Shown piece after piece: positions 1 through 64,000 of a stretch of 64,000 bases of DNA (within the stretch, counting starts at the first letter, position 1; each line of letters starts with the position of its first letter). Made by a program: the position numbers and the translations under genes. Origin of the DNA: Methanococcoides methylutens. Lineage in GTDB: Archaea; Halobacteriota; Methanosarcinia; Methanosarcinales; Methanosarcinaceae. The notes under the pieces are model-generated. The model had not been told where the DNA came from and ran no database searches. It saw only the letters and a program-made list of their open reading frames with translations. The DNA lies in assembly GCF_000765475.1 (NCBI RefSeq), contig NZ_JRHO01000009.1, forward strand, positions 124,001 to 188,000, written 5' to 3'.

Positions 1-298
1 GTATGAGAATACTTACATCTTCAAGGCAGAGAAATCCGCTGAAAAATACAAGGAGATCCTGCCCGAGAACGTTCCTCAGGGAAAGGTAGCAGCAGGTGAA
101 CTTGGTGTTACTAACCAGGCAGCAAAGAGGCATGGTATGGTCGGTGTGAAGCTTGAGGACGATGACGTGTTCGGTCCTACAGGTGAGAAGTTCACAAGTA
201 CGAATATCATAGGCCGTATCCTTGAGCCTGAAAAACTTAAGGGCATGAAGGACGGGGATATAATGTATGTTATTGAAGCTACAGAGAGTGATCAATGA
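1..298 (+). CDS. mmp3: Methanogenesis marker protein 3 (Mmp3), 3' end only
   Basis: The window opens inside this gene; codons run in frame from position 2 to TGA at 296-298 and give about 98 C-terminal residues. The residues VFGPTGEKFTSTNIIGRIL and the tail DGDIMYVIEATESDQ fit the C-terminus of methanogenesis marker 3. In Methanothermobacter, Mmp3 was reported to copurify with Mmp7, Mmp17, McrC and the A2 ATPase as the complex that reductively activates MCR. The stop overlaps the ATG of the next marker gene, so the genes are probably co-translated. The identity rests on remembered family sequence plus the unmistakable marker cluster that follows. Confidence 0.8.
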   Translation, partial: YENTYIFKAEKSAEKYKEILPENVPQGKVAAGELGVTNQAAKRHGMVGVKLEDDDVFGPTGEKFTSTNIIGRILEPEKLKGMKDGDIMYVIEATESDQ

Positions 299-732
299 TG
301 GCTGAAGATATTGATGATAATATCACCAAGATCGTTGTGATAAGTTCTGACAGCGTCCTGCCAATGGATGCAGCCATGAAGGTATATGAGTCAGAGGACG
401 CCATCACTATCAAAGAGACCTGTTTCGGGACAATGGTGAATGGTCCCAGGGATGCTGTTAACAGGGTTGTGGAAACCCTCCGCTCCATGGACCGCAATCA
501 TATATTTGTTAAGGAAAGGGGCTTTAAGCCAGGTGCGGAAGTAAGATGTCGTGCCGGAAGGGGTGGAGGCCCAAGGCCTGGTTTCCATTTCCTGAGGGAA
601 GAGGTTAGCATGCTTCCAATGATAGGCAGGGCACTGGACGAGTATGATGCCGGTGAGCCGCTTGAAGAAAAGGAAGTTCCCCAAAAACTGGATGTATCGA
701 AGTTGAAAAAGATCATTGATTCAGAATTATGA
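295..732 (+). CDS. mmp6: Methanogenesis marker protein 6 (Mmp6)
   Basis: This 145-residue protein has the length and the Gly/Arg-rich centre (CRAGRGGGPRPGFHFLREEV) of marker protein 6, found only in methanogens and MCR-bearing relatives. Its molecular role is unknown; the gene travels with MCR-activation genes. The start is an ATGATG pair at 295 and 298 overlapping the stop of mmp3, with GAGAGTGAT just upstream; either ATG could be used. Three positively charged Gly-rich segments suggest binding to a partner or nucleic acid, but that is a guess. It sits second in a tightly spaced six-gene run. Confidence 0.82.
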   Translation: MMAEDIDDNITKIVVISSDSVLPMDAAMKVYESEDAITIKETCFGTMVNGPRDAVNRVVETLRSMDRNHIFVKERGFKPGAEVRCRAGRGGGPRPGFHFLREEVSMLPMIGRALDEYDAGEPLEEKEVPQKLDVSKLKKIIDSEL

Positions 733-741
733 GGTGTTATT

Positions 742-1197
742 TTGGCAAAAGTTATCATTTATCCAACAAACAGCCTTATCCTTTCCGACATGGTCGAGAG
801 ATTCGGGCATGAGCCTCTTGCTATGATGGAGAAGATACGCGAGAAGATCACTACTGTAGGTGTGGATTCTCCTCCTTTGAACATAACTCCTGAGGGGCCA
901 AAGCATGGTCTGAAATATGCAGCTGTGGAAGTTCCGGCAGGTGTTAGGGGCAGGATGTCTATCATTGGTCCGCTGATCGATATTGCGGAAGCTGCAATTA
1001 TTGTCGGTGATGCATCCATAAGCTTTGGCTGCATGGGATGTGCACGTACAAATGAGCTGACGAAGTTTCTCATAAGGGAGAAGGACATTCCTGTTCTTGA
1101 AATACAATATCCTCATACAGAAGAGGAAGGAAAGGCTTTCGTGTACAATATAGCAGAGTTTTTGAAAGCCCTGCCAACAGGAAGTGATGATGAATGA
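742..1197 (+). CDS. mmp5: Methanogenesis marker protein 5 (Mmp5)
   Basis: This 151-residue protein starts at TTG (742) preceded by GAGGTG at 731-736, which lies over the mmp6 stop. The N-terminus [20 protein letters not shown] and the CxxC motif [10 protein letters not shown] near residue 95 match methanogenesis marker 5. The two cysteines could hold a metal or be redox active. The family is specific to methanogens and of unknown mechanism. The last codons overlap the mmp15 start by ATGA. The use of TTG in an otherwise ATG-started operon may lower translation relative to its neighbours. Confidence 0.82.
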
Positions 1198-2435
1198 GTG
1201 AAAAAGATCAGGTATTGATAGCACTTGTTTCCTGTGGAAGCGAGTATGCAGGTGTTCAGAAAGAGCTGGAAAGTGCTGCAAGCAGACTGAATGCGAAGCT
1301 GGTCTACCCTGAGATGGATGTCGCATCACTTGACACGATAGGGATGGAGTTCGGCCTTGAGGTCGCAAGTCCTGACCTGAAACTTATGATGGCAAGGGCA
1401 AAAGCAGTGGTAGAAGGTGTTGCCAAGGTTGATGGTGTGTTCGTGACATCATGTTTCCGCTGTGCAGAAGCTGCTATTGTCAGGAATGAGATCCGCAGGT
1501 ATATCTTCCAGAACTCAGGGCTTCCTGTTATCAGTTATTCATTTACTGAACGTACTACGGCAGCAACTTTGCTGACCCGTCTTGAAGCACTTACTACCAT
1601 TGCAAGAAGGAAGCACTTACTTGCCAGGGAACATCAGGTAGGTATCACCGCAGGTATCGATTCCGGTTCGACCACAACTAAAGCAGTTGTAATGAAGGAT
1701 GATGAGATCATTGGTGAGGGCTGGGTCCCGACCATCAAGGTCCTTGAAAGTGCGGATACTGCTCTGCAGCAGGCACTGGACCAGGCAGGATTGAAGAGGG
1801 AAGACATCCAGGCAATAGGTACTACCGGGTACGGTCGTTTCCTGATAGGTGAGCATTTCAATGCTGATCTTGTGCAGGAAGAGATCACTGTGAACTCAAA
1901 AGGTGCCGTCTATCTTGCAGGCAAGCAACAGGGTAGTGCAACAGTTATCGATATTGGCGGAATGGACAACAAGGCTATATCCGTACAGGACGGTATTCCT
2001 GGCATGTTCACAATGGGTGGTATCTGTGCAGGTGCTTCCGGTCGCTTCCTTGAGATGACCTCTAAGCGTCTTGGTGTTGAGATCACAGAACTTGGTGAGC
2101 TTGCTGTGCGGGGTATGGAAAAGAACGTGGAAATGAACAGTTACTGTATCGTTTTCGGAATCCAGTCCCTTGTGAACTCCCTTGCTAAAGGCTCGATCCC
2201 TGAGGATGTAGCTGCTGCAGCCTGCCACAGTGTGGTCGAGCAGATCTTCGAACAGCAGCTTCAGGAAGTGGAAGTCAAGGAACCACTCATCCTTGTGGGC
2301 GGTTCTTCTCTTATTGCAGGTGTTCCAAAGGCCCTTGGGGATCTCTTGAAGATCGATGTACTCGTGCCTCCACATTCACAGCTTATCGGTGCTGTGGGTG
2401 CAGCACTTCTGTCATCCGGTTTTGTAAAGGGGTGA
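1194..2435 (+). CDS. mmp15: Methanogenesis marker protein 15 (Mmp15), BcrA/BadF-type ATPase
   Basis: The protein has 413 residues. An N-terminal domain of about 145 residues carries the pair [10 protein letters not shown]. It is followed by an acetate-kinase/Hsp70-fold ATPase of the kind that activates 2-hydroxyacyl-CoA dehydratases: phosphate loop [13 protein letters not shown] near residue 152, [10 protein letters not shown] near 245, the cluster cysteine in [10 protein letters not shown] near 275 and [11 protein letters not shown] near 315. Such activators bind one [4Fe-4S] cluster between two subunits and drive low-potential electron transfer with ATP. By analogy it could energise reduction of nickel in MCR, but this is inference from family chemistry and neighbourhood. 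The start overlaps the mmp5 stop (ATGA). Confidence 0.85.
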
Positions 2436-2440
2436 TCTTC

Positions 2441-3052
2441 ATGGAACCCCTTGAGATATTCATTGTAGAGACTACCGAGCCTTCTGAGGCAAAAGCATAC
2501 GAAAGCATAATGAAGGATATTATCTCTGAGCTTGCTTTTGTAAGGACCATTGGAAGGATAAAAGTGAGGATAAGGCCCGAGGACTCGCTGTTCATGATGG
2601 CCATCGTCCTTCGTAGTGGTCTTCCTCCTATAAAGGCGAAGGAGATATCGTCTACCGAGCTCGACAGGCCCGGATCAAAAGTGGTAATCACTGTAACGGA
2701 TGAGAAGACTATCCCTCAATTCCTGGAAAAACTATGGGCACAATTTGGAAGGGCGAATGTCATACAGCCTCAGAGGAATCTGATCGAGGTGATCTCTGAT
2801 GACCTGGAGGCAACTGAAGATTCCATCGGTGATATCGTTGTGGATGATCCGGAAAAGTCCCTTCGTGAAAGGCTTGCGGATATGGCAATACGTGCCACTC
2901 CTGAGGGTTTCAGGATACGTTACCATTCTCTTGATGGTGGTAAGTTCATATTTGTGGCATCAGAGGATACAATGCAACAGGAATGGATAGATGAGGCCCG
3001 CGTAATGCTTGAAGATCTGACAGGAGATGATTTTAATGGCAGCAGTGCTTGA
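2441..3052 (+). CDS. mmp17: Methanogenesis marker protein 17 (Mmp17)
   Basis: ATG at 2441 is chosen because AAGGGGTGAT lies 5-8 bases upstream; a GTG at 2432 is in frame but sits inside that ribosome site. The protein is then 203 residues. MEPLEIFIVETTEPSEAKAY and the later GDIVVDDPEKSLRERLADMA match marker 17. The family member in Methanothermobacter was found in the MCR activation complex with Mmp3, Mmp7 and McrC. Its 3' end overlaps the following mmp7 frame, which implies coupled translation in stoichiometric amounts. Confidence 0.82.
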   Translation: MEPLEIFIVETTEPSEAKAYESIMKDIISELAFVRTIGRIKVRIRPEDSLFMMAIVLRSGLPPIKAKEISSTELDRPGSKVVITVTDEKTIPQFLEKLWAQFGRANVIQPQRNLIEVISDDLEATEDSIGDIVVDDPEKSLRERLADMAIRATPEGFRIRYHSLDGGKFIFVASEDTMQQEWIDEARVMLEDLTGDDFNGSSA

Positions 3053-3971
3053 ACCATATATCTATGAAGGCGGTATTCACAAACACAGTCTCATACTTGA
3101 ACTGCTGGAAGACCTTGGTGGTTATCTTGTACAAAAGACTCCTGCTTCCACAGAAGTAACCCTTGTAATGCTTATTCCGAAAAAAGATGTTCCTCTTGTG
3201 GAGGAACTTTGCAAGAAATTGCTGGGGAAACTTACTTCTGCCCCTCTCACAGGTACTGAGATCGCAGTTGTATCACCTACCCTTGCTTCGCATCACCTTC
3301 CACATTCAGCATGTGACGTTGCAGAATTCCTGCGTCGAGGAGGTGCGAACACCAACATGATAGGTCTTGCAAGAGGAATGGGAAGAAGGGTAGCACTTTC
3401 GGCAGACTATGAAAGGAGACTTATCAACGAGCACGATGTTGCAGTGTTCTCCTTCGGCACTTTCAAGGATTGTATCATCAACAAGAAGCCAAAGCTCTTT
3501 GAAGGGATCGACATTCCAATAATTGTCAGTGGTGGCCCGGACCTTAAAACAGAGGATGTTCCCGGATGTGACATGTATGTGGGAGGCATTGGAAGGGTTG
3601 CCCACAGGATGAGGAAAGGTCCTGAACTCGATGCAATGGATGTACTTAATGAAAAGGTCGGTGAGATGATAAACCTCAAGAGGGAGAGGATCTCAAAAGA
3701 TCCGCTTGTTGTGCTTCCTGCAAGGCTGATGAAGGAAGTACAGGAGCAGGTTCCCGATATCCATGATGTTCTGACACCCGCACCAATTACACTTCAGCTC
3801 GATGGAATGAGGGTCAAATTGCCTTTTGATGAGTACCATGAAGCTATTGGTAACATTGAGTTTGATGAAGGTTTCAAACTTTCAGATATTGCGGACATCA
3901 TGCCTTCAAAGATGAAGAACTATGTTCTGATAAAGATCAAACGCAGGTCTGAGGTAGGATCAATAATTTAA
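3036..3971 (+). CDS. mmp7: Methanogenesis marker protein 7 (Mmp7)
   Basis: The product is 311 residues from ATG 3036 (MAAVLEPYIYEGGIHKHSL). AGGAGA at 3022-3027 gives better spacing to this ATG than to the in-frame ATG at 3027. Cysteines fall in HSACDVAEFL, FKDCIINKK and VPGCDMYVGG, candidates for cluster or metal ligands. Mmp7 is a reported component of the ATP-dependent MCR activation complex. The gene overlaps the end of mmp17 and closes the core marker run; only 26 bases separate it from the AhpD-like gene. Confidence 0.82.
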   Translation: MAAVLEPYIYEGGIHKHSLILELLEDLGGYLVQKTPASTEVTLVMLIPKKDVPLVEELCKKLLGKLTSAPLTGTEIAVVSPTLASHHLPHSACDVAEFLRRGGANTNMIGLARGMGRRVALSADYERRLINEHDVAVFSFGTFKDCIINKKPKLFEGIDIPIIVSGGPDLKTEDVPGCDMYVGGIGRVAHRMRKGPELDAMDVLNEKVGEMINLKRERISKDPLVVLPARLMKEVQEQVPDIHDVLTPAPITLQLDGMRVKLPFDEYHEAIGNIEFDEGFKLSDIADIMPSKMKNYVLIKIKRRSEVGSII

Positions 3972-3997
3972 TTATATTAGCAGTAGTGAGGATCATT

Positions 3998-4480
3998 ATG
4001 GATTTCGAAAAGATCAGGGAGATCGTGGAAAAAGAGCCTGATGAGGCAGTTTCGGAGGTATTGGAGGGTGTCAGGGAAAGGTATGGGGAGGTTCCCTATA
4101 TACTGAACTTCATGAAGGATATGCCAGACCTTCTGATACCAAAAGTGATGTATGACAATTCCATCATGAGGGAGTTCGAAAGGCTTGATCCCAAGACAAT
4201 CGAACTGATATGTATCGGCGTTTCTTCGGCAATTCGCTGTGATCACTGTATGAAGATGCACATCCGTGTGGCACACAGGCTAGGTCTCACAAAAGAAGAG
4301 ATATTTGATGCTGTCCTGATCGGTGGTGCAATGTCCAACGCTTCTGTCCTTGCAGAAGGTACCAGAGCTCTTGATCTTGAGTTCAATGGTTCGAAGCCCG
4401 ACTGCGATGAGGAATGTGATGTCTGTAACATCGCTCCCGGTAATAACGGCAATGGATGTAAGGTCGACAATGAAGATTGA
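3998..4480 (+). CDS. Carboxymuconolactone decarboxylase/AhpD-family protein with Cys-rich tail
   Basis: The 160-residue product has the AhpD signature RCDHCMKMHIRVAHRLG, that is CxxC followed by His and Ala, near residues 85-100. In AhpD this cysteine pair reduces disulfides or peroxidases; in other members it is a decarboxylase. The last 30 residues add five cysteines (DCDEECDVCNIAPG and a later Cys), which could hold zinc or an Fe-S cluster. ATG 3998 follows GTGAGG at a good distance, so the upstream GTG at 3986 is unlikely. It lies 26 bases after mmp7 and before a hairpin, so it may belong to the MCR-activation operon as a thiol protectant; this is inference. Confidence 0.8.
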   Translation: MDFEKIREIVEKEPDEAVSEVLEGVRERYGEVPYILNFMKDMPDLLIPKVMYDNSIMREFERLDPKTIELICIGVSSAIRCDHCMKMHIRVAHRLGLTKEEIFDAVLIGGAMSNASVLAEGTRALDLEFNGSKPDCDEECDVCNIAPGNNGNGCKVDNED

Positions 4481-4532
4481 TCTTCATGATGGATCACTAA
4501 CAAAAAAATGAGTCTCAACAATTCCTAACAGA

Positions 4533-4585
4533 AACGAGTGATGTCCACTTGATATTTGGCATCACTTTTCGTTATTTTTAATTTT
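4533..4585 (+). terminator. Hairpin terminator after the mmp operon
   Basis: AGTGATGTCCA at 4537-4547 pairs with TGGCATCACT at 4557-4566 with one bulge, and a T-rich tract follows. It lies between the 3' ends of the convergent AhpD-like and presenilin-type genes, so it may act in both directions. Confidence 0.6.
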
Positions 4586-4617
4586 GATCTTATGGTTCTA
4601 TTTCTTATCTTTTGATT

Positions 4618-5517
4618 TCATCCCAGGATCGGTGTTCCTGAGAGCAGAGCGCCTGCAATGTATCCAAGGATAACTCCTCCATTTAGGAATGGCAGTCCTG
4701 CCTGTGGCTTTCCTTTCATGACGAAGATGCTCAGTGCAAAGAACCCTATGATTGTTCCTATCATTGCTCCAAGGGCAGGCTGTGAGATAAATCCGGTGTG
4801 CTCGATGAAAACATTTGCTGATACAACAAGAACTGTGGGCATGACCGCATCGCCCAGGCCCATGAAGAATGCATCCCTTTCTCCTTCTGCTTTAAGACTG
4901 TCCTTTATGAATGAATAGTTCAGTTTCTTTGGGATGACGAACAGAATGGGCAGTTTCAGGTCCATGACCCCTTCTGCAAGATCTATCATGTGTTTTGTCT
5001 TGTAGACTGAAATGGCATCATATATTGCCAGCAGGCTCAGAAGTACTATGGCGGGGACTATCCCGAAGGATATTCCAAAAATAGAACTTGCAGCTGCTCC
5101 GATTATTATGCCTGTGATGTCGATGACATACCATTCAGGAAACTTGTAAAGCAGTGCTGTCAGGCCTATTGCCATTGGAATTGCAATTGCATTGCTCATC
5201 GCCGGGTTTAATCCGAGGATGAAGAATATTGGATAGAATCCATAGTAGACGGTTGCTGCTACTGCAAGAAGTATTGTGAGCTGTATGACCCATTTCATGT
5301 TCCTTTTGATAGCCATAAGTAGAAGGAACGTGAATACAAGTATGAATCCGATATAATACAATGAATTTGCTGTAGATTCGGGATTTTCCACAGCCCTCAT
5401 TCCCAGGTCTTCCATGGGGGATGCCAGGAAAAGTGCTAAGGACTGTACAACCAGTATCAATCCGGCCATTACGACCATTGGAATGTAATCCCGGAATGTG
5501 TCTTTTTCAGAACTCAC
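4618..5517 (-). CDS. Presenilin-type intramembrane aspartyl protease (A22 family)
   Basis: The 299-residue protein has about nine hydrophobic segments and the two catalytic motifs of presenilin/signal-peptide-peptidase homologues: YD (Tyr166-Asp167 in LLAIYDAISVYK) and GLGD (220-223 in FFMGLGDAVMP). The usual PAL motif is represented by a divergent AGLPFLNGG at 273-281. Archaeal presenilin homologues cleave transmembrane helices within the membrane; the substrates here are unknown. The gene converges on the mmp operon and is divergent from a small membrane protein gene. Both aspartates being present argues for an active protease. Confidence 0.85.
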   Translation of the reverse strand: MSSEKDTFRDYIPMVVMAGLILVVQSLALFLASPMEDLGMRAVENPESTANSLYYIGFILVFTFLLLMAIKRNMKWVIQLTILLAVAATVYYGFYPIFFILGLNPAMSNAIAIPMAIGLTALLYKFPEWYVIDITGIIIGAAASSIFGISFGIVPAIVLLSLLAIYDAISVYKTKHMIDLAEGVMDLKLPILFVIPKKLNYSFIKDSLKAEGERDAFFMGLGDAVMPTVLVVSANVFIEHTGFISQPALGAMIGTIIGFFALSIFVMKGKPQAGLPFLNGGVILGYIAGALLSGTPILG

Positions 5518-5647
5518 AATATATGCTCCCTTTCTATCAAAATTTCTCTGGAATTCTAAATATCTGCACAGTATTTAATAGTATGTAAGAATTATAATAC
5601 GTATCATCAGCAAAATATTGCTGCAAGCATTTGTAAATGAGGTAAAA

Positions 5648-5974
5648 ATGATGGATACTCGGGACATTGTATTTTCACTTGTGATGGTTGTATCGTCTTT
5701 TGTGCTGACCTATGAATGGCTGGGTAGGTTCAAATATAGTCCTGCAAACTCTCTGATCATATTATCTGCCATTGTTATGGTAGGTGCATTGGCTGCTATG
5801 ATCCTCTCTGTGGACATAAGGCTTCGAAAGATCGAAAAGAGGCTGGATGAGAAGGAACGTTCTCTTCGCATAAACGTGCAGAGCATTGAAAGTTCAATGG
5901 ACAAGAAGATGAATGAAGTTATCACTGTGGTAGATGAAGCAATGGATACAATGAATAGGAGAACATATCGCTAA
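5648..5974 (+). CDS. Small membrane protein with C-terminal coiled coil, unknown function
   Basis: The start is ATGATG at 5648/5651 after GAGGT at 5639-5643, giving 107-108 residues. Two hydrophobic segments (IVFSLVMVVSSFVLTYEWL and SLIILSAIVMVGALAAMIL) are followed by a charged heptad-like helix from about residue 65 (IRLRKIEKRLDEKERSL) to the end. The layout is a membrane hairpin with a cytoplasmic coiled coil. I do not recognise the family. It is divergently transcribed from the presenilin-type gene; no further link is visible. Confidence 0.65.
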   Translation: MMDTRDIVFSLVMVVSSFVLTYEWLGRFKYSPANSLIILSAIVMVGALAAMILSVDIRLRKIEKRLDEKERSLRINVQSIESSMDKKMNEVITVVDEAMDTMNRRTYR

Positions 5975-6139
5975 TCTCCTATCTTTCTATTCTCTTATAG
6001 TTTAAAATTGATATCCAAAATCAGTGCAAATTTATTGCAATAGTCGACAGATGCCGTAAAGCATATTAATGTGGCAGTATTATGTGGACTATATTATAGT
6101 ACTAGATTTATTGGATTGTTATGTTATAGGGGAGCGTAT

Positions 6140-6454
6140 ATGCGCATTAATTTAGAACCGATAGGCATAATCAAGAAAGCTGGAAAATATTCAGAGGTGC
6201 TTATATACTCTGAATTTGAGCAGGTTGTAAAGAACCTTGTTTCTAAAGTTGGAAAAAATCCTGTTTGTGGTCAGGAGTTATTGATTGTACATAAGAACGG
6301 TAAAGGTGATGATGTACATCAGGTGGAAGTAACTAAAACAACAGTTCTCGACCGTGTAGGGAACATCCTTAAAGTTGGCAAGATCAATGCACACGACGAT
6401 TCAGTAATAGATGTGCGTATCGATGTTAATGAGGACTTTTCAGGACACAACTGA
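6140..6454 (+). CDS. Short TrmO/TsaA-like protein, unknown function
   Basis: ATG 6140 follows AGGGGAG with correct spacing, giving 104 residues; an upstream in-frame extension to 6071 has no support. The N-terminus [18 protein letters not shown] resembles the first strand of TrmO (tRNA N6-methyl-t6A methyltransferase), and [20 protein letters not shown] resembles its C-terminal strand. The middle that normally carries the SAM-binding residues is much shortened, so methyltransferase activity is doubtful. It is 23 bases upstream of the FEN-1 gene and probably co-transcribed with it. The TrmO relation is a judgement by eye. Confidence 0.6.
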
Positions 6455-6477
6455 CCTTTTTACAATCACCGGGTAAC

Positions 6478-7494
6478 ATGGGCACGGATATTGGGGATCT
6501 GCTTCAGAAACATACTATTGAAATAGCTGAGCTTTCAAACAAGGTAGTCGCTATTGATGCCTATAATACACTTTACCAGTTCTTGAGCATAATCAGGCAA
6601 CGTGATGGTACTCCTCTGAAAGATTCAAGCGGGCAGGTAACATCCCACCTTTCGGGTATCCTTTACAGGTTCACAAATCTCATTGAGAGCGGTGTAAAGC
6701 CTGTTTTCGTTTTTGATGGCAAACCTCCTGAGTTCAAATCCGGTACCCTTGAGAAACGTCACGAGATACGTGAAGCTGCAAGTGCAAAATGGGAAGATGC
6801 CAAAGCACAGGGATTTGAGGAAGAAGCATACAAGTATGCTCAGGCTTCATCAAAGGTCACTAAGGAGATCATTGAGGATTCGATAAAACTTCTGGAACTA
6901 ATGGGCATACCCTATGTGAAAGCACCTTCTGAAGGAGAGGCGCAGGCTTCCTATATGGTACGTAAGGGGGATGCTGATCTTATTGGTTCGCAGGATTATG
7001 ACTCTCTGCTATTCGGAGCACCTTCTGTTGTACGTAATCTGACGATAACAGGTAAAAGGAAACTTCCTCGCAAGAACCTTTATGTGGACGTGAAGCCGGA
7101 GATGATCTCTCTTGAGGAAAGCCTTGAAGAACTTGGTGTGACACGTTCACAGCTAATCGATATCGCCATGTGCATCGGGACTGACTACAATCCGGGGCTT
7201 GAGAACATCGGCCCGAAAAGGGCTCTTAAATTCGTGAAAGAGCACGGTAGTATCGAAGGTGTCCTGTTCGAAATCGGAAAGGAGATCGAGGATCTTGATT
7301 CCAAAAAGGATTTCTTCATGAACCCTCCGGTAACTGATGATTATGAACTTAAATGGGAAAAACCAGATCGGGCCGGGATCATTGATTTCCTTTGCAAACA
7401 GCACGATTTTTCAGAAGATAGGGTAAATAAGGTACTCGACCGCCTTGAAGCTAACATGGGTGGCGGACAGAGTACCCTTGACCAGTGGTTCTGA
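6478..7494 (+). CDS. fen: Flap endonuclease 1 (FEN-1)
   Basis: The 338-residue protein has the N-terminal nuclease region ([25 protein letters not shown]), the internal nuclease region ([30 protein letters not shown]) and the helix-hairpin-helix ([17 protein letters not shown]). It ends in QSTLDQWF, a textbook PCNA-binding PIP box. FEN-1 removes 5' flaps during Okazaki fragment maturation and base excision repair. All the metal-binding Asp/Glu motifs appear intact and the length is normal. The gene starts 23 bases after the TrmO-like gene, and its 3' side is convergent with gpmI. Confidence 0.96.
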
Positions 7495-7556
7495 TCAAAA
7501 TCTTTCTGACTGGTTTGTTAGTTCTCCACTTATTTTTTTAGTTACGGCATTTCTGA

Positions 7557-9107
7557 TTATTCTTTTATTATCAGGGAGTGACCTGTCATTTCGGCTGGCT
7601 GTTCTATGTGCATGATATTCAGGATGGTAGGTGCTACATCCGAAAGCCTGCCTTTTGATAGTGAAATTTCTTTGTCCTTTGTAACATACACAAAGCGAAC
7701 CGGGTTACTTGTATGTGCAGTGTGGACGTGTCCTTGTTCTGTGGAGTGATCGACCATCTTTTCTGCATTTCCATGGTCAGCCATGATCATTGCTTCCCCT
7801 CCTGCTTCTAGGACCCGGTCAACTATCTTTCCAACACAATCATCAACTGCTTCCACTGCTTTGATGGCAGCTTCCATTATTCCGGTGTGCCCTACCATGT
7901 CCATGTTCGCCAGATTCAGTATGATCACGTCATATGCATCTGATCCGATCCTTTCGATAAGTTCCTCGGTGACCTCATATGCACTCATTTCGGGCTTGAG
8001 GTCATAGGTAGCGACCTTTGGCGATGGGATCATGCATCTTTCCTCGCCTTCGTTCTGTTTTTCCACTCCTCCATTGAAGAAGAATGTTACATGGGCGTAC
8101 TTTTCAGTTTCTGCAATGCGCAACTGCTTTATCCCTGCCTTGCTGAGGATCTCTCCGAGCGTGTTCTTAAGTTCCTCTGATGGGAATGCAATGGGCACTG
8201 TCAGTTTTTCATCATATTCGGACATGCATACGTAGTGAACTTTAGGATGCACCTTGCGTTCGAATTTATCGAAATCGTCGTTTACAAAGGCGTATGTAAG
8301 CTCTCTTGCACGGTCAGGTCTGAAATTGAAGAATATCACGGAATCATTATCTCTGATCGTGGCAACAGGTTCTCCGTTGTCATCGACAATCACCGTAGGT
8401 TTGATGAACTCATCATCCTCATTTCTTTCGTAACCTTCTGAAACAGCGGACATCGGGTCTTTGGACCGGAATCCAATTCCCTGGGTGATAGCATCGTATG
8501 CTGCCTGCACACGATCCCAGCGGTTATCCCTGTCCATTGCATAGTATCTTCCAGCGACTGTCGCAGTTTTTGCACACCCTGTGGATTCGCAGAGCCTGAC
8601 GTGCTCTTTCATGTCCTCAAGAGCTGCTCTTGGTGGAACATCTCGACCATCAAGGAATGCATGTATGTAGATCCTGTCAAGTCCTTTGTTCTTCGCAAAC
8701 TCAATGAGTGCACGCATGTGGTCCATATGGCTGTGTACTCCGCCATAAGAAAAAAGTCCCATCAAATGAAGAGCTGAACCTTTCTCCTTTGCATTATTGA
8801 TAGCTTGCAGCAACACAGGGTTTTTGAAGAAATCTCCGTTCACAATATCTCTGTTAATGCGGGTCAGGTCCTGGTAAACAACACGTCCTGCTCCTATGTT
8901 CAGGTGCCCTACCTCAGAGTTCCCCATCTGCCCTTCCGGAAGCCCAACGTCTTCTCCTGAAGCACTGAGTATCGTATCTGGATACTCCTCTACCAAACGA
9001 TCAAGGTTGCTGGTATCAGCCAGTGCGATGGCATTTCCTTTATCTTCCGGTGAGTATCCCCAGCCGTCAAGTATCATCAAAAGAAGTGGTCTTTTAGTGA
9101 ATTTCAT
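7557..9107 (-). CDS. gpmI: 2,3-bisphosphoglycerate-independent phosphoglycerate mutase (GpmI)
   Basis: The 516-residue enzyme interconverts 3- and 2-phosphoglycerate. It belongs to the bacterial-type alkaline-phosphatase superfamily: [17 protein letters not shown] carries the first metal Asp, [14 protein letters not shown] the catalytic Ser, and [13 protein letters not shown] the metal His/Asp set. Its length equals bacterial GpmI rather than the shorter archaeal ApgM. No Shine-Dalgarno precedes the ATG at 9107, and an AT-rich TATA-like TTTAATTA lies about 22-30 bases upstream on the minus strand, so the transcript may be leaderless. Low-confidence points are only the exact promoter and start. 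Confidence 0.96.
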
Positions 9108-9364
9108 GGGGGTTAGAATGTATTGATGATAATTAAATGCACGGATTTTATTTTCATTTGCTATAATGTCAGTAAAAACAAGGATAGGCTATTTCTATAT
9201 GTATGATATATAGCAGAAGCCGGACTTACAAGTGGAATTGCTGATCAATTTGGGCAAATTTGAGATTTCCAAAAGCAATATTCACACAATTTCACATAAT
9301 ACTTGATGCTAATAAAGAAACTCAGGGTTTTCATGGACTCTCAGCAACTAATGGATGAAGAAAA
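9108..9364. other. Divergent intergenic region between gpmI and asd
   Basis: The 257 bases hold the TATA-like element of gpmI near 9130-9140 (minus strand), AT-rich sequence with no gene, and an 11-codon open frame at 9333-9368 that ends over the asd start. No other structure stands out. Confidence 0.5.
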
Positions 9365-10357
9365 ATGAGTTACAAGATAGGAATTATGGGCGCTACTGGT
9401 GCAGTGGGCAGGGAAATCGTCGAAGTTCTTCATGACAGGAACTTTCCTGTAGAAAGCTTAAGGCTCTATGCATCAGAGAGAAGTGCAGGCAAGACCATCG
9501 AGACACCTTTTGGTGAGATCACTATTGAAAATGCCGGTTCAGCAGATTATTCACAGCTTGATATTGCATTTTTTGCGATCAGCGGAGGCTGGAGCAAGGA
9601 GAATGCCAAAAAGGCAACAGATGCAGGCTGCTATGTGGTTGACAACAGCAGTGCTTTCAGGTATGATGATGAAGTTCCTCTGGTGGTACCTGAGATCAAT
9701 ACTGATGCTATCGGGGACTCTAAGCTCATCGCCAATCCTAACTGCACGACTGCCATTGCAGCAATCCCTCTGTACAACCTTCACAAGGAGTATGGTCTGA
9801 AGAAGGTCATCATCAGCACCTATCAGGCTACCAGTGGGGCCGGAGCTGCAGGAATGAGCGAACTGACCGAGGAGACCAGAAATTATCTGGAAGGCAAGGA
9901 GGTCAAGAATGAGGTCTTTGCTCATCCTATTGCCTTTAACACAATTCCGCACATCGATAGTTTCCAGGACAACGATTACACCCGTGAGGAGATGAAGGTC
10001 GTCTGGGAAACCAGAAAGATATTCGGTGAACCTGATATGGCTATCAGCTGCACATGTGTAAGGATTCCTACAATGAGAGTACATGGGGAAAGCATAGTGA
10101 TCGAGACCGAAAAGGCGATCTCACCTGGGGATGCAAAGAAATTATTGGGCGAAATCGAGGGCGTTGAACTAAAAGATGATATTGAGAACAACGTTTACCC
10201 GATGCCACTGACTGCCACCAAAAAGTATGATGTGGAAGTTGGCAGGATCAGGCAGAACCTTGTATTCGGTGACCACGGTCTAGAGTTCTTCGTATGTGGT
10301 GACCAGATCCTCAAAGGCGCTGCTTTGAATGCTGTGCAGATAGCTGAAAAACTTTAA
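9365..10357 (+). CDS. asd: Aspartate-semialdehyde dehydrogenase
   Basis: The 330-residue protein reduces aspartyl phosphate to aspartate semialdehyde with NADPH, the branch point to lysine, threonine and methionine. The nucleotide loop GIMGATGAVGREIVEVL is at the N-terminus, the catalytic Cys127 is in ANPNCTTAIA, and the substrate loop TYQATSGAGAAGM follows. This is the form common in bacteria and several methanogens. The ATG at 9365 has only a weak purine-rich GATGAAGAAAA upstream. A short frame (MDSQQLMDEEK) ends with TGA overlapping this ATG, which may couple translation. Confidence 0.95.
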   Translation: MSYKIGIMGATGAVGREIVEVLHDRNFPVESLRLYASERSAGKTIETPFGEITIENAGSADYSQLDIAFFAISGGWSKENAKKATDAGCYVVDNSSAFRYDDEVPLVVPEINTDAIGDSKLIANPNCTTAIAAIPLYNLHKEYGLKKVIISTYQATSGAGAAGMSELTEETRNYLEGKEVKNEVFAHPIAFNTIPHIDSFQDNDYTREEMKVVWETRKIFGEPDMAISCTCVRIPTMRVHGESIVIETEKAISPGDAKKLLGEIEGVELKDDIENNVYPMPLTATKKYDVEVGRIRQNLVFGDHGLEFFVCGDQILKGAALNAVQIAEKL

Positions 10358-10388
10358 CAAAGGATCTTGTATTTTCTAAGGTTAAGGG

Positions 10389-10440
10389 AACTCATACGTA
10401 GTTCTCTTTCCTCTTACTCTCCTTACTGTTCTTTTCTTCC
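10389..10440 (+). terminator. Possible terminator after asd
   Basis: GAACT and AGTTC form a 5-bp stem around CATACGT at about 10389-10405, followed by a long pyrimidine-rich tract (TCTTTCCTCTTACTC and onward). The short stem makes this tentative. Confidence 0.35.
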
Positions 10441-10576
10441 TTTTTTGGTTTAATCTTGTGTTCTTAATACTCATTTTTCTAAGTTTCGTCCTCTTCTGAA
10501 TATTTGCATTTTCTGGAATATTCTCCTCTTTTTATGGAGCAAAATCTTTTTTTGATAACTTCCCATATTCTTGTCT

Positions 10577-11428
10577 ATGGATATCAGGGACATCGACTGG
10601 AACGAAGTTTGGAAAGAACAGATGAGACTCTATAATGAAGTGGATGGGTCATTGGAAAAGGTGGACATATGGGAAACCAAAGAAAGTGCCAGAAGGTACT
10701 GGGAAATGTCCAGGGACAAAGGCGCTGCCAGGATAGAGCATACTCTAAGCGAGATCGACCTTAAGCCGGATTCACGGGTCCTTGATATAGGCTCAGGACC
10801 GGGGGCACTTGCAATTCCCATCTCCAAGCGTGTCAGGGAAGTTGTTGCTGTTGAACCTTCTGATGGTATGATGTCCGTTCTGCAGGAAAATATTGATGAG
10901 ATGAACATCGACAACATCCGATGCATACACAAAGGCTGGGAAGACATCGATATCGAAGAGGTGGGTGATGACTATGATGTTGTCATTGCTTCCTATTCGC
11001 TGAGCGTTCCAGATATCAGGCAGGCCTTTGAAAAGATACAGGCAGTTTCCAGCGGGGCTGTCTATATTTACTGGTTTGCAGGGGAAACCTCCTGGGATGA
11101 ACAATATAGTGCCATATGGCCTGCCCTTCACAATGAGGAATATCACAGCTCACCCAAGTGCAACATAATGTACAACGTTCTCTACGATATGGGCATCTAT
11201 CCTAACATGAACGTGTTCCCGATAGAGCGAAGTATGTTCTTCTCTTCACTGGAGGAGGCTGTAAAACACTACATACCGCACTACAGGGCATACACTCCTG
11301 AAAAACTGGGGATCCTGAGGGAATATCTGGGTACGGTCCTGCCCCGGAACGAAGATGGTTCCATCCTGCACCTTGGTGATACTATGCGGGTCAGGATGTG
11401 GTGGGATAACAACAATTATCAGCAATAA
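10577..11428 (+). CDS. Class I SAM-dependent methyltransferase, substrate unknown
   Basis: ATG 10577 gives 283 residues; the TTG six bases upstream is less likely. The Rossmann signature VLDIGSGPGALAIPISKRV at about residues 75-95 and the acidic end of strand 2 in EVVAVEPSDGMMSVLQ show SAM binding. The N-terminus MDIRDIDWNEVWKEQMRLYN is typical of a large methanogen-rich methyltransferase family of unknown substrate. AT-rich sequence without a clear ribosome site precedes the start. The gene is convergent with a MATE transporter gene across a strong hairpin. Confidence 0.8.
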   Translation: MDIRDIDWNEVWKEQMRLYNEVDGSLEKVDIWETKESARRYWEMSRDKGAARIEHTLSEIDLKPDSRVLDIGSGPGALAIPISKRVREVVAVEPSDGMMSVLQENIDEMNIDNIRCIHKGWEDIDIEEVGDDYDVVIASYSLSVPDIRQAFEKIQAVSSGAVYIYWFAGETSWDEQYSAIWPALHNEEYHSSPKCNIMYNVLYDMGIYPNMNVFPIERSMFFSSLEEAVKHYIPHYRAYTPEKLGILREYLGTVLPRNEDGSILHLGDTMRVRMWWDNNNYQQ

Positions 11429-11448
11429 CAATAACGAAAATAATTACG

Positions 11449-11484
11449 ACGATGGGACTAGCTGATGTTCAGTTGTTCCATCGT
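11449..11484. terminator. Bidirectional hairpin between convergent genes
   Basis: ACGATGGGAC (11449-11458) pairs with GTTCCATCGT (11475-11484) with one G-T pair. It occupies the 60-base gap between the methyltransferase and MATE stops and can fold on either transcript. Confidence 0.5.
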
Positions 11485-11488
11485 TGTA

Positions 11489-12844
11489 TCATGCAATGGT
11501 GCCCTTGAAAGCGCTGTATTCCTTTGCCAGCATTACAAAGGTCACAATGAATGAAAGTCCATCGGATATCGGGAAAGCTATCCATATTCCTTCCAGCTGG
11601 AAAAATTGTGGTAGTATCAATACAAGTGGTATCAGGAAGAGCACCTGTCGACTGATGGAAAGGATGAATGCAGATCTGGCTTTTCCAAGTGTCTGGTAGA
11701 TGGATGCTCCTACTATCTGGAACCCTAGGAAAGGCAATGCAAGTACCATGATGCGCGTAGCAGACTTGCCTGCCTCTATCAATTGCTGGTCCGTGGTAAA
11801 GATACTGAATAGCTGGGCGGGAAAAAGGAACAGCAACAGGAATCCTGCCATCGATATTAAGGTGGTGACCTTTATGGCAAGCGACGTTGAAGTAATGACC
11901 CTCTCAAAGTTCTTTGCACCATAATTGAATCCTACAATAGGCTGCAATCCCTGCACTATGCCTATCATTGGCATAAATGTGAACATGAAAAGGCGGTTGA
12001 CAACACCAAAGACCGCTATGGGTATATCTCCTCCGTAGATCGCCAGTGCATTGTTTATTACAATGATCATCAGGCTTCCTGATGCACTTCTTGCAAAAGA
12101 GGATGTTCCGATGGCAATTGTCTCCCTGAAAACATCGGAATGAGGGATGAGATTACTTGCATGAAAGTTCAGGCTGCTCATTCCAGTTCTGAAATAATGG
12201 ACCAGATATATGGCGCTGACAGCCTGTGATATCACTGTTGCGATGGCAGCACCTTCTATTCCCATATCAAGTCCGAAGATGAATATCGGGTCTAGTATTA
12301 TGTTCAGTCCGGCAGATATGAGCATTGTCAGCATGGCAACCTTTGCATTGCCTTCTGCGCGAACGATATTATTGACCGTCATTGAGAATGCAAAAACGAT
12401 CGTCCCATACAATATTATTCTCGTATAGTCAAATGCGAATGGCAGGATTGTCTCAGTAGCACCGAACAGTTTCAGAAGGGGTATGATGTAAATGCTTCCC
12501 AGTACTGTGATAAGTATGCTGAGTGCCAGTATTGCAGATATGGCATTCCCAAGTGCAATATCAGCACGTTTGTAGTCTTTTGAACCAAGGCTTCTCGATA
12601 TTATGGATGCACTTCCAATTCCAATTGTAAGTGCAACTCCCATTATTATCATCTGGATCGGGAATGCTATTGTAATACCTGCTATTCCCTGTACACTCTC
12701 AGCCCCCAGTGCCCTTCCGACAAAAATTGTGTCCACGAGGTTGTAAAGTCCTTGAACTACCATTCCTATGGTTGCTGGCACTGATAGTTTGAAAAGGACC
12801 TTTGAGATGCTTTCTTCTGCAAACATTCGGGCTCTGGGGTTCAT
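11489..12844 (-). CDS. MATE-family multidrug/sodium antiporter
   Basis: About 451 residues with twelve hydrophobic segments and the MATE repeat features: LSVPATIGMVVQGLYNLVDT in the first helix, FVGRALGAESVQGIAG after it, and the matching PMIGIVQGLQPIVGFNYGA in the second half. MATE pumps export organic cations or metabolites in exchange for sodium or protons. ATG 12844 is preferred; the frame also allows TTG 12857-12859, but the GAGGA element overlapping that codon serves as ribosome site for the ATG. The substrate cannot be read from the sequence. Confidence 0.92.
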   Translation of the reverse strand: MNPRARMFAEESISKVLFKLSVPATIGMVVQGLYNLVDTIFVGRALGAESVQGIAGITIAFPIQMIIMGVALTIGIGSASIISRSLGSKDYKRADIALGNAISAILALSILITVLGSIYIIPLLKLFGATETILPFAFDYTRIILYGTIVFAFSMTVNNIVRAEGNAKVAMLTMLISAGLNIILDPIFIFGLDMGIEGAAIATVISQAVSAIYLVHYFRTGMSSLNFHASNLIPHSDVFRETIAIGTSSFARSASGSLMIIVINNALAIYGGDIPIAVFGVVNRLFMFTFMPMIGIVQGLQPIVGFNYGAKNFERVITSTSLAIKVTTLISMAGFLLLFLFPAQLFSIFTTDQQLIEAGKSATRIMVLALPFLGFQIVGASIYQTLGKARSAFILSISRQVLFLIPLVLILPQFFQLEGIWIAFPISDGLSFIVTFVMLAKEYSAFKGTIA

Positions 12845-12906
12845 TGGTGTTTTCCTCAAAAAGGTTTGGTGGTGAGAAAGAAAACACCTTATAAAACAGT
12901 TCCGTA

Positions 12907-13440
12907 TTATCTCTTTTTATGGATATTGTGGCATCGATCGTCTATCAATAGGGGTATGGTCTCATTGGTCTGTATTTCATTGTAGAAAAAAACAAGTGCC
13001 ATGGATGACCATCCGATCCTGATTTTTCTGTGGCTGTCCTTTCCGGGATCCATATGGTCTAAGATGCTGATCTCATCTGCAAGATCATATCCAAAAGTTC
13101 TGGCATTTGCAGATTCCATCTCTGGAAATTCCTGTATAAATATGTTCGAAATAAATTTGCTTACCCCTTCTCTTGAATATCCGATCACATTTGTGTCGCA
13201 GGAGCCGATGTATATGTTCAGGCCATTTGTATCAGTCCAGTAATGTGAATTGGGTCCGAATAGTACGTTTCCGGATGGTTCAAAGGGACTGTTTGATCGG
13301 GATCGTATATCCATCATCTTTAGTTTCCACATGTTCTTCGGGTTGGAGGATTCCTTGTAGCAGGTTATGGTGGTTCTCTGCTGATCTCTATCTGTATAGT
13401 TTGTGATCTCTGTCGGGATTGAAGGACAATAGTTTTTCAT
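12907..13440 (-). CDS. Hypothetical protein, 177 residues
   Basis: The ATG at 13440 follows GAGGCTGAAA, a good ribosome site, so the frame is probably real. The product is soluble and charged, with no signal peptide, membrane segment or motif I recognise. Features are an aromatic, Asn-rich centre (FGPNSHYWTDTNGLNIYIG) and a basic C-terminus (RCHNIHKKR). It lies upstream of and co-directional with the MATE gene, with about 60 bases between the two, so it may be its partner, though nothing in the protein indicates a role. Confidence 0.6.
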   Translation of the reverse strand: MKNYCPSIPTEITNYTDRDQQRTTITCYKESSNPKNMWKLKMMDIRSRSNSPFEPSGNVLFGPNSHYWTDTNGLNIYIGSCDTNVIGYSREGVSKFISNIFIQEFPEMESANARTFGYDLADEISILDHMDPGKDSHRKIRIGWSSMALVFFYNEIQTNETIPLLIDDRCHNIHKKR

Positions 13441-13690
13441 TTTCAGCCTCTTGAGTTATCAGGATTTGGTCATTCAATAACTCATTCGACCATCCCTAAC
13501 TCTTCGTTTTTCTGCTCTTTCAGATCCTTTCCAGATACTTCATCCGGATAGTGTAATACAATTGGTAGTTATTTTTCCAAGGGTATATATTAGTGATTTA
13601 GTTATTTCTTAGTTGAGTGGTCTAATTTAGTCTAATGGTATAATCATATTTTACTTTAATAATATCTGGAAGTCCGCTACTATTATACTC

Positions 13691-14623
13691 ATGGCTGAAA
13701 AAACAGTAATTTCCACAAATCAGTTGAGCTATCCAAAAAACAACAACAATAGCAGCAATCGCTTTGTTCTCCCGGACATTTCCGGGCTATTGCCAACCCT
13801 GCATCTGTTGAACAGTTCCACGCTGGTTTCAATTTCAGGGGCTTTGAGGATATATCTTGCTTTCCTTCTGCTCCAGATGCAATTCAATCTTCTCTCCTGT
13901 GTTGCAGGTGGATTGGTCGTCTATGCAGTATATACACTGGACCGTGCGCTTGATTCTGAAGAGGATGCTGTCAACAGGTCTGAGCTTACAGGTGCAAGAA
14001 GGGATGTAGCACTTTTCGTTTCGTTGCTTGCATTTTTAGCAGGTGCTTATTTCCTGTTCCTCGATGGAATATTACTTCTCGCATTTCTTCCTCTTGTTAC
14101 TGGTTATCTTTACAGTAAAGGGATAAAGGTCGGCAAATACCATTTGAAACTAAAAGGTGGTCTTGGAGTAAAAAATCTTGTTGTGGGTACAACATGGGGT
14201 GCCTTCATTGCCGGTATTGCAGGCTGGTATGCTGAAAGTCTTTTCCCTGTGATCGCAGTTTTCCTTTTCTTTGGGATCAAACTTTTCGTTAATTCCTCTG
14301 TCTATGATTTCAAGGACATAAAGGGTGATGCTCTTGCTGGTATCAAGACCCTGCCTGTGAGTCTTGGACCACAGAGGACCCGTGACCTCCTGTTGGGCAT
14401 GCATCTGTTCTCCCATTCTCTTCTGGGAATTTTGATACTTTCAGAGACTATTGCCTATGAGCCTATCATTCTGGTTTACAGTTTCATCGCAGGATTTATC
14501 TGCATAAGTAGGTTCACAGTGCCTACGGAAAATGAGTCAAAGGGCAGAATGCACAAGCGCCTGTTCGTTGTAGACGGTGAATCAAGTGTGATGGTAGGAT
14601 TAAAGGCATTTACAGGGATGTAA
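13691..14623 (+). CDS. UbiA-family membrane prenyltransferase
   Basis: The 310-residue protein has about eight hydrophobic segments. The first Asp-rich motif is YTLDRALDSEED near residue 85 and the second is YDFKDIKGDALAGIKTLPV near residue 205, the paired motifs that bind the prenyl diphosphate through magnesium. UbiA enzymes attach isoprenoid chains to aromatic acceptors or glycerol phosphate. The acceptor is unknown here; candidates are a methanophenazine- or quinone-like ring or a lipid. A TATA-like ACTTTAATAATA lies about 30-40 bases upstream of the ATG. The 3' end overlaps the convergent regulator gene by 14 bases. Confidence 0.85.
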   Translation: MAEKTVISTNQLSYPKNNNNSSNRFVLPDISGLLPTLHLLNSSTLVSISGALRIYLAFLLLQMQFNLLSCVAGGLVVYAVYTLDRALDSEEDAVNRSELTGARRDVALFVSLLAFLAGAYFLFLDGILLLAFLPLVTGYLYSKGIKVGKYHLKLKGGLGVKNLVVGTTWGAFIAGIAGWYAESLFPVIAVFLFFGIKLFVNSSVYDFKDIKGDALAGIKTLPVSLGPQRTRDLLLGMHLFSHSLLGILILSETIAYEPIILVYSFIAGFICISRFTVPTENESKGRMHKRLFVVDGESSVMVGLKAFTGM

Positions 14624-15410
14624 TTTCCCTGGCCTCTTTTTTGTAATGCTCAAAGAGTTCCTTTCCCCAGTTTGCAATGGTATCTCCTGTGCCGACCAGA
14701 TCTCTTTGTGGGTCATAGCTCCCATTCTTGAAAAAGAGGGACAGGGAAAAGAAGTTGTCAGTTGCGACGAATGCAACCTTCGCATTGTCGATCAGGTAAA
14801 GCTTTGTTGCCTCTGAATCCAAACAGCTCTGCATCATTTCGGTGTACTCATTTTTCACTTTTTCAAAGACGTTCCTTGTTAATATAAGGGACGTGGGTAC
14901 GCTGTTCTTTGAAAGGTTTGAGAAAAATTCCGGGTAGCTAGGTATGAATATTGATGAAACTCCGTAGACCTCTTTTGCTTCGGCAATACTATTCATGAAT
15001 ATCTTGTGGGAATCGTATATATTCTCAAGACCTTCTTCATGGATGGAACACTCGCCAAGTTCACATATTCTGTCAAGAAGATGTTGTGGAATGCCTTCCA
15101 GAATGTGTTCTTTCCAAAAAGTCTCATTTTTCTCTATTGAGTGAAGTGTATCGATCAGAGGTCTCAGGTATTTGGTTGCAACTCTGCCAATGGGGGTTAT
15201 ATGATACTCTTTTTCATCCTTGTAGATAAAGTTTGCAGCTTCCATTTCTTTCAATCGGGGCGATATCTCTGGAGAAGTTACATTAAAATGTTCTCTTATC
15301 TGGGATAATGATCGTGGTCCTTTTTCTAACAGGAACAGGAGGTCCTTTCGTTTTTCAGAAAATGTTAAAATGCTTAGTAGCCCTGTTGATTTCAGTTCCA
15401 TCAACTCCAT
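14610..15410 (-). CDS. Winged-helix regulator with FilR1/DUF1724 domain (Msr type)
   Basis: The 266-residue protein has an N-terminal ArsR-like winged helix at about residues 10-75 (LLEKGPRSLSQIREHFNVTS then ISPRLKEMEAANFIYKD). A long C-terminal domain of the FilR1/DUF1724 class follows. In Methanosarcina, proteins of this layout (MsrC, MsrF, MsrG) control methylsulfide methyltransferase genes; others remain uncharacterised. Here no methyltransferase is adjacent, so the target is unknown. TATATATAC about 26 bases upstream of the ATG suggests a very short or absent leader. Confidence 0.85.
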   Translation of the reverse strand: MELMELKSTGLLSILTFSEKRKDLLFLLEKGPRSLSQIREHFNVTSPEISPRLKEMEAANFIYKDEKEYHITPIGRVATKYLRPLIDTLHSIEKNETFWKEHILEGIPQHLLDRICELGECSIHEEGLENIYDSHKIFMNSIAEAKEVYGVSSIFIPSYPEFFSNLSKNSVPTSLILTRNVFEKVKNEYTEMMQSCLDSEATKLYLIDNAKVAFVATDNFFSLSLFFKNGSYDPQRDLVGTGDTIANWGKELFEHYKKEAREITSL

Positions 15411-15684
15411 TGGTGATTGTGTATCAATTGTATATATAGTTTAGGAAATCTTATTTAAATAGTTCTGATTTGCGAATATGTTCACATATGTGAAATTTGT
15501 ATGTTTTATCATTATGAGGTCACATGGTGCCGATATGTCTTATTTATAAGCTATTATTCTAATATTTTTATTGAAATACAATTAGCTGTAATTGAAACAA
15601 TATTGGACTAGCCAACTCCAGAAAATTCAAAGAAAAACAAAAAATAAGGGAATGTGTAGTTATGTACACATTCTTTTTGGTCTT

Positions 15685-17301
15685 TCAGTGCAGGAAGTGT
15701 CTCATTCCTGTGAAAACCATGGATATGTTAAGGCGATTTGCGGTAGTTATGACTTCGTCATCCCTGATCGATCCGCCCGGGGATATGATATATCTGATGT
15801 TGCTTTCGTCAGCGTGGATTATGCTGTCGTCGAATGGGAAGAAAGCATCTGACGCCATGACACATTCGGAAAGTATGGATTCCCAGTACTCTTCAAAGGA
15901 CATGTCCGGCTTTTCCCTTTCATAGATCTTTTCAAGGTTCTCTTTTGCTTTTGTGGTTGCAAGCTTGCGGATGGAATCAACACGGTTTGGTTGTCCTGCA
16001 CCCATGGAGAGCATCACGAAACATCCTTCACTGTATTCATATGCCAGAGTTACAGAGTTTGACTTTGTACTCTTACAGGCAGCGATACAGAACTCTGATA
16101 GTTCCCGCTTCTCTTCAGGGTATTGTGCATCTGTCACACAGTCCCATTTCTCGTAGAGGCCGATGTTCCTTTGCTGTTTCAGCATGCCTCCAATGACATA
16201 CTTGTATGTGCTATCGGTATCAAAACTCTCATTGAACTGTGGGAGCTCAAGCAAGCGAAGGTTTGCGCTTTTTTCCTTCAGGTATTCCAGTGCATCATGC
16301 TCGAATCCAGGTGCCAGGATAATCTCGACGAACTTTCCTTTGAGGAATTCTGCGGATTCCATGTCGAATACGGTGTTCGTACAGATTATACTGCCAAAGG
16401 CGGATATTGGGTCGCCGTCCCATGCATGCTGCAATGCTTCAGTAAGGGTATTTCCAGTTGCAAGTCCGCAGGGGTTATTGTGCTTGACAATAGCAACAGC
16501 TGGCTTCTTGTTCCCTACCTCTTTGATGGTCTGGAGTGCATTGTCGGCATCAACATAGTTGTTATAGGAAAGCTCCTTTCCATGCAGTTGTTTTGCATTT
16601 GAGAGTGCAGGTCCTTCAATTCCCTTGTCCTTGTAAAATGTTGCTTCCTGGTGCCAGTTCTCACCATAACGCAGTTTGACGCCATCGGTGAAGTTCATGC
16701 GTAGAACATCCTCGCCAAGCAGCGTTTTGCTCAGGTATGTGTCAATTGTGCTGTCATAGTCTGCAGTGTGGCGGAATGCCTTGACTGCAAGTGTTTCTCT
16801 TGTCTGGTCAGAAACAACGCCGGATGATCTTAATTCCTTGAGAATGTGTCCATAATCATCGGGGTCACATACTACGGCGACAGATGAATAGTTCTTTGCG
16901 GCAGAACGTAACAATGTAGGTCCACCGATATCGATATTCTCGATCGCCTCTTCAAGGTTAACACCTTCCTTTGATACTGTTATCTCAAAGGGATAAAGGT
17001 TGACTGCAACCATGTCGATAAGCTCTATGGATTCCTTCTCTGCCTCTCCCATGTGTGAGGCATCTTCTCTCAGGCACAAAAGGCCGCCGTGTATCCTTGG
17101 ATGCAAGGTCTTTACACGGCCTCCCATCATTTCAGGGAATCCGGTCACTTCTGAGACATCGGTAGTCTCAATACCCGCATCACGGAGCATCCTTGCAGTT
17201 CCGCCGGTCGATATGATCTCTATGTTCAGTTGCTCCAGTCCTCTTGCAAACTCTACGATTCCAGTTTTGTCAGAGACGCTCAGCAGTGCTCTTTTTACCA
17301 A
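15685..17301 (-). CDS. purH: Bifunctional AICAR formyltransferase/IMP cyclohydrolase (PurH)
   Basis: The 538-residue protein performs the last two steps of IMP synthesis. The N-terminal cyclohydrolase domain starts MVKRALLSVSDKTGIVEFAR with TGGTARMLRDAG and HPRIHGGLL. The C-terminal formyltransferase domain has VAIVKHNNPCGLATG and SDAFFPFDDSI. It has the full bacterial length, whereas many archaea use PurP and PurO instead. The start codon is TTG (17299-17301) with GGTGA six bases upstream; no ATG fits. A TATA element (TTATACATAATATATAAC, minus strand) is near 17315-17333. Confidence 0.96.
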   Translation of the reverse strand: MVKRALLSVSDKTGIVEFARGLEQLNIEIISTGGTARMLRDAGIETTDVSEVTGFPEMMGGRVKTLHPRIHGGLLCLREDASHMGEAEKESIELIDMVAVNLYPFEITVSKEGVNLEEAIENIDIGGPTLLRSAAKNYSSVAVVCDPDDYGHILKELRSSGVVSDQTRETLAVKAFRHTADYDSTIDTYLSKTLLGEDVLRMNFTDGVKLRYGENWHQEATFYKDKGIEGPALSNAKQLHGKELSYNNYVDADNALQTIKEVGNKKPAVAIVKHNNPCGLATGNTLTEALQHAWDGDPISAFGSIICTNTVFDMESAEFLKGKFVEIILAPGFEHDALEYLKEKSANLRLLELPQFNESFDTDSTYKYVIGGMLKQQRNIGLYEKWDCVTDAQYPEEKRELSEFCIAACKSTKSNSVTLAYEYSEGCFVMLSMGAGQPNRVDSIRKLATTKAKENLEKIYEREKPDMSFEEYWESILSECVMASDAFFPFDDSIIHADESNIRYIISPGGSIRDDEVITTANRLNISMVFTGMRHFLH

Positions 17302-17377
17302 AAAATCACCAAATTATGTTGTTATATATTATGTATAAACGTTCTGGTTGGACAATGTGGTACATTGATCCGTTTCA

Positions 17378-19279
17378 TCAGCCAAATTTCACGATCGGAC
17401 AAATATCAATACAGGCGCCACAGTGGATACATTTGTTTCCAATGATAGCTTTCTCGTCTTTGACTGTAATGGAGTTGTTTGGACATTTTCCCACACAGAC
17501 GCCACAACCCATGCATTTCAGGGCACGCCTGACCGATCTTTCCACATTGGTCATGAACTTGCGTGCACTTTTCTCGTCATTACCTCTTGCAGTGATAGTT
17601 CCCGAGGCAAATATCTGTGCACGGTCATCCTCATGTTGTACTGAAGCGACCCCCTCAATATAAGCAGGCTTTCCGGCAGCACGAAGCTGTCCGGTGCTTT
17701 CAATAAGTTCCATATCAAGTGCAATGCCAAAACTACCTTCTGCAGACATTCCACCTTCGCGACATGGCCTGTATCCGGAGGTCACAGCAAAGTTCAGGTT
17801 GCCCTTTACTTCGCTCTTTGGTATGATATTGATGCCTTTCTGTTTTGCCACTTCTGCAATGGCAGGCGGCAGGGTTTGCCATCTCCATAATCCGTGGTCC
17901 ACCCATTCTTTTGAGAGTCCCATACGTTCTGCATATTCCAGCAGGTAGTCATTAAGTCTCTTTTCCATCTGTGGGTGTGTTTCCTTTAAACGCACAATGT
18001 CTGCCAGTGATGAGGACGGGCACAGCCAGCATCCGATCCTGTCAAAACCGCGTTCATACATCACGTTGTATGGTACCTTGGTCTTGAAAATATAAAGCCA
18101 GACGTGCATTGCGGTCCAGTCCTGTATTGGGGATGCACCCACCTGGTTCCCTACCCATGGGTTCTTCCACACACGTTCGCTCTTTGCCCGGGCATCTGAC
18201 TCATACTTTCTCTGGCCGATAAAAGTGAGACATCCATTCTCGTAGTTCTCTTCGATTATCTGTGTGATGGGGCCGAGCTTACATACCTTGCAGCACCAGC
18301 GTGCTTCCACAGATGGCGGTCCGAAATTATCAACGCTGTCCCAGAATGCTTCCTTTGCATCTTTTGTCCTGAGTGGTTTATTGTATAATTTCTCGATCTC
18401 TTTTACATTCTCTATGGTTTCAGGGAATTCCAGTCCGGTATCTGCAAAGAGAAGATCATAATTTTCCAGGCATTCACTTGTCAGTTGTAGTACCGCAAGA
18501 CTGTCCTTGCCACCGGAATATGAGACTGTGACCGGTTTTTTAACGGTCTCATTCACGTTTTTGATAAATGAATGTGCTTTCTCCTCAAAACGATCGAGGA
18601 TTTCCGAGTTCGCCTCTACGGCATCGTTCCAGGTCTGCCCACCTTCAGGAACGTTCAGTTTCTCAGGTTTGCCTTTCCAGCGGGTCTTGACCCCGACACC
18701 ACGCTTGTGTTCCAGCATATCGGCACCTGGCATGCGTGCTCGACCGGCAGCTATGATATCTCCTTCGGGGGTAAGTACGACCGTTTCATCGGAATTCTGT
18801 ATCTCAGGGTCGGCATCAACGATTCCCGGTGCAAGTACGCTTGCACCCTTTAATATGAAATTCACAGCTCCGCTGTCCAGTACAACCCATCCTCTCATGT
18901 CTTTGAGGTCCTTCCCTTCGAAAAGACGTCTTGCACCGGGCAGTCTTGGCAATAGTACCCACTTGAGTTTTTCGATCTCAAAACGAATGCTTGCGAGAAC
19001 TTCCCCGTCAACTATGATCTCTTCCATCCTGTCATCGTATGGGGCCTTGTTCATCACAACAAGATGTCCTTCCGGTATAAGCGGTGCGTTGAACTGCTTC
19101 ATTGAAACAGCATTGATATTATCTATGTCGTACTGGAATGCCGGACGTATATCTCCAGGAGGGGTGACCTCTACCTTTTGAGTGCTCTCTCCACAACTGC
19201 ATTTCTTCCCAAGTACGGGCACATTACAATTACTGCACCAGTGGAGAAGCAGTTTTCCAAGATATACAGGTTTTGACAT
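17378..19279 (-). CDS. PAPS-reductase-fold protein with zinc ribbon, PUA domain and 2x[4Fe-4S] ferredoxin
   Basis: The 633-residue protein has four parts. A zinc ribbon holds WCSNCN and KCSC within residues 15-30. A PUA-like domain covers about 80-190 (DSGAVNFILKGASVLAPGI). An adenine-nucleotide hydrolase domain of the PAPS reductase class has PP-loop SYSGGKDSLAVLQL near 255, the cysteines ARWCCKVCKLGP and then GCWLCPSS. A C-terminal ferredoxin has CMGCGVCVGKCPNN and CIHCGACIDICP. PUA domains bind RNA, and many PP-loop enzymes thiolate tRNA, so sulfur transfer to RNA is plausible; sulfate or sulfite assimilation is the alternative. It lies 53 bases downstream of the Cas4-like gene on the same strand. 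Confidence 0.88.
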   Translation of the reverse strand: MSKPVYLGKLLLHWCSNCNVPVLGKKCSCGESTQKVEVTPPGDIRPAFQYDIDNINAVSMKQFNAPLIPEGHLVVMNKAPYDDRMEEIIVDGEVLASIRFEIEKLKWVLLPRLPGARRLFEGKDLKDMRGWVVLDSGAVNFILKGASVLAPGIVDADPEIQNSDETVVLTPEGDIIAAGRARMPGADMLEHKRGVGVKTRWKGKPEKLNVPEGGQTWNDAVEANSEILDRFEEKAHSFIKNVNETVKKPVTVSYSGGKDSLAVLQLTSECLENYDLLFADTGLEFPETIENVKEIEKLYNKPLRTKDAKEAFWDSVDNFGPPSVEARWCCKVCKLGPITQIIEENYENGCLTFIGQRKYESDARAKSERVWKNPWVGNQVGASPIQDWTAMHVWLYIFKTKVPYNVMYERGFDRIGCWLCPSSSLADIVRLKETHPQMEKRLNDYLLEYAERMGLSKEWVDHGLWRWQTLPPAIAEVAKQKGINIIPKSEVKGNLNFAVTSGYRPCREGGMSAEGSFGIALDMELIESTGQLRAAGKPAYIEGVASVQHEDDRAQIFASGTITARGNDEKSARKFMTNVERSVRRALKCMGCGVCVGKCPNNSITVKDEKAIIGNKCIHCGACIDICPIVKFG

Positions 19280-19332
19280 CGTAGATGGTCACTGGAAGAA
19301 TGCATAAATAGGTTTTGGCTGCTGTAACCTTC

Positions 19333-20154
19333 TCAAAAGAGTTTGGAAGCAAGGGATGACTTCGTAGTGGTGCAGAATTTTGTAAAATTGCAATATTTGC
19401 AGATGGGACCTTCTTTCCTTTCAGGTAGGATGCCTTCCTTTATAGTGTCAACACGCTTTCGTATCTTCAGGACCTGTCGGCGGTCTTCCGGTCTGATCTT
19501 AACTTTTCGGATATTCCCATGTCTTGCGTATTGCACAAAACCATGCTCGACACTATCCTCGTAGTTGTCCTCGAGAAGCATTGCAATGGCTGCAATGTGG
19601 ATCCTGTCATTTCCCCAAACACCGGAATCCGGGCATTTGCCTGTTCTTATGCTAAGGGGTACCATTCTTTCCTTGTACTGTATAATTGCAGAAGGTATGC
19701 CGGTCATCTTCAATTTGTCAGAATGCAGCACTGGCTCTGTACGATATGGTCTGATCCTCTGTATGATCTCTTCCCGGCCATGTTTCCTGATAGATTCCGT
19801 AAGGTTCGCAGCAATGCTGTCGATCTGCTCAGAAACAATATTTTCAGCAGTTTCCAGTACTTTTAAAGGCAGATCTCGTAGTTCGGTAGAATATATTAAT
19901 TCCAGCTCAGCTTTTACACGTTCCATCTCGATGTTAAGTTCGTCATGGATGTTCTGTTTTTCATCCGTAGTTCTCTCAATAGCATCCGGATATCCAAGGG
20001 AAAGTTCCTTTAGCATCATGTGCTCAAGGTATTCTGGGGTTATTTCCGGAGCAAGCTTATGGTTTCGGTAAGCATAGTAGACCTGTCTGGGGCACTTCAG
20101 GTACAGGGTCAGTTCAGAAACATTTGCATGCAGTTTGAGATTTATCAAGGGCAT
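19333..20154 (-). CDS. Cas4/Dna2-like Fe-S protein with degenerate nuclease site
   Basis: The 273-residue protein has the Cas4 (DUF83) layout and keeps four cluster cysteines: Cys21 in YLKCPRQVYY and Cys252, Cys255, Cys261 in GPICKYCNFTKFC. The RecB-type nuclease motifs are changed: the expected GxxD is GIPS (152-155), the expected ExK is SIR (168-170), and the Gln of the next helix is His186 in NDRIHIAAIA. Cas4 normally trims DNA during CRISPR adaptation, but no array or cas1/cas2 is visible here. It is therefore better called a solitary, probably non-nuclease Cas4-like protein. It heads a likely two-gene unit with the PUA/PAPS-reductase gene. Confidence 0.8.
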   Translation of the reverse strand: MPLINLKLHANVSELTLYLKCPRQVYYAYRNHKLAPEITPEYLEHMMLKELSLGYPDAIERTTDEKQNIHDELNIEMERVKAELELIYSTELRDLPLKVLETAENIVSEQIDSIAANLTESIRKHGREEIIQRIRPYRTEPVLHSDKLKMTGIPSAIIQYKERMVPLSIRTGKCPDSGVWGNDRIHIAAIAMLLEDNYEDSVEHGFVQYARHGNIRKVKIRPEDRRQVLKIRKRVDTIKEGILPERKEGPICKYCNFTKFCTTTKSSLASKLF

Positions 20155-20276
20155 GATTTATAGGACATTATCGGCATTTTATAAATACTTGAACAACATA
20201 AGGATTTTTATTCGTCAATTGTCGTAATCCCATTCGCTAAATATATATGCAGATTAATCCTCTTGACTAACGAAGC
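20155..20276. promoter_or_regulatory. Divergent promoter region
   Basis: A TATA box for the Cas4-like gene (GTATTTATAAAATG, minus strand) is near 20176-20190. One for the mevalonate regulator gene (CTAAATATATATGC) is near 20237-20250. The two units therefore share about 120 bases of control region. Confidence 0.55.
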
Positions 20277-21017
20277 ATGACCGAAGATATGGCCCATGAG
20301 AACATCCGTCAGCGTCTGGCTGAAAAGATGGCAGGTGAGATCACTTTATCTGAGAAGCCCGGAGAGGCTTTGAAGAAGTGGCGATTGAACTTTGATATTG
20401 CCCAAACCGACCTATCTGGTTATCTTGGTGTATCTCCTTCTGTGATAAGTGATTATGAAAGTGGCAGAAGGAAATCTCCCGGTACTCTTATTGTAAGCAA
20501 GATCGTAGACGCACTTTTGGAGATCGACACCTCCAAAGGCGGACAGAAGATCCATAGCTATGAAGGGATGCTTTATACGGATCCGGGTGCCAAGGCAGTG
20601 TATGCTACGTATGAGTATACATATCCTATACAGCTTGCAAAGCTTGCAACCCTGATCGAAGCAGATGTTGTGAACAAGGGAGTTGAAAAGCCTCTTTACG
20701 GTTTCACTGTTGTGGACAGTAAAAAGGCCATTCTTGAGCTTTCATCCCATGAGTTCCAGAAGCTGTATGGCTGGAGTACCGAGCGTGCAATGATATTCAC
20801 AAAGGTTTCTACCGGAAAATCCCCAATGGTGGCTATCCGCGTAACGAATTTGAAACCCGGTGCAGTGGTCATTCACGGAATAAGGGGTAATCAGGTCGAT
20901 CCGATGGCCAGGAAGATGGCAGAGATAGATCGAATACCACTTCTTGCAACGACAATGGATATTGATGAACTGGTGGACGTCCTGAAAAAGTACAGCCAGT
21001 ATCATATAATCGAGTGA
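20277..21017 (+). CDS. HTH regulator of the mevalonate entry operon
   Basis: The 246-residue protein has an XRE-type helix-turn-helix at about residues 35-85 (AQTDLSGYLGVSPSVISDYE). A C-terminal domain of about 150 residues ends in DIDELVDVLKKYSQYHII. In many euryarchaea a homologue sits directly before HMG-CoA synthase, as here, so it likely senses a metabolite and controls isoprenoid flux; the ligand is unknown. No ribosome site precedes ATG 20277 and the TATA box is only about 30-40 bases upstream, which suggests a very short leader. MAHENIRQRL at 20289 is an alternative start. Confidence 0.82.
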   Translation: MTEDMAHENIRQRLAEKMAGEITLSEKPGEALKKWRLNFDIAQTDLSGYLGVSPSVISDYESGRRKSPGTLIVSKIVDALLEIDTSKGGQKIHSYEGMLYTDPGAKAVYATYEYTYPIQLAKLATLIEADVVNKGVEKPLYGFTVVDSKKAILELSSHEFQKLYGWSTERAMIFTKVSTGKSPMVAIRVTNLKPGAVVIHGIRGNQVDPMARKMAEIDRIPLLATTMDIDELVDVLKKYSQYHIIE

Positions 21018-21076
21018 AAGAGTATCTCTTTTAGATACATCTTGAAAACTTTTAATATATCAAAAGGTGAATAAAA

Positions 21077-22126
21077 ATGAGTGTAGGGATTGTCTCGTAT
21101 GGTGCTTATATTCCTAGATACAGGATAAAAGTAGAAGATATCGCCCGTGTATGGGGAGATGACGCAGATATTCTCAGTGCAGGTCTGATGGTAAATGAAA
21201 AATCAGTACCTGACATGGATGAGGACACTGCTACGATTGCAGTGGAGGCTGCAAGGTCCGCAGTAGCACGAAACAACATAGATCCCAAACGTATTGGAGC
21301 CGTTTATACGGGTTCTGAAAGCCACCCTTATGCTGTAAAGCCTACCAGTACTATTGTGGCTGAGGCCATTGAGGCAACACCAGCTATGACTGCAGCTGAT
21401 TTTGAATTTGCCTGTAAGGCAGGTACGGCTGCGATCCAGGCATGTATGGGTCTGGTCTCCAGTGGAATGGTCGATCTTGGAATGGCCATTGGTGCCGATG
21501 TTTCCCAGGGAGCTCCTGGCGATGCACTGGAATACACTGCAGCAGCAGGTGGTGTCGCTTGCATCATCGGTAGCAAGGAATCTGAGATGGTGGCAGTTAT
21601 TGAGGATACTTACTCATTTACTACTGACACTCCTGATTTCTGGAGACGTGAGGGCATGCCTTATCCTGAACACGGTGGAAGGTTCACCGGAGAGCCAGGA
21701 TATTTCAAGCATGTTAGCGGTGCTGCAAATGGCCTGATGGAAAAGATGGGTACATCACCTTCTGATTATGATAATGCTGTTTTCCACCAGCCAAATGGTA
21801 AGTTCCCTTCAAGGGTGGCCAAGATGCTGGGATTCAGCAAAGAGCAGATCAAACCCGGTCTGGTCGTCCCGAGGCTGGGCAACACATACTCCGGTTCATG
21901 TATGATGGGTATTGCCGCAACACTTGACCAGGCAAAACCAGGTGACAGGATATTCGCAACAGCATTCGGTTCAGGAGCTGGCGGAGATGCCTTCAGTTTC
22001 AGAGTGACCGATAAGATCGATGAGGTACGCGATGCAGCACCTACAGTTGAAGGACTGCTGGCAGATCCGATCTATATGGACTATGCAATGTATGCCAAGC
22101 ATAAAGGAAAGATCAGGCTCGGATGA
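21077..22126 (+). CDS. mvaS: Hydroxymethylglutaryl-CoA synthase
   Basis: The 349-residue enzyme condenses acetyl-CoA with acetoacetyl-CoA to HMG-CoA for archaeal lipid isoprenoids. Catalytic Cys113 is in [14 protein letters not shown], the general base Glu81 in [14 protein letters not shown], and the His in [14 protein letters not shown]. In methanogens this enzyme was shown to form one complex with the thiolase and the DUF35 protein encoded next, channelling acetoacetyl-CoA. AAGGTGA precedes the ATG. The stop overlaps an ATGA, so translation continues into the thiolase gene. Confidence 0.96.
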
Positions 22127-22137
22127 GGGGTGTTGAT

Positions 22138-23310
22138 ATGAGAGATGTAGCAATTATTGGTGTAAAAAACACAAAGTTCGGTGAGATGTGGGAACGCTCC
22201 TTCAGGGATATCGTTGTGGAAGCAGGTATTGGAGCTATTGAGGATTCCGGAGTTAGCGGCGACAGGCTGGATGGCATGTATGTCGGTAATATGAGTGGTG
22301 GTCAGTTCGTTGAACAGGAGCACATTGGTGCTTTGATCGCTGATTATTCAGGTCTGTCATTGGACCTTCATATTCCTTCAACACGTGTGGAAGCAGCCTG
22401 TGCTTCAGGTGGCCTTGCATTCAGGCAGGCCGTGATGGCAGTTGCTTCAGGCCATGAGGATATTGTGATGGCAGCAGGTGTTGAAAAGATGACCGATGTT
22501 TCATCCACAGCAGCTTCTTCAGCTCTGGCAGCAGCGGCAGACCGTGAGTGGGAAGGCATAATGGGTGCAACGTTCCCTGGTCTTTATGCAATGATCGCAA
22601 GGATGCACATGAACCAGTATGGTACAACCAGTGAACAGATGGCAGCTGTGGCGGTCAAGAACCACAAGAATGGTTCCATGAACCCCATTGCACAGTACAA
22701 GAGCCCTATAACCGTGGACAGTGTACTGAACTCCATCATGGTGGCAGATCCATTACACATATTCGACTGCTCTCCGATAACAGATGGTGCTGCGGCAGTT
22801 GTTCTGGCTCCTGCGGATATCGCACATGAGTACACGGACACTCCTATCTATATTAAGGCAACAGCACAGGCAAGCGATACCATTGCACTGCATGACCGTC
22901 GTGATATCACAACACTGGATGCATCCGTGTCAGCAGGCAAGCGTGCATTCGAGATGGCAAAGATGACACCAGCTGACATTGACCTTGTTGAGGTCCATGA
23001 CTGTTTCACCATTGCCGAGATATGTGCTATCGAGGACCTTGGCTTTGCAAAGAAAGGTGAGGGTGGAAAGATGACCGAAGAGGGAGAAACAGCAATTGGC
23101 GGAAAAATAGCTGTGAACACTTCAGGTGGTCTGAAATCATGTGGTCATCCTGTTGGTGCTACCGGCATCAAGCAGGTCGTGGAGGTCACACAGCAATTGC
23201 GCGGCGAGGCTGGCGGACGTCAGGTAGACGGTGCTGAGGTAGGAATGACTCACAACGTCGGAGGTTCCGGCGCGACAGCAGTTGTACACATTTTAGCGAG
23301 GGAGAGGTGA
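22138..23310 (+). CDS. Acetyl-CoA acetyltransferase (archaeal thiolase)
   Basis: ATG 22138 is chosen because GAGGGG at 22125-22130 is correctly spaced; an in-frame ATG at 22123 overlaps the mvaS stop. The 390-residue protein has the nucleophile Cys near residue 88 in [13 protein letters not shown], the His in [12 protein letters not shown] and CGHPVGATG near the C-terminus. It makes acetoacetyl-CoA, which is passed to HMG-CoA synthase through the shared CoA site provided by the DUF35 partner. The gene is five bases from that partner, which supports complex formation. Confidence 0.94.
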
Positions 23311-23315
23311 TCTAA

Positions 23316-23705
23316 ATGTCTGTAGCAAGATTCTGGAGAAAGCAGATAAACAGGTATAATCTGGTTGGAACGCACTGCAAGACCTGTGATGCATACTATT
23401 ATCCTCCACGTAACGTATGCCCTAAGTGCAGGCGTGACGGTGAGATCGAGTCACACAAGTTCTCCGGTCCCGGTGAGATCGTGACCTATACTGTCATTCA
23501 CACAGCAGCAGAAGGTTTTGAACACCAGGCTCCGTATGTGCTTGGTATCGTCCAGCTGGACGAGGGTCCAAGGTTCACAAGCCAGATAGTTTGCAAACCT
23601 GAGGATGCACGTATTGGTATGAAGGTCAAGCCAGTGTTCAGGAAGCTCGGTGAGAGCGGCGACAATGGTATGATCTATTACGGAACCAAGTACGTCCCTG
23701 CATAA
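23316..23705 (+). CDS. DUF35 zinc-ribbon/OB-fold scaffold protein
   Basis: The 129-residue protein has a rubredoxin-like zinc ribbon with Cys21, Cys24, Cys35 and Cys38 ([20 protein letters not shown]). An OB-fold follows ([19 protein letters not shown]). DUF35 proteins bridge thiolase and HMG-CoA synthase in the archaeal mevalonate complex and share a CoA-binding channel. GGAGAGGTGA before ATG 23316 is the strongest ribosome site in the operon. One base separates its stop from the next start. Confidence 0.93.
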
Positions 23706-23706
23706 G

Positions 23707-24225
23707 ATGATAGAGATCGAGATCAAGGTGCGTGCCGACCACGGTCCTGTCAGGGACAGGATCCTGGAAATGGGCGCACTCAAGGTCCGCACGGAAGATC
23801 ACCTTGATGTGTATTACAATGCACCTCATCGTGATTTTGCAGAAACTGACGAAGCATTGAGATTGCGCAGTGTCAACGGCGGCACGCGCATGACCTACAA
23901 GGGCAGGAAGCTCGACAGCGTCTCCAAGACAAGGGAGGAATTTGAAACCTCTGTGGATGGGATGGCAGCAAAGGGCATTCTTGTCTCCCTTGGTTTTTTT
24001 GAATCAGGAATTGTGAAAAAAACACGTGATATCTACAGATATGGTGACATCACCATCTGCCTTGACTTAGTGGAAGGTCTTGGAGAGTTCGTAGAAGTGG
24101 AACTGGTGGCAGATTCGGATATTGATTCTCACAGGGAAAGATTGTTCGAGTTCCTTGAAAGCATCGGGATAAAAAAAGAGGATTCCATCAGGACATCCTA
24201 TCTTGAAATGCTGATGGAGAATTAA
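23707..24225 (+). CDS. CYTH-domain protein (class IV adenylate cyclase/thiamine triphosphatase type)
   Basis: The 172-residue protein starts MIEIEIKVRAD, the ExExK motif of CYTH domains. The expected alternating charged strands follow, including EALRLRSVNG, RMTYKGRKLD and FVEVELVAD. CYTH enzymes bind triphosphates in a tunnel with divalent metal; known activities are cAMP synthesis and triphosphate hydrolysis. Archaeal members are mostly uncharacterised. It is translationally linked to the mevalonate genes, perhaps only by operon economy. Tandem metal and phosphate residues appear intact. Confidence 0.85.
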   Translation: MIEIEIKVRADHGPVRDRILEMGALKVRTEDHLDVYYNAPHRDFAETDEALRLRSVNGGTRMTYKGRKLDSVSKTREEFETSVDGMAAKGILVSLGFFESGIVKKTRDIYRYGDITICLDLVEGLGEFVEVELVADSDIDSHRERLFEFLESIGIKKEDSIRTSYLEMLMEN

Positions 24226-24248
24226 AAGGAGAGTTGTGTGGAAATCCT

Positions 24249-24437
24249 TTATCCGGTTAAACACATAATCTTGACATTCCTTTTGTGATTACGTATCAAT
24301 AACTTTAGCTTCACTTTTTTTACTTGAATTCTATACCTTTTGCACAGATTCTCTCCATACTTTCTCTTCAGAATTGAAAATATTGTTTCAGCTAAATTAA
24401 GTCGGGCATAGATATTTTCATCGAATTTATATTTCAT
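24249..24437 (-). pseudogene. C-terminal remnant of a DDE transposase
   Basis: The 62 residues NIYARLNLAETIFSILKRKY and then YRIQVKKVKLKLLIRNHKR resemble the end of IS5/IS1182-like DDE transposases, where the catalytic Glu lies in the ETIFSILKRKYG helix. No N-terminal part, DD residues or terminal repeats are seen around it. It is a decayed fragment of an insertion sequence; the family assignment is by eye. Confidence 0.55.
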
Positions 24438-24573
24438 CCATTATATGCTGTTACTAAAAAAGTAATTACAAATTCAGCTTTCTTTTTAATATTTTGATCA
24501 TCTGAAGATAAAATATATATAATGATGTTATGGATAGTGTTAAAAGTAGTATATAGTGTTCGAATTTGGTATA

Positions 24574-24598
24574 GGCTGATTTATGATCAGCTTTTTTT
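24574..24598 (+). terminator. Hairpin plus T-tract in the leader of a small membrane protein gene
   Basis: GGCTGAT (24574-24580) pairs with ATCAGCT (24586-24592) around TTATG and is followed directly by seven T residues. It has the form of an intrinsic terminator but sits 14 bases before ATG 24612 and downstream of a TATA box (ATATATATAATG near 24512-24524). It may therefore attenuate the small gene rather than end another. Confidence 0.5.
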
Positions 24599-24611
24599 AT
24601 TTGGTGATAAC

Positions 24612-24794
24612 ATGGAAAAGAAAAAGATGTCAAGGATTTTAATTCCAGTTTTTATAGTCATTGCTTTGAACGTACTTAGTGGAGTTGTGGCTAAAAATAT
24701 AGTATATGATCATCTTTTAATCCAAATTTTACTGATGGTATTTTTTATTGTTGGGTATCTTGTCTGCTGGATTGTTATTAAGTTGGAAATTTAA
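24612..24794 (+). CDS. Small membrane protein, 60 residues
   Basis: ATG 24612 follows GGTGATAAC, a proper ribosome site, so the shorter start is preferred over in-frame codons at 24522. The product MEKKKMSRILIPVFIVIALN and onward has two hydrophobic helices joined by VVAKNIVYDHL and a short charged N-terminus. No family is recognised. Its own TATA box and a hairpin leader suggest a regulated single gene. Proteins of this size can be toxins or stress-membrane peptides, but nothing shows it. Confidence 0.55.
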   Translation: MEKKKMSRILIPVFIVIALNVLSGVVAKNIVYDHLLIQILLMVFFIVGYLVCWIVIKLEI

Positions 24795-25153
24795 TAAGGG
24801 TTTTAAATCTAAATCTCTGTTTTTTGCCGGTTGGCATAATGTGCCTGTATATCGGCTATGTAAAAAGTCAGACCTAACTGTCTTATAGTTCTCCATCTTT
24901 TTTCTTTGGTATCATGGAGTTCACATCCCTTTTTGTAAACAGAAATATGGGACTTCTTATTATTAAAATTGTAGTAGCTTAGCTGAATTTAGAGAAAAAG
25001 ACTCCTGCAGAGCCAAATGTTTGATGTAGTTAGAAGGAGGCCATCTCTCATTTTTTAAATCAGGTTTGAGATCAAATTAAATTTATCATTGAATCTGATC
25101 TCTCACTTGTATTTTTGTTCAGTTTTAATTGATGCTTGCACTTACTTTTACAA

Positions 25154-25173
25154 ATGTGATCGGATGATCACAT
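25154..25173 (-). terminator. Hairpin at the end of metG
   Basis: ATGTGATC and GATCACAT form a perfect 8-bp stem around GGAT, covering the metG stop codon at 25168-25170. The minus strand reads on into TTTGTAAAAG, so it can serve as a terminator. Confidence 0.5.
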
Positions 25174-27213
25174 TATGCCGTTTCCGGCATTGGTTCCTTT
25201 CTCAGGTTGCAGCAGGATAGCCTTTCCATCCTCATCTGTCCCTGCAAGTATCATGCCGTTGGACTCCACGCCGCAAAGCTTTGCAGGTGCGAGGTTTGTA
25301 AGTACAAGAACCTGCTTGCCGGGTAATTCTTCCGGTGAGTGTGATTCCTTGATGCCGGCGACGATCTGGCGTGTTTCTTCCTCGCCAAGGTCGACCTGCA
25401 GTTTAAGCAGTTTCTTGGATTTCTTAATCTCTTCAGCAGAAATGATGGTTCCTATTCTCAGGTCAAGCTTTGAAAAGTCGTCGAATGTGATCAGTTCTTT
25501 CATCTCCTTTGGTTCTTCTTTTTCTTCCTTGCCACTTTCTTTTGCAATGGCTTCCTTAACTCTTGCAGATGCGATTGCCTCCATCTGCTCGGTCTTTTCA
25601 TCCTCTATCTTCTCAAAGAGGATGGATGGTTTTTCAAGCGGGGTACCAGCCTTAACAAGTTCTGTGGCTTCAGCATATCCTGCGGCATGCACATCTGTTG
25701 TCATTCCGACCTGCTTCCATGCATCTTCCATTTTGCCTGGTAGGATCGGCTCAAAGAGCAGGCACAGTGCCTTTCCAAGCTGTATGCAGTTTGCAACAAC
25801 TTCACCGCATGCTTCCTTGTTCTCTTTGATGAGCTTCCATGGTTCGTTGGCCTGGAAATAGCTGTTTCCATATGATGCCAGTGCCATTACGGTGTCGGCA
25901 TATTTCTTGAACTCATAGTTCTCCATTGCCTCATTTGCAGCTTCAATGGTTGAATTGATCTCATCCAGGGTCTCCTGTTTTATCTCGCCTGTAGGGATCT
26001 CCTTGAAGTTCTTATGGGTGAACAGGAGTGTCCTGTACAGGAAGTTTCCGAAAACACCTACAAGTTCAGTATTGATCTTGTCCTGGAAGACTTCCCATGA
26101 GAAGTTCAGTTCCTTGGTGTGGGATGTGTAGCTTGCGAGGTAGTAACGGAGCAGGTCAGGGTGGAATCCGTGGTCAAGATAGTCTTCTCCGACCCATACG
26201 ACGTATCCGCGGCTCTTTGAGAACGTCTTGTCCTCTATCTTCACCATTCCTGATGCAACAACTGCCCAGGGCTGGGTGTATCCGGCTCCCTTGAGCATAG
26301 CAGGCCAGAAGATGCAGTGGTGGTATATGATATCTCCGCCGATGAAGTGGACGATACGGGAATCTTCTTTCCAGAACTTCTCCCAGCTCTCATTATTTGC
26401 TTCTGCCCATTCCTCGGTGAATGCGATGTATCCGATAGGTGCATCCACCCATACATAGACCACAAGATCATCATGTCCCGGGAAACGCACTCCCCATTCA
26501 AGGTTTCTTGTGATACACCAGTCGGTTAGTTCCTGTTTTACCCATCCAAGGGCATAGTTCCTTGCATTGAGGGTTCCGCCGAGCTTTTCAAGGTGCTCTA
26601 TAAGGAAATCCTTAAACTGGGACAGTTTGAAGAAAAAGTGCTCCTGACTCCTGTACTCAGCAGGTCCGTTGCATGTGGTGCATGTAGGGTTCTCGAGTTC
26701 TCCCGGTTCAAGATGTTTTCCGCATCCCTGGTCACACTCATCTCCCCTTGCCTCTTCCTTGCAGTGTGGGCATGTTCCTTTCACATACCTGTCAGGCAGG
26801 AAGCGGTCACATGAAGGACAATATGCGATCTCGATGGTCTTTGGGAAAACATAATCGTTTTCGATAAGCTTGTTGACAATGTCAGTGGTGCGGTCGTGAT
26901 TTGTTTGATCATCTGTCGTGCCGAATGCATCGAACATCACGCCCATTTCCTTGAAAGTTTCATCGAAATGCTTGTGGTATATCTTTATCAGTTCTTTAGG
27001 TGTGGTGTTCAACTCTTCCGCGTTGAAGACGATGGGTGTTCCATGCGTATCGGAACCACACACAAAAGTGACCTCCTGTCCTGTCTTTCGGAGGGATCTT
27101 GTGAATATATCCGCTGGGATATATGTACGCAAATGGCCGACGTGTGCCTTTCCATTTGCATATGGCAGCCCACATGTTACGAGGACTGGTTCATTGGATG
27201 GGAATTTGGACAT
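25168..27213 (-). CDS. metG: Methionyl-tRNA synthetase with C-terminal tRNA-binding domain
   Basis: The 681-residue enzyme charges tRNA-Met. The HIGH motif is HVGH in [17 protein letters not shown]. The zinc knuckles have [15 protein letters not shown] and CTTCNGPA, and the KMSKS loop reads KTFSKSRG. After a charged Lys/Glu linker near residues 545-575 there is an OB-fold tRNA-binding (EMAP/Trbp) domain ([18 protein letters not shown]), as in many bacterial and methanogen MetG proteins. It is divergent from sppA across a 130-base AT-rich promoter region. Confidence 0.97.
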
Positions 27214-27343
27214 CTTTTATCTCCATTATCATTAGTTTCCTTTTGCATGGTCTACAATAATAAAATATATTTCGCTTATATTATCAACAAGAGAAGCTTT
27301 TTGAATGTTCAGGTCAATCTATAATATATATCAGAGGTATTGG

Positions 27344-28570
27344 ATGACCAATAGTGAAGAACCTTTTAATTTAAAAGATGATAATGAAGACCTTCTGGAT
27401 GAAGTCCTGGAAGAATCCACTGAGGAGGTGCCGGATCTGGGGGCATTTGAGATGACTCCGGAACCTGACTATACTGAGATCCTGGATAATGCTCATGAGG
27501 ACGGTGTTATGACGGATAGGGTTGTCGTACCTTCAGTTGAGTCGCCGGAAGAAGATATCGTAGCATATAACCCTCCTGTGGAGGTTAAAGAAGAGAGGAC
27601 AACAATACCTCCAAAGGAAGCAAAAGAGAAACCGATCAGTCCACCGGCTCCAAAAAAGAGCCATAAATGGCAATATCTTGCATTGTTTGCCGCATTGCTG
27701 CTTGTGATCGGTGGAAGTTTTGCAGTTATTTACCTGTCCTTTGGTGGCGAGATCTATACTTCTGATGACAGGGTTGCAGTGATCTATGTCCAGGGGACCA
27801 TGCTTACAGGCAACCTCCCTTCAGGCTTTGGATATGCGACATCTGAGGATGTTTGTAACAGCCTTCGTGAAGCTGCAGCCGATGATAGTGTTAAGGCCAT
27901 TGTCCTCAGGGTGAACAGCGGAGGCGGATCGCCGGCATCTGCGGAGGAGATCGTCACCGAAATAGAGAAAGTGCAGGCTCGGGGTATTCCTGTTGTTGTT
28001 TCCATGGGGGATACGGCTGCAAGTGCAGCTTATTATATTTCCGCGCCAGCAGATCTTATACTGGCAAACCCTTCAACGGTAACCGGGAGCATAGGTGTGA
28101 TCGGCGTTTACACGAACCGGTCGGAATATTACGATAATGAAGGAATAGATTTCTATGTCTCAAAATCCGGTGAGTTCAAGGACATGGGTGGCGACTGGAG
28201 AGGTCTGACCTCCGAGGAGAAGGAGTATGCCGATACGGTCGTCCTTAAGGTCTATGACCTGTTCATTACAAGTGTTGCAGAGCACCGTAACATGACGAAG
28301 AGCGAGGTTAAGGATATTGCCGATGGTCGTGTCTACATCGCCACGGATGCAAAGGAGATAGGACTGATCGATGACTTTGGCAATCTGTATGATGCTATTG
28401 ATGCAGCTGCTGAACTTGGCGGGATCGAAGGTGAACCTGCCGTCTATTATATTAACAGGCCATCCCTCTCGAGCATACTTTTCGGCTCAGAGGAAACCTT
28501 TTCAGCAAATACTGTGGAGCAACTGGCAAGTTATTATGAGGAAAGTCCGGTTGGAATGATCGTCGAGTGA
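27344..28570 (+). CDS. sppA: Signal peptide peptidase SppA (S49), membrane anchored
   Basis: From ATG 27344 (AGAGGT upstream) the protein has 408 residues. It has a long acidic N-terminal region of about 105 residues, one membrane helix at about 110-133, and an S49 protease domain. The catalytic Ser227 is in SMGDTAASAAYYIS and the Lys279 in SKSGEFKDMGG, the Ser-Lys dyad of SppA. It degrades remnant signal peptides in or at the membrane. The acidic cytoplasmic extension is longer than in typical bacterial SppA and is Pro/Lys-rich near the membrane. It is divergently transcribed from metG. Confidence 0.9.
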   Translation: MTNSEEPFNLKDDNEDLLDEVLEESTEEVPDLGAFEMTPEPDYTEILDNAHEDGVMTDRVVVPSVESPEEDIVAYNPPVEVKEERTTIPPKEAKEKPISPPAPKKSHKWQYLALFAALLLVIGGSFAVIYLSFGGEIYTSDDRVAVIYVQGTMLTGNLPSGFGYATSEDVCNSLREAAADDSVKAIVLRVNSGGGSPASAEEIVTEIEKVQARGIPVVVSMGDTAASAAYYISAPADLILANPSTVTGSIGVIGVYTNRSEYYDNEGIDFYVSKSGEFKDMGGDWRGLTSEEKEYADTVVLKVYDLFITSVAEHRNMTKSEVKDIADGRVYIATDAKEIGLIDDFGNLYDAIDAAAELGGIEGEPAVYYINRPSLSSILFGSEETFSANTVEQLASYYEESPVGMIVE

Positions 28571-28669
28571 TTGGCGGTCAATTTTCTTTTAGTCGTTATC
28601 TATGGATATGCAAAAAAAGAAGTGGTCGCCTTATCGATCACTCAGTTTTTTATTTTGATTGATAATGCA

Positions 28670-29596
28670 TCATCCAATATTGGTGAGTTCCCATCCGAGA
28701 TGCTCTTTGATGATGGTGTAAGCCATCTGTGGGGGAAATGCTCCTACTTCTGTTATTATTATGTCAATATATTCGGCAGGTGTTATGTCGAATGCAGGGT
28801 TTTTGACCTTCACATTTGGCATTTCTGCAAGGATTTCCTGATCAATGACCTCATCTGCAGACCTTTCTTCGATATCGATCATGTCGCCAAGTATCGTGTT
28901 CGGACTGAACTTGAAAGTTTCAGCAACGCTAAGGACATTCTTTCTTGCTTCGTGTGCGGCATGTGCCAGCTGTGATGTTCCTACTTTGTTTACAAGGGCA
29001 CCATTAACGGTTATTGCATCAGCACCAACTATTACGGTGTCTACCTCCTTCATGGAATATCTGACCGCAGAATCCACTATCAATGTTGTGGGGATGCCGT
29101 AATCGTTCAGTTCCCTTATGGTAAGCAATCCTTGCCTTCTCGGGCGTGACTCGGTTGCAATGACCGAGATGTCCTTGCCCTGCTTGAAGGCTGTGGATAT
29201 AACAGAAAGTGCTGCATGGGAATTGCAGTGTGTCATTATGACGTCTCCGTCCTTTATCCTTTTAGCACCGATCTTCCCCATCTTTTCAAGAGCTTCTCCT
29301 GCCTGTTTGAGGAATATGTCTGCGTTGTGAATTATCTCTTCACGTGCTCCGGGTACATCATCGGAAACGTGACGTTTTGTGATCTGCACCGCATTTGGAA
29401 GGGATACGGCAGTCGGACGTGTCTGGATAAGGATATTTGCTGCCTCATCCACTTTTTTGTTGAAATCCTTTATGTTGGTTACTTTGAGGTTCAGTACGTA
29501 ATCACGAAGTGCAGCAGAGGCAGCTTCGGCGATCCTTCCTGCTCCACGTATCTCCATTGTCCTTATTTTTTCTGCGGTGTCAAGTAATTGCTGCAT
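28670..29596 (-). CDS. Ribose-1,5-bisphosphate isomerase (eIF2B-alpha-like)
   Basis: ATG 29596 gives 308 residues (MQQLLDTAEKIRTMEIRGAG); the frame extends to 29638 but a TATA box (ATATATAAATG) about 25-33 bases upstream of 29596 argues against that. The proposed catalytic Cys124 (MTHCNSHAALSV) and Asp193 (VGADAITVNG) of archaeal R15P isomerase are both present, which separates it from translation factor eIF2B. It converts ribose-1,5-bisphosphate to ribulose-1,5-bisphosphate between AMP phosphorylase and type III RuBisCO in nucleotide salvage. The partners are not in this window. Confidence 0.85.
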   Translation of the reverse strand: MQQLLDTAEKIRTMEIRGAGRIAEAASAALRDYVLNLKVTNIKDFNKKVDEAANILIQTRPTAVSLPNAVQITKRHVSDDVPGAREEIIHNADIFLKQAGEALEKMGKIGAKRIKDGDVIMTHCNSHAALSVISTAFKQGKDISVIATESRPRRQGLLTIRELNDYGIPTTLIVDSAVRYSMKEVDTVIVGADAITVNGALVNKVGTSQLAHAAHEARKNVLSVAETFKFSPNTILGDMIDIEERSADEVIDQEILAEMPNVKVKNPAFDITPAEYIDIIITEVGAFPPQMAYTIIKEHLGWELTNIG

Positions 29597-29678
29597 AAAG
29601 ATACATTGGGAGTTAATGCATTTATATATTGATGTCAAATCCGCCTCACTTATATCAAATCAGGATAAATTAGCCACC

Positions 29679-31043
29679 ATGAACGCAATGGTCTCAATGA
29701 ATCCTGCAAATGGGAAGGTCAATGGTGGGTTTGAATTCCATACTCCTGAAGAGGTAGATTCGATACTGAAAAGGTCCGCTGAAACGTTCCTTGAATGGAG
29801 TGCACTTGCTGCTGCAGAGAGGGCAGTCTATCTTGAGGAAGTCGCTGTTATGCTTCGAAAGGAGAAACAGGACCTTGCAGAGACCATTACAAAAGAAATG
29901 GGCAAGCCCATAAAACAGTCGCTTCCTGAGGTTGAGAAATGTGCAAGCATGTTCGACTATTTTGCCTCCAATATTGAGTCACTTCTTGAGCCTGACGTTG
30001 TGGATGACGACCCCTCAACTTTCATTTCATTCGAGCCCATGGGGGCGATACTTGCTATCAAACCCTGGAATTTCCCTCTCTGGCAGGTGCTGAGTGCTGC
30101 TTCCCATGTACTTGCAGGTGGAAATACCATGGTTTTGAAGCATTCCAGCTATGTTCCGATATGTGCTCTTAAGATCGAGGAGATATTTGAGAAGGCAGGG
30201 GTTCCAAAAGGTGTGTTCCAGACGCTTCTTGTAGACGGGCCCACGGCTTCCTCATTGATATCAAGGCCGGAAATTGCCGCGGTGTCATTTACGGGTGGTC
30301 TTCCTTCAGGTCAGAAAGTGGCTGAAACGGCGGGCAGGAACATGAAGAAATGTGTTCTTGAGCTCGGGGGCAGTGATCCTTTCATCGTATTGGAGGATGC
30401 CGATATTGAAATGGCTGCAAAAGTCGCCGTTTCAGGTCGTTTTATCAATACCGGCCAGACCTGCATTTCATCCAAACGCTTCATTGTGACTGAATCGATT
30501 GCAGATGAGTTCACAGCTCTCTTTGTGGAAAAGACCCGCGCACTTAAACTGGGTGATCCGATGGACCCTGAAACAGACCTTGGTCCGCTGGTGCGTGAAG
30601 ATCAGATAGGACTGCTTGATGCACAGGTGAATGAAGCAGTTTCAATGGGTGCTAAAGTGGAACTTGGGGGTGGTAGTATGGATGGTGAAGGTTACTATTT
30701 CTCACCTGTTGTCCTCTCTAATGTGACGCCTGATATGGAGGTCATGAAAAATGAGACATTTGGTCCGATAGCTCCTATCATTGCAGTTAAAGATGAGGTG
30801 GAGGCCATGAGAATTGCCAATGCGACTGAGTTCGGCCTGGGTGCCAGTATCTGGAGCGGGGATGAGGTAAAGGCCTCTTCACTTGCATGCCAGGTCCAGG
30901 CGGGTGTCGTTGGTGTGAATTGCTTTTTCAGGCCCGAGGCAAATTTACCATTTGGCGGCGTGAAGAAGAGTGGAATTGGAAGGGAGCTTTCAAGGTTCGG
31001 CTTCTATGAGTTCATGAACATCAAGTCCACAAAAGTGTATTGA
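29679..31043 (+). CDS. NAD(P)-dependent aldehyde dehydrogenase (succinate-semialdehyde type)
   Basis: ATG 29679 gives 454 residues, the usual length of GabD1-like enzymes. Motifs are AIKPWNFPLWQVLSAASHVL, the Glu in VLELGGSDPFIVLED, the catalytic Cys in FINTGQTCISSKRFIV and the terminal LPFGGVKKSGIGRELSRFG. It oxidises an aldehyde, probably a small semialdehyde or lactaldehyde, but the substrate is not certain from sequence. It shares an 82-base control region with the divergent isomerase gene; TTTATATATTG near 29620 can serve both. Confidence 0.9.
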   Translation: MNAMVSMNPANGKVNGGFEFHTPEEVDSILKRSAETFLEWSALAAAERAVYLEEVAVMLRKEKQDLAETITKEMGKPIKQSLPEVEKCASMFDYFASNIESLLEPDVVDDDPSTFISFEPMGAILAIKPWNFPLWQVLSAASHVLAGGNTMVLKHSSYVPICALKIEEIFEKAGVPKGVFQTLLVDGPTASSLISRPEIAAVSFTGGLPSGQKVAETAGRNMKKCVLELGGSDPFIVLEDADIEMAAKVAVSGRFINTGQTCISSKRFIVTESIADEFTALFVEKTRALKLGDPMDPETDLGPLVREDQIGLLDAQVNEAVSMGAKVELGGGSMDGEGYYFSPVVLSNVTPDMEVMKNETFGPIAPIIAVKDEVEAMRIANATEFGLGASIWSGDEVKASSLACQVQAGVVGVNCFFRPEANLPFGGVKKSGIGRELSRFGFYEFMNIKSTKVY

Positions 31044-31102
31044 TGAGTTGTGATTAATGAGATCTTACAAGGCGTGGTCCATTACAAGCGGTGATCCTTC
31101 CA

Positions 31103-31897
31103 ATGACTTCCTTTGAGCATCTCGATGACTTTCCTGAAGACATACGTCATCTTATTCCCAAACGTTTTGATATTGTCGGGGATGTTGCAGTTGTATCGAT
31201 ACCTCCTGAATTGTATGGTCATAAATTCTCTGTTGCAGAGTATGTAGCTTCAAGGAGGGGCAATATCCGTGGTGTCCTTAACAAGGTGACAAAGCTGGAA
31301 GGTGACCATCGGGTTGCAGGTTTCGAACTTTTACTTGGGGATAGCTCGTTAACAACTCATGCGGAGTTTGGGATGAGGTATAAGATGGACCTGAAGGATG
31401 TTTTTTTCAATGGTAGGCTTGCATTTGAAAGAAAGCGTGTATCCTCCCAGGTTCAAAAGGGGGAGGATGTACTGGTTCCTTTCTGCGGGGTCGGGCCGTT
31501 TGCAATACCTGCTGCAGCAAAGGGTGCAAATGTCATTGCTCTTGAGAAGAATCCGGCAGCTTGTAAATGGCTGGCTGAGAACATCAGATTAAATCATGTA
31601 GGGGATAACATCAGTTATCTCCTTGCAGATGCATCATTTATTGGGAATATACTGAATGCAAAGTTTGACAGGGTAATAATTCCAACTCCCTATGGCATGG
31701 ACAATTTCCTTGAGGATGTAATTCCACTTGTAAGGTGTGGTGGATATTTACACTTCTATACGTTCAAGACTCGAGAGGAGATCGAAGATCTGATCGGGAA
31801 ATATTCTGATATAGGTCTTGATGTGATCGGTTACCGACGTTGCGGGAATGTTGCTCCGGGGGTTAGCAGGTGGGTATTCGATATGGTAAAGGTATGA
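31103..31897 (+). CDS. Trm5/TYW2-family tRNA methyltransferase-like protein
   Basis: ATG 31103 follows GGTGATCC, giving 264 residues. The N-terminal Trm5-like part (FDIVGDVAVVSIPPELYGHK) and the signature KDVFFNGRLAFERKRVS belong to the Met-10+/Trm5 family. SAM is bound by VLVPFCGVGPFAIPAAAKGA and the acidic ALEKNP. The usual NxP catalytic segment reads RVIIPTPYGMDNFLED. Trm5 makes m1G37; TYW2 transfers the aminocarboxypropyl group in wybutosine synthesis. The short length fits TYW2-like members better, but I cannot decide between the two. Confidence 0.78.
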   Translation: MTSFEHLDDFPEDIRHLIPKRFDIVGDVAVVSIPPELYGHKFSVAEYVASRRGNIRGVLNKVTKLEGDHRVAGFELLLGDSSLTTHAEFGMRYKMDLKDVFFNGRLAFERKRVSSQVQKGEDVLVPFCGVGPFAIPAAAKGANVIALEKNPAACKWLAENIRLNHVGDNISYLLADASFIGNILNAKFDRVIIPTPYGMDNFLEDVIPLVRCGGYLHFYTFKTREEIEDLIGKYSDIGLDVIGYRRCGNVAPGVSRWVFDMVKV

Positions 31898-31993
31898 TCC
31901 TTGTTTCAATCGTTATCTGCGGTAAATGTTATTAGTTGTGCTGTTCTAGTTTCTGCAAACAAAAACGCTGAAGGACGCAAGTATGGTGTATGT

Positions 31994-32359
31994 ATGACAG
32001 AGGTCACGAAAGTATTGTTGCTGCTCAAGAATATGGTCTATGAAAGTACCAGCCCCATGGAGACCCTTAGGTTTGCGAATTACTATCGCAAAAAAGGTCT
32101 TGATGTGATGGTCATCCTGTTCGGTCCCATGGGAGTCATTCTTGGAAAGGCTGACAAATGTGGGTCCCCTGCCTACGATGAAAAGATCCGGGAATGCATG
32201 GAAATAGGTGTGCAATTCAAGTGCTGTAAACTTGGAGCATCGATCATAGGACTGAAAGGAGAGGAACTTATCCCTGGTATTGAGCTCATCGAGTCGCAAG
32301 AGATAGCCGAGATGTTCCTGGAATACTGCGAGGAAGGGCAATTGATCATTACTTTATGA
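31994..32359 (+). CDS. DsrE-family protein
   Basis: The likely ATG at 31994 gives 121 residues. VTKVLLLLKNMVYESTSPME and then ANYYRKKGLDVMVILFGP show the DsrE/TusD-like alpha/beta fold. Cysteines at KCGSPAY, RECMEIG and FKCCKLGAS include a position used for sulfur transfer in DsrE-type proteins, and the terminal EGQLIITL is typical. A role in sulfur relay, for example toward tRNA thiolation, is possible but unproven. It follows the tRNA methyltransferase-like gene with a 96-base gap. Confidence 0.75.
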   Translation: MTEVTKVLLLLKNMVYESTSPMETLRFANYYRKKGLDVMVILFGPMGVILGKADKCGSPAYDEKIRECMEIGVQFKCCKLGASIIGLKGEELIPGIELIESQEIAEMFLEYCEEGQLIITL

Positions 32360-32456
32360 GTCATATCTGAAATTTTGGACATTTTCCCCGTCGATGTCAT
32401 GAATTTGTCTATTTATGGCTTCCACATCAACCTGTCTATATATTTTCAACAGCCAC

Positions 32457-32499
32457 AATAGTTCCAATCGGAAAGGATATATTATAATTTGGAACTATT
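32457..32499. promoter_or_regulatory. Perfect inverted repeat flanking a TATA-like element
   Basis: AATAGTTCCAA (32457-32467) and TTGGAACTATT (32489-32499) are exact reverse complements, 21 bases apart and 32 bases centre to centre. Between them lies GATATATTATAAT, a TATA box. The arrangement would let a dimeric or tetrameric protein block TFB/TBP binding. A second TATA-like element (ACATATATTAA near 32552-32562) is better placed for dtdA. Confidence 0.55.
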
Positions 32500-32600
32500 T
32501 CATATGTTCTTGGTTTGGTTCGTATTTTGGTCGATTCGAACAAAACTGAGAATACATATATTAATTTTGAGTATCAAGCCTGGGTCGGAGTCCTATAACT

Positions 32601-34037
32601 ATGCAGACAACTAGCGATAAGGAAAGTTCTACAAACATAATAATTATTTGTTCCACTGTTGATATGGCAGGACAGAACATAAAGGATCACTTACTAAGGC
32701 TCAGGGAATGGAAGCCTCTGGAGATTTCCTCTGCTATGGTCGAAGATGTTGCTGAGGTCTATGAGAGTGGCAATTTCCGGATCGTTGAAGTCAAGGAGCA
32801 TCATATCTATCAGGATGGTATCGATGAGAAATTAAAGAAAGCAGGTCTGCCATGTGATCTTATTATCTTTGCTTCCAAGCACAGGAGTGCGGATGGGCGA
32901 CGGCTGCTTACTTCTCATTTTACGGGAAACCCTGGATCTGCTGATTTTGGTGGAAATCCGGGTGAGCTGGCAAAAGCAGCTCCATTTGCTTTACGTTCTA
33001 TTCTTCTGTCAATGTCTGAAATGGTTGGTGATATTGGCTATGACGTTTCTATGGAGTCAACACATCATGGTCCTTCAGATCTGAACGTTCCTTCGGTTTA
33101 TGCGGAGATCGGAAGTTCTGAATTAGAATGGGTCGATACTGCTGTTGGTGATATCGTTGCTCGTGCTATCCTTGCTGTGGAGCAGGTAAAATGTCCTGTT
33201 GCAATTGGTTTTGGGGGTGGGCATTATGCTGCAAGGCAAACTAACCTTATTTTTAGTTCTGATGTGACATTCGGGCACAATTTCCCGAATTACCAGTTAC
33301 AGTATGTTGATGAGGGTATGTTCCGGCAGGCAGTTGAGAGGTCAGGTGCCGATCTGGTATACTGTGACAGGAAATCGATGTCATCGGGGGACCGGAAGAA
33401 GGTAAGCGATCTGGCGGCTTCCTTTGGTCTTGAGCTGCTACGGGAGAGTGACATCAAAGAGATGAGGGGTGTCCATTGGGATGATCTCAGAATCTTCCTG
33501 CATAAGGTGAGGGAGCATGATCCATTGGGTCGGGTTAAGTTCTCCGAAGGTATTCGAAAAAGGTTGGGTGAGGCAGATCTGGCTGACTCAGGTAAAGATG
33601 GCAGATCTGTCATAACTATAAGGGTGGACCCTGAACTTATCAAGCTGGCCAAATCAGTGGATATTACAGCTTTGAAGAACGTACTTCAGAACTCAAATAT
33701 TGTGTATTTTGAATTGGAGGATGCAACTGTTTCAAATGTGTTCTTTACTTTCTGGAAGCAGGATGCAGAGGACTTCCTTGCCTTTTTGGTAAACGAATGC
33801 ATTAAAATACTAAAAGAACGTTATGATACTGAATACGTTTTCGATGAAAACGTGTTGCATATAACGGATGATAGGTTCAACCCAGATCTCGCACGAAAAA
33901 TGGGAGTTCCTCCGGGCCCCATGTTTGGGAAACTGGCCAATGGTGGGTCGGTTACAATAGATGGAAGGGTTATCGGGCCAGAAATGGTACGCGAAAGGAC
34001 AAAAAAAAGTGTTGTGTTGAATAACGCAATCTTTTGA
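32601..34037 (+). CDS. dtdA: D-aminoacyl-tRNA deacylase DtdA (DTD2) with long C-terminal extension
   Basis: The 478-residue protein has an N-terminal DTD2 domain to about residue 280 (STHHGPSDLNVPSVYAEIGS and AIGFGGGHYAARQTN). It removes D-amino acids from mischarged tRNA and, in plants and archaea, aldehyde adducts. Many archaeal DTD2 proteins end soon after this. Here about 180 residues follow, ending in GVPPGPMFGKLANGGSVTID at 435 onward, then GRVIGPEMV. That strongly recalls the C-terminal signature of tRNase Z. The extension may contact the tRNA acceptor end. The ATG follows CCTATAACT with no ribosome site, so the leader is probably short. Confidence 0.88.
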   Translation: MQTTSDKESSTNIIIICSTVDMAGQNIKDHLLRLREWKPLEISSAMVEDVAEVYESGNFRIVEVKEHHIYQDGIDEKLKKAGLPCDLIIFASKHRSADGRRLLTSHFTGNPGSADFGGNPGELAKAAPFALRSILLSMSEMVGDIGYDVSMESTHHGPSDLNVPSVYAEIGSSELEWVDTAVGDIVARAILAVEQVKCPVAIGFGGGHYAARQTNLIFSSDVTFGHNFPNYQLQYVDEGMFRQAVERSGADLVYCDRKSMSSGDRKKVSDLAASFGLELLRESDIKEMRGVHWDDLRIFLHKVREHDPLGRVKFSEGIRKRLGEADLADSGKDGRSVITIRVDPELIKLAKSVDITALKNVLQNSNIVYFELEDATVSNVFFTFWKQDAEDFLAFLVNECIKILKERYDTEYVFDENVLHITDDRFNPDLARKMGVPPGPMFGKLANGGSVTIDGRVIGPEMVRERTKKSVVLNNAIF

Positions 34038-34143
34038 ATAAAAGATGGTAAAGTATAATACAAATATCTATCATGTGTATGGTATTAGTATTGTATAATT
34101 CCAATAATACATTTGATCATTTTGCTATAGTGGAGAATATGTT

Positions 34144-35247
34144 ATGAAATCCATAGTAGAAGAGGCATTGGCACGATCTGTAGAAGAGAAACAAATTCGT
34201 TCCAGCGTCCCGGAACAGAATGACATAAATGCGGAACTCGAAGCGATGCTTAGAGATCTGCAGACGAACATCAAGGTCATTGGTTGCGGCGGCGGCGGTT
34301 CAAACAGTGCTCAGCGCATGGCGCAGGAAGGCATCAAGGGCGCAGAACTTGTTGCAATAAACACGGATGCACAACATCTTTTGAATGTTTCTACCGAGAG
34401 CAAGATCCTTATCGGCAAGAAAAAGACAAGAGGTCTTGGTGCTGGTAGTCTGCCGCAGATCGGCGAAGATGCTGCTCTTGAAAGCATTGATGAGGTGCGT
34501 GGGATCGTAGATGGCACTGATATGGTGTTCATTACTGCAGGGCTTGGCGGTGGTACCGGTACAGGTTCCGCTCCGGTTGTTGCCGAGGCTGCACGTGATA
34601 CAGGTGCTTTGACAATTGCCGTGGTAACTCTTCCATTCGCTGTCGAAGGTCAGGTAAGGCGCACAAACGCCGAGGCAGGACTTGAAAGGCTCAGGGATGT
34701 TGCAGACACTGTTATCGTAGTTCCTAATGACAAGCTTCTTGAGGTTGTCCCAAGATTACCATTACAGGCTGCTTTTAAGGTCTCTGATGAGGTTTTGATG
34801 AGAGCTGTGAAAGGTATTACAGAGCTTATTACAAAACCTGGTCTTGTAAACCTCGACTTTGCTGATGTAAGGACCGTCATGCAGAACGGTGGCGTAGCAA
34901 TGATAGGTCTTGGTGAGGCTGACGGTGAGAACAAGGCTGTGGAATCTGTCCAGAAAGCATTGAGAAGTCCTCTTCTTGATGTGGATATTTCCGGTGCTAC
35001 TTCCGCTCTTGTGAATGTTGTAGGTGGTCCGGATATGACCATTGCAGAAGCAGAGAGCGTTGTACAGGAAGTCTACAGCAGGATCGATCCAAATGCAAGG
35101 TTGATCTGGGGAGCACAGGTGGACCCTGAGCTTGAGCACTCTGTCCGCACGATGCTTGTTGTAACAGGTGTGAAATCTCCACAGATCTATGGAAGTGGAA
35201 GTTCCCAGAACGTTACTCGAAAATATGGCATTGATTTCGTAAAATGA
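34144..35247 (+). CDS. ftsZ: Cell division protein FtsZ
   Basis: The 367-residue tubulin-like GTPase has [18 protein letters not shown] at the nucleotide pocket, the signature [18 protein letters not shown] and the T7 synergy loop [13 protein letters not shown] that completes hydrolysis in the next subunit. It forms the division ring. A 38-residue N-terminal extension rich in charges precedes the core. Its place just before secE-spt5 and the stalk ribosomal genes is the classic euryarchaeal position for FtsZ1. A hairpin lies right after the stop, so it is probably a separate transcription unit. Confidence 0.96.
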
Positions 35248-35248
35248 A

Positions 35249-35272
35249 AAGGAGTTATCTCCTTCTCTTTCT
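35249..35272 (+). terminator. Terminator after ftsZ
   Basis: AAGGAG (35249-35254) pairs with CTCCTT (35259-35264) around TTAT, followed by CTCTTTCT. It separates ftsZ from the secE-spt5 unit, whose own TATA box (TTTTATATAG) lies near 35313-35322. Confidence 0.55.
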
Positions 35273-35447
35273 AATTTGAACCAAATTGTTTTTGTGGGGT
35301 TCAATCGAAAGGTATTTTATATAGTACGTTATTTAAACGCCCCTAGAATTTATAGTCTGATCGAGGTGTTGGTACTCTTAATTTGGTCAACCCCGGTCAA
35401 TCATATGTAATATACTGAAACTGGTTGTGAGAAGTTTGGCAGGTAAT

Positions 35448-35645
35448 ATGTTTGAAGCGCCTAAGATAAACCGTAATGTCGGTCAAGTCCTTAAGTCATA
35501 CCTGAGGGTATTGAAATTGTCCAAGAAGCCTTCAAGGGAAGAGTTCCTCATGATCTCTAAGGTTGCAGGTGCCGGTATTTTGGTAGTAGGTTTTGTTGGT
35601 TTCATTATCTATGTACTGCTGACGGAAGTGCCGAAGTGGGTGTAA
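35448..35645 (+). CDS. secE: Protein translocase subunit SecE/Sec61 gamma
   Basis: The 65-residue protein from ATG 35448 (MFEAPKINRNVGQVLKSY) has the amphipathic helix LKLSKKPSREEF and one membrane helix AGAGILVVGFVGFIIYVLL. It is the essential gamma subunit of the SecYE translocon. GTG 35427 and TTG 35436 are in frame but would add residues not seen in the family. AGGT lies very close to the chosen ATG, so the start is somewhat uncertain. Four bases separate its stop from spt5. Confidence 0.88.
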   Translation: MFEAPKINRNVGQVLKSYLRVLKLSKKPSREEFLMISKVAGAGILVVGFVGFIIYVLLTEVPKWV

Positions 35646-35649
35646 CTTT

Positions 35650-36108
35650 ATGAGTGAAGATGCCGCTATATTTGTTGTTAAGACAACTGCGAATCAAGAG
35701 CGTTCAGTTGCCGGGATGCTGGCTCAGGTTGCCAGGAAGGATAATCTCGACATAAGGGCTATAATTGCTCCGGATGAGCTTAAAGGGTATGTACTTCTGG
35801 AATCGTCAGATTCTGGTGCTGTAGAACAGGCTATTCAGACGGTTCCTCATGCAAGGACCGTTGTTAAAGGCCAGTCCAGTATAGCGGAGATCGAACATTT
35901 CCTTACACCAAAACCAACCGTCACAGGTATTGTGGAAGGTGCGATCATCGAGGTAACCTCCGGTCCTTTCAAGGGCGAAAAGGCACGTGTAAAGCGTGTT
36001 GATGAGGGTCACGAGGAAATAACGGTCGAGTTGTTCGATGCTGTTGTACCAATACCTATAACTATACGTGGTGATACTGTACGGATACTCAGGAAGGAAG
36101 AATCCTGA
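35650..36108 (+). CDS. spt5: Transcription elongation factor Spt5 (NusG homologue)
   Basis: The 152-residue protein has an NGN domain (IFVVKTTANQERSVAGML) and a C-terminal KOW domain (IVEGAIIEVTSGPFKGEKAR). Spt5 with Spt4 closes the RNA polymerase clamp and helps processivity. The secE-spt5-rpl11 order is the standard archaeal and bacterial one. Its length is normal. It starts four bases after secE, so it is translated with it. Confidence 0.96.
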   Translation: MSEDAAIFVVKTTANQERSVAGMLAQVARKDNLDIRAIIAPDELKGYVLLESSDSGAVEQAIQTVPHARTVVKGQSSIAEIEHFLTPKPTVTGIVEGAIIEVTSGPFKGEKARVKRVDEGHEEITVELFDAVVPIPITIRGDTVRILRKEES

Positions 36109-36173
36109 TATGTACCGCATGATTATATTCATTAACTAAAACTAAATTTATAAAATTAAAAAGGTGAATCTTA

Positions 36174-36662
36174 ATGGCAAGTGTTGTAGAAGCCTTGGTT
36201 CCTGGAGGTAAAGCAAATCCGGGCCCTCCACTTGGTCCAGCATTGGGACCTCTTGGTGTAAATATCAAAGATGTGATCGATAAGATCAATGACAAAACTA
36301 AAGATTACAATGGAATGCAGGTTCCTGTTAAGGTAATTGTCGGTGATGACAAGAATGTCGAGATCGAAGTGGGTACTCCACCAACATCCGCATTGATCCT
36401 TAAGGAACTGAACATTGAGAAAGGCTCCGGTGAATCCGGTACTGTCAATGTTGGTGATCTTTCAATTGCACAGGCTGCAAAGGTCGCTCGCATGAAGAAA
36501 GACGATATCCTTTCCTATTCCCTCAAGGCTGCAGTTAAAGAGGTCATGGGTACATGTGTGCCAATGGGCGTTACTGTAGAAGGTCTTGATCCAAGGGAAT
36601 GCCAGAAAGCTGTTGATGAGGGCAAGTTTGACGAAGCTCTTGCAGCAGAAGCTTGGAATTAA
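36174..36662 (+). CDS. rpl11: Ribosomal protein uL11
   Basis: The 162-residue protein begins [20 protein letters not shown], the diagnostic uL11 N-terminus, and has [16 protein letters not shown] in the RNA-binding C-terminal domain. It binds the GTPase centre of 23S rRNA. AAGGTGAATCTTA precedes the ATG. A hairpin (36696-36716) and a new TATA-like element follow about 40-60 bases after the stop, so rpl1 probably has its own promoter as well. Confidence 0.97.
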
Positions 36663-36896
36663 GGATCGATCTCTGATCTTAGTATCAAATGAACTGGTCG
36701 GCCGCTCAGGCTGACCGATAAGTTTAAAATAATTGCTTCATTATTGAAGTGCTCGTAATTGAGATGAAAATCTCCTTACTTTAACCGTAGTAGGCCGTAG
36801 CGGTCGCATCGGTTGGCATGCAATCTCGTGTGCCCGCCGGATACGGGGTCTGACCCTGTATCTGAACATTTGTTCATTAACTACGGGAGGAATAGA
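36663..36896 (+). promoter_or_regulatory. Structured leader of the rpl1-rpl10-rpl12 operon
   Basis: The 234 bases hold a series of hairpins. GGTCGGCC/GGCTGACC is at 36696-36716 with one G-T pair. CTTCA/TGAAG is at 36736-36749. GAGAT-GAAA-ATCTC, with a GNRA loop, is at 36761-36774. GATACGGGGT/ACCCTGTATC is at 36840-36862, and GAAC/GTTC follows it. TTTAAAATAA near 36723 could be the TATA box. In other archaea uL1 represses its own operon by binding the mRNA leader, so one of these may be an uL1 target. Confidence 0.55.
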
Positions 36897-37538
36897 ATGG
36901 TAGAAGAGACTACTTTAAATCTAGTAAAAGAGTTAGTCGAAGGGTCCCCTGAACGTAAGTTCTCTGAAAGTGTGGATCTGGCAATTAACTTAAAGAACCT
37001 CGATATGAGTCAACCCAAGAACCGTGTGGACGAAGAGATAAATCTTCCCAATGGTCTTGGAAAATCCCTTAAGATCGCTGTTTTCGCAAAGGGTGAAGTT
37101 GGACTCAATGCTAAAGATGCTGGTTCAGACTATGTTCTGACCGAAGAGGATATCAAAGAACTTGGCGAGGATAAATCCAAGGCAAGAAGTCTTGCAAATG
37201 AGTGCGACTTCTTCATTTCAGAAGTGCAGTACATGCCTCTGATAGGTAAGACCCTCGGTGCAATTCTCGGTCCTCGTGGAAAGATGCCTGTACCTTTGAC
37301 ACCTGATAAGAACGTCGCAGATCTTATCAACAGTACGAAGAACTCTATTCGTATAAGATCAAAAGACAGACTTACGTTCCACGTATCAATTGGTCGCAGA
37401 GACATGGATGTCGAAAAGCTGGCAGAGAACATCGAGACAGTTCTGAGCAGGGTCGAGCAATCACTCGAAAAAGGTAAACATAACCTTAAATCGGTCTATG
37501 TTACGACTACTATGGGTAAATCTGTGAGGTTGGTATGA
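36897..37538 (+). CDS. rpl1: Ribosomal protein uL1
   Basis: ATG 36897 follows GGGAGGAAT at ideal spacing; the frame is open upstream to 36813 but that is leader sequence. The 213-residue protein has GAILGPRGKMPVPLTPDKNV, the uL1 RNA-binding loop, and ends in VYVTTTMGKSVRLV. It forms the mobile L1 stalk at the ribosomal E site and in several archaea is the translational repressor of this operon. The stop overlaps the rpl10 start. Confidence 0.97.
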   Translation: MVEETTLNLVKELVEGSPERKFSESVDLAINLKNLDMSQPKNRVDEEINLPNGLGKSLKIAVFAKGEVGLNAKDAGSDYVLTEEDIKELGEDKSKARSLANECDFFISEVQYMPLIGKTLGAILGPRGKMPVPLTPDKNVADLINSTKNSIRIRSKDRLTFHVSIGRRDMDVEKLAENIETVLSRVEQSLEKGKHNLKSVYVTTTMGKSVRLV

Positions 37539-38560
37539 TGGCAGAACTTCACCACAGTGAACATATCCCTAAATGGAAGAAAGAAGAGGTCGAGGATATC
37601 AAAAATCTCGTCACATCATATCCATTATTAGGTGTTGTGGGTATTGGAGGCATTCCTGCAAAACAGCTTCAGGCAATGAGAAGGAGCCTTAAGGACGTTG
37701 CTGTCCTGAAGGTGTCCAGAAACTCTCTCATAAGAAGAGCACTTGATGAGTCATCCGATGATATCAAGAAAATGGATGATTATGTTGAGGTTCAGACTGC
37801 ACTGATATTCACAGAAGAGAATCCTTTCAAACTTTACAAGTTGCTTGAGAAGAGCAAGAGTCCTTCCCCTATCAAAGGCGGAATGGTCACTCCTAATGAT
37901 ATTGTTGTGGAAGCAGGTCCAACAAGCTTCCCACCAGGACCTATACTGGGCGATATGCAGGCTGCAGGAATTCCTGCTGCAATCGACGGCGGTAAGGTCG
38001 TCATCAAGGAAACCAAGGCAGTTGCAAAGGCCGGAGAGGTCGTATCCCAGAAGCTCGCAGCTATGCTTACAAGGCTGGAGATCTATCCACTTGAAGTGGG
38101 TCTTGATCTTAGGGCAGTTATGGAAGAAGGATCGATCTTCACTCCTGATGTACTCGCAATTGATGAGGAACAGATCTTCGCAGACTTCGTACAGGCTACT
38201 CAGCAGGCATTCAACCTGTCTGTCAACGCAGTGTACCCAACAACTGAAAACATCAGCACATTACTTGCAAAAGCAGCTTCAGAATCAAAGAATGTTGCTA
38301 TCAACGCTGTGGTATTCGAGCCGGATGTCATGGATATCCTGCTTGGTAAGGCACAGGGCGAGATGATGTCTGTTGCATCCGCTGCATCCGCTAAGGATGA
38401 GGGCGCAGTTGACGATGAGCTGAAAGAGGCACTTGGCGCAGCTGCATCAGCAGCACCAGTTGAATCTGCAGCTGAAGAAGTCGTTGAAGAGAAGGAAGAA
38501 GAAAAAGAAGAGGAAGAAGAGGGCGGCATGGCTGCTGGTCTTGGAGCACTCTTTGGATAA
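37535..38560 (+). CDS. rpl10: Ribosomal protein uL10 (P0)
   Basis: The 341-residue stalk base protein has the uL10 N-terminal domain (VVGIGGIPAKQLQAMRRSL), the archaeal insertion and a helical spine that binds uL12 dimers. The Glu-rich tail ends in [12 protein letters not shown], identical in style to the end of rpl12, which recruits translation GTPases. The start is an ATGATG at 37535/37538 overlapping the rpl1 stop. The tail of long Glu/Lys runs is typical for archaea. Confidence 0.97.
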   Translation: MMAELHHSEHIPKWKKEEVEDIKNLVTSYPLLGVVGIGGIPAKQLQAMRRSLKDVAVLKVSRNSLIRRALDESSDDIKKMDDYVEVQTALIFTEENPFKLYKLLEKSKSPSPIKGGMVTPNDIVVEAGPTSFPPGPILGDMQAAGIPAAIDGGKVVIKETKAVAKAGEVVSQKLAAMLTRLEIYPLEVGLDLRAVMEEGSIFTPDVLAIDEEQIFADFVQATQQAFNLSVNAVYPTTENISTLLAKAASESKNVAINAVVFEPDVMDILLGKAQGEMMSVASAASAKDEGAVDDELKEALGAAASAAPVESAAEEVVEEKEEEKEEEEEGGMAAGLGALFG

Positions 38561-38606
38561 ACTACTATTAAAAAATTAATATTAATAACATAAAAGGTGA
38601 TTTACA

Positions 38607-38912
38607 ATGGAATACATATACGCAGCACTTTTACTACACAACGCTGAGAAAGACATTACAGAAGAAGCAGTTACAGCAGTACTCACTGCAGCTGGAGTAG
38701 ACGTTAACGATGCACGTGCAAAGGCACTTGTCGCAGCACTCGAAGATGTTGACATCGCAGACGCAATGGCAACCGCAGCATTCGCAGCACCTGCAGCAGC
38801 AGCACCTGCAGCAGCAGAGGCACCAGCAGCAGCTGAAGAAGCTCCTGCAGAAGAAGAGAAAGCTGAAGAAGAAGAGAGCGGCATGGCTGGTCTCGGAGCA
38901 CTCTTCGGATAA
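38607..38912 (+). CDS. rpl12: Ribosomal protein P1/L12 (archaeal stalk)
   Basis: The 101-residue protein begins [20 protein letters not shown], the dimerisation domain, followed by an Ala/Pro hinge and the acidic tail ending [11 protein letters not shown]. Several dimers bind uL10 and attract elongation factors. AAAAGGTGATTTACA precedes the ATG. Strong codon bias toward GCA and GAA matches high expression. It closes the operon just before a terminator hairpin. Confidence 0.97.
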
Positions 38913-38925
38913 TTTCTTTCAAAAC

Positions 38926-38965
38926 GATACTCGCATCATGCGGGTATCACCAATCTTTTTTTCTT
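38926..38965 (+). terminator. Terminator of the stalk operon
   Basis: GATACTCGCAT and ATGCGGGTATC (38926-38948) pair with one T-G pair and a tight loop. CTTTTTTTCTTT follows. The position right after rpl12 fits operon termination. Confidence 0.7.
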
Positions 38966-39104
38966 TACTCACGTTCAATTTATAAATACTTAGACTGTCT
39001 TGTTTTACTGTTTGATCTCTCTCTCAGGACTATCGGTAGTCAAAAATCGAATAGATCCTTATGGGCAATCATAAACTTATTTTGAAGTAGCTGCCCAATG
39101 ATCC

Positions 39105-40127
39105 TTAATTCTCATCGGCAAGCTCAAAAAATGGGATTGTGGTATCCTTACTCCATTTTTCAAGAAATACCAGCATGTGATATTTCATAAATACATGCAA
39201 TGGCATGATTCCCATTATTGAGAAAAGTATCAACAATGCTATTTCTATGGCTGCAAATGGCGCAAGGATCAGCCATATGATACTCTGCTGAATGATCTCT
39301 GAAAGTGCAAAGTATATAATACCATCAATTAACAGGAAGAGCAATACTGGCATCAACATGAGGAGGAGTATAATGATTCCGAATGCAACCCCACCTCCGG
39401 TCCAGAGGATGAATCTTCCGAACCAGTAAGCTATCATCTGTTTCCAGTCCTGCCTGAATGTTGCCACTACTTTTTCCAGGGCCTCAATTATCCCAATTTC
39501 ATCATACATCGCAATGGGGACGCATAGGTAGATAAAAGAGTATATAATGGTACTAAATATCCATATTATCAATATGATTGCAACAAGGCTCATTCCTCCT
39601 GCAATAAGCATGGGCATGAAACTTGTAGCTGGGTCATTGATCATCTGAATGATCAGGGGTAGTGCTGCCATTATGAATATGGCAAAGAAACCTATTGCCA
39701 GAACAAAGCGTATTATGAAAAGGTTCAGTCCCATCTTCATGTATCTTTTAGAGGATTCCCATAACCTAACATCATTTTTTGTGATGGATTCCACAAAAAC
39801 AAAATCCATTACTGATGAGATATACCACAATATCAGGATAAATAGTCCGATAGATCCTACAATTGCAATTATCAATGGCAGGTCGGGGGTGGATGTTATC
39901 TGGTCAACGAATCCATTTCCATTTGGAATGTAAGAAAAAGGGAGGTCTGGTAAGTCACTGTTGCCTGTGTTGGGTGTTGAACCGTTGTAGCCTGAACTTC
40001 CTCCTCCGCCTGCTAAGGCGACGATAATCGCAAGTTTCAGCCACTTTTTTAGATCGAACGGTTCCAGCAGGCATTGTCTCGTTCTTCTGAGAGCTTCGCC
40101 TACTGCATTTACTACAAACCAGTCCAT
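39105..40127 (-). CDS. Multi-pass membrane protein, unknown function
   Basis: The 340-residue protein starts MDWFVVNAVGEALRRTRQCL and has about six membrane segments, with a Gly/Ser/Asn-rich extracellular stretch (GGGGSSGYNGSTPNTGNS) after the first amphipathic region. Similar proteins occur in Methanosarcina and haloarchaea as uncharacterised membrane proteins. Its last cytoplasmic helix pair ends in a charged tail (EKWSKDTTIPFFELADEN). It lies just downstream of the DEAD-box helicase gene on the same strand, with about 40 bases between, but no functional link is visible. Confidence 0.75.
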   Translation of the reverse strand: MDWFVVNAVGEALRRTRQCLLEPFDLKKWLKLAIIVALAGGGGSSGYNGSTPNTGNSDLPDLPFSYIPNGNGFVDQITSTPDLPLIIAIVGSIGLFILILWYISSVMDFVFVESITKNDVRLWESSKRYMKMGLNLFIIRFVLAIGFFAIFIMAALPLIIQMINDPATSFMPMLIAGGMSLVAIILIIWIFSTIIYSFIYLCVPIAMYDEIGIIEALEKVVATFRQDWKQMIAYWFGRFILWTGGGVAFGIIILLLMLMPVLLFLLIDGIIYFALSEIIQQSIIWLILAPFAAIEIALLILFSIMGIMPLHVFMKYHMLVFLEKWSKDTTIPFFELADEN

Positions 40128-40170
40128 AAAAAGAACTAATGATGTTTATATAAAAAGGTGACCGATAAGG

Positions 40171-41778
40171 TCACTCTGTCTTTCTTTTAACTCCGGTTCT
40201 CTTCTTAAATCCGGTGCGTGCGCCGGATTTTTTGGATCCGCTATATCCTTCTGATCTCTTTGAATCCCTGCGACCTTCTGATCTTCCTGAGCCTTCGCCA
40301 CTTCTTGGCTTAGATCCGCCATATCCTCCGGACCTTTTTTGACCTCCGCGTCCTTCTGATCTTCCTGAGCCTTCGCCACTTTTCGGCTTAGATCCGCCAT
40401 ATCCTCCGGACCTTTTTTGACCTCCGCGACCTTCTGATCTTCCTGAGCCTTCACCACTTTTCGGCTTAGATCCGCCATATCCTCCGGACCTTTTTTGGCC
40501 TCCGCGACCTTCTGATCTTCCGGAGTCTTCATCACTTTTTGGCTTAGATCCGCCATATCCTCCGGACCTTTTTTGACCTCCGCGTCCTTCTGATCTGCGA
40601 CGTCCACCGGATTTTTTGAAGCTGTTCCTGTCATGACGTTTATCTTTCTCGTCCTTTATGACTACCCTTTCAACATCAGGTACAACTTCCTTTGTGATTG
40701 TGAACTTGCGGTGGTGCCTCACGAGCTTTTGGAAAGCATCTGCCTCTCTGTCTGTCAAAACGTTGATGACCTTTCCTTCCTTGCCTGCTCTTGCGGTTCT
40801 GCCTATTCTGTGTACATATTCATTAACATCATCAGGGATGTCATAATTGTAGACATGTGATACATGGGGAATGTCCAGACCACGAGCAGCAACATCTGTA
40901 CAGACAAGTGCATGTGCTTCACTTGAATGGAACTTGTGGAGTGTGCTCTTTCTTTTTGCCTGAGTGTGACCACCATGTATAGCGATCGCATCAATGTCAT
41001 TTTTCCTGAGGTTCTTCTGGACGAAGTCTACATTGCTTCGTGTGTTACAGAAAACCATCACTAATCCTGACTTCTCTTTTTTCAGGAGGTGGACAAGCAG
41101 GGAGAATTTAATGGGTTTTGGAACATCATAATATACCTGTTCAAGCTTTTCAGGGTCAACATGTGCTTTTGCAAAGACTTTCTGGGGCTCGTTCATGTAC
41201 TTGCGTGAGAGATACTTTATGTCCTTGGAAACAGTTGCTGAGAAAAGCAAAGTTTGTCTTTCTTCCGGACACTCTTTAACGATATCTTCAACATCATCGA
41301 TGAATCCCATGTCAAGCATTCTGTCTGCTTCATCAAGGACCAGCATTTCCACATTGTCCAGGTCTATAGTACCTCTTCCAATATGGTCAAGAAGTCTGCC
41401 AGGTGTTGCAACAACAATATCTGCTTTTTCAAGTTGCCTCATCTGTGGGCCAATTGCAACTCCACCGTAGATTGATGCAATTTTTAATCTCTTGTGACGG
41501 GAGAACTCTTTCAGTGAGTTATGGACCTGCTCTGCCAGTTCCCTTGTAGGGGTAAGGACCAGAGCCTTTATTCCCCTTCCAGTCTCAATTTTCTGGATAA
41601 TGCCACATCCGAATGCGAGTGTTTTGCCGGATCCGGTAGCTGCTCCTCCAATTATATCCTTTCCTTCAAGGATAAGAGGAATTGCCATTGACTGAATCTC
41701 CGTAGGGGCTTCAAAATTCTTTTCTTCGATTGATCTTAGGATCGCTTCTTCGATCCCTAGGTTTTTAAATGATTCCAT
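40171..41778 (-). CDS. deaD: DEAD-box RNA helicase with repeated Gly/Arg/Ser tail
   Basis: The 535-residue protein has a complete DEAD-box core: AATGSGKT (Walker A), PTRELAEQV, VATPGRLLDH, VLDEADRM, LFSATVS and HRIGRTARAGK. After about residue 390 comes a tail made of a 26-residue unit (GRSEGRGGQKRSGGYGGSKP and onward) repeated four times plus a degenerate copy. The tail is likely to bind RNA nonspecifically. A DEAD-box helicase of this plan was described in Methanococcoides burtonii as induced by cold and having a long 5' untranslated region. Here the upstream 120 bases lack genes, in keeping with that. It unwinds RNA structures at low temperature. Confidence 0.95.
   Translation of the reverse strand: MESFKNLGIEEAILRSIEEKNFEAPTEIQSMAIPLILEGKDIIGGAATGSGKTLAFGCGIIQKIETGRGIKALVLTPTRELAEQVHNSLKEFSRHKRLKIASIYGGVAIGPQMRQLEKADIVVATPGRLLDHIGRGTIDLDNVEMLVLDEADRMLDMGFIDDVEDIVKECPEERQTLLFSATVSKDIKYLSRKYMNEPQKVFAKAHVDPEKLEQVYYDVPKPIKFSLLVHLLKKEKSGLVMVFCNTRSNVDFVQKNLRKNDIDAIAIHGGHTQAKRKSTLHKFHSSEAHALVCTDVAARGLDIPHVSHVYNYDIPDDVNEYVHRIGRTARAGKEGKVINVLTDREADAFQKLVRHHRKFTITKEVVPDVERVVIKDEKDKRHDRNSFKKSGGRRRSEGRGGQKRSGGYGGSKPKSDEDSGRSEGRGGQKRSGGYGGSKPKSGEGSGRSEGRGGQKRSGGYGGSKPKSGEGSGRSEGRGGQKRSGGYGGSKPRSGEGSGRSEGRRDSKRSEGYSGSKKSGARTGFKKRTGVKRKTE
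40285..40596 (-). repeat. deaD: Four tandem 78-bp coding repeats in deaD
   Basis: The marker CCTTCTGATCT recurs at 40274, 40352, 40430, 40508 and 40586, exactly 78 bases apart. Four full units lie at 40285-40362, 40363-40440, 40441-40518 and 40519-40596, with a degenerate fifth at 40207-40284. The unit is 26 codons, so copy changes keep frame. Confidence 0.9.
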
Positions 41779-42105
41779 GATGATTACCTGTTAATATATA
41801 TCTAATTCTTAAAAGAAGAAGAGCAACATCTTTGTCTCTCGTTCTTGGCAAATCCCCACCGGAAATCTTGTTAGAAATCATTTTTATATTAATTATGATG
41901 GGGGTTTTTAACCGATTTCGTTTCAGATGCCCTTTCATGAATCTTTCTGCTTATAAACATTGTCCTATAAGAAGCAAAAAAAGGAGCTTTGGAAACATCC
42001 TTTCAAAAATATAGTAGTATAGTATATACCGGACAAATGCTAAGTTTTATCAATACCGATGGAAGATATAGTGCACCTTTATGAGCATTCGATCAAAGAG
42101 TAACC
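41779..42105. promoter_or_regulatory. deaD leader and divergent promoter region
   Basis: The 327 bases contain no convincing gene. On the minus strand TTAATATAAAAATG near 41880-41893 can be the deaD TATA box, which predicts a leader of roughly 90-115 bases. On the plus strand AGTATATACC near 42020 can be the box for the radical SAM gene. Confidence 0.5.
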
Positions 42106-43080
42106 ATGTCTAAATTTTCTCCCACCCTCGCAGCACGTGCGATCTGGCAGATGAGAGTACGAAAGCGACCTTTTGTTCTCTCACACGCGGTCAATTCGAA
42201 ATGTAACATGAGCTGTAGCTTTTGTGAATACTGGAAGAAGCCGGGGGATGAGATGAGCCTCGATGATATTTTCAGGATGCTTGATGATGCTCACTCTTTC
42301 GGCATTGGGGCCTATAATGCCTGGACGGTCGAACCTCTTCTTCGGGAAGACCTGCCCCGGATCCTTGCGTATGCTAAAAAACTGGGCATGATCACGTCCC
42401 TGATAACTAACGGGAAATTGCTGAAAGAAAGGATAAATGACCTTGATGACCTTGATTATCTTTCTGTTTCTGTGGATGGGACAAAAAGCTACAAAGAGAT
42501 ACGTGGCATTGATTTTGAGATAATACTGGATGCCATTATGGCTGTCAGGGACAAGCTGAAAAATCATCTGTTGATGAACTGCGTTATCAGTGGTAAGAAC
42601 CTTGATGACATCGAAGAACTTATCCAGCTGGCACAAGACATCGATGTGAAGATATCATTTGAGCCTTTGTATGAGTTCAGGGGGATCAAAGAGGATGTCT
42701 GGGGCAATATGGGCATTCGTGATATGGAAAAATACCGATGTAAGGTCGATCGCATAATCGAGATGAAAAAGGCTGGTTATCCAATTATAAATTCACTTAC
42801 CTATCTAAAAATGATAAAAGAGCTGAAAAAGGGATATAATTGCCATGTCAATGATCTGATACTGGATGTTACTGCAGATGGTTCTATTGAGAACTGCCGT
42901 ATTCACAGGGAGCCTTTAGGTAATGTGGAGGACGGTATCGTCAATGTGTGGAAAAGCTCAAAAGTTCGTCAAAAGGAATTGACAGAAAATTGTGAAGGAT
43001 GCTTCTTCTTTGGTTATGTTGAAAATAGCCTGATGTATGATCTGAATCTCGAGGTTATACAGCATTATGAGTGGATGTGA
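42106..43080 (+). CDS. Radical SAM protein with C-terminal cysteine (SPASM-like) region
   Basis: The 324-residue protein has the cluster motif CNMSCSFC (CxxxCxxC) in NSKCNMSCSFCEYWKKPG. A TIM-barrel follows with LITNGKLLKERI and VSVDGTKSYKEIRG, the SAM-binding strands. The C-terminus has YNCHVNDL, ENCRIHRE, LGNVEDGIVNVWKSS and NCEGCFFFGY, the pattern of auxiliary-cluster SPASM proteins. Members of this broad family modify peptides, cofactors or lipids; HpnH and PqqE are distant examples. The substrate is unknown and no peptide precursor gene is seen beside it. Confidence 0.85.
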   Translation: MSKFSPTLAARAIWQMRVRKRPFVLSHAVNSKCNMSCSFCEYWKKPGDEMSLDDIFRMLDDAHSFGIGAYNAWTVEPLLREDLPRILAYAKKLGMITSLITNGKLLKERINDLDDLDYLSVSVDGTKSYKEIRGIDFEIILDAIMAVRDKLKNHLLMNCVISGKNLDDIEELIQLAQDIDVKISFEPLYEFRGIKEDVWGNMGIRDMEKYRCKVDRIIEMKKAGYPIINSLTYLKMIKELKKGYNCHVNDLILDVTADGSIENCRIHREPLGNVEDGIVNVWKSSKVRQKELTENCEGCFFFGYVENSLMYDLNLEVIQHYEWM

Positions 43081-43335
43081 TCTTTTCGAATAATGTCCAT
43101 CTCATCCTGATATTTCATTATGTAAAATGTCGAAGATATCATCCTGTTTTCAAATGATGTTCTTCATTCATTTGATGTATTTTGGAAAGGTCAGACCGTT
43201 TTTATTTTTGAAAGAGTTTATATATTAAACCAAATATGTCCTTAGTACTCTTTAATAGGAATATGTTATTTGGTTCATTTCAATAATTTAGAAATACATT
43301 TTGATAAATGAAATAAATTATTTTGAGGTTTAATC

Positions 43336-45252
43336 ATGGATGGTTATCAATTGTTTATGGCAATGCTTGCAGTCTACCTTTGTGGACTGATCGGCGTTGG
43401 TTGGTACTTTACAAAAAGACAAAAAACAGTAACTGATTTCTGGCTTGCCGGTCGTAAGATCGGTATGATAGGGATTGGATTCTCATCGGCAGCTTCATGG
43501 CTGACAGCTGGTGGAATATTAGCCGTAATAGGATTTTTCATGCTACTTGGAATGGGTTCCATATGGGGTTTCGTAGCACCTAACATTCTTGCATTGCTTA
43601 TTATTGCTATATTCGTGAAAAGGATCAAACACCTTCCTGCTATCACACAGGCAGAGCTTCTTGAGCAGAGGTACAGTTCCGCACTCCGTGCTCCTGTGGG
43701 AATTATTATCACGATAGTGATGATACTTTTCGCAGTTGCTGACATCAAGGGATTTGCTCTTGTACTGGAGATATTCTATGGGCTTGACCCGATATATGCA
43801 GCTTTAATTGTTGCTCTTGCAGTATCTGTGTATGTTACTCTTGGTGGTTTGCACGCTGTTGTCTGGACTGATGTTGTCCAGTTCGTGTTCCTTTCCATAT
43901 TTGCAATTGTAATGGCATTCCTTGCAGTTGATTCAGCTACCTCTACGGTTGCTGGTATTTCAACAGCATCCGATCTTTTCTCCGGAGTTCCTGGTGATTG
44001 GTGGAATCCGTTCATCATCGGTATGCCGATGGTACTGATCTTCGTCTTTGCAATCGTTCCTGGATGGATCACTGAACAGGACCCATGGCAGAAGGTATGG
44101 GCAGCTAAGGATTCAACTTCCGCAAGGAATGGTCTGGTCCTTGGTTCACTTCTAATCACTATCGTATTTGCTGCATGTGCAGTTATTGCGATCGGATTGA
44201 ATGCATTGTACCCGGAGATCGCAGCAGCAGGTTTCCCAATGGGGATGGCTCAGGCAGAACCTGCATTACTGACCTACATAGTCAGTACTTTCTCACCTTT
44301 GGTGATCGGTCTTAGTGCAATTGGTCTTGCAGCAGCTTCAATGTCCTGTGCTGATACCTTTGCTACATCCGGTGCATCATGTATCTCACGTGATATCTAC
44401 CAGAGATTCGTAAAACCTGATGCAACAATGAAGCAGATGCTTGCTATCAACAGGCTCAGTGTCCTCTTCGTGGTCGCTGCAGCAACTGTGGGCTCCTTCT
44501 TCATTAACAGTATCATAGATGCAATTCACATTGCAACCTTCATTGCAAGTGCATCTTACTTCTTCCCTCTTATGGGCGGGCTTTACTGGAAACGTGCTAC
44601 AAAGGAAGGTGCATTGGCAGCTCTTCTTGTTGGTGCTATTGCACAGATATCCTTCACTGTCTATGATCTTTCAATGACCGCACCTATGGCTCCGTCATAT
44701 CTTGAGACTGTACACCCGATCCTCATGAGCCACGGTGTCATTGTTGGAATGGCATTGAGCGGAATTGCATTCTTTGGTGTCTCATTTATGACAAGGCCAT
44801 CCCACATTGTCAACCTTGCTCCATTCTTTAAGGAAGCAGCAGAAGAGCTGGCAAGTCACGAGGCACAAACAGTGGATGAAAAGAGTGCAGAGTACCAGAA
44901 ATTCCTCAACAATGTCGATGCGCAGATCACAGGTGAGCGTGCACACCTTCATTTGAGACTTGAAGGCTCTGCAACAGTTAACTGGACTAAATTCGTTGAC
45001 CAGCTAAAAGAATCCTATCCTGCATGGGTCACACCAACAGGCATTGATTCTGTGTACAGGTTGATCCAGGCTGACATGCTTGCATGTGTTTCCATCACAC
45101 GTGGTGAAAGCGAGAAAGATATCTGGTTTGCGTCCGAGCCACCTGTAGATTCTGTTGAGATGCAAAAAAGGGAACTTTTCATTGCATACAAAGAGGTTGC
45201 AGCTGCTCTTGAAGAGACCGGTGTTCTCCTCATAATGGCAAACAACGAGTAA
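43336..45252 (+). CDS. Sodium:solute symporter (SSS family) with C-terminal soluble domain
   Basis: The 638-residue protein has about 13 membrane helices in the LeuT fold, with DFWLAGRKIGMIGIGFSSAA at the start and SMSCADTFATSGASCISRDI for the sodium site in helix 8. A C-terminal soluble domain of about 130 residues (from AEELASHEAQTVDE to the end) is unusual for plain symporters. Solutes for this family include proline, betaine, pantothenate and acetate; compatible-solute uptake would suit a marine cold methanogen. TTGAGGTTTAATC precedes the ATG, and a TATA box lies near 43218-43228. Confidence 0.9.
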   Translation: MDGYQLFMAMLAVYLCGLIGVGWYFTKRQKTVTDFWLAGRKIGMIGIGFSSAASWLTAGGILAVIGFFMLLGMGSIWGFVAPNILALLIIAIFVKRIKHLPAITQAELLEQRYSSALRAPVGIIITIVMILFAVADIKGFALVLEIFYGLDPIYAALIVALAVSVYVTLGGLHAVVWTDVVQFVFLSIFAIVMAFLAVDSATSTVAGISTASDLFSGVPGDWWNPFIIGMPMVLIFVFAIVPGWITEQDPWQKVWAAKDSTSARNGLVLGSLLITIVFAACAVIAIGLNALYPEIAAAGFPMGMAQAEPALLTYIVSTFSPLVIGLSAIGLAAASMSCADTFATSGASCISRDIYQRFVKPDATMKQMLAINRLSVLFVVAAATVGSFFINSIIDAIHIATFIASASYFFPLMGGLYWKRATKEGALAALLVGAIAQISFTVYDLSMTAPMAPSYLETVHPILMSHGVIVGMALSGIAFFGVSFMTRPSHIVNLAPFFKEAAEELASHEAQTVDEKSAEYQKFLNNVDAQITGERAHLHLRLEGSATVNWTKFVDQLKESYPAWVTPTGIDSVYRLIQADMLACVSITRGESEKDIWFASEPPVDSVEMQKRELFIAYKEVAAALEETGVLLIMANNE

Positions 45253-45263
45253 TTTTTAAGTTT

Positions 45264-45296
45264 CACTCCCGTTCTTCGGGAGTGCTATCTCTTTTT
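45264..45296 (+). terminator. Terminator after the symporter gene
   Basis: CACTCCCG (45264-45271) pairs perfectly with CGGGAGTG (45277-45284) around TTCTT, followed by CTATCTC and a run of eight T. This is a canonical intrinsic terminator. Confidence 0.75.
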
Positions 45297-45361
45297 TTTC
45301 AATAACCTTTTTTACCAATGGGACCCATTATTTTTTTGATAAACTGTTTGTGATGTGTACA

Positions 45362-46273
45362 ATGAATAAACAAATTATAACAGTAGTACTTCTCTTTGCC
45401 CTTGCGATAATGGCATCAGGCTGCATCGATGAGCTTGTGCCTGTGGACGAAGAAGTGGCACCAGCTGACCTTTCTATATATGAGCTGGAGGTCTTTAACG
45501 ATCCTGCAGACGATGGTGGTTTTGTTAATACGACTACGTTCTATCTTGCAGATAACGGGTCTGCAAATGTTGTTCATATGATCGTGAACGCTTCTGTTAT
45601 TGAAGTCATACCTCTGGAAGATATGCTGAACCCGAACAAGGAACCGATCTCAAATATTGTGATCCTTGCAGGTAGCTCAAATGATACGGAACCGTCCTTT
45701 GAAACATTTGAACGACTTTCAACATCTTCAGTAGAGGATGTGCCGGTTTTTAATTACACCATGGATGATGAGGTTCTCCGCGGGCAAAAACACATCTACA
45801 TAAGGTTCAATGAGAGCATCACAGGCATTGTGGCCTACAATCTGGCAACTCCCAGTGGACAGGATTTCATGTATGTCCCGGCCCATGATTCTGCTGTGAG
45901 GTTTGTTTTGCCGGAAGGATATACTACGGGGAATCCCTTTGTGGGAAAAGTGAGCCCTGAACCTGCAGAGAGATACTTCGATGATCTCGACAGGGAAGTT
46001 CTTGTGTGGTATAATCTGCGTGCAACGCCCGGTTCATTTACAGAAATGGCAAGGGATTTCCTGAAAGTTGAGGTCTCTGATGAAGATTTTCCATATAAAC
46101 CAATAATCGTCAAGTTCTATAAGGAATCCGCTCCACGTATGCTTCTGATAGGCACAAGTATCCTTGGTGCAGGCGTGCTTATAGTCCTTGGAAACTACCT
46201 TTCAACAAGACGAAAACTTCGGAAAACGCGTGAATTGATCGAAGAAGGCTTTGATCAGAAAAAGAAAAATTGA
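45362..46273 (+). CDS. Predicted lipoprotein with C-terminal membrane helix, unknown function
   Basis: ATG 45362 gives 303 residues. The N-terminus has a signal sequence and lipobox ending ASGC with Cys21 as the lipidation site. The mature part is a beta-rich acidic domain of about 240 residues (YELEVFNDPADDGGFVNTTT). A membrane helix near 265-285 (MLLIGTSILGAGVLIVLGNY) follows, then a basic RRKLRK tail. It would be an extracytoplasmic domain held at both ends. The family is conserved in Methanosarcina as an uncharacterised protein. No operon partner is evident. Confidence 0.75.
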   Translation: MNKQIITVVLLFALAIMASGCIDELVPVDEEVAPADLSIYELEVFNDPADDGGFVNTTTFYLADNGSANVVHMIVNASVIEVIPLEDMLNPNKEPISNIVILAGSSNDTEPSFETFERLSTSSVEDVPVFNYTMDDEVLRGQKHIYIRFNESITGIVAYNLATPSGQDFMYVPAHDSAVRFVLPEGYTTGNPFVGKVSPEPAERYFDDLDREVLVWYNLRATPGSFTEMARDFLKVEVSDEDFPYKPIIVKFYKESAPRMLLIGTSILGAGVLIVLGNYLSTRRKLRKTRELIEEGFDQKKKN

Positions 46274-46315
46274 AATTAATAATGAAAATAAATGAGGTCT
46301 GGTGTAGGTCCTATC

Positions 46316-47062
46316 TCAGAATGTAAATTCCATTCCGTCATATCCTAACGGGTATGTTTCGGATGCCTCTTTGTGAGGTTTAAAATAATGGCTCAGGTGT
46401 GTCATAACGACCTCCTTTGCCCTGATATTTTCAGCCATTTCCAATGCTTCTTTTGCATCCATGTGCTTCTTTACATGGAATCCTACATCATCGGGTATTA
46501 TGGCATCCACTATGAATAGGTCGGGTTCCATAATAAGTTCAAGGCTATTCTCCGGTATGTTGTTATCAGTATCACCACTGATGACAACCTTTTTTTCACC
46601 TTCACATATCATCACGCCGATGGCTCTTTCCACAGGTGGGTGATTCACTTCGAAGAGTGTGAATTCAAGTCCAATGAGATCAAAAGTTTCGCCGGGGTGG
46701 ATGTCATGTCTCCTTGGTTTTAAAAATGAGACATAATCAAGTATGTAGTCCAGTGTTTCGGTCACTCCGTAGACATCCACATGGCTCTGAACGCGGTGGA
46801 ACTCGCCAAAACCGGTGTAATGGTCATAATGGCCATGTGTCCAGATGACTCCGTTAATATGCCGGATCCCCTTGTTGAGCATCTGTTGTCTCATGTCCGG
46901 GCTTGTATCAATAAGAACTCTGCCTTCATCGGATTCCACAAGGACTGAAAAACGTGTGCGGTTACTTTTACCTCCGTTGCGGGCATCCGTGCATGTCCGA
47001 CAATCGCAGCCGATAATGGGTGTGCCGGGTGCATCACCTGTTCCAAGGAGTGTTATCTTCAT
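46316..47062 (-). CDS. Metallo-beta-lactamase-fold hydrolase (PhnP/PqqB-like)
   Basis: The 248-residue protein has the metal motif HxHxDH in WTHGHYDHYTGFG, a cysteine pair IGCDCRTCTDARNGG typical of the PhnP-like branch, VISGDTDNN and the terminal His in VMTHLSHYFKPH. PhnP hydrolyses cyclic phosphodiesters; other members act on nucleotides or are of unknown use. It is four to seven bases downstream of the AAA ATPase gene on the same strand, which suggests co-transcription. Confidence 0.85.
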   Translation of the reverse strand: MKITLLGTGDAPGTPIIGCDCRTCTDARNGGKSNRTRFSVLVESDEGRVLIDTSPDMRQQMLNKGIRHINGVIWTHGHYDHYTGFGEFHRVQSHVDVYGVTETLDYILDYVSFLKPRRHDIHPGETFDLIGLEFTLFEVNHPPVERAIGVMICEGEKKVVISGDTDNNIPENSLELIMEPDLFIVDAIIPDDVGFHVKKHMDAKEALEMAENIRAKEVVMTHLSHYFKPHKEASETYPLGYDGMEFTF

Positions 47063-47068
47063 GGGGTT

Positions 47069-48361
47069 TTAGAAACCCCCGGTATTGACAACATATTCAT
47101 CGGATTTTATGTGAGCGCGCTTGTTGAACCTGTTCACCGCTTCTGTTAGGTCCTGCTGATTTATGCTGGTACGCTCTTCAACCAGTGCATTGAGCACACT
47201 TTCGCGGATTACCATACGCAGGTCTGAACCAGAGTATCCTTCGGTGAGCGGTGCAATTCCTTCCGTGTTGAACTCGCCTTCTATTTCCAGGGTGACAATG
47301 TCGAGGATCTCTTTCCTCATTTTCTCGTCAGGAAGCGGGAAGTCCATAATCTCATCGAACCTTCTCCATGCTGCAGAGTCCAGCATCCGGGGATGGTTCG
47401 TAGCGGCCATCAAAAGGACGCCATCATTGGTCAGGCTGATCTCATCAATGGCCTTGAGAAGGGTATTGACTGCTCTCTTTAAAGCTGCATGTTCATCTGA
47501 TGCCCTTGTTTTGGCGACGAAATCGAATTCATCTATGAAAAGTATGCATGGGCTTAAGCGCTTGGCAAGTGCGAATACCCTGTCGATGTTCTTTGCTGTT
47601 TCACCAAGGTACTGGTCTGTTATCATGGAGAGCTTGACTTCCACAAATGGTATCGAAAGACGCTCTGACATCGCCTTTGCCACAGAGGTCTTGCCGGTTC
47701 CGGGTGGTCCTACAAGGAGCACCTTTCCGATATCATACAGGCCGATGCGTTTGAGATAATCTCTGTACTCAATGGCCTTTACTATTTTTTCGACCTCTTC
47801 TTTCTGCTCTTCTGAAAGAACAAGGTATCTCATAGGTTGAACAATGTCCTCCGGGGCCATAATGTGCACCAGTTTGAGCATGTCCTCTCCTGTCTCTTCT
47901 TCGGAGATCTCACTGATAAGGGACTCGATCCATTCCCTGTCGACCTCTTTAGGTCTTGTTGCAGCACGTGCTTTCTCATAGCTGGCCCCAGTCACATTCT
48001 TCTTTTCTTCAAAATAGTATGCAAGTGCTGGATTTAGATCTATCCTTTCAGAAGCATTTTCCTGCTTCTGGAACCAGTCAGCAGCAACATCAAAGGATGT
48101 GAATTTCATCTTTGAGGTGAGTTCATCGATATCCAAAAAAGGAAGGGTGAATACCTGTCCTTTAATCTCCTCGATCCCAAAGAGCTTTTTTATGTCCGAT
48201 CGGGAAACGCTGATGGGTTTTGGGACGCCTTTTTGCGCACGGCTCCAGTAGTTCTTCCTGATTTCCTTTGGAAGATCATTAACATCCATTTCCGGATACT
48301 TGTTGTATATTTCTGCTGTCAATAGAAGTTCTACAATGTCAAGGGTTGTCGTGTCGGACAT
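47069..48361 (-). CDS. AAA family ATPase
   Basis: ATG 48361 follows AGGTAAG, giving 430 residues. The N-terminal 170 residues are helical and of unknown fold. The AAA module has VGPPGTGKTSVAKAM, the Walker B CILFIDEFDFVAK, sensor AATNHPRML and the arginine finger in WRRFDEIMDFPLP, followed by the lid. It resembles single-domain archaeal AAA proteins of the CDC48/proteasome-activating class but lacks their N-terminal coiled coil. The substrate is unknown. The PhnP-like hydrolase follows immediately. Confidence 0.88.
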   Translation of the reverse strand: MSDTTTLDIVELLLTAEIYNKYPEMDVNDLPKEIRKNYWSRAQKGVPKPISVSRSDIKKLFGIEEIKGQVFTLPFLDIDELTSKMKFTSFDVAADWFQKQENASERIDLNPALAYYFEEKKNVTGASYEKARAATRPKEVDREWIESLISEISEEETGEDMLKLVHIMAPEDIVQPMRYLVLSEEQKEEVEKIVKAIEYRDYLKRIGLYDIGKVLLVGPPGTGKTSVAKAMSERLSIPFVEVKLSMITDQYLGETAKNIDRVFALAKRLSPCILFIDEFDFVAKTRASDEHAALKRAVNTLLKAIDEISLTNDGVLLMAATNHPRMLDSAAWRRFDEIMDFPLPDEKMRKEILDIVTLEIEGEFNTEGIAPLTEGYSGSDLRMVIRESVLNALVEERTSINQQDLTEAVNRFNKRAHIKSDEYVVNTGGF

Positions 48362-48521
48362 GTTCTTACCTGTATAATGGGAATAATTTGATAACAATTT
48401 GATAAATGATTTGTATGCTCATGTTCCTGAGCAGTTCAGTGAACCATACGATTATGTGGTTCTTTTAGATATAATTTATGTGTTTGGCCCCGATCGAATG
48501 TTGCGTTCCCTCTCTTATCTT

Positions 48522-49115
48522 TCATGGGACAACTCTAACATATCCTTTTTTTGGGAAATAGATGTCTCCCTTCTGAAGCAGTTTTTCCAGTGTTCTCTCA
48601 AAGATCTCCTCATCAAGTTCCTGCCTGCGCGCATGGTCTTGAAGTTCGGCCCTCTGCATTTCACTCTGTGCTTTTTCAAGGATGGATAATATCGTCCTTG
48701 CCGGGTCCTTTTTTTTAGGTCGTTTTGTGGCAGGTGTATATGTTGTAGGTGTTTGAATTGCAGTATCGTCTGTTTCAGCTGGATGTGTGGAACTTTTTAG
48801 CATGTTGAGTTTGGCTTTGTGGTCCTTTGTCTGGAACTTCAAGCTCGTGTCCTCTTCTGTAGGGTCGGATGTAAAAGTTGAGAACGTGTTCCTGTCCGAC
48901 ATTGTGTCATATCCTTCTCCAAGTATCTTTGCCTGCAGCTTAGTGCGTACTGCAATGGCATCTTCAAGGACATCTGTTGTGTGGAATATCCTCAATTTCC
49001 TTGTCTGCAATGTAGCTCCGCATCGCTGGCACCTTGTTGTCTTTGCTCCTTTCTGCTCTATCAGCTGTGCTGATCTTCTGCACTTTGGACACACTATGAC
49101 TGAATAAACTGGCAT
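48522..49115 (-). CDS. Zinc-ribbon protein with C-terminal winged helix
   Basis: ATG 49115 gives 197 residues. Cysteines in VIVCPKCRRSAQLIE and TRCQRCGATLQTR form a zinc ribbon. A disordered Thr/Pro/Lys-rich linker follows. The last 60 residues (ILSILEKAQ then EIFERTLEKLLQKGDIYFPK) look like a winged helix similar to the one at the end of archaeal MCM. The combination suggests a DNA-linked role, perhaps in replication or transcription. Homologues are widespread uncharacterised proteins in euryarchaea. It has no tight operon partner. Confidence 0.75.
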   Translation of the reverse strand: MPVYSVIVCPKCRRSAQLIEQKGAKTTRCQRCGATLQTRKLRIFHTTDVLEDAIAVRTKLQAKILGEGYDTMSDRNTFSTFTSDPTEEDTSLKFQTKDHKAKLNMLKSSTHPAETDDTAIQTPTTYTPATKRPKKKDPARTILSILEKAQSEMQRAELQDHARRQELDEEIFERTLEKLLQKGDIYFPKKGYVRVVP

Positions 49116-49205
49116 CACTGACTGGTTGTACAGTCTTGTATAAGTATAGCACCCTGCAATGATATAGCCTTTAATTTATCACCGATGATGTCATAACTCC
49201 CTCAC

Positions 49206-49631
49206 ATGATACGGGTAGCTACAAGATCGGATATTCCTTCGATCGTAGAGATCGAGAATCTTTCCTTTGACGCTCCATGGTCTTCAAGTGTGTTCCGGTC
49301 CTACGCATATTATCCTGGTTTTATTGTCCTGAAGTCTGAAGGTGTTATTCTTGGATATGCTGTTCTTGTGGTCATTAAAAGGGCTGCACATCTGGCAAGT
49401 ATTGCAACCCATCCAAAGTATCGAAGAATGGGGGTCGCAACGGCTCTTCTCGAAGGGTGTATAATTCTTGCAAAGGAGAATTCGTATCCTCTCATCCGTC
49501 TGGAGGTAAGGGAGAAGAACAATGATGCTCAGAAATTCTATCTTTCGAACGGGTTTGAGATGAAAGGGGTCATTCCAAATTACTATCCGGATGACAATGC
49601 CATTATAATGGAGCTGGATCTGGAATGTTGA
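49206..49631 (+). CDS. rimI: Ribosomal-protein/N-terminal acetyltransferase (RimI/Ard1 type)
   Basis: The 141-residue GNAT enzyme has the start IRVATRSDIPSIVEIENLSF, the acetyl-CoA loop HPKYRRMGVATALLEGCI and the end VREKNNDAQKFYLSNGFEM. The archaeal form acetylates protein N-termini broadly and can act on ribosomal proteins. It is convergent with the cis-prenyltransferase-like gene, eleven bases apart. Length and motifs are normal. Confidence 0.9.
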   Translation: MIRVATRSDIPSIVEIENLSFDAPWSSSVFRSYAYYPGFIVLKSEGVILGYAVLVVIKRAAHLASIATHPKYRRMGVATALLEGCIILAKENSYPLIRLEVREKNNDAQKFYLSNGFEMKGVIPNYYPDDNAIIMELDLEC

Positions 49632-49642
49632 CCATTCGTTGA

Positions 49643-50311
49643 TCATTTCCCGAAGCGACGCTGCCTCTTCTGGAAATCCCGTATAACTCTTAACAGGTCT
49701 ATTTTCCTTAGGTCGTGCCAGTTGACATCTGTAAAATAAAGCTCAGAGTATGCGGATTGCCAGAGCAGGAAATCTGATAGGTGCTTGCCACCGGCACGTA
49801 TGATCAGGTCGGGCTCTTCCTGGACCAGAAGGTGACTCTCAATGACATTCTCATCGATCTCTTCTGGTTGTATCTTTCCATTCTTCACATCTGAAAGGAT
49901 CGAATTGATGGCTTTTGTGATCTCTGCTCTTCCTCCGAATCCCACTGAAATGTGAACCGTGAGCGAAGTTCCTTCACGTTTTTCTTTGAGGTTTCCGTTT
50001 TCATCGTATATGAAAAATCCCACATCATCTGTAAGTGACCTTAACATTTCCTGCATGCCTGTCGTAAGCATGGATGTCATCTCGATCTGAATCTCTTCTT
50101 TTGTATCCAGTACATCAATGTAAGCACTGATGGTAGCGATGCCAAGCTTTTTGCACCATGTTATAAAAGACCTGAAGTTATCTTCGCCTTTCTGATCAAG
50201 CAGGTCGGATCCTGAGAGTATTATTGTTATATGTTCTGGTATCTGCTCTGGTGAATTGTTCACCTGGTCGAGCAGATATCTTTCATATAGGGTTCTTATC
50301 ATAAACGCCAT
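49643..50311 (-). CDS. Degenerate cis-prenyltransferase homologue (NgBR/Nus1-like candidate)
   Basis: The 222-residue protein aligns with undecaprenyl diphosphate synthase in its C-terminal half: PDLIIRAGGKHLSDFLLWQ and AYSELYFTDVNWHDL. The catalytic P-loop that normally reads HxxxIMDGNGRW is HITIILSGSDLLDQ (27-40), so the essential Asp and Asn are gone. The second substrate Arg after GGxH is also absent. It ends RRFGK, an RxG near the C-terminus like that of NgBR/Nus1 subunits. It is best read as the non-catalytic partner of a heteromeric cis-prenyltransferase for glycan carrier lipids, a type reported in Methanosarcina. The catalytic partner is not in this window. Confidence 0.75.
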   Translation of the reverse strand: MAFMIRTLYERYLLDQVNNSPEQIPEHITIILSGSDLLDQKGEDNFRSFITWCKKLGIATISAYIDVLDTKEEIQIEMTSMLTTGMQEMLRSLTDDVGFFIYDENGNLKEKREGTSLTVHISVGFGGRAEITKAINSILSDVKNGKIQPEEIDENVIESHLLVQEEPDLIIRAGGKHLSDFLLWQSAYSELYFTDVNWHDLRKIDLLRVIRDFQKRQRRFGK

Positions 50312-50368
50312 CTTGTAATGTTTGTTCTTTCAAATGATGTTTAATGAATGATGGTCACTGGCCAGTGA

Positions 50369-51556
50369 TCATTTGGCTGTAGAGACGATCTTGACAACAT
50401 CGCCATCTTCAAGTTCGTGCTTTTCTCCAAGTCTCATTTTTGTTTTCCCGTCCACTGCATAAAGGAATCTGTCCCCGATATCACTATGTACACGGTAGGC
50501 AAGGTCGTGGGCTGTGGACCCTTTCTTCATGAGGAACGCGTCAGGCAACATCCTGTCGTTCTTGTCAGACCATTTTCCTTCATCTTCTACCGGGTATACT
50601 ACGATCAGGTCGAGAAGGTCAAAGACTGCCCTGTTGATGCACTCCTGTATGCCGCCTCCGCCGGTTCCGATCTTGTCCATGAGGTCCTTGAGGCTGTCCA
50701 GGCCTTTTTTCTGTGCATCATTTATGTCCTCGGAGACTATTTCAAAGTCATCATCTCCCGGGAGGTAGTTTATGATCTCATTCTTTGCAGCTGATCTTAA
50801 TGCAAGCTCTGCAGCAGCACTGGTGGGTACCACTATAAGGTCGAGATCATCGAGGTTCTTGGCGTTTTCCTCAGGTGCGATATCGATCTTGTTGGCAGCT
50901 ATCATTGTGGGTTTGCTGATGGCACGGATGGCATCACAAAGCTTGACCATTTCCTCATCTGTCCACTGAGTGCATTCACCTGGCATGTCGCAGCAAAGAA
51001 GTGCTTCGTGTGCCTGTGATTCATTAACTCCGGCACCCATCAGCTGATCAGATATGACCTCTGACATTTTGAGTCCCTCTGCTTTGATCTTCCGTGACAG
51101 CTTTTCCCAGTTACGTTTGAGAATACCAGTCATCCACATGGTGATCTCACGGTTGAGGAAATCCACGTCCTCAAGGGGGTCGTGCTCCCCGATGTCCACA
51201 GGATTCCCTTCTATATCCGTGGCTCCGGCTGCATCAATTACATGAATTATTGCCTGTGCCTGCCTGAGCTCATCAAGGAAAGCATTCCCCAGACCACGGC
51301 CCATGTGTGCATCAGGCACAAGGCCGGCTACATCTATCATTTCGATCGGTACGAACCGGATCCCATCCTGGCAGTTGCCACATCGCTTATCTTTCTGCGT
51401 ACATGGGCACTCCACCCTTACGTATGTTACACCCCTGTTAGCATTGATCGTGGTGAACGGATAGTTTGCGATCTCCACATCTGCGAGGGTAGCTGCCTTG
51501 AAAAAAGTTGATTTACCTGCATTTGGTTTTCCTGCAAGGCCTATGGTCATTGACAT
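50369..51556 (-). CDS. YchF/Obg-type GTPase with TGS domain
   Basis: The 395-residue protein has G1 GLAGKPNAGKSTFFKAA, G3 MIDVAGLVPDAHMGRGLGN and G4 NKID in IAANKIDIAPEE. A cysteine-rich insert CPCTQKDKRCGNCQDG near residue 50 is typical of the archaeal branch. It ends in a TGS domain (KHELEDGDVVKIVSTAK). Bacterial YchF prefers ATP through an altered G4; the intact NKxD here points to GTP. The family associates with ribosomes. It lies alone, divergent from the tRNA gene. Confidence 0.92.
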   Translation of the reverse strand: MSMTIGLAGKPNAGKSTFFKAATLADVEIANYPFTTINANRGVTYVRVECPCTQKDKRCGNCQDGIRFVPIEMIDVAGLVPDAHMGRGLGNAFLDELRQAQAIIHVIDAAGATDIEGNPVDIGEHDPLEDVDFLNREITMWMTGILKRNWEKLSRKIKAEGLKMSEVISDQLMGAGVNESQAHEALLCCDMPGECTQWTDEEMVKLCDAIRAISKPTMIAANKIDIAPEENAKNLDDLDLIVVPTSAAAELALRSAAKNEIINYLPGDDDFEIVSEDINDAQKKGLDSLKDLMDKIGTGGGGIQECINRAVFDLLDLIVVYPVEDEGKWSDKNDRMLPDAFLMKKGSTAHDLAYRVHSDIGDRFLYAVDGKTKMRLGEKHELEDGDVVKIVSTAK

Positions 51557-51693
51557 GCTTTACACATCATCCTTGAAGCATTTAACTTTTATTCATGATG
51601 AGTTCCCATTTGGCATGATGTCGATCAAATCAAATATTCTCCTGACCAGTAATATTTATATTGCAGTAAGTTATTTAGGAGTCTGTCCAACGT

Positions 51694-51765
51694 GTCCTGG
51701 TAGGGTAGAGGATATCCTTGGGGCTTGCGGAGCCTTAGACCCGAGTTCGATTCTCGGTCGGGACG
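51694..51765 (+). tRNA. tRNA-Arg (anticodon GCG)
   Basis: The 72 bases fold as a cloverleaf: acceptor GTCCTGG/TCGGGAC, D stem GGGT/ATCC, anticodon stem GGGGC/GCCTT with loop TTGCGGA, T stem CCGAG/CTCGG with loop TTCGATT, discriminator G. The anticodon GCG reads CGC, and by wobble CGT, arginine codons. CCA is not encoded directly after the discriminator. A TATA-like TTTATATT is near 51655. There are two bases, not one, between the D and anticodon stems, so that junction is slightly unusual. Confidence 0.9.
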
Positions 51766-52233
51766 TACCAATTAGGGTTTGACACCCGGACGCTTTGCAA
51801 AGGTTAGATCTTAACTAACCTTTGTGGACTTCTTTTTATGAGCATTTTCGATGATGAAGCTAATCTCACACCCGGAGTGCCGCATCAGTCTTCTGATTAA
51901 CCGGATGAATGGAATAACTCATTTTCAAGTTCAGTAACGTTCTTTTTGCCGAAGGTGAGCGCCGAATATTTAGACCTTTTTACAAATCGATAACATTAGA
52001 ACTAATAACTGTTTCAATCAACAGTACCACATAGCTATATGTTTTTCGACCTGATGTAGTGGAAGTATCAGGGTAAACAAGTCAAAATGAAGAAATGTCC
52101 TGAATTATGACGATCCCGGAAAGAATAAGAGAACAAGAAGTAAAATAAGACTCCATGATATGGATTCTTATTAATGACATTTTATGAATGAATGTGAAAA
52201 TTAATCGGATTCCATTAACATCGAGAAAACATC
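51766..52233. other. AT-rich stretch downstream of tRNA-Arg
   Basis: Apart from the tRNA terminator, the 470 bases hold only short frames. One reads MSIFDDEANLTPGVPHQSSD at 51838-51900 (plus), with no ribosome site. A codon-like minus-strand frame near 51905-51980 (SALTFGKKNVTELENELF) has no start. Both may be gene debris. Confidence 0.4.
51798..51836 (+). terminator. Terminator after tRNA-Arg
   Basis: CAAAGGTTAG (51798-51807) and CTAACCTTTG (51815-51824) are a perfect 10-bp stem with a 7-base loop, followed by TGGACTTCTTTTT. Confidence 0.75.
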
Positions 52234-52518
52234 CTAACTCTCTTTTGAAACAGATGAATTGCAAGTCCCCCGATATGATTTAAATACAGCAAAGGTAAGA
52301 TTGATGACATCGACATCAAATCCCATCAGTTTCAATGTAATAAACATTTTTTTAATCCCTCCGAAACTAAAACGAACTCCATCAGGAAAGGAAATGTGCA
52401 TCATACGTAAGCACAAAGCAATTTGATGAGGCCTCGAACGTTGTGAGATGTATTTAGCAGTTCGTTTAAGTACGACATCATCAACTGGGACTTCATTTGG
52501 TGAATCTAATGCTATCAT
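52234..52518 (-). CDS. Hypothetical protein, 94 residues
   Basis: The frame reads MIALDSPNEVPVDDVVLKRT from ATG 52518 to the stop at 52234; a TTG at 52536 is the alternative start. No good ribosome site precedes either. The protein is basic and soluble, with a centre of LCLRMMHISFPDGVRFSFGG. I recognise no family. It is in the AT-rich accessory stretch beside tRNA-Arg and may be a decayed gene. Confidence 0.35.
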   Translation of the reverse strand: MIALDSPNEVPVDDVVLKRTAKYISQRSRPHQIALCLRMMHISFPDGVRFSFGGIKKMFITLKLMGFDVDVINLTFAVFKSYRGTCNSSVSKES

Positions 52519-52649
52519 ATATATGTGTTCTCGCAATTCCTGATTGTATCGCTTTTATGAAGATATGTTAAAATTAAAAAAAGGATATTGAAATATCCTT
52601 TAAATTGTTTCAGTAATTCTGTTCCTCTTTCAAACTCCTAAGAAAGTTA

Positions 52650-52790
52650 TCAATTCTTCCTATATTCGGTTTTACCACATTTTGGACATGGGGGGAGTCT
52701 GTCGCTATTATCATCCAGTACAACTTCCTGACCACAATTTGTACATATATATGTACCCTTGCCCGGTTTTTCTCCAGTATTGTATACCAT
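52650..52790 (-). CDS. 46-residue zinc-ribbon (rubredoxin-like) protein
   Basis: Reading the minus strand from ATG 52790 to TGA 52650-52652 gives MVYNTGEKPGKGTYICTNCG, then a stretch with LPPCPKCGKTEYRKN. The two CxxC pairs (Cys16, Cys19, Cys35, Cys38) make a zinc ribbon or rubredoxin-like knuckle. GGAGTGAAAAC precedes the ATG with ideal spacing. Short proteins of this pattern occur in many bacteria and archaea without known function. Codon positions and motif leave little doubt that it is real, although it is too short for a usual length cut. Confidence 0.82.
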   Translation of the reverse strand: MVYNTGEKPGKGTYICTNCGQEVVLDDNSDRLPPCPKCGKTEYRKN

Positions 52791-52977
52791 GTTTTCACTC
52801 CTAAAAACACCTGTTTAAGAAATATTTTTAAGTATCTGTTACAGGTTCTTTTCAAGTTTATGAGTTATGCGCCACTATATAAATTTATCTAAAATGAGTT
52901 GTTGAACTACATTTATTGTACTTTCGTAATTCTTCAATGTCTGTCGTATTATTTAGGAATGTTAAGATTTGATAGAT

Positions 52978-53565
52978 TTATTCATTACGTGGAGAAATAC
53001 TTTCAACCTGAGTATCTAAGATTTGTTTCATTAAAATAAAGGAGAATTTGACACCTTCTTTTTCGGTTAAAATATCTTTCATATATATTTTTGAATTATC
53101 ATATTTTTGAGGGAAATTGATACTTAAATAAGTCATTCGACTTTTATCTGGTTCCCAGAAACGATATTTTACTTCTGTCTTTCCTTGAAAATCTGAAAGG
53201 AATTTATCGATAAATTGACCTTCTCTTTGCCAATTGATTAAAGATTTTGTAATGTATAATTCATCCCAAGTATCATAAAATGGAAAATGTGCAATAACAT
53301 TCCTAATAAATCTAAATAATTTACTTCCAATTACTGATTCCATAGGTGGACGAGATTTTTCAATATGTTCAATTACCCACTTTATGGGTTTGTAGTTTAA
53401 TAATTCGGCATATACTGCAAATCCATCTTTAATCCTAGAAAATCTAAGTTTTGAATCTTTTTCAAAAAAAGAGTCATCCATTATTTCCTCAAATACATCA
53501 TAAAATCGATTATATGCTAAATTCAAAAACTCTTTTTCTGAATCATTTGGTCTCAATTCTTTCAT
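52978..53565 (-). CDS. Hypothetical protein, 195 residues
   Basis: ATG 53565 follows AAGGGTGGAAGCT, a good ribosome site; the frame extends to 53598 without support. The product is soluble, rich in Lys, Phe and Tyr, with MKELRPNDSEKEFLNLAYNR at the start and FRFIRNVIAHFPFYDTWDEL in the middle. I recognise no family; an RNxxAH-like segment (IRNVIAHFP) recalls HEPN nuclease motifs (Rx4-6H), here R-N-V-I-A-H, but the fold is not shown. Base composition is AT-rich compared with neighbours, suggesting acquired DNA. Confidence 0.6.
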   Translation of the reverse strand: MKELRPNDSEKEFLNLAYNRFYDVFEEIMDDSFFEKDSKLRFSRIKDGFAVYAELLNYKPIKWVIEHIEKSRPPMESVIGSKLFRFIRNVIAHFPFYDTWDELYITKSLINWQREGQFIDKFLSDFQGKTEVKYRFWEPDKSRMTYLSINFPQKYDNSKIYMKDILTEKEGVKFSFILMKQILDTQVESISPRNE

Positions 53566-53704
53566 AGCTTCCACCCTTATTTTAGTCAAAATATGCACTA
53601 TCGTTCATTTGCCTATTCCTTCATTTTTATGAAGTATTGTCTTGATAGGTAGCATTTGTATTTAGTTAAGGCTTGAACTATTTTGCATAAAAGGAAGGAA
53701 CAAT

Positions 53705-54238
53705 TTATTCTATCAATTCACTTAATTTTTCATCTAGTTTATCGCTATCATCAAACACAATATTTTCCATCTCAATGAACAAGACGATATCATCTTTGTT
53801 ATCTATCGTTAAAATTTCATTGTCTTCCATCCCTTGATTATGATATGGATATCGGGCACGTTGTTTTGGTTCATAGTCATCTGGAAGTTGATCATGCAGC
53901 ATAACTACAAAATCACCTATTTTAGATTTTAGTTTTGTGGAAGCCAAATATTGATATTTGTGTAAATTGTCAAATATCTCTAGTTTTTCTGAAGCAAATG
54001 TTATTGTATTTGGTAGGCTATTTTGATTCACATTGAGATGTTCATCAGTTTCACACAAATCAAAAAAAGCCGACAATGGTAAGTAATAATCTTCAAGACG
54101 GCTTTTGATTAGATTTATCTGCTGATTCTTTCTTGATTCTTGTAATAATATATGCGTAGAAACAGCATACCAAATTGTAATACCAGCAAGAACAACGGTT
54201 GCAAAAGCTGTAATTATGTTAGTGTATTCATCTAGCAT
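53705..54238 (-). CDS. Membrane-anchored hypothetical protein, 177 residues
   Basis: One N-terminal membrane helix (IITAFATVVLAGITIWYAVS) is followed by a helical, coiled-coil-like segment (HILLQESRKNQQINLIKSRL) and an acidic C-terminal domain ending SDKLDEKLSELIE. This layout is common in small phage- or defence-linked proteins but no family is recognised. It is 106 bases from the next hypothetical on the same strand and shares its low GC. The start ATG 54238 has no clear ribosome site. Confidence 0.6.
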   Translation of the reverse strand: MLDEYTNIITAFATVVLAGITIWYAVSTHILLQESRKNQQINLIKSRLEDYYLPLSAFFDLCETDEHLNVNQNSLPNTITFASEKLEIFDNLHKYQYLASTKLKSKIGDFVVMLHDQLPDDYEPKQRARYPYHNQGMEDNEILTIDNKDDIVLFIEMENIVFDDSDKLDEKLSELIE

Positions 54239-54597
54239 AATTAAAATATGATAAGATTTGTTATAAACTTCTTTTGGAAATTTGCTTATATTGGTCTTTG
54301 TTTATTTCTTTCCACTCTCCTTATTATATCTGTCAAAAATGTGTATTCTTGCAATTCTCTTATTCCGTCAAAATATGAAGGAATGTTAAAGATAGGATAA
54401 ATTCGGTTTGCTAACTTTAGATATTAACCTCTTTGGAAAAGTATTTTTATTTAAGCTACTTTATGCTATCAACCAGTTATACTTATATAGAAGTTCATTC
54501 ATCTAGAACGAACAGATTGAGTACATAATGTGTAAATCCAATCTGCATTTCAAAATAATTAAAATTAATTTATCAATGCTATTTAGGAGGGCTAAAT
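54239..54597. promoter_or_regulatory. Thermosome promoter and leader
   Basis: No gene is seen in these 360 bases. TTATATA at 54483-54489 is a TATA box, predicting a transcript start near 54512 and a leader of about 85 bases. The leader ends in AGGAGG at 54585-54590. GTTCATTCATCTAGAACGAAC (54493 onward) is a partly palindromic element just downstream of the TATA box. Confidence 0.5.
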
Positions 54598-56214
54598 ATC
54601 GTACCAAATGGAAGTCAAAGTATCCGCGGCAGGGATGCTCAGAGTATTAATATCCTTGCAGGAAAGGCCGTTGCAAATTCAGTTCGCACAACACTTGGTC
54701 CAAAGGGAATGGACAAGATGCTTGTGGACTCTATGGGAGACATCGTCATAACCAACGATGGAGCTACCATTCTGAAAGAAATGGACATTCAGCACCCAGC
54801 AGCTAAGATGATCGTCGAAGTGTCCAAGACACAGGATGATGAAGTCGGGGACGGAACAACTTCCGCAGCCATCCTTTCAGGTGAGCTTCTCGCAAAGGCA
54901 GAAGAGCTTATTGACAAAGGCGTTCACCCAACTATTATATCTGAAGGCTACAGGCATGCTGCAATGAAATGCCGTGAGATCCTTGAGACCATCACAATCG
55001 ACGTAACTCCTGAAGACACAGAAGCTCTCATGAAGATCGCAGCAACTGCTATTACAGGCAAGGGCGCTGAGGCATACAAGGAAAAACTCTCCAAGCTTAC
55101 TGTTGATGCAGTTAAATACGTAGTCGAAGAGGAAGATGGTTCCTTAGTGGTCGACACTGACAATATCAAGGTCGAAAAGCGTGCAGGTGGTAGTATCACA
55201 GATTCTGACCTTGTGGAGGGTCTTGTTATCGACAAGGAACGCTCCCATCCAAACATGCCTGAAATGGTCGAGAATGCAAAGATCCTTCTCGTAACCTGCC
55301 CTATCGAGTTCAGAAAGACCGAAATGGATGCAGAGATCAAGATCACCTCCCCTGACCAGATGCAGATGTTCCTGGACCAGGAAGAGAAAATGATGAGGGA
55401 GATGGCTGAGAAGGTAATCAACAGCGGTGCAAATGTTGTATTCTGCCAGAAAGGTATCGATGATATGGCACAGTACTACATCGAGAAAGCTGGAATTTAC
55501 GCTGTAAGAAGGGTAAAGAAGAGCGACCTTAAGAGGCTCAGCAAGGTTACCGGCGGCACACTTATCCAAGACCTCGATGAGATCGTACCTGGGGACACAG
55601 GAACTGCAGACCTTGTAGAGGAAAAGGAAGTCAGAGGCGCAAAGATGACCTATGTGACCGGATGCCAGAACAACAAGGCAGTAACAGTACTCCTTCACGG
55701 TGGAACCGATCATGTAGTAGCTGAACTTGAGCACGCAATGCACGATGCTATTCGTGTAGTCGGAGTTGTTATTGAAGATGGTAAGGTCGTAGTGGGTGGA
55801 AGTTCACCTGAGATCGAACTCTCATTAAGGCTCAGTGAGTACGCATCCACTCTTAAGGGAAGGGAGCAGCTTGCAGTCAGCAAATTTGCCGAAGCTCTTG
55901 AGGTCATTCCACAGACACTTGCAGAGAATGCAGGTCTTGACCCGATCGACATATTGGTCGAACTACGTTCCCAGCACGAGCAGGGCAACAAGAACGCAGG
56001 TCTTAATGTCTACACCGGCGACGTTGTAGATATGTGGGAGAACGATGTAATTGAACCACTTCGTATCAAGACACAGGCTATCAACGCTGCAACCGAAGCT
56101 GCTGTCATGATCCTCAGGATTGATGATATAGTAGCATCAAGTGGCGGAGCAGGAACTCCGGGTCCAACACCTGGTATACCTGATGTTGACCTGGACATGG
56201 ACGCCGCATACTGA
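54598..56214 (+). CDS. ths: Thermosome (group II chaperonin) subunit, apparent non-AUG start
   Basis: The protein is about 538 residues if read from ATC 54598. Group II chaperonin motifs are intact: [43 protein letters not shown] and [11 protein letters not shown]. It folds proteins in an eight- or nine-fold double ring with ATP. The first in-frame ATG is 54709, inside LGPKGMDKM, and would delete a conserved helix and part of the nucleotide site. From the stop at 54556 to 54709 there is no ATG, GTG or TTG in frame, yet AGGAGG at 54585-54590 sits seven bases before ATC 54598. Either a rare start codon, an N-terminal lesion or a sequence error applies. The usual first strand seems replaced. Confidence 0.9.
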
Positions 56215-56801
56215 GTTCAATTCCTTAATTACTTAATTACTAACTCGTGTCGGGTTTCCCGACACAGTTCTCTTTTTATTATTGATCTTCTTTTGTCTAT
56301 GTAGGATTCTTAATTTTTGGACAATATTCTAAGAAAATATTATAGGATTTGTTATGCCCTGTTGGAATATGGTCCTGGTTCCAGTCCATTGGTGTTGGTC
56401 ATGATAGTTCTTCTTTAAAAGCAGAATCTGTTTTTAGATTTGTATTATAATAATTATTACCATGACATTCTAAATTCATTCAATATGTTCATATACTATT
56501 AATGTACTATTATATTTCAATGACCATACTACGATTCGCGATTTCGTGGTACGGTCTGAAAAACGAAAGTGTGGTTGTGGTTCTGCTTGGTGGTGGTTCT
56601 ACGATATTATGGATATTTTTGGTAATTTTTAGTTTTCTTTCATCCTCTCTGCCTTTGAGCATTTCAATTTCCTTTCCTCGGTATCGTGGAAATTTTCTAA
56701 CAAACTAAAACACGACATTGGCATGCCTGTCTAGATTGTTCGCCTGGAATACTCGTTTTTTAAGGGTAAAGTATTTATCAACCGTAAACCAGTTAGAAAA
56801 T
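56215..56801. other. Gene-poor stretch between thermosome and bioY
   Basis: After the terminator the 590 bases have no convincing gene. A 62-codon hydrophobic plus frame (56520-56708) and a 50-codon minus frame inside it are both possible but lack support. The final 40 bases are the bioY promoter and a possible operator. Confidence 0.4.
56247..56280 (+). terminator. ths: Terminator of the thermosome gene
   Basis: GTGTCGGG (56247-56254) pairs perfectly with CCCGACAC (56258-56265) around TTT, followed by AGTTCTCTTTTTATT. This is a canonical terminator. Confidence 0.75.
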
Positions 56802-56810
56802 ATGGTTAAC
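56784..56810 (+). promoter_or_regulatory. BirA-like operator over the bioY start
   Basis: GTAAACC (56784-56790) and GGTTAAC (56804-56810) form an inverted repeat with one mismatch and 13 bases between. It resembles the bacterial biotin-repressor box (GTAAACC, spacer, GGTTTAC). It overlaps the bioY ATG at 56802 and lies about 15-40 bases after a TATA-like AGTATTTATC, so a bound repressor would block initiation. Confidence 0.5.
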
Positions 56811-57359
56811 AACAATACAAATACTTCTATCTCATCGTCCCTTCCTGCGACCGATATCAGAAAAATGGTCTATGCGTCCCTATTTGCGGCATTGACTGCC
56901 ATTGGGGCCTACATCACTATCCCGCTTGGCCCGATCCCGTTCACCCTTCAGGTTGTGTTCGTCCTGCTGGCAGGTGCAATGCTGGGAAGTAAATGGGGTG
57001 CAATAAGTATGACAGTTTATACTCTGCTCGGAATTGCCGGCCTTCCGGTATTTTCAGGCGGTGCTTCAGGTCTCGGTGTGATCCTTGGTCCTACAGGTGG
57101 TTACATCATTGGTTTTATCGCAGCAGCATTTGTTGTGGGATTCCTTTTTGAAAAGAACAGGACTGAAAAGGTTCTTTTCAATGCGATCTATGTTCTCGTG
57201 GGGTCAGTTGTGATCTATACCTTCGGCCTGACTCATCTGATGCTTGTTGCAGATATGTCCTTCATGCAGGCGATCACTGTAGGCTTTCTTCCTTTCATTG
57301 GTGGGGCTCTTGTAAAAATAGTAGTTGCTGCATATATTGCTACCAGCTATAAGATATAA
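56802..57359 (+). CDS. bioY: Biotin ECF transporter substrate-binding component BioY
   Basis: ATG 56802 gives 185 residues after a hydrophilic start. The six-helix BioY core has ASLFAALTAIGAYITIPLGP, FTLQVVFVLLAGAMLG and SGLGVILGPTGGYIIGF, diagnostic of the family. BioY binds biotin and couples with the shared EcfT-EcfA module, encoded in the next three genes. A TATA-like sequence ends about 25 bases before the ATG, so the mRNA is probably leaderless. A BirA-like palindrome covers the start. Confidence 0.94.
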   Translation: MVNNNTNTSISSSLPATDIRKMVYASLFAALTAIGAYITIPLGPIPFTLQVVFVLLAGAMLGSKWGAISMTVYTLLGIAGLPVFSGGASGLGVILGPTGGYIIGFIAAAFVVGFLFEKNRTEKVLFNAIYVLVGSVVIYTFGLTHLMLVADMSFMQAITVGFLPFIGGALVKIVVAAYIATSYKI

Positions 57360-57407
57360 TAAAAAATTCAATAGCTCAATACACCAAGCTCGGTAGATCG
57401 ATAAGCC

Positions 57408-58217
57408 ATGATAAGGTTTGAAGGAGTAAGTTACAGCTATCCGGATGGTTACCTGGGACTCAACGGGATCGACCTCCAGATAGAAAAGGGAACGTTCACT
57501 ACGATAATAGGTGACAATGGTAGTGGAAAGTCTACTCTTGTACGTCACATGAACGGGCTCCTTAAGCCTTCACAAGGCACTGTCTCAGTATGTGGAATGC
57601 AGACTTCCTGTTCCGGGGATATTTGGAAGATTCGCCAGATGGTCGGAATGGTATTCCAGGACCCTCATTCCCAGTCTGTGGGCGCTACTGTGGAAGAAGA
57701 TGTTGCTTTTGGTCCGGAGAACCTGGCACTTGAGCGTGAAGAGATCCGCAGTCGTGTTTCTGATTCTATCCTTGATGTAGGTCTTGAAGGCTTTGAAGAA
57801 CACCTGTTGATGAACTTAAGTGGCGGACAGTTGCAAAAGACAGCACTTGCCGGTGTGCTGGCCATGGAGCCTGAATATCTTGTGTTCGATGAGGTCACAT
57901 CAATGCTGGACCAGGACTCCCGGTCTCAGGTACTGGAAATCGCACTGGAGCTTAACAGGATGGGGAAGACCATTGTCTATGTGACCCATCATATGGGAGA
58001 GGCTTTTGCATCAGACCGTGTCATTGTGATGGAGGGTGGGTCAATTAGCATTGATGGGTCCCCTGCAGATGTGTTCCGTGAACTTTACAATTCCGGAAGC
58101 CGTATACCTCCTCTCATGGAGCTCGTGTTCAGGCTTCAGGATTCCGGAATACTGGATAAGGGTGTGCTGCCTCTGGATCCAAATGCTCTAATGGAGGAGC
58201 TATGTCGATCGATGTGA
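57408..58217 (+). CDS. ecfA1: ECF transporter ATPase, first subunit (EcfA/BioM-like)
   Basis: The 269-residue ABC ATPase has Walker A IGDNGSGKSTLVRHM, Q-loop VFQDPHSQSVGA, signature LSGGQLQKTALAGVL and Walker B YLVFDEVTS. In the Walker B region the catalytic residue is Glu after Asp, as expected. It powers the ECF module with the second ATPase, whose frame overlaps its 3' end by 16 bases. The start is 48 bases after bioY. Confidence 0.93.
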   Translation: MIRFEGVSYSYPDGYLGLNGIDLQIEKGTFTTIIGDNGSGKSTLVRHMNGLLKPSQGTVSVCGMQTSCSGDIWKIRQMVGMVFQDPHSQSVGATVEEDVAFGPENLALEREEIRSRVSDSILDVGLEGFEEHLLMNLSGGQLQKTALAGVLAMEPEYLVFDEVTSMLDQDSRSQVLEIALELNRMGKTIVYVTHHMGEAFASDRVIVMEGGSISIDGSPADVFRELYNSGSRIPPLMELVFRLQDSGILDKGVLPLDPNALMEELCRSM

Positions 58218-59026
58218 AGAGCCTGTGCTTTTCTTACGGGGAAGGAAAAAATGGGAGTCAGGTCCTTAGCGACATCTCATTTTCCATCGATGGCAGCGAG
58301 TCTGTGGGAATTGTTGGTAAGGTCGGATGCGGTAAGACTACTTTGATAAAGCATCTAAATGGCCTCCTTGTGCCGGACTCCGGAAATGTTCTCGTTGATG
58401 GTCTGCTTTCTTCTGAAAAAGAAGTGTGTAAAAAAGTAGGCATTCTTTTCCAGCACCCTTCGAAGCAATTGTTCTGCAATTCCATCTTTGAAGATATTGC
58501 GTATGGTCCGAAGAATTTCGGGGTAAGTGGGGATGAACTTGATGGTTGTGTTCATAAAGCTATAAGGGAGGTAGGTCTTGCTGAGGAAATACTTGAAAGA
58601 TCACCTTTCAGTTTGAGTGGTGGTGAGATGCGCCTTGTTGCTCTTGCAGGTGTCTTATCCTCATTTCCGGATTATATTGTTCTGGACGAACCTACTTCCG
58701 GCTTAAGCAGCAGTGGAAAAGCTAATCTTTTCAGGATACTGGACTCTTTGAAAATGAATGGTGTCGGAATTGTACTTGTATCTCATCAACTGGAAGGCGT
58801 ACTTGATGCTGTGGACAGGCTGATCTATCTGGACGATGGAAAAGTTGCATTTGAAGGAACGCCTTCGGAATATCTTGTATCTATGCCTTCGCCGGTACCA
58901 CAGGTCACAGAACTTATGAGGGGATTGAAGAGATCCGGTATTGATGTGAAGGATGATATCTTTTCCGTAGATCACGCCTTTGAGGAGATCTATGCTGCCT
59001 GGGCAAAAAAAAGGAGTGTCCTCTAA
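58202..59026 (+). CDS. ecfA2: ECF transporter ATPase, second subunit (EcfA')
   Basis: The 274-residue ABC ATPase has Walker A VGKVGCGKTTLIKHL, the Q-loop LFQHPSKQLFCNS, signature LSGGEMRLVALAGVL and Walker B YIVLDEPTSG. It pairs with the first ATPase as a heterodimer. ATG 58202 lies inside the previous gene after GGAGGAGCT, giving strong translational coupling. No spacing separates its stop from the EcfT start. Confidence 0.93.
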   Translation: MSIDVKSLCFSYGEGKNGSQVLSDISFSIDGSESVGIVGKVGCGKTTLIKHLNGLLVPDSGNVLVDGLLSSEKEVCKKVGILFQHPSKQLFCNSIFEDIAYGPKNFGVSGDELDGCVHKAIREVGLAEEILERSPFSLSGGEMRLVALAGVLSSFPDYIVLDEPTSGLSSSGKANLFRILDSLKMNGVGIVLVSHQLEGVLDAVDRLIYLDDGKVAFEGTPSEYLVSMPSPVPQVTELMRGLKRSGIDVKDDIFSVDHAFEEIYAAWAKKRSVL

Positions 59027-59797
59027 ATGGCAGGGCCACTTTTCTCCTATGTGGGGGGAAACTCTTTTCTCCACAACATGGACCCTCGGGCGAAGATAAT
59101 CTCTGTGATGTGCCTGAGTATTTTGATATTCAATGTTTCCGTGCTGTCTCATCTGTTCGTTCTGGCAGTTCTTTTTGTGATGCTGACAAACATATCAGGC
59201 GTGAGCATATCCCTGGCTATACGATCCCTCCGTCCAATGGTCATCTTCTTTGGTTTTATTTTTCTTATCCATCTGTTCTTTACAGACGGAAATCCGATAT
59301 TTTCTCTTGCCTTTTCACCAACATACGAAGGCCTTGAAAAAGGGGCAGTTGTTGCCGGTCGTTTCATCCTGTTGATCCTATTTGGTTCCCTGCTAACTTC
59401 CACCACAAGACCGGCTTTGATAACCAGTGGGATAGAGCACTTGCTTCGTCCTCTTCCTTTAAGAAAATTGGGGACCACTTCTTTTGAAGTGGCGACAATG
59501 ATGTCACTGGCAATTTATTTTGTTCCACATCTGCTGTGGTATGTGGGGCAGATCAAGGATGCTCAGATGTCTCGCGGGTTGAAGTACGGTCATCATCCTG
59601 TATCTGGAATGTTATCTCTGGCAATACCTGCTTTGAGAGGTTCAATGCGTATGGCTGATGATATTGCACTGTCAATGGAGTCCCGTTGCTATCAGGGGAA
59701 TTATCGCACATCGCTCTTTGAAATGAAAATGGCAACATCTGATCTTCTTATCTGTGTCTTCGTAGTTTTTGGAACAGCGCTAATTTTATATGCATGA
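59027..59797 (+). CDS. ecfT: ECF transporter transmembrane component EcfT
   Basis: The 256-residue protein has about six membrane helices and starts FLHNMDPRAKIISVMCLSIL, where DPRAK is the hallmark of EcfT. A coupling segment follows with KDAQMSRGLKYG and the second coupling helix, where SMESRCYQGNYRT carries the conserved Arg. It scaffolds BioY and both ATPases. The gene begins directly after the second ATPase stop, and the operon ends here before the ArsR gene. Confidence 0.92.
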   Translation: MAGPLFSYVGGNSFLHNMDPRAKIISVMCLSILIFNVSVLSHLFVLAVLFVMLTNISGVSISLAIRSLRPMVIFFGFIFLIHLFFTDGNPIFSLAFSPTYEGLEKGAVVAGRFILLILFGSLLTSTTRPALITSGIEHLLRPLPLRKLGTTSFEVATMMSLAIYFVPHLLWYVGQIKDAQMSRGLKYGHHPVSGMLSLAIPALRGSMRMADDIALSMESRCYQGNYRTSLFEMKMATSDLLICVFVVFGTALILYA

Positions 59798-59815
59798 GCA
59801 CATGTTCATATTTTC

Positions 59816-60172
59816 ATGGTAACATCCCATACATGTGAACTGGTAGATAAGGATGCTATAAACTCCCTTATATCCAACCTTCCTGGAGACGATGCAATAG
59901 TGAGGGTATCCAATATCTTCCATGCACTTCAATCAGGTCCCCGCCTGAAGATCATGTATCTCTTGCTGGAAAAAGAAATGTGTGTATGTGAACTTGAATT
60001 TGCGCTTAAGATGAGCCAGTCAGCGATATCTCACAATCTTCGCACTCTTCGCCAGCTTGACCTTGTCAGGACCAAAAAGAAGGGTCGTTTTGTTGTCTAT
60101 TCAGTTGCAGATGAGCACGTAAAAATGCTACTTGATCTGTCTCGCAAGCATGCCATGGGGTGTGAATTATGA
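59816..60172 (+). CDS. ArsR/SmtB-type metal-responsive repressor
   Basis: The 118-residue protein has a winged helix (SGPRLKIMYLLLEKEMCVCE then MSQSAISHNLRTLRQLDLVR). Cys56 and Cys58 in MCVCELEFAL form the alpha-3 metal site of ArsR-type sensors for As, Cd or Pb. A C-terminal Cys116 and nearby His may add a second site. It overlaps the permease start by ATGA, so the repressor most likely controls that permease and itself. The inducing metal is not certain. Confidence 0.88.
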   Translation: MVTSHTCELVDKDAINSLISNLPGDDAIVRVSNIFHALQSGPRLKIMYLLLEKEMCVCELEFALKMSQSAISHNLRTLRQLDLVRTKKKGRFVVYSVADEHVKMLLDLSRKHAMGCEL

Positions 60173-61293
60173 GCGTTGTTGCTTCCATTGCAGAAGCACT
60201 CTCAGGTATACTGATCGAGTCATGGCATATCTTTGCCGAGGCTGCTCCTTACCTGTTGCTGGGCTTTGGTATAGCAGGTTTATTGCATGTTTTCGTTCCG
60301 GATGATAAAGTAATGCAGTATCTGGGCAGCTCTGCAGGAAAGTTCAGGTCTGTTCTCAACGCATCTATTTTAGGGGTACCTCTGCCACTATGCTCCTGCG
60401 GTGTCGTGCCTGCTGCACTATCTCTTCGGAACAGGGGTGCTACAAAAGGTGCAACTCTCTCATTCCTGATCTCGACCCCTCAGACAGGGGTGGATTCCAT
60501 TGCTATAACCTATGCCCTTCTTGATCCAATAATGACAGTCTTCAGGCCGGTGGCAACATTTGCTACTGCTGTTGTCGCGGGCGTGACCGAGAATATATTG
60601 AACTTTTCAAAGGAAGTGCCGGGTAAGGTTCCGCTATCTAAAAGTTCAGTACCATTAGCGGTGCTTCCAATGACCTCTGCCACGCCAGACGCCTGTGGAT
60701 GTGATTCATGTGGTGGTCCTGAAAAAGAATCCGGGAACTTTGTGGGGAAAGTGAGGGCTGGCATAAAGTACGCTTACATTGAACTACTTGGGGATATCGG
60801 TTTCTGGCTTATTATCGGAGTCGTAATTGCAGGTATTATCTCTTACTTCGTACCAGCGAACATGGTGGGCAGCTATCTTGGTGGCGGAATTGGGTCCATG
60901 TTGCTTGCTCTTGTTGTGGGGATACCACTTTACATCTGTGCAACTGCTTCCACTCCACTTGCAGCGGTTCTTATCTTAAAAGGGATGAGTCCAGGTGCCG
61001 CATTCGTGTTCCTGCTTGCAGGACCGGCTACTAACGCAGCCACGATCACCATGGTACTGAAATTCCTTGGTAAAAGGACCACTGCAGTTTATCTTGCATC
61101 AATAGCATTGTGTGCAGTTATCAGTGGACTCGTTCTCGATCAGATATACTCAAGTCTGGGCACCGATGCACTTTCAATAGCAGGAAGTGCCAGTGAGATC
61201 ATGCCTGATGAAGTAAAGAACGTTTTTGCAGTATTGCTACTACCATTGTTGGTGTATGGCATGTACAGTAGAATAAAGTGTGTTGAAAACTAA
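60169..61293 (+). CDS. DUF318/SO_0444-type permease, probable metal or metalloid efflux
   Basis: The 374-residue protein has about eight to ten membrane helices in two halves. Half one has VPLPLCSCGVVPAALSLRNR and SFLISTPQTGVDSI; half two has VGIPLYICATASTPLAAVLI and AGPATNAATITMVLK. The CSCG and CATAST motifs pair across the halves as a likely substrate path. A loop carries CGCDSCGG. Related permeases are linked to arsenic (ArsP) or Cu/Zn export. With the ArsR gene it makes a two-gene resistance unit. Part of its 3' end was duplicated downstream. Confidence 0.85.
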   Translation: MSVVASIAEALSGILIESWHIFAEAAPYLLLGFGIAGLLHVFVPDDKVMQYLGSSAGKFRSVLNASILGVPLPLCSCGVVPAALSLRNRGATKGATLSFLISTPQTGVDSIAITYALLDPIMTVFRPVATFATAVVAGVTENILNFSKEVPGKVPLSKSSVPLAVLPMTSATPDACGCDSCGGPEKESGNFVGKVRAGIKYAYIELLGDIGFWLIIGVVIAGIISYFVPANMVGSYLGGGIGSMLLALVVGIPLYICATASTPLAAVLILKGMSPGAAFVFLLAGPATNAATITMVLKFLGKRTTAVYLASIALCAVISGLVLDQIYSSLGTDALSIAGSASEIMPDEVKNVFAVLLLPLLVYGMYSRIKCVEN

Positions 61294-61665
61294 TGCTATA
61301 ATGCTATCTGTTTCAATGGTTCTGATTGTGCCTGTGATCAGATAACATGTTTCGCATACGCTCTTTGAAAGAGTCGATGATAACATCGCCTACTTCTTTA
61401 TCGTCGAGAATCATACGGTTATTGACCATTGTGTGATTATCGACAGCATCCTCTTTTTCTTCAGATATTGGGATGGCAACAATTTTACCGAAACTTTCAG
61501 GGTACTTTATGTGGTTGTTCTTCCATGAGAAATCGTGTTTTTCCATTCGAGTCACTTCCAGCGCACATCTTGACGATATATCCTCAAGTCTGACTATGTT
61601 GGTGGTGGTATATATAAGTCACGATTAGTACTTAATATATTTAGATATCCATTCTTATATGTATC
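61232..61665. repeat. Tandem duplication, copy A
   Basis: This segment holds the last 60 bases of the permease gene, the 77-residue minus-strand gene and its promoter. It is matched by the stretch 477-478 bases further on. The best-conserved parts are 61311-61372 and 61569-61586. Confidence 0.8.
61313..61546 (-). CDS. Small hypothetical protein, duplicated gene copy A
   Basis: ATG 61546 follows GGAAGTGACTCGA, giving 77 residues (MEKHDFSWKNNHIKYPESFG and onward). The C-terminus is FKERMRNMLSDHRHNQNH, nearly identical to copy B at 61790. No family is recognised. The N-terminus carries aromatic and charged residues and one YPESFGKIVAIPISEEK segment. A TATA box (TTATATATACC, minus) is near 61608-61618. 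The His-rich tail could bind metal, in line with the neighbouring metal permease, but that is a guess. Confidence 0.7.
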   Translation of the reverse strand: MEKHDFSWKNNHIKYPESFGKIVAIPISEEKEDAVDNHTMVNNRMILDDKEVGDVIIDSFKERMRNMLSDHRHNQNH

Positions 61666-61708
61666 TGATTGCAAAATTTGCAGTATAAGTTTATATTTTT
61701 AAATTGAT

Positions 61709-62190
61709 CCATTACTGCTACTTTTGTTGGTGAATGGTATGTGCCATGGAAATGGGTGTGTTGAAGATGATGCTATGCTGTTATCTCTTTCAATGGTTCT
61801 GATTGTGCCTGTGATCAGATAACATGTTTCGCATACGCTCTTTGAAAGTGTCGATGATACCATAACCAATTTCTTCATCACTGAGTACATTATGATCATT
61901 GGTCATTGTATGGTCCTCGGCAGCATTCCTTTTTTCTTCATATATTGGGATTGCAATTATTTTTCCGAACCTTTCCGGATACTTTTTTTCTTCAAATACT
62001 GGCTTGGGAACTATTCTCCTGCACCTTTCCGGATACTCGATCTCGCTGTTTTTCCATGAGAAATCATCTTTTTTCATTCGAGTCACTTCCACCACATGAC
62101 TTGACGATATATCCTCATGTTTAACTATACATTTATTGTTATATATGCATCACGAGTAATAATTAATATATTTAAAGATTCATTCTTTAC
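61709..62190. repeat. Tandem duplication, copy B
   Basis: The left end (61709-61775) repeats the 3' end of the permease gene: it translates in part as LLLLLLVNGM and GCVEDD beside the original LLLPLLVYGM and KCVEN. It has no start and is a remnant. The rest matches copy A, including the small gene, its leader motif and a TATA box near 62135. Confidence 0.8.
61790..62077 (-). CDS. Small hypothetical protein, duplicated gene copy B
   Basis: ATG 62077 follows the same GGAAGTGACTCGA as copy A, giving 95 residues (MKKDDFSWKNSEIEYPERCR and onward). Compared with A it contains a second internal copy of the segment YPERFGKIIAIPIYEEK, so the two YPER segments are adjacent in this protein. The C-terminus FKERMRNMLSDHRHNQNH equals that of copy A. 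Middle regions differ at many sites while the last 20 codons are almost the same, suggesting gene conversion or selection on the tail. Function is unknown. Confidence 0.7.
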   Translation of the reverse strand: MKKDDFSWKNSEIEYPERCRRIVPKPVFEEKKYPERFGKIIAIPIYEEKRNAAEDHTMTNDHNVLSDEEIGYGIIDTFKERMRNMLSDHRHNQNH

Positions 62191-62647
62191 TGATCTCATT
62201 GAGAAATTCTCAACGCTTGCCTCGACATTTCTAATTATGTTGAATCAGCTGCAGGGGATCACCAATTTCCTGGTAATTTTCAATTTTAAGCCCTTGAAAT
62301 TATAGAACTGAGAATAGGTGGAAGGCTGAATGGAATATTGGATGAAAGATTGGATGGATGGTCCTAATATGTTAAAATTTGAAGATCATCATTGTTGGAT
62401 TTCCTTTTGTTCATACTTCCAATCCGATCATCTATCTTTATAAATGGAAAGTTTCAATTATTTATTACCTTTTTTCTTATTATTTATATTATGTATGTGT
62501 CGATTGATGTCGTTTTTAGAAGTTAACAGTGATAAATAAATACGATATCTTTATGTATAGGTCACCTTTTTAATCGATTAGTTAAAGGCCAGTTTGAAAG
62601 GCCAGCATTCAAATTGTTCATTTCATGAGATAAAGGAGTTGTTTTGG
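62191..62647. other. Leader region before the hydantoinase-like gene
   Basis: These 457 bases hold no convincing gene. AAAGGCCAG occurs twice (62584-62592 and 62597-62605). AAAGGAG precedes the next start. AT-rich tracts near 62470-62560 may include a promoter. Confidence 0.4.
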
Positions 62648-64000
62648 ATGAAATACAGTCTTGGTATAGACGCAGGTGGAACTTACACAGACGCAGTACT
62701 CCTGAGGGATTCGGATGAGGTTATCATTGCTTCTAACAAAGCACTTACAACATATCCTGATCCTCTGGAGGGCATAAGAAATGCGATCGATGGAATCGAT
62801 CAGGAATATCTCAAGGACATTAAGGTTGTATCCGTTTCAACCACACTTTCCACGAATAGTATTTTGGAAGGCACGGGTTTTCCTGTAGGTCTGATCCTTG
62901 TTGGAAATTATGAGGTAAATAAGGACCTTCCAACTGAACATTTTACTCAGGTAAATGGTGGGCATAACTATAATGGTATAGAGGCATCACCTCTGGATGA
63001 GGATGCTGTAAAGGCCTTTGCAGCAGGTATCAAAGACCGTGTCGCAGCATTTGCGGTTTCGTCCTATTTTAGTATTCGTAATCATGACCATGAACTAAGG
63101 GTAAAAGAGATCGTCAAGGAAACTACGGGGCTTCCTGTTGTATGTGCTCATGAGCTTTCACAGGACCTTGGAGCTTTCGAAAGGGCAGTTACTGCATTCT
63201 TTAATGCCCAGCTTATTCCTATCACTGAGAATTTCATGTCTACTGTGGAACAGTATATTGTTTCCAAAGGAGTGGATGCAAATGTTTTCATGCTCAAATG
63301 TGATGGTTCTGTCATTGGTATCAGAAGTGCCCTTGAAAAGCCGATCGAGTCTATCTTCTCAGGCCCGGCGGGCAGTCTTGTGGGTGCATCTTTCCTGACC
63401 GGCAACGAGACCTGTGCTGTGATCGATGTGGGTGGGACGAGTACTGATATTTCTGTCATAAATGGCGGTGTTCCGGACATGAGTGAGTCAGGTGCTGTCG
63501 TGGGCGGCTGGAAGACAAGGGTCAAGGCCATCAAGATGGAGACCTCTGCAATGGGGGGTGACAGTGATGTATGGGTTAAGGACAATCACGTCAACATCGG
63601 ACCAAGGAGGGTGATCCCACTTTGTCGTGCTGCAGATCTTTATCCTGAATTCCTTGAGCAGCTTAAGACGAACCCCATGCCTTCTAAAGGATTGCTTGGT
63701 ACGAATTTCCAGCCAACCAAGTTCTTCATCAGGACCGGATACGATCCGATCGACATAACCGACATGGAAAAAGAGGTACTTGCCGCAATATCAGAGACCC
63801 CTACATCATTAAGGGAGATCAAGTATCGTCTGAAAAAGTATCCTTCAGCTAAACATATCGATCTTCTGATTCAGAAACGCCTGATACAGACCATTGGTTT
63901 TACACCTACAGATGCATTGCACGTGCTTGGTGATTATGAAGAACACACTGTCGAGGCAGCGCAAATAGGTGCAAAGTATCTTGGTTCCCTGTGCAAAAGG
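62648..64000 (+). CDS. Hydantoinase/oxoprolinase family protein (HyuA-like), 5' part
   Basis: The frame from ATG 62648 is open for 451 codons to the window edge, so the gene continues. The start MKYSLGIDAGGTYTDAVLLR is the ATP-binding loop of the acetate-kinase fold shared by HyuA, oxoprolinase and acetone carboxylase. VSVSTTLSTNSILEGTG, SIFSGPAGSLVGASF and AVIDVGGTSTDISVI are further family motifs. These enzymes open cyclic amides or carboxylate small ketones with ATP; in methanogens the substrate is unknown. AAAGGAG lies about nine bases upstream. No partner subunit is in the window. Confidence 0.88.
   Translation, partial: MKYSLGIDAGGTYTDAVLLRDSDEVIIASNKALTTYPDPLEGIRNAIDGIDQEYLKDIKVVSVSTTLSTNSILEGTGFPVGLILVGNYEVNKDLPTEHFTQVNGGHNYNGIEASPLDEDAVKAFAAGIKDRVAAFAVSSYFSIRNHDHELRVKEIVKETTGLPVVCAHELSQDLGAFERAVTAFFNAQLIPITENFMSTVEQYIVSKGVDANVFMLKCDGSVIGIRSALEKPIESIFSGPAGSLVGASFLTGNETCAVIDVGGTSTDISVINGGVPDMSESGAVVGGWKTRVKAIKMETSAMGGDSDVWVKDNHVNIGPRRVIPLCRAADLYPEFLEQLKTNPMPSKGLLGTNFQPTKFFIRTGYDPIDITDMEKEVLAAISETPTSLREIKYRLKKYPSAKHIDLLIQKRLIQTIGFTPTDALHVLGDYEEHTVEAAQIGAKYLGSLCKR

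Follow-up and report, generated by a model that had tools for sequence, protein, structure and literature searches.

The window (the whole 64,000-nucleotide stretch analyzed) encodes two conserved proteins whose genes are neighbors in one archaeal family; with a probability of about 0.58, one, PRK13795, is an RNA sulfurtransferase and the other, a Cas4-like protein, is a nuclease-dead scaffold. PRK13795 is most likely not a sulfate reductase, and RNA is a likelier target for it than DNA, while the pairing of the two genes is probably an operon-like arrangement at the level of the family. No treatment of the pair was found in the literature searched.

The Locus and the Gene Pair

Both open reading frames are intact and lie on the minus strand, with the Cas4-like gene upstream. 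The common direction and the spacing of 53 bases given in the first-pass annotation were found exactly. Across 23 genomes, the present one included, the gap is 46–57 (measured from match coordinates, without the stop codon).

15685–17301, minus strand: purH, the next gene downstream, which adjoins PRK13795 in the gene order of the Methanococcoides family
17378–19279, minus strand: PRK13795 protein, 633 residues, with zinc ribbon, PUA, PP-loop, alpha+beta, and two [4Fe-4S] motifs
19280–19332: intergenic gap, 53 bases
19333–20154, minus strand: Fe-S protein of 273 residues, Cas4/Dna2-like but devoid of nuclease residues
20277–21017, plus strand: HTH regulator, divergent; next come the genes for HMG-CoA synthase and thiolase

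Full-length orthologs of the Cas4-like protein occur in 93 of the 99 genomes of the order and those of PRK13795 in 80 of 99, the latter at a cut of ∼52% identity that was our own choice. As such orthologs exist for both genes, they are not chance open reading frames, and that explanation was rejected. The neighbors annotated in the window are purH, the HTH regulator, HMG-CoA synthase, thiolase, cyaB, and metG; in genomes with the pair separated, the HTH regulator accompanies the Cas4-like gene.

The Cas4-like Protein Lacks the Catalytic Glutamate

The Cas4-like protein matches Pfam Cas_Cas4 (E 1.8e-9) and scores 61.4 bits against the NCBIfam cas4 model TIGR00372, slightly below the cut-off of 65; two distant members of its family, L097 (76.9 bits) and L108 (66.2), do pass. 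Its AlphaFold model (mean pLDDT 86.6) aligns with Cas4 of 7mi4 (Z 17.6, 189 residues) and with the Dna2 nuclease domain (5ean_A; Z 15.8, rmsd 3.6, 249 residues). The frame of 273 residues holds no helicase domain as in Dna2, nor any other domain.

20092–20094, minus strand: cluster cysteine 1, C21 (YLKCPRQVYY), invariant in 63/63 members
19645–19701, minus strand: degenerate active site, residues 152–170, GxxD to GIPS and ExK to SIR
19372–19401, minus strand: cluster cysteines C252, C255, and C261, invariant in 63/63 members
19336–19356, minus strand: conserved C-terminal tail SLxSKFF (here SLASKLF), model pLDDT < 50

In the window's protein the catalytic D, E, and K of Cas4 are replaced by S, S, and R. 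The glutamate is absent from all 63 family members aligned, every one of which keeps the four cluster cysteines; D and K/R persist in many members beyond the window's family. The true Cas4 proteins from two of those genomes (L144, L145) retain D, E, and K. The 63 members comprise 26 (A1), 20, and 17 of 19 sequences, the other two being Cas4 controls, and since they were collected with a profile built from E-less sequences, the search was biased against E-bearing enzymes, which would score lower; the two controls are of this kind.

The fold, the loss of the catalytic glutamate, and the retention of the cysteines are established by the Pfam match, the model alignments, and the residue alignment, as the first-pass annotation had described them. 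Loss of the glutamate alone does not prove the protein free of all nuclease activity. It is probably a nuclease-dead Fe-S scaffold predicted to bind nucleic acid; the earlier suggestion that an inactive nuclease fold could hold nucleic acid is in keeping with the modeled fold, which could bind it.

Two other assignments were rejected. The C-terminal tail is not read as a PIP box, its spacing being unfit when judged by eye. CRISPR-Cas4 is contradicted by a score below the cut-off, the missing catalytic triad, and the absence of cas genes, cas1 and cas2 among them, from the annotated genes around the Cas4-like gene in the window.

The Cas4-like gene is a core gene of its phylum and represents a phylum-wide family, present in 223 of 246 genomes; in genus g5 it is truncated. 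Its surroundings in other families bear on a different reading, in which the protein would assist replication or repair independently of PRK13795, its dead Dna2/Cas4 domain reading DNA ends, and the adjacency of the two genes would be neutral synteny. The long alignment with the Dna2 nuclease domain agrees with such a role, and Orc1/Cdc6 is a tight neighbor in f11 and f21, while a divergent PCNA gene adjoins the Cas4-like gene in f10; such neighbors are a pointer to DNA. Against this, other neighbors are Sua5, a nucleotidyltransferase-like protein, hpt, and pyrBI, and no single partner is constant across the phylum. We regard the replication or repair role as tentative and somewhat unlikely. 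It covers the Cas4-like half only and is compatible with the preferred explanation of PRK13795.

Linkage Exceeds Chance Inside One Family

Within the Methanococcoides family, the two genes lie within 3.5 kb of each other in 40 of the 53 genomes having both, a count that takes in G014, with a truncated Cas4-like gene, and g10 genomes with weak matches; in 11 of the 53 the genes are on different contigs, where linkage status is uncertain. Order and strand are identical in all 40 linked cases, with the Cas4-like gene upstream. The pair is linked in none of 21 genomes of the sister families (20 of the 21 outside the family have the genes on different contigs, with the same uncertainty) and in none of five of genus g14, which belongs to the Methanococcoides family. 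Linkage exceeds chance inside one family and not beyond it, and the conserved adjacency looked for in the earlier annotation is thus present across much of the Methanococcoides family and missing from the sister families, from g14, and, judging by the distributions below, from most of the phylum.

The distributions of the two genes also differ. Because the Cas4-like gene occurs in 223 and PRK13795 in 84 of the 246 phylum genomes, the pair is not an obligate unit. In family f3 the Cas4-like gene is found in 11 of 11 genomes and PRK13795 in none; the near-complete genome G028 presents the reverse, PRK13795 being kept and no Cas4-like ortholog found. Both are widespread separately and are therefore probably neighbors in one family rather than parts of a fixed machine.

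The single dedicated modification module of the first-pass annotation is not upheld by these distributions. In its most flexible form, the Cas4-like protein would bind the target, RNA or DNA, for PRK13795 to sulfurate, the two cooperating from distant loci where they are unlinked. The constant order and strand and the narrow range of gaps in 23 genomes speak for such a module. So does Sua5, a tRNA t6A enzyme, found near the Cas4-like gene in 17 of 63 loci inspected, chosen by hand for spread and not at random, in other families; a tie to tRNA modification therefore recurs, but the Sua5 genes are mostly convergent, a weak sign. With linkage absent from the sister families and g14, and each gene occurring without the other, we judge one module unlikely. 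A common role of both proteins in RNA modification is possible; the data do not require it.

PRK13795 Is Most Likely an RNA Sulfurtransferase

The window protein is a member of PRK13795, scoring 1154 bits over residues 1–632 against NF010368 (cut-off 588). The NCBIfam entries (NF010368, NF010366-69) describe a "hypothetical protein"; the RNA-sulfurtransferase reading is proposed here. Pfam matches and conserved cysteines bear out the zinc ribbon, PUA, PP-loop, and two [4Fe-4S] motifs recognized earlier. Five invariant cysteines of the PP-loop domain (C329, C330, C333, C417, and C420) had been missed and, judged from the sequence, could form a third cluster site.

19184–19246, minus strand: zinc ribbon, residues 12–32; C15, C18, C27, and C29 invariant, 23/23
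18665–19153, minus strand: pre-PUA and PUA module, residues 43–205; PUA profile E 5.7e-19
17960–18622, minus strand: PP-loop (PAPS_reduct) domain, residues 220–440; Pfam E 2e-45
18500–18517, minus strand: ATP-pyrophosphatase motif SGGKDS, residues 255–260, intact; invariant, 23/23
18281–18295, minus strand: CCKVC, residues 329–333, candidate third-cluster cysteines
18020–18031, minus strand: CWLC, residues 417–420, candidate third-cluster cysteines
17555–17794, minus strand: alpha+beta domain, residues 496–575, at the position of the BrxP Mog1/PsbP-like domain
17390–17527, minus strand: dicluster ferredoxin domain, residues 585–630; eight invariant cysteines

The domain content, the PP-loop, and the conservation of the cysteines are established. 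In structure comparisons the PUA module matches two structures at Z 14.7, the archaeosine tRNA-guanine transglycosylase 1iq8 over 148 residues and PH0734 (3d79) over 156, and also NSUN6 and Cbf5. All three loci inspected for relatives that share the zinc ribbon-PUA-PP-loop layout show a fusion to a cysteine desulfurase; among the annotated genes of the window, no desulfurase is fused to or adjoins PRK13795. A paralog in the same genome, P2, adjoins NfnAB-like flavoproteins, and its block also contains ThrRS and ThiI.

From this architecture, PRK13795 is predicted to be an ATP-activating, Fe-S-dependent sulfurtransferase whose substrate would be RNA, most likely tRNA. The RNA would be docked by the PUA module and the target activated with ATP in the SGGKDS pocket; the cysteine/cluster site of the PP-loop domain may then deliver the sulfur, with electrons from the C-terminal ferredoxin reducing a persulfide-level donor. 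The Cas4-like protein, of Cas4/Dna2 type and nuclease-dead, would act as a nucleic-acid scaffold. An rRNA target was also sought, and the M. acetivorans ribosome paper makes no mention of thio, s2C, or s4U.

PRK13795 could alternatively be an assimilatory (P)APS reductase that forms sulfite, its built-in ferredoxin serving as electron donor. The strong PAPS_reduct match suggests as much, PF01507 being common to PRK13795 and true reductases; the CC...CxxC cysteines resemble those of APS reductases, and among the structural matches listed for the PP-loop domain, (P)APS reductases and FAD synthase rank highest. We take MJ0066 to be the M. jannaschii homolog. An MSc thesis cited in an excerpt of PMC10322725 is reported to claim that an M. 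jannaschii homolog reduces PAPS.

The motifs and the company of CysH argue otherwise. PRK13795 has an intact SGGKDS, and sequence comparison finds ECGLH, the catalytic cysteine motif of APS/PAPS reductases, in neither the window protein nor P2. The genome encodes a dedicated CysH with SGAED and ECGLH, beside CysD and CysN and separate from PRK13795. The window protein scores below the CysH/PAPS-reductase cut-offs (NF002537, 80.4 against 154 bits; TIGR00434, 67.7 against 165.1; TIGR02057, 50.1 against 254.2). Neither type of ATP sulfurylase (Sat, CysN) is found in 43 of 80 genomes with PRK13795, nor in 8 of the 18 such genomes assembled in one or two contigs. That the present genome is itself unable to make APS was rejected: Sat-type ATP sulfurylase occurs in 0 of 11 genomes of the genus, but CysN in 9 of 11, this one included. 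Since the genome has CysDN, (P)APS is available, which favors a reductase. A PUA domain has no obvious purpose in sulfate reduction, and the fusion of relatives to a cysteine desulfurase also points away from it. We consider the reductase quite unlikely. The proposal of the first-pass annotation, a PP-loop protein acting as a nucleic-acid sulfur enzyme, is most likely right, given the retained SGGKDS, the absent ECGLH, the PUA domain, and the desulfurase-fused relatives.

Implications

Both proteins are mislabeled in current annotation. If PRK13795 is an RNA sulfurtransferase, the "phosphoadenosine phosphosulfate reductase" annotations in many methanogens denote RNA-modifying enzymes, reconstructions of sulfur metabolism would have to be corrected, and a candidate enzyme for archaeal thionucleosides would be at hand. 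2-Thiocytidine is reported in archaeal tRNA in an excerpt of PMC7694415, and the passages found name no archaeal enzyme for it. Likewise, if the scaffold reading is true, a protein that in most sampled genomes of the phylum comes close to the Cas4 model cut-off or exceeds it is a conserved Fe-S scaffold and no CRISPR nuclease. A bolder extension, decidedly improbable in full, is that methanogens sulfurate RNA by a hitherto unrecognized pathway made up of PRK13795 and its desulfurase-fused relatives. It would do for RNA what DndA-DndC/SspA-SspD do for DNA, placing a new thionucleoside or even a backbone phosphorothioate, with the nuclease-dead Fe-S Cas4 presenting or sensing the RNA.

Comparison with Known Systems

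PRK13795 shares the PAPS_reduct-class PP-loop with BrxP, SspD, and DndC, and its alpha+beta and ferredoxin tail with BrxP; the PADLOC BrxP profile gives 185.8 bits over window residues 219–626 (profile positions 101–501 of 779), and the genome's CysH reaches 53.9 bits. In contrast to these proteins, for which no PUA is described, PRK13795 has one and is a widespread chromosomal gene outside any defense locus. Membership in BrxP/Type-4 BREX was rejected as PglZ (PF08665) has no match in the genome (G000). It is very improbable that PRK13795 adds phosphorothioates to DNA as a cellular cousin of BrxP/SspD, with the Cas4-like protein as its DNA-holding partner: BrxP, of a DNA and not an RNA system, is the closest PADLOC profile and spans the PP-loop, alpha+beta, and ferredoxin parts, a matching arrangement is described for Type-4 BREX in an excerpt of PMC12839542, and known relatives of the Cas4-like fold bind DNA, but PglZ is lacking, an RNA-type PUA module takes the place of a DNA-binding domain, and no dnd, ssp, or brx genes are among the annotated neighbors.

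Among the published relatives of the predicted RNA sulfurtransferase is a fusion of CysH to a cysteine desulfurase from Methanomicrobiales (cluster 536), noted in an excerpt of PMC11237513. Sharing 34% identity over 488 residues, it has the zinc ribbon, PUA-type region, and SGGKDS PP-loop but carries a SufS-type desulfurase instead of the alpha+beta/ferredoxin tail, and is published there as CysH. The SGGxDS-type adenylation pocket and candidate cluster cysteines also recall the [4Fe-4S] tRNA thiolases NcsA and TtuA, although PRK13795 belongs to another PP-loop subclass; in NcsA of M. maripaludis the [4Fe-4S] cluster is held by three cysteines, according to an excerpt of PMC10067955. The genome encodes a separate NcsA and ThiI, and the sites of these enzymes are therefore already served.

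The Cas4-like protein has the fold and four cluster cysteines of Cas4 (TIGR00372) and solo-Cas4 but lacks the catalytic glutamate and falls short of the model cut-off. An excerpt of PMC5704561 describes the catalytic motifs as conserved in Cas4 proteins, which the Fe-S scaffold reading, if true, contradicts. Analogous to the Cas4-like protein is TP1, the nucleocapsid protein of TTV1, presented in an excerpt of PMC4625639 as an inactivated Cas4 derivative without the cluster, in which a metal-binding glutamate is replaced; TP1 is viral, is encoded by a split gene, and has lost the cluster, whereas the Cas4-like protein is cellular and has kept its cluster cysteines.

A gene pair linked within one family

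The first-pass annotation had described two neighboring, co-directional genes, and the pair stands as described in the window (G000:C9:124001-188000) of this 2.5 Mb Methanococcoides genome, with 53 bases between the two ORFs.

19333-20154, minus strand: Cas4-like ORF, upstream member of the pair
17378-19279, minus strand: 633-residue ORF of NCBI family PRK13795, downstream of the Cas4-like ORF

The next gene downstream on the same strand is purH, and genes for a helix-turn-helix regulator, HMG-CoA synthase, and thiolase lie divergently upstream of the Cas4-like gene.

The positions of both genes were compared in 99 relatives. In the own family, both are present in 53 of 60 genomes, and in 40 of these 53 they lie on one contig at most 3.5 kb apart, always co-directional and with the Cas4-like gene as the upstream member (40/40). 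Match coordinates give an intergenic gap of 46–57 bases in 23 of the 40 linked pairs; the remaining genomes have the genes far apart on one contig (2/53) or on different contigs (11/53). In contrast, none of the 21 sister-family genomes with both genes showed linkage (separate contigs in 20, 153 kb apart in one), nor did any of the five genomes of genus g14 of the own family (different contigs in four, 2.19 Mb apart in one), and family f3 carries the Cas4-like gene in 11/11 genomes and PRK13795 in none. The linkage is therefore genuine and of long standing in a single family, and it does not hold as a general rule. In the two g14 genomes read, the Cas4-like gene remains with the regulator block and PRK13795 with purH, so the block was broken exactly between the two. 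The earlier proposal that both proteins form one module thus draws slight encouragement from the own family, but the other groups speak against it.

In one genome of genus g5 (G014, L039:7143-9300), the Cas4-like gene ends early, after ∼140 residues, and a TnpB-like ORF, identified by eye, separates it from PRK13795; in a second g5 genome (G027), the Cas4-like match stops close to that point. The neighbor of PRK13795 is a class-I glutamine amidotransferase gene, not purH, in families f14 and f30 (L121, L122, L123, L124).

The Cas4-like protein has an inactivated nuclease fold

The closest folds to the AlphaFold model of the Cas4-like protein (mean pLDDT 86.6) are Cas4 (7mi4_A, Z 17.6, 189 residues) and the nuclease domain of Dna2 (5ean_A, Z 15.8, 249 residues). 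None of the 63 members read has the catalytic glutamate: a hydrophobic residue or serine stands in its place, and all 63 retain the four cysteines. The catalytic aspartate is retained in 20/20 members of the broad set and 7/26 of the order set; the position is H or A in members from GC-rich families, which we take to be haloarchaea. Ordinary Cas4 proteins with D, E, and K present (L144 and L145, genomes G210 and G165) provide a control within the same genomes. The inactive nuclease fold noted earlier is thus borne out, and its reach is phylum-wide: a 26-member profile, at an E cut-off of 1e-10, has matches in 223 of 246 Halobacteriota genomes.

The surroundings of the gene were surveyed at 63 hand-chosen loci, among which no single partner occurs throughout. 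At 17 loci the t6A enzyme Sua5 is encoded nearby, mostly by an adjacent convergent gene. A gene for a nucleotidyltransferase-like protein occurs at 11, and at 4 of these it directly precedes the Cas4-like gene on its strand; the protein has no Pfam or NCBIfam match, and its class was read from the motif GS...SDIDFxxYG.

L108:4964-5890 and homologues (11 loci): nucleotidyltransferase-like protein, 308–320 residues, often adjoining the Cas4-like gene

PCNA lies nearby in four loci of family f10, Orc1/Cdc6 directly upstream in 2/63, hpt nearby in 3/63, and pyrBI in 3/63. Nucleic-acid binding is predicted for the Cas4-like protein, and since genes of both tRNA modification and DNA replication adjoin it, the ligand could be either. 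The Cas4 family is described as conserving its motifs in PMC5704561; an inactivated case, a viral capsid protein, is named in PMC4625639.

In a genome of genus g4 (G013, L031:7349-8250), the Cas4-like gene contains an in-frame TAG at the relatives' glutamine position, and the frame continues to the full-length conserved end; the codon may represent pyrrolysine, readthrough, or a nonsense change.

The PRK13795 protein is a likely sulfur-transfer enzyme

The PP-loop protein belongs to PRK13795 (1154 bits; cut-off 588), an NCBI family without assigned function. In its good AlphaFold model (mean pLDDT 88.4), the structural matches of residues 43-205 are the PUA-containing end of archaeosine tRNA-guanine transglycosylase (1iq8, Z 14.7, 148 residues) and other PUA proteins; those of residues 220-430 are (P)APS reductases, FAD synthase, GMP synthetase, and, further down, TtuA. 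SGGKDS is conserved across 23 aligned orthologues and paralogues, together with the four cysteines of the zinc ribbon, five in the PP-loop domain, and eight in the ferredoxin region.

Reduction of sulfate is an alternative reading. Solved reductases have different letters in place of SGGKDS, and the genome encodes a separate CysH of 274 residues with SGAED and ECGLH, whereas the PRK13795 protein has SGGKDS and lacks ECGLH. This CysH lies in an operon-like run (L127:5758-10015, G000:C10) with a sulfite/nitrite reductase-type protein, CysD (named from place and length), and CysN; the run is of the bacterial type of assimilatory sulfate reduction. Among 80 relatives with PRK13795, Sat occurs in 20, CysN in 17, and neither in 43; the genomes in one or two contigs have neither in 8/18. 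Activity on PAPS was, however, claimed for an M. jannaschii enzyme in a thesis, as cited in PMC10322725, and this counts against a non-reductase reading. Judged by motifs and gene content, the PRK13795 protein is probably not the sulfate reductase of this genome. Within the genus, CysN is found in 9/11 genomes and is missing from the one-contig genome G006.

Sulfur transfer on nucleic acid, as suggested earlier, is the likely role given SGGKDS, the PUA module, and desulfurase-fused relatives. Elsewhere in the phylum, other families have relatives with ORFs of about 880–960 residues, and at least 23 ORFs of ≥870 residues are among the matches listed. All three read carry a zinc ribbon, a PUA-type region, an SGGKDS PP-loop, and then a cysteine desulfurase-like end, assigned by eye in L117 and L119 and matching a cysteine desulfurase structure in L118 (5b7s, E 6.3e-94).

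L119:13612-16356, L118:4265-7036, and L117: zinc ribbon-PUA-PP-loop-cysteine desulfurase fusions, ∼880–920 residues

The L118 protein is 34% identical to the window protein over 488 residues and 36% to P2 over 475. P2 is a 684-residue paralogue in the same genome (38% identity to the window protein), whose gene block is conserved in 5/8 loci fetched for it (L063-L070).

L063:406-11614 (G000:C14): co-directional P2 block with NfnAB-like flavoproteins, AI-2E-type permease, ThrRS, acylphosphatase, and ThiI further along

The NfnAB-like neighbors suggest a possible electron supply for the ferredoxin tail. Because NcsA and ThiI are encoded separately, U34 and U8 thiolation seem covered, and the target of PRK13795 would be another. 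RNA as that target, a sulfur donor, and a use of electrons are predicted features of the scheme.

Comparison with known systems

The desulfurase fusion is mentioned, as CysH with SufS, in PMC11237513. PglZ was searched for and is absent from this genome. The BrxP profile spans the PP-loop, alpha+beta, and ferredoxin parts of the window protein (185.8 bits) and scores 177.5 bits on P2 and 53.9 bits on CysH, there over the PP-loop only; the same arrangement of PP-loop, alpha+beta, and ferredoxin parts is described for Type-4 BREX in PMC12839542.

Follow-up and report, generated by a model that had tools for sequence, protein, structure and literature searches.

Methanococcoides methylutens carries two adjacent copies of a small minus-strand gene next to a predicted metal permease, and we put at roughly 0.85 the probability that they derive from one old tandem duplication that was followed by gene conversion, divergence, a nested repeat in one copy, and the probable loss of a unit in Methanococcoides vulcani. 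The window, that is, the whole stretch of DNA analyzed, comprises 64,000 nucleotides, and its genome (G000) holds these two copies of the small gene and no further one.

A direct repeat carrying a small gene and the end of its neighbor

In a self-comparison of the window, positions 61233-61679 aligned with 61711-62208, 351 of 446 ungapped columns being identical (local score of 349, compared to a maximum of 31 in 300 shuffles). The only gaps were one 54-base insertion in copy B and two single-base gaps, and the start-to-start offset was 477 bases (478 in the permease tail). The repeat contains the permease tail, the convergent small minus-strand gene, and the promoter of the latter, and the similarity of the two adjacent direct copies reaches past the coding regions on both sides, as in a tandem segmental duplication. 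The features of the locus are as follows.

59794..59809, no strand: palindrome ATGAGCACATGTTCAT (ATGARCAYATGTTCAT-type) over the cbiQ stop and the arsR start, candidate ArsR operator
59816..60172, plus strand: ArsR/SmtB-type regulator gene, upstream of the permease gene and overlapping its start by 4 bases
60169..61293, plus strand: permease of the ArsP_1 / SO_0444-type Cu/Zn efflux transporter family (Pfam PF03773, NCBIfam NF033936), convergent with gene A
61226..61703, no strand: duplication unit A (permease tail, small gene A on the minus strand, leader, promoter)
61313..61546, minus strand: small gene A, 77 aa, with DFSW, GKIVAIP, a predicted C-terminal helix, and the LSDHRHNQNH tail; start set from conservation
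61634..61642, minus strand: TATA-like AAATATATT, 96 bases before the ATG of gene A
61704..62210, no strand: duplication unit B (orphan permease tail, small gene B on the minus strand, leader, promoter); right edge approximate
61711..61765, plus strand: orphan decayed copy of the last permease codons, stop codon lost (family D3, 75%)
61790..62077, minus strand: small gene B, 95 aa, with an 18-codon internal repeat
61986..62039, minus strand: 54-base insertion of copy B, an in-frame internal tandem repeat (YPERCRRIVPKPVFEEKK / YPERFGKIIAIPIYEEKR); edges alignment dependent
62165..62173, minus strand: TATA-like AAATATATT, 96 bases before the ATG of gene B

The left edge of unit A, near 61226, was set from two relatives (G001 and G005) in which the copied tail extends slightly beyond that of the window.

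A preliminary description of this DNA had proposed a tandem duplication of the small gene, its promoter, and the permease tail, to be abandoned if an alignment revealed no similarity outside the two small coding regions. Both flanks match, the self-comparison that it called for returned a direct repeat far above the shuffles, and the duplication is confirmed, with a junction common to three species. The two genes indeed end in the same LSDHRHNQNH and lie 477 bases apart, with stop codons at 61313 and 61790. The decayed permease end reported before the second gene, TTACTGCTACTTTTGTTGGTGAATGGTATG (LLLLLLVNGM) beside TTGCTACTACCATTGTTGGTGTATGGCATG (LLLPLLVYGM), is a real remnant as judged from its score: the permease tail alone scored 40, whereas the highest of 2000 shuffles reached 31, and this was the best match in the 64 kb. 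In G001, the tail copy is 81% identical to the permease over 21 residues. The description was thus right about the unit and slightly off about the direction of the event, as neither gene is the parent of the other: unit A retains the native 3' flank (the intact permease), unit B retains the native upstream flank, and the sole orphan part is the permease tail inside unit B.

The most likely starts of the small genes are the ATG codons at 61546 (A) and 62077 (B), each immediately preceded by GGAAGTGA; the upstream GTG given by the ORF finder was rejected because only the ATG is conserved in relatives. A spacing of 96 bases between AAATATATT and the ATG is common to both copies of G000, G001, and G005 and to the single copy of M. 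vulcani (G004), and a TATATA box lies about 70 bases before the ATG in both copies and in the G004 gene. Outgroups have nearly the same spacing, and we regard these boxes, which resemble the consensus, as putative promoters. Both leaders additionally harbor a near-perfect palindrome (TTGASGATATATCSTCAA / TTGACGATATATCCTCAA, at 61570-61587 and 62101-62118) that occurs nowhere else in the window (0.1 expected) and is weakly kept in relatives.

Age of the duplication and history of the two units

We found the small gene at the same place in 9 of the 11 genomes of the genus, in the order cbiQ, arsR, and permease gene (forward), small gene (reverse), and hydantoinase-like gene (forward); the G009 contig stops short of the hydantoinase-like gene. 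The two remaining genomes (G003 and G008) harbor the permease and hydantoinase-like genes with no small gene between them, and because of this, the small gene is, on the evidence of these genomes, dispensable over evolution. Regarding the presence of copy B in relatives, a check that the preliminary description had suggested, two copies were found in G000, G001, and G005 and a single one in G004, G010, G007, G006, G002, and G009. One and the same junction, at which upstream sequence of unit A runs into the permease-tail copy, is common to G000, G001, and G005; therefore, their copies go back to a single duplication that predates those species. Both parents of the junction hold a T run with a G nearby (GTTTTTG in the permease and, in G005, ATTTTTG in the upstream flank), which would suggest joining at a short microhomology, although a few extra bases are present in the junctions of today.

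We propose that a segment of about 477 bp was duplicated in tandem in a Methanococcoides ancestor, after the split from the G010/G007 lineage and before the separation of G000, G001, and G005 (and probably G004). The duplicated segment would have comprised the final codons of the convergent permease gene and the small gene with its promoter, giving rise to two genes, each with its own promoter. Gene conversion between the neighboring units would then have prevented their 3' parts from diverging and, in G001, have renewed the orphan permease tail as well, and the promoters of A and B would have drifted apart. In the ancestor of G000 and G001, copy B would have gained its nested 18-codon repeat, and its middle would have changed rapidly; the B-type gene of M. 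vulcani is most likely what remained after recombination had deleted one unit.

The loss in M. vulcani is the step on which the trees leave most room for another reading. The neighbor-gene tree was (((G000,G001),G005),G004), with G010 and G007 outside, and this position of G004 as sister to the other three (79%) is what one would expect had M. vulcani branched off before the duplication, its single gene merely resembling B. The SH test does not reject such a history. Against it, the tree of gene plus promoter groups the B copies with G004 at 95%, the upstream flank and the N-terminal codons of the G004 gene are of the B type, and the promoter partition, short as are all the partitions that we submitted to the AU test, weakly rejects a duplication after the G004 split (AU p of 0.04). 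We thus consider an early branching of M. vulcani possible but rather doubtful; loss of one unit, which rests on one node, explains the data most simply.

According to the preliminary description, the ends of the two copies are nearly identical and the middle parts have diverged. The former holds at the 3' end of the gene, holds approximately for its first codons, and fails at the promoter end, where A and B differ at 20 to 32% of the positions, while the latter is correct and can be refined to a gene-conversion mosaic with a nested 54-base repeat in B. In G000, 15 of 29 synonymous sites differ between A and B in the first part of the gene, whereas none of the 11 such sites in its last 22 codons does (Fisher p of 0.003). 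Gene conversion is the best explanation of the near identity at the 3' end, as far as can be inferred from these comparisons. Strong selection on RNA or DNA, through antisense overlap with permease transcripts, a terminator, or a metal-binding tail, could also hold the 3' ends together, and indeed, the gene is convergent with the permease gene and the C-terminal motif FKExM..LS is a conserved feature of the family. However, constraint would have kept G010 similar too, and the same 22 codons are near synonymous saturation relative to G010 (8.5 of 12 sites differ). Furthermore, the permease-tail copy, which is no longer part of a permease, was also homogenized in G001, and the HRHNQNH-type tail is found only in the subclade of G000, G001, G004, G005, G010, and G007, endings such as CKKE or ELHKK being found elsewhere. 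Taken together, we regard selection as an improbable source of the 3' identity.

Conversion is also indicated by conflicting trees. In the permease tails, G001A pairs with G001B, the two differing at 5 to 8% (about 30% between the tails of G000B and G001B), and the promoter follows orthology; for the permease-tail partition, the orthologous tree was rejected (AU p of 0.008 to 0.01) and conversion in G001 was favored. In the 3' part, G005A and G005B share bases that other species lack, but for the 3' gene end alone the AU test does not reject the orthologous tree (p of 0.06 to 0.16).

In the middle of the gene, the B copies of G000 and G001 sit on a long, well-supported branch. The 54-base repeat, identical to the neighboring unit at 42 of 54 bases, is present in G001 too and absent from G005. 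One may ask whether B is decaying and on its way to becoming a pseudogene, as its nested repeat, its strongly diverged middle, and the degenerate GKIVxIP motif of the extra repeat would suggest. Yet the frame is open, the second motif is intact, and the promoter boxes and the ribosome-binding site are kept. In addition, dN/dS between G000 and G001 is about 0.15 for B and about 0.3 for A, figures that rest on about a dozen changes per pair. Decay is hence unlikely in our view, and both copies look like selected protein genes, which makes a gain in dosage, and after it the divergence of B, the likely effect of the duplication. The repeat and the fast middle of B could instead reflect relaxed constraint. 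We also entertain, tentatively, a distinct role for copy B, with its doubled GKIxxIP and its own diverged promoter, for instance with another partner or under another growth condition; if true, this role would have arisen within an undescribed small-protein family tied to an ArsR-permease locus of methanogens.

Finally, a history without gene conversion, in which the segment was duplicated independently in G005 and in the ancestor of G000 and G001, is very improbable. The 3' gene end alone does group G005A with G005B (76%) and is best described by that tree, but the junction is identical in all three genomes and the promoter partition rejects this history (AU p of 7e-8).

Tandem gene duplication followed by gene conversion and by loss through recombination between the units is a well-known process of ordinary gene-family evolution. 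The locus resembles it in its adjacent direct copies, in its mosaic of homogenized and diverged parts, in the return of one species to one copy, and in the orphan fragment of a neighbor gene that marks the duplicated unit. There is no difference in kind; here, the process can be followed across a set of related archaeal species, and a second duplication is nested within the first. A literature search on duplication or conversion in Methanococcoides found nothing on this locus, which offers a small, clean archaeal case in which a duplication, conversion, a nested repeat, and a probable loss can be mapped onto a species tree.

The permease operon and the small-protein family

The permease is of the SO_0444 type, a putative Cu/Zn efflux transporter: it matched Pfam PF03773 at 8.7e-50 and NCBIfam NF033936 with 416.9 bits, above the family cut-off of 300. 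The ArsR/SmtB-type regulator matched NF033788 with 89.6 bits (cut-off of 55). The operon beside the small gene is therefore a clear member of the type that pairs an SO_0444-family (NF033936) / ArsP_1 permease with an ArsR/SmtB regulator. Unlike this operon, the small gene lies on the opposite strand and lacks the arsR palindrome, and it is missing from most genera possessing an SO_0444-type permease. The palindrome at 59794-59809 is conserved in nine genomes of the genus, with one base off in G010 and G007; a second match in the window, at 36863, lies where a ribosomal protein gene begins and was taken as chance. We looked for the arsR-type palindrome before the small genes and did not find it, and because of its absence there, we rejected ArsR control of the small gene and consider co-regulation by that ArsR unlikely.

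A profile built on 22 members placed the small protein in five genera of the Methanosarcinaceae (186 genomes of the order searched); a marginal match in a sixth genus (E of 0.0097) was taken as chance. Residues M1, D5, F6, S7, W8, G20, I22, I25, P26, F60, K61, and S69 are invariant or nearly so, and the hallmarks of the family are DFSW, GKIVxIP, and a C-terminal helix. None of the 22 members scored above a curated cut-off in Pfam or NCBIfam, and the locus thus draws attention to a conserved Methanosarcinaceae family without an entry in either, beside a metal or metalloid permease. A PDB profile search gave no significant hit (best E of 0.17). The AlphaFold model, shallow as it was made on three sequences, had a mean pLDDT of 60.5 and fair confidence only in the C-terminal helix (residues 49 to 75). 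The role of the small protein is probably an accessory one, and its chain is likely flexible over most of its length, with two short motifs that are conserved and a helix at the C terminus.

A relation of copy B to TsoX (NF045809), a small (seleno)protein in NCBIfam, was dismissed as chance: the likeness is a weak score seen in copy B only (E of 0.015 to 0.017; 15.3 bits for a cut-off of 52), that is, in 1 of the 22 members. We likewise rejected metal binding by the His-rich tail as the function, this tail not being conserved in the family.

The small gene lies tail-to-tail beside the SO_0444-type permease gene in 34 of the 35 genomes having it in genera g1, g3, and g4, the exception being a 70% complete genome in which no permease was detected. 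In genus g8, the permease is located elsewhere and the small gene stands between cbiQ and the hydantoinase-like gene. The small protein may serve the permease or be no more than its neighbor.

Four genomes of genus g8 (probably Methanohalophilus) have a TAG in place of the conserved Ser codon of DFSW, and their small-gene frame is otherwise preserved (L057:3516-3710, minus; L058:3096-3290, plus; L059:3286-3480, plus; and L107 in G070). Pyrrolysyl-tRNA synthetase is encoded in both TAG-variant genomes tested (G030 and G067). The TAG may be read as pyrrolysine, the changes between genomes being too few to tell this from decay. Another genome of this genus (G017) holds a truncated small-gene copy with a TGA, and G068, also of g8, holds three dispersed copies of the family (L060:3443-3649, L109, and L110), one of which is flanked by cbiQ and the hydantoinase-like gene. 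In genus g4 (L118 in G073, L034, and L061), the gene beyond the small gene, or beyond the permease gene where the small gene is missing, resembles a ModE-type molybdate regulator on inspection of its sequence by eye.
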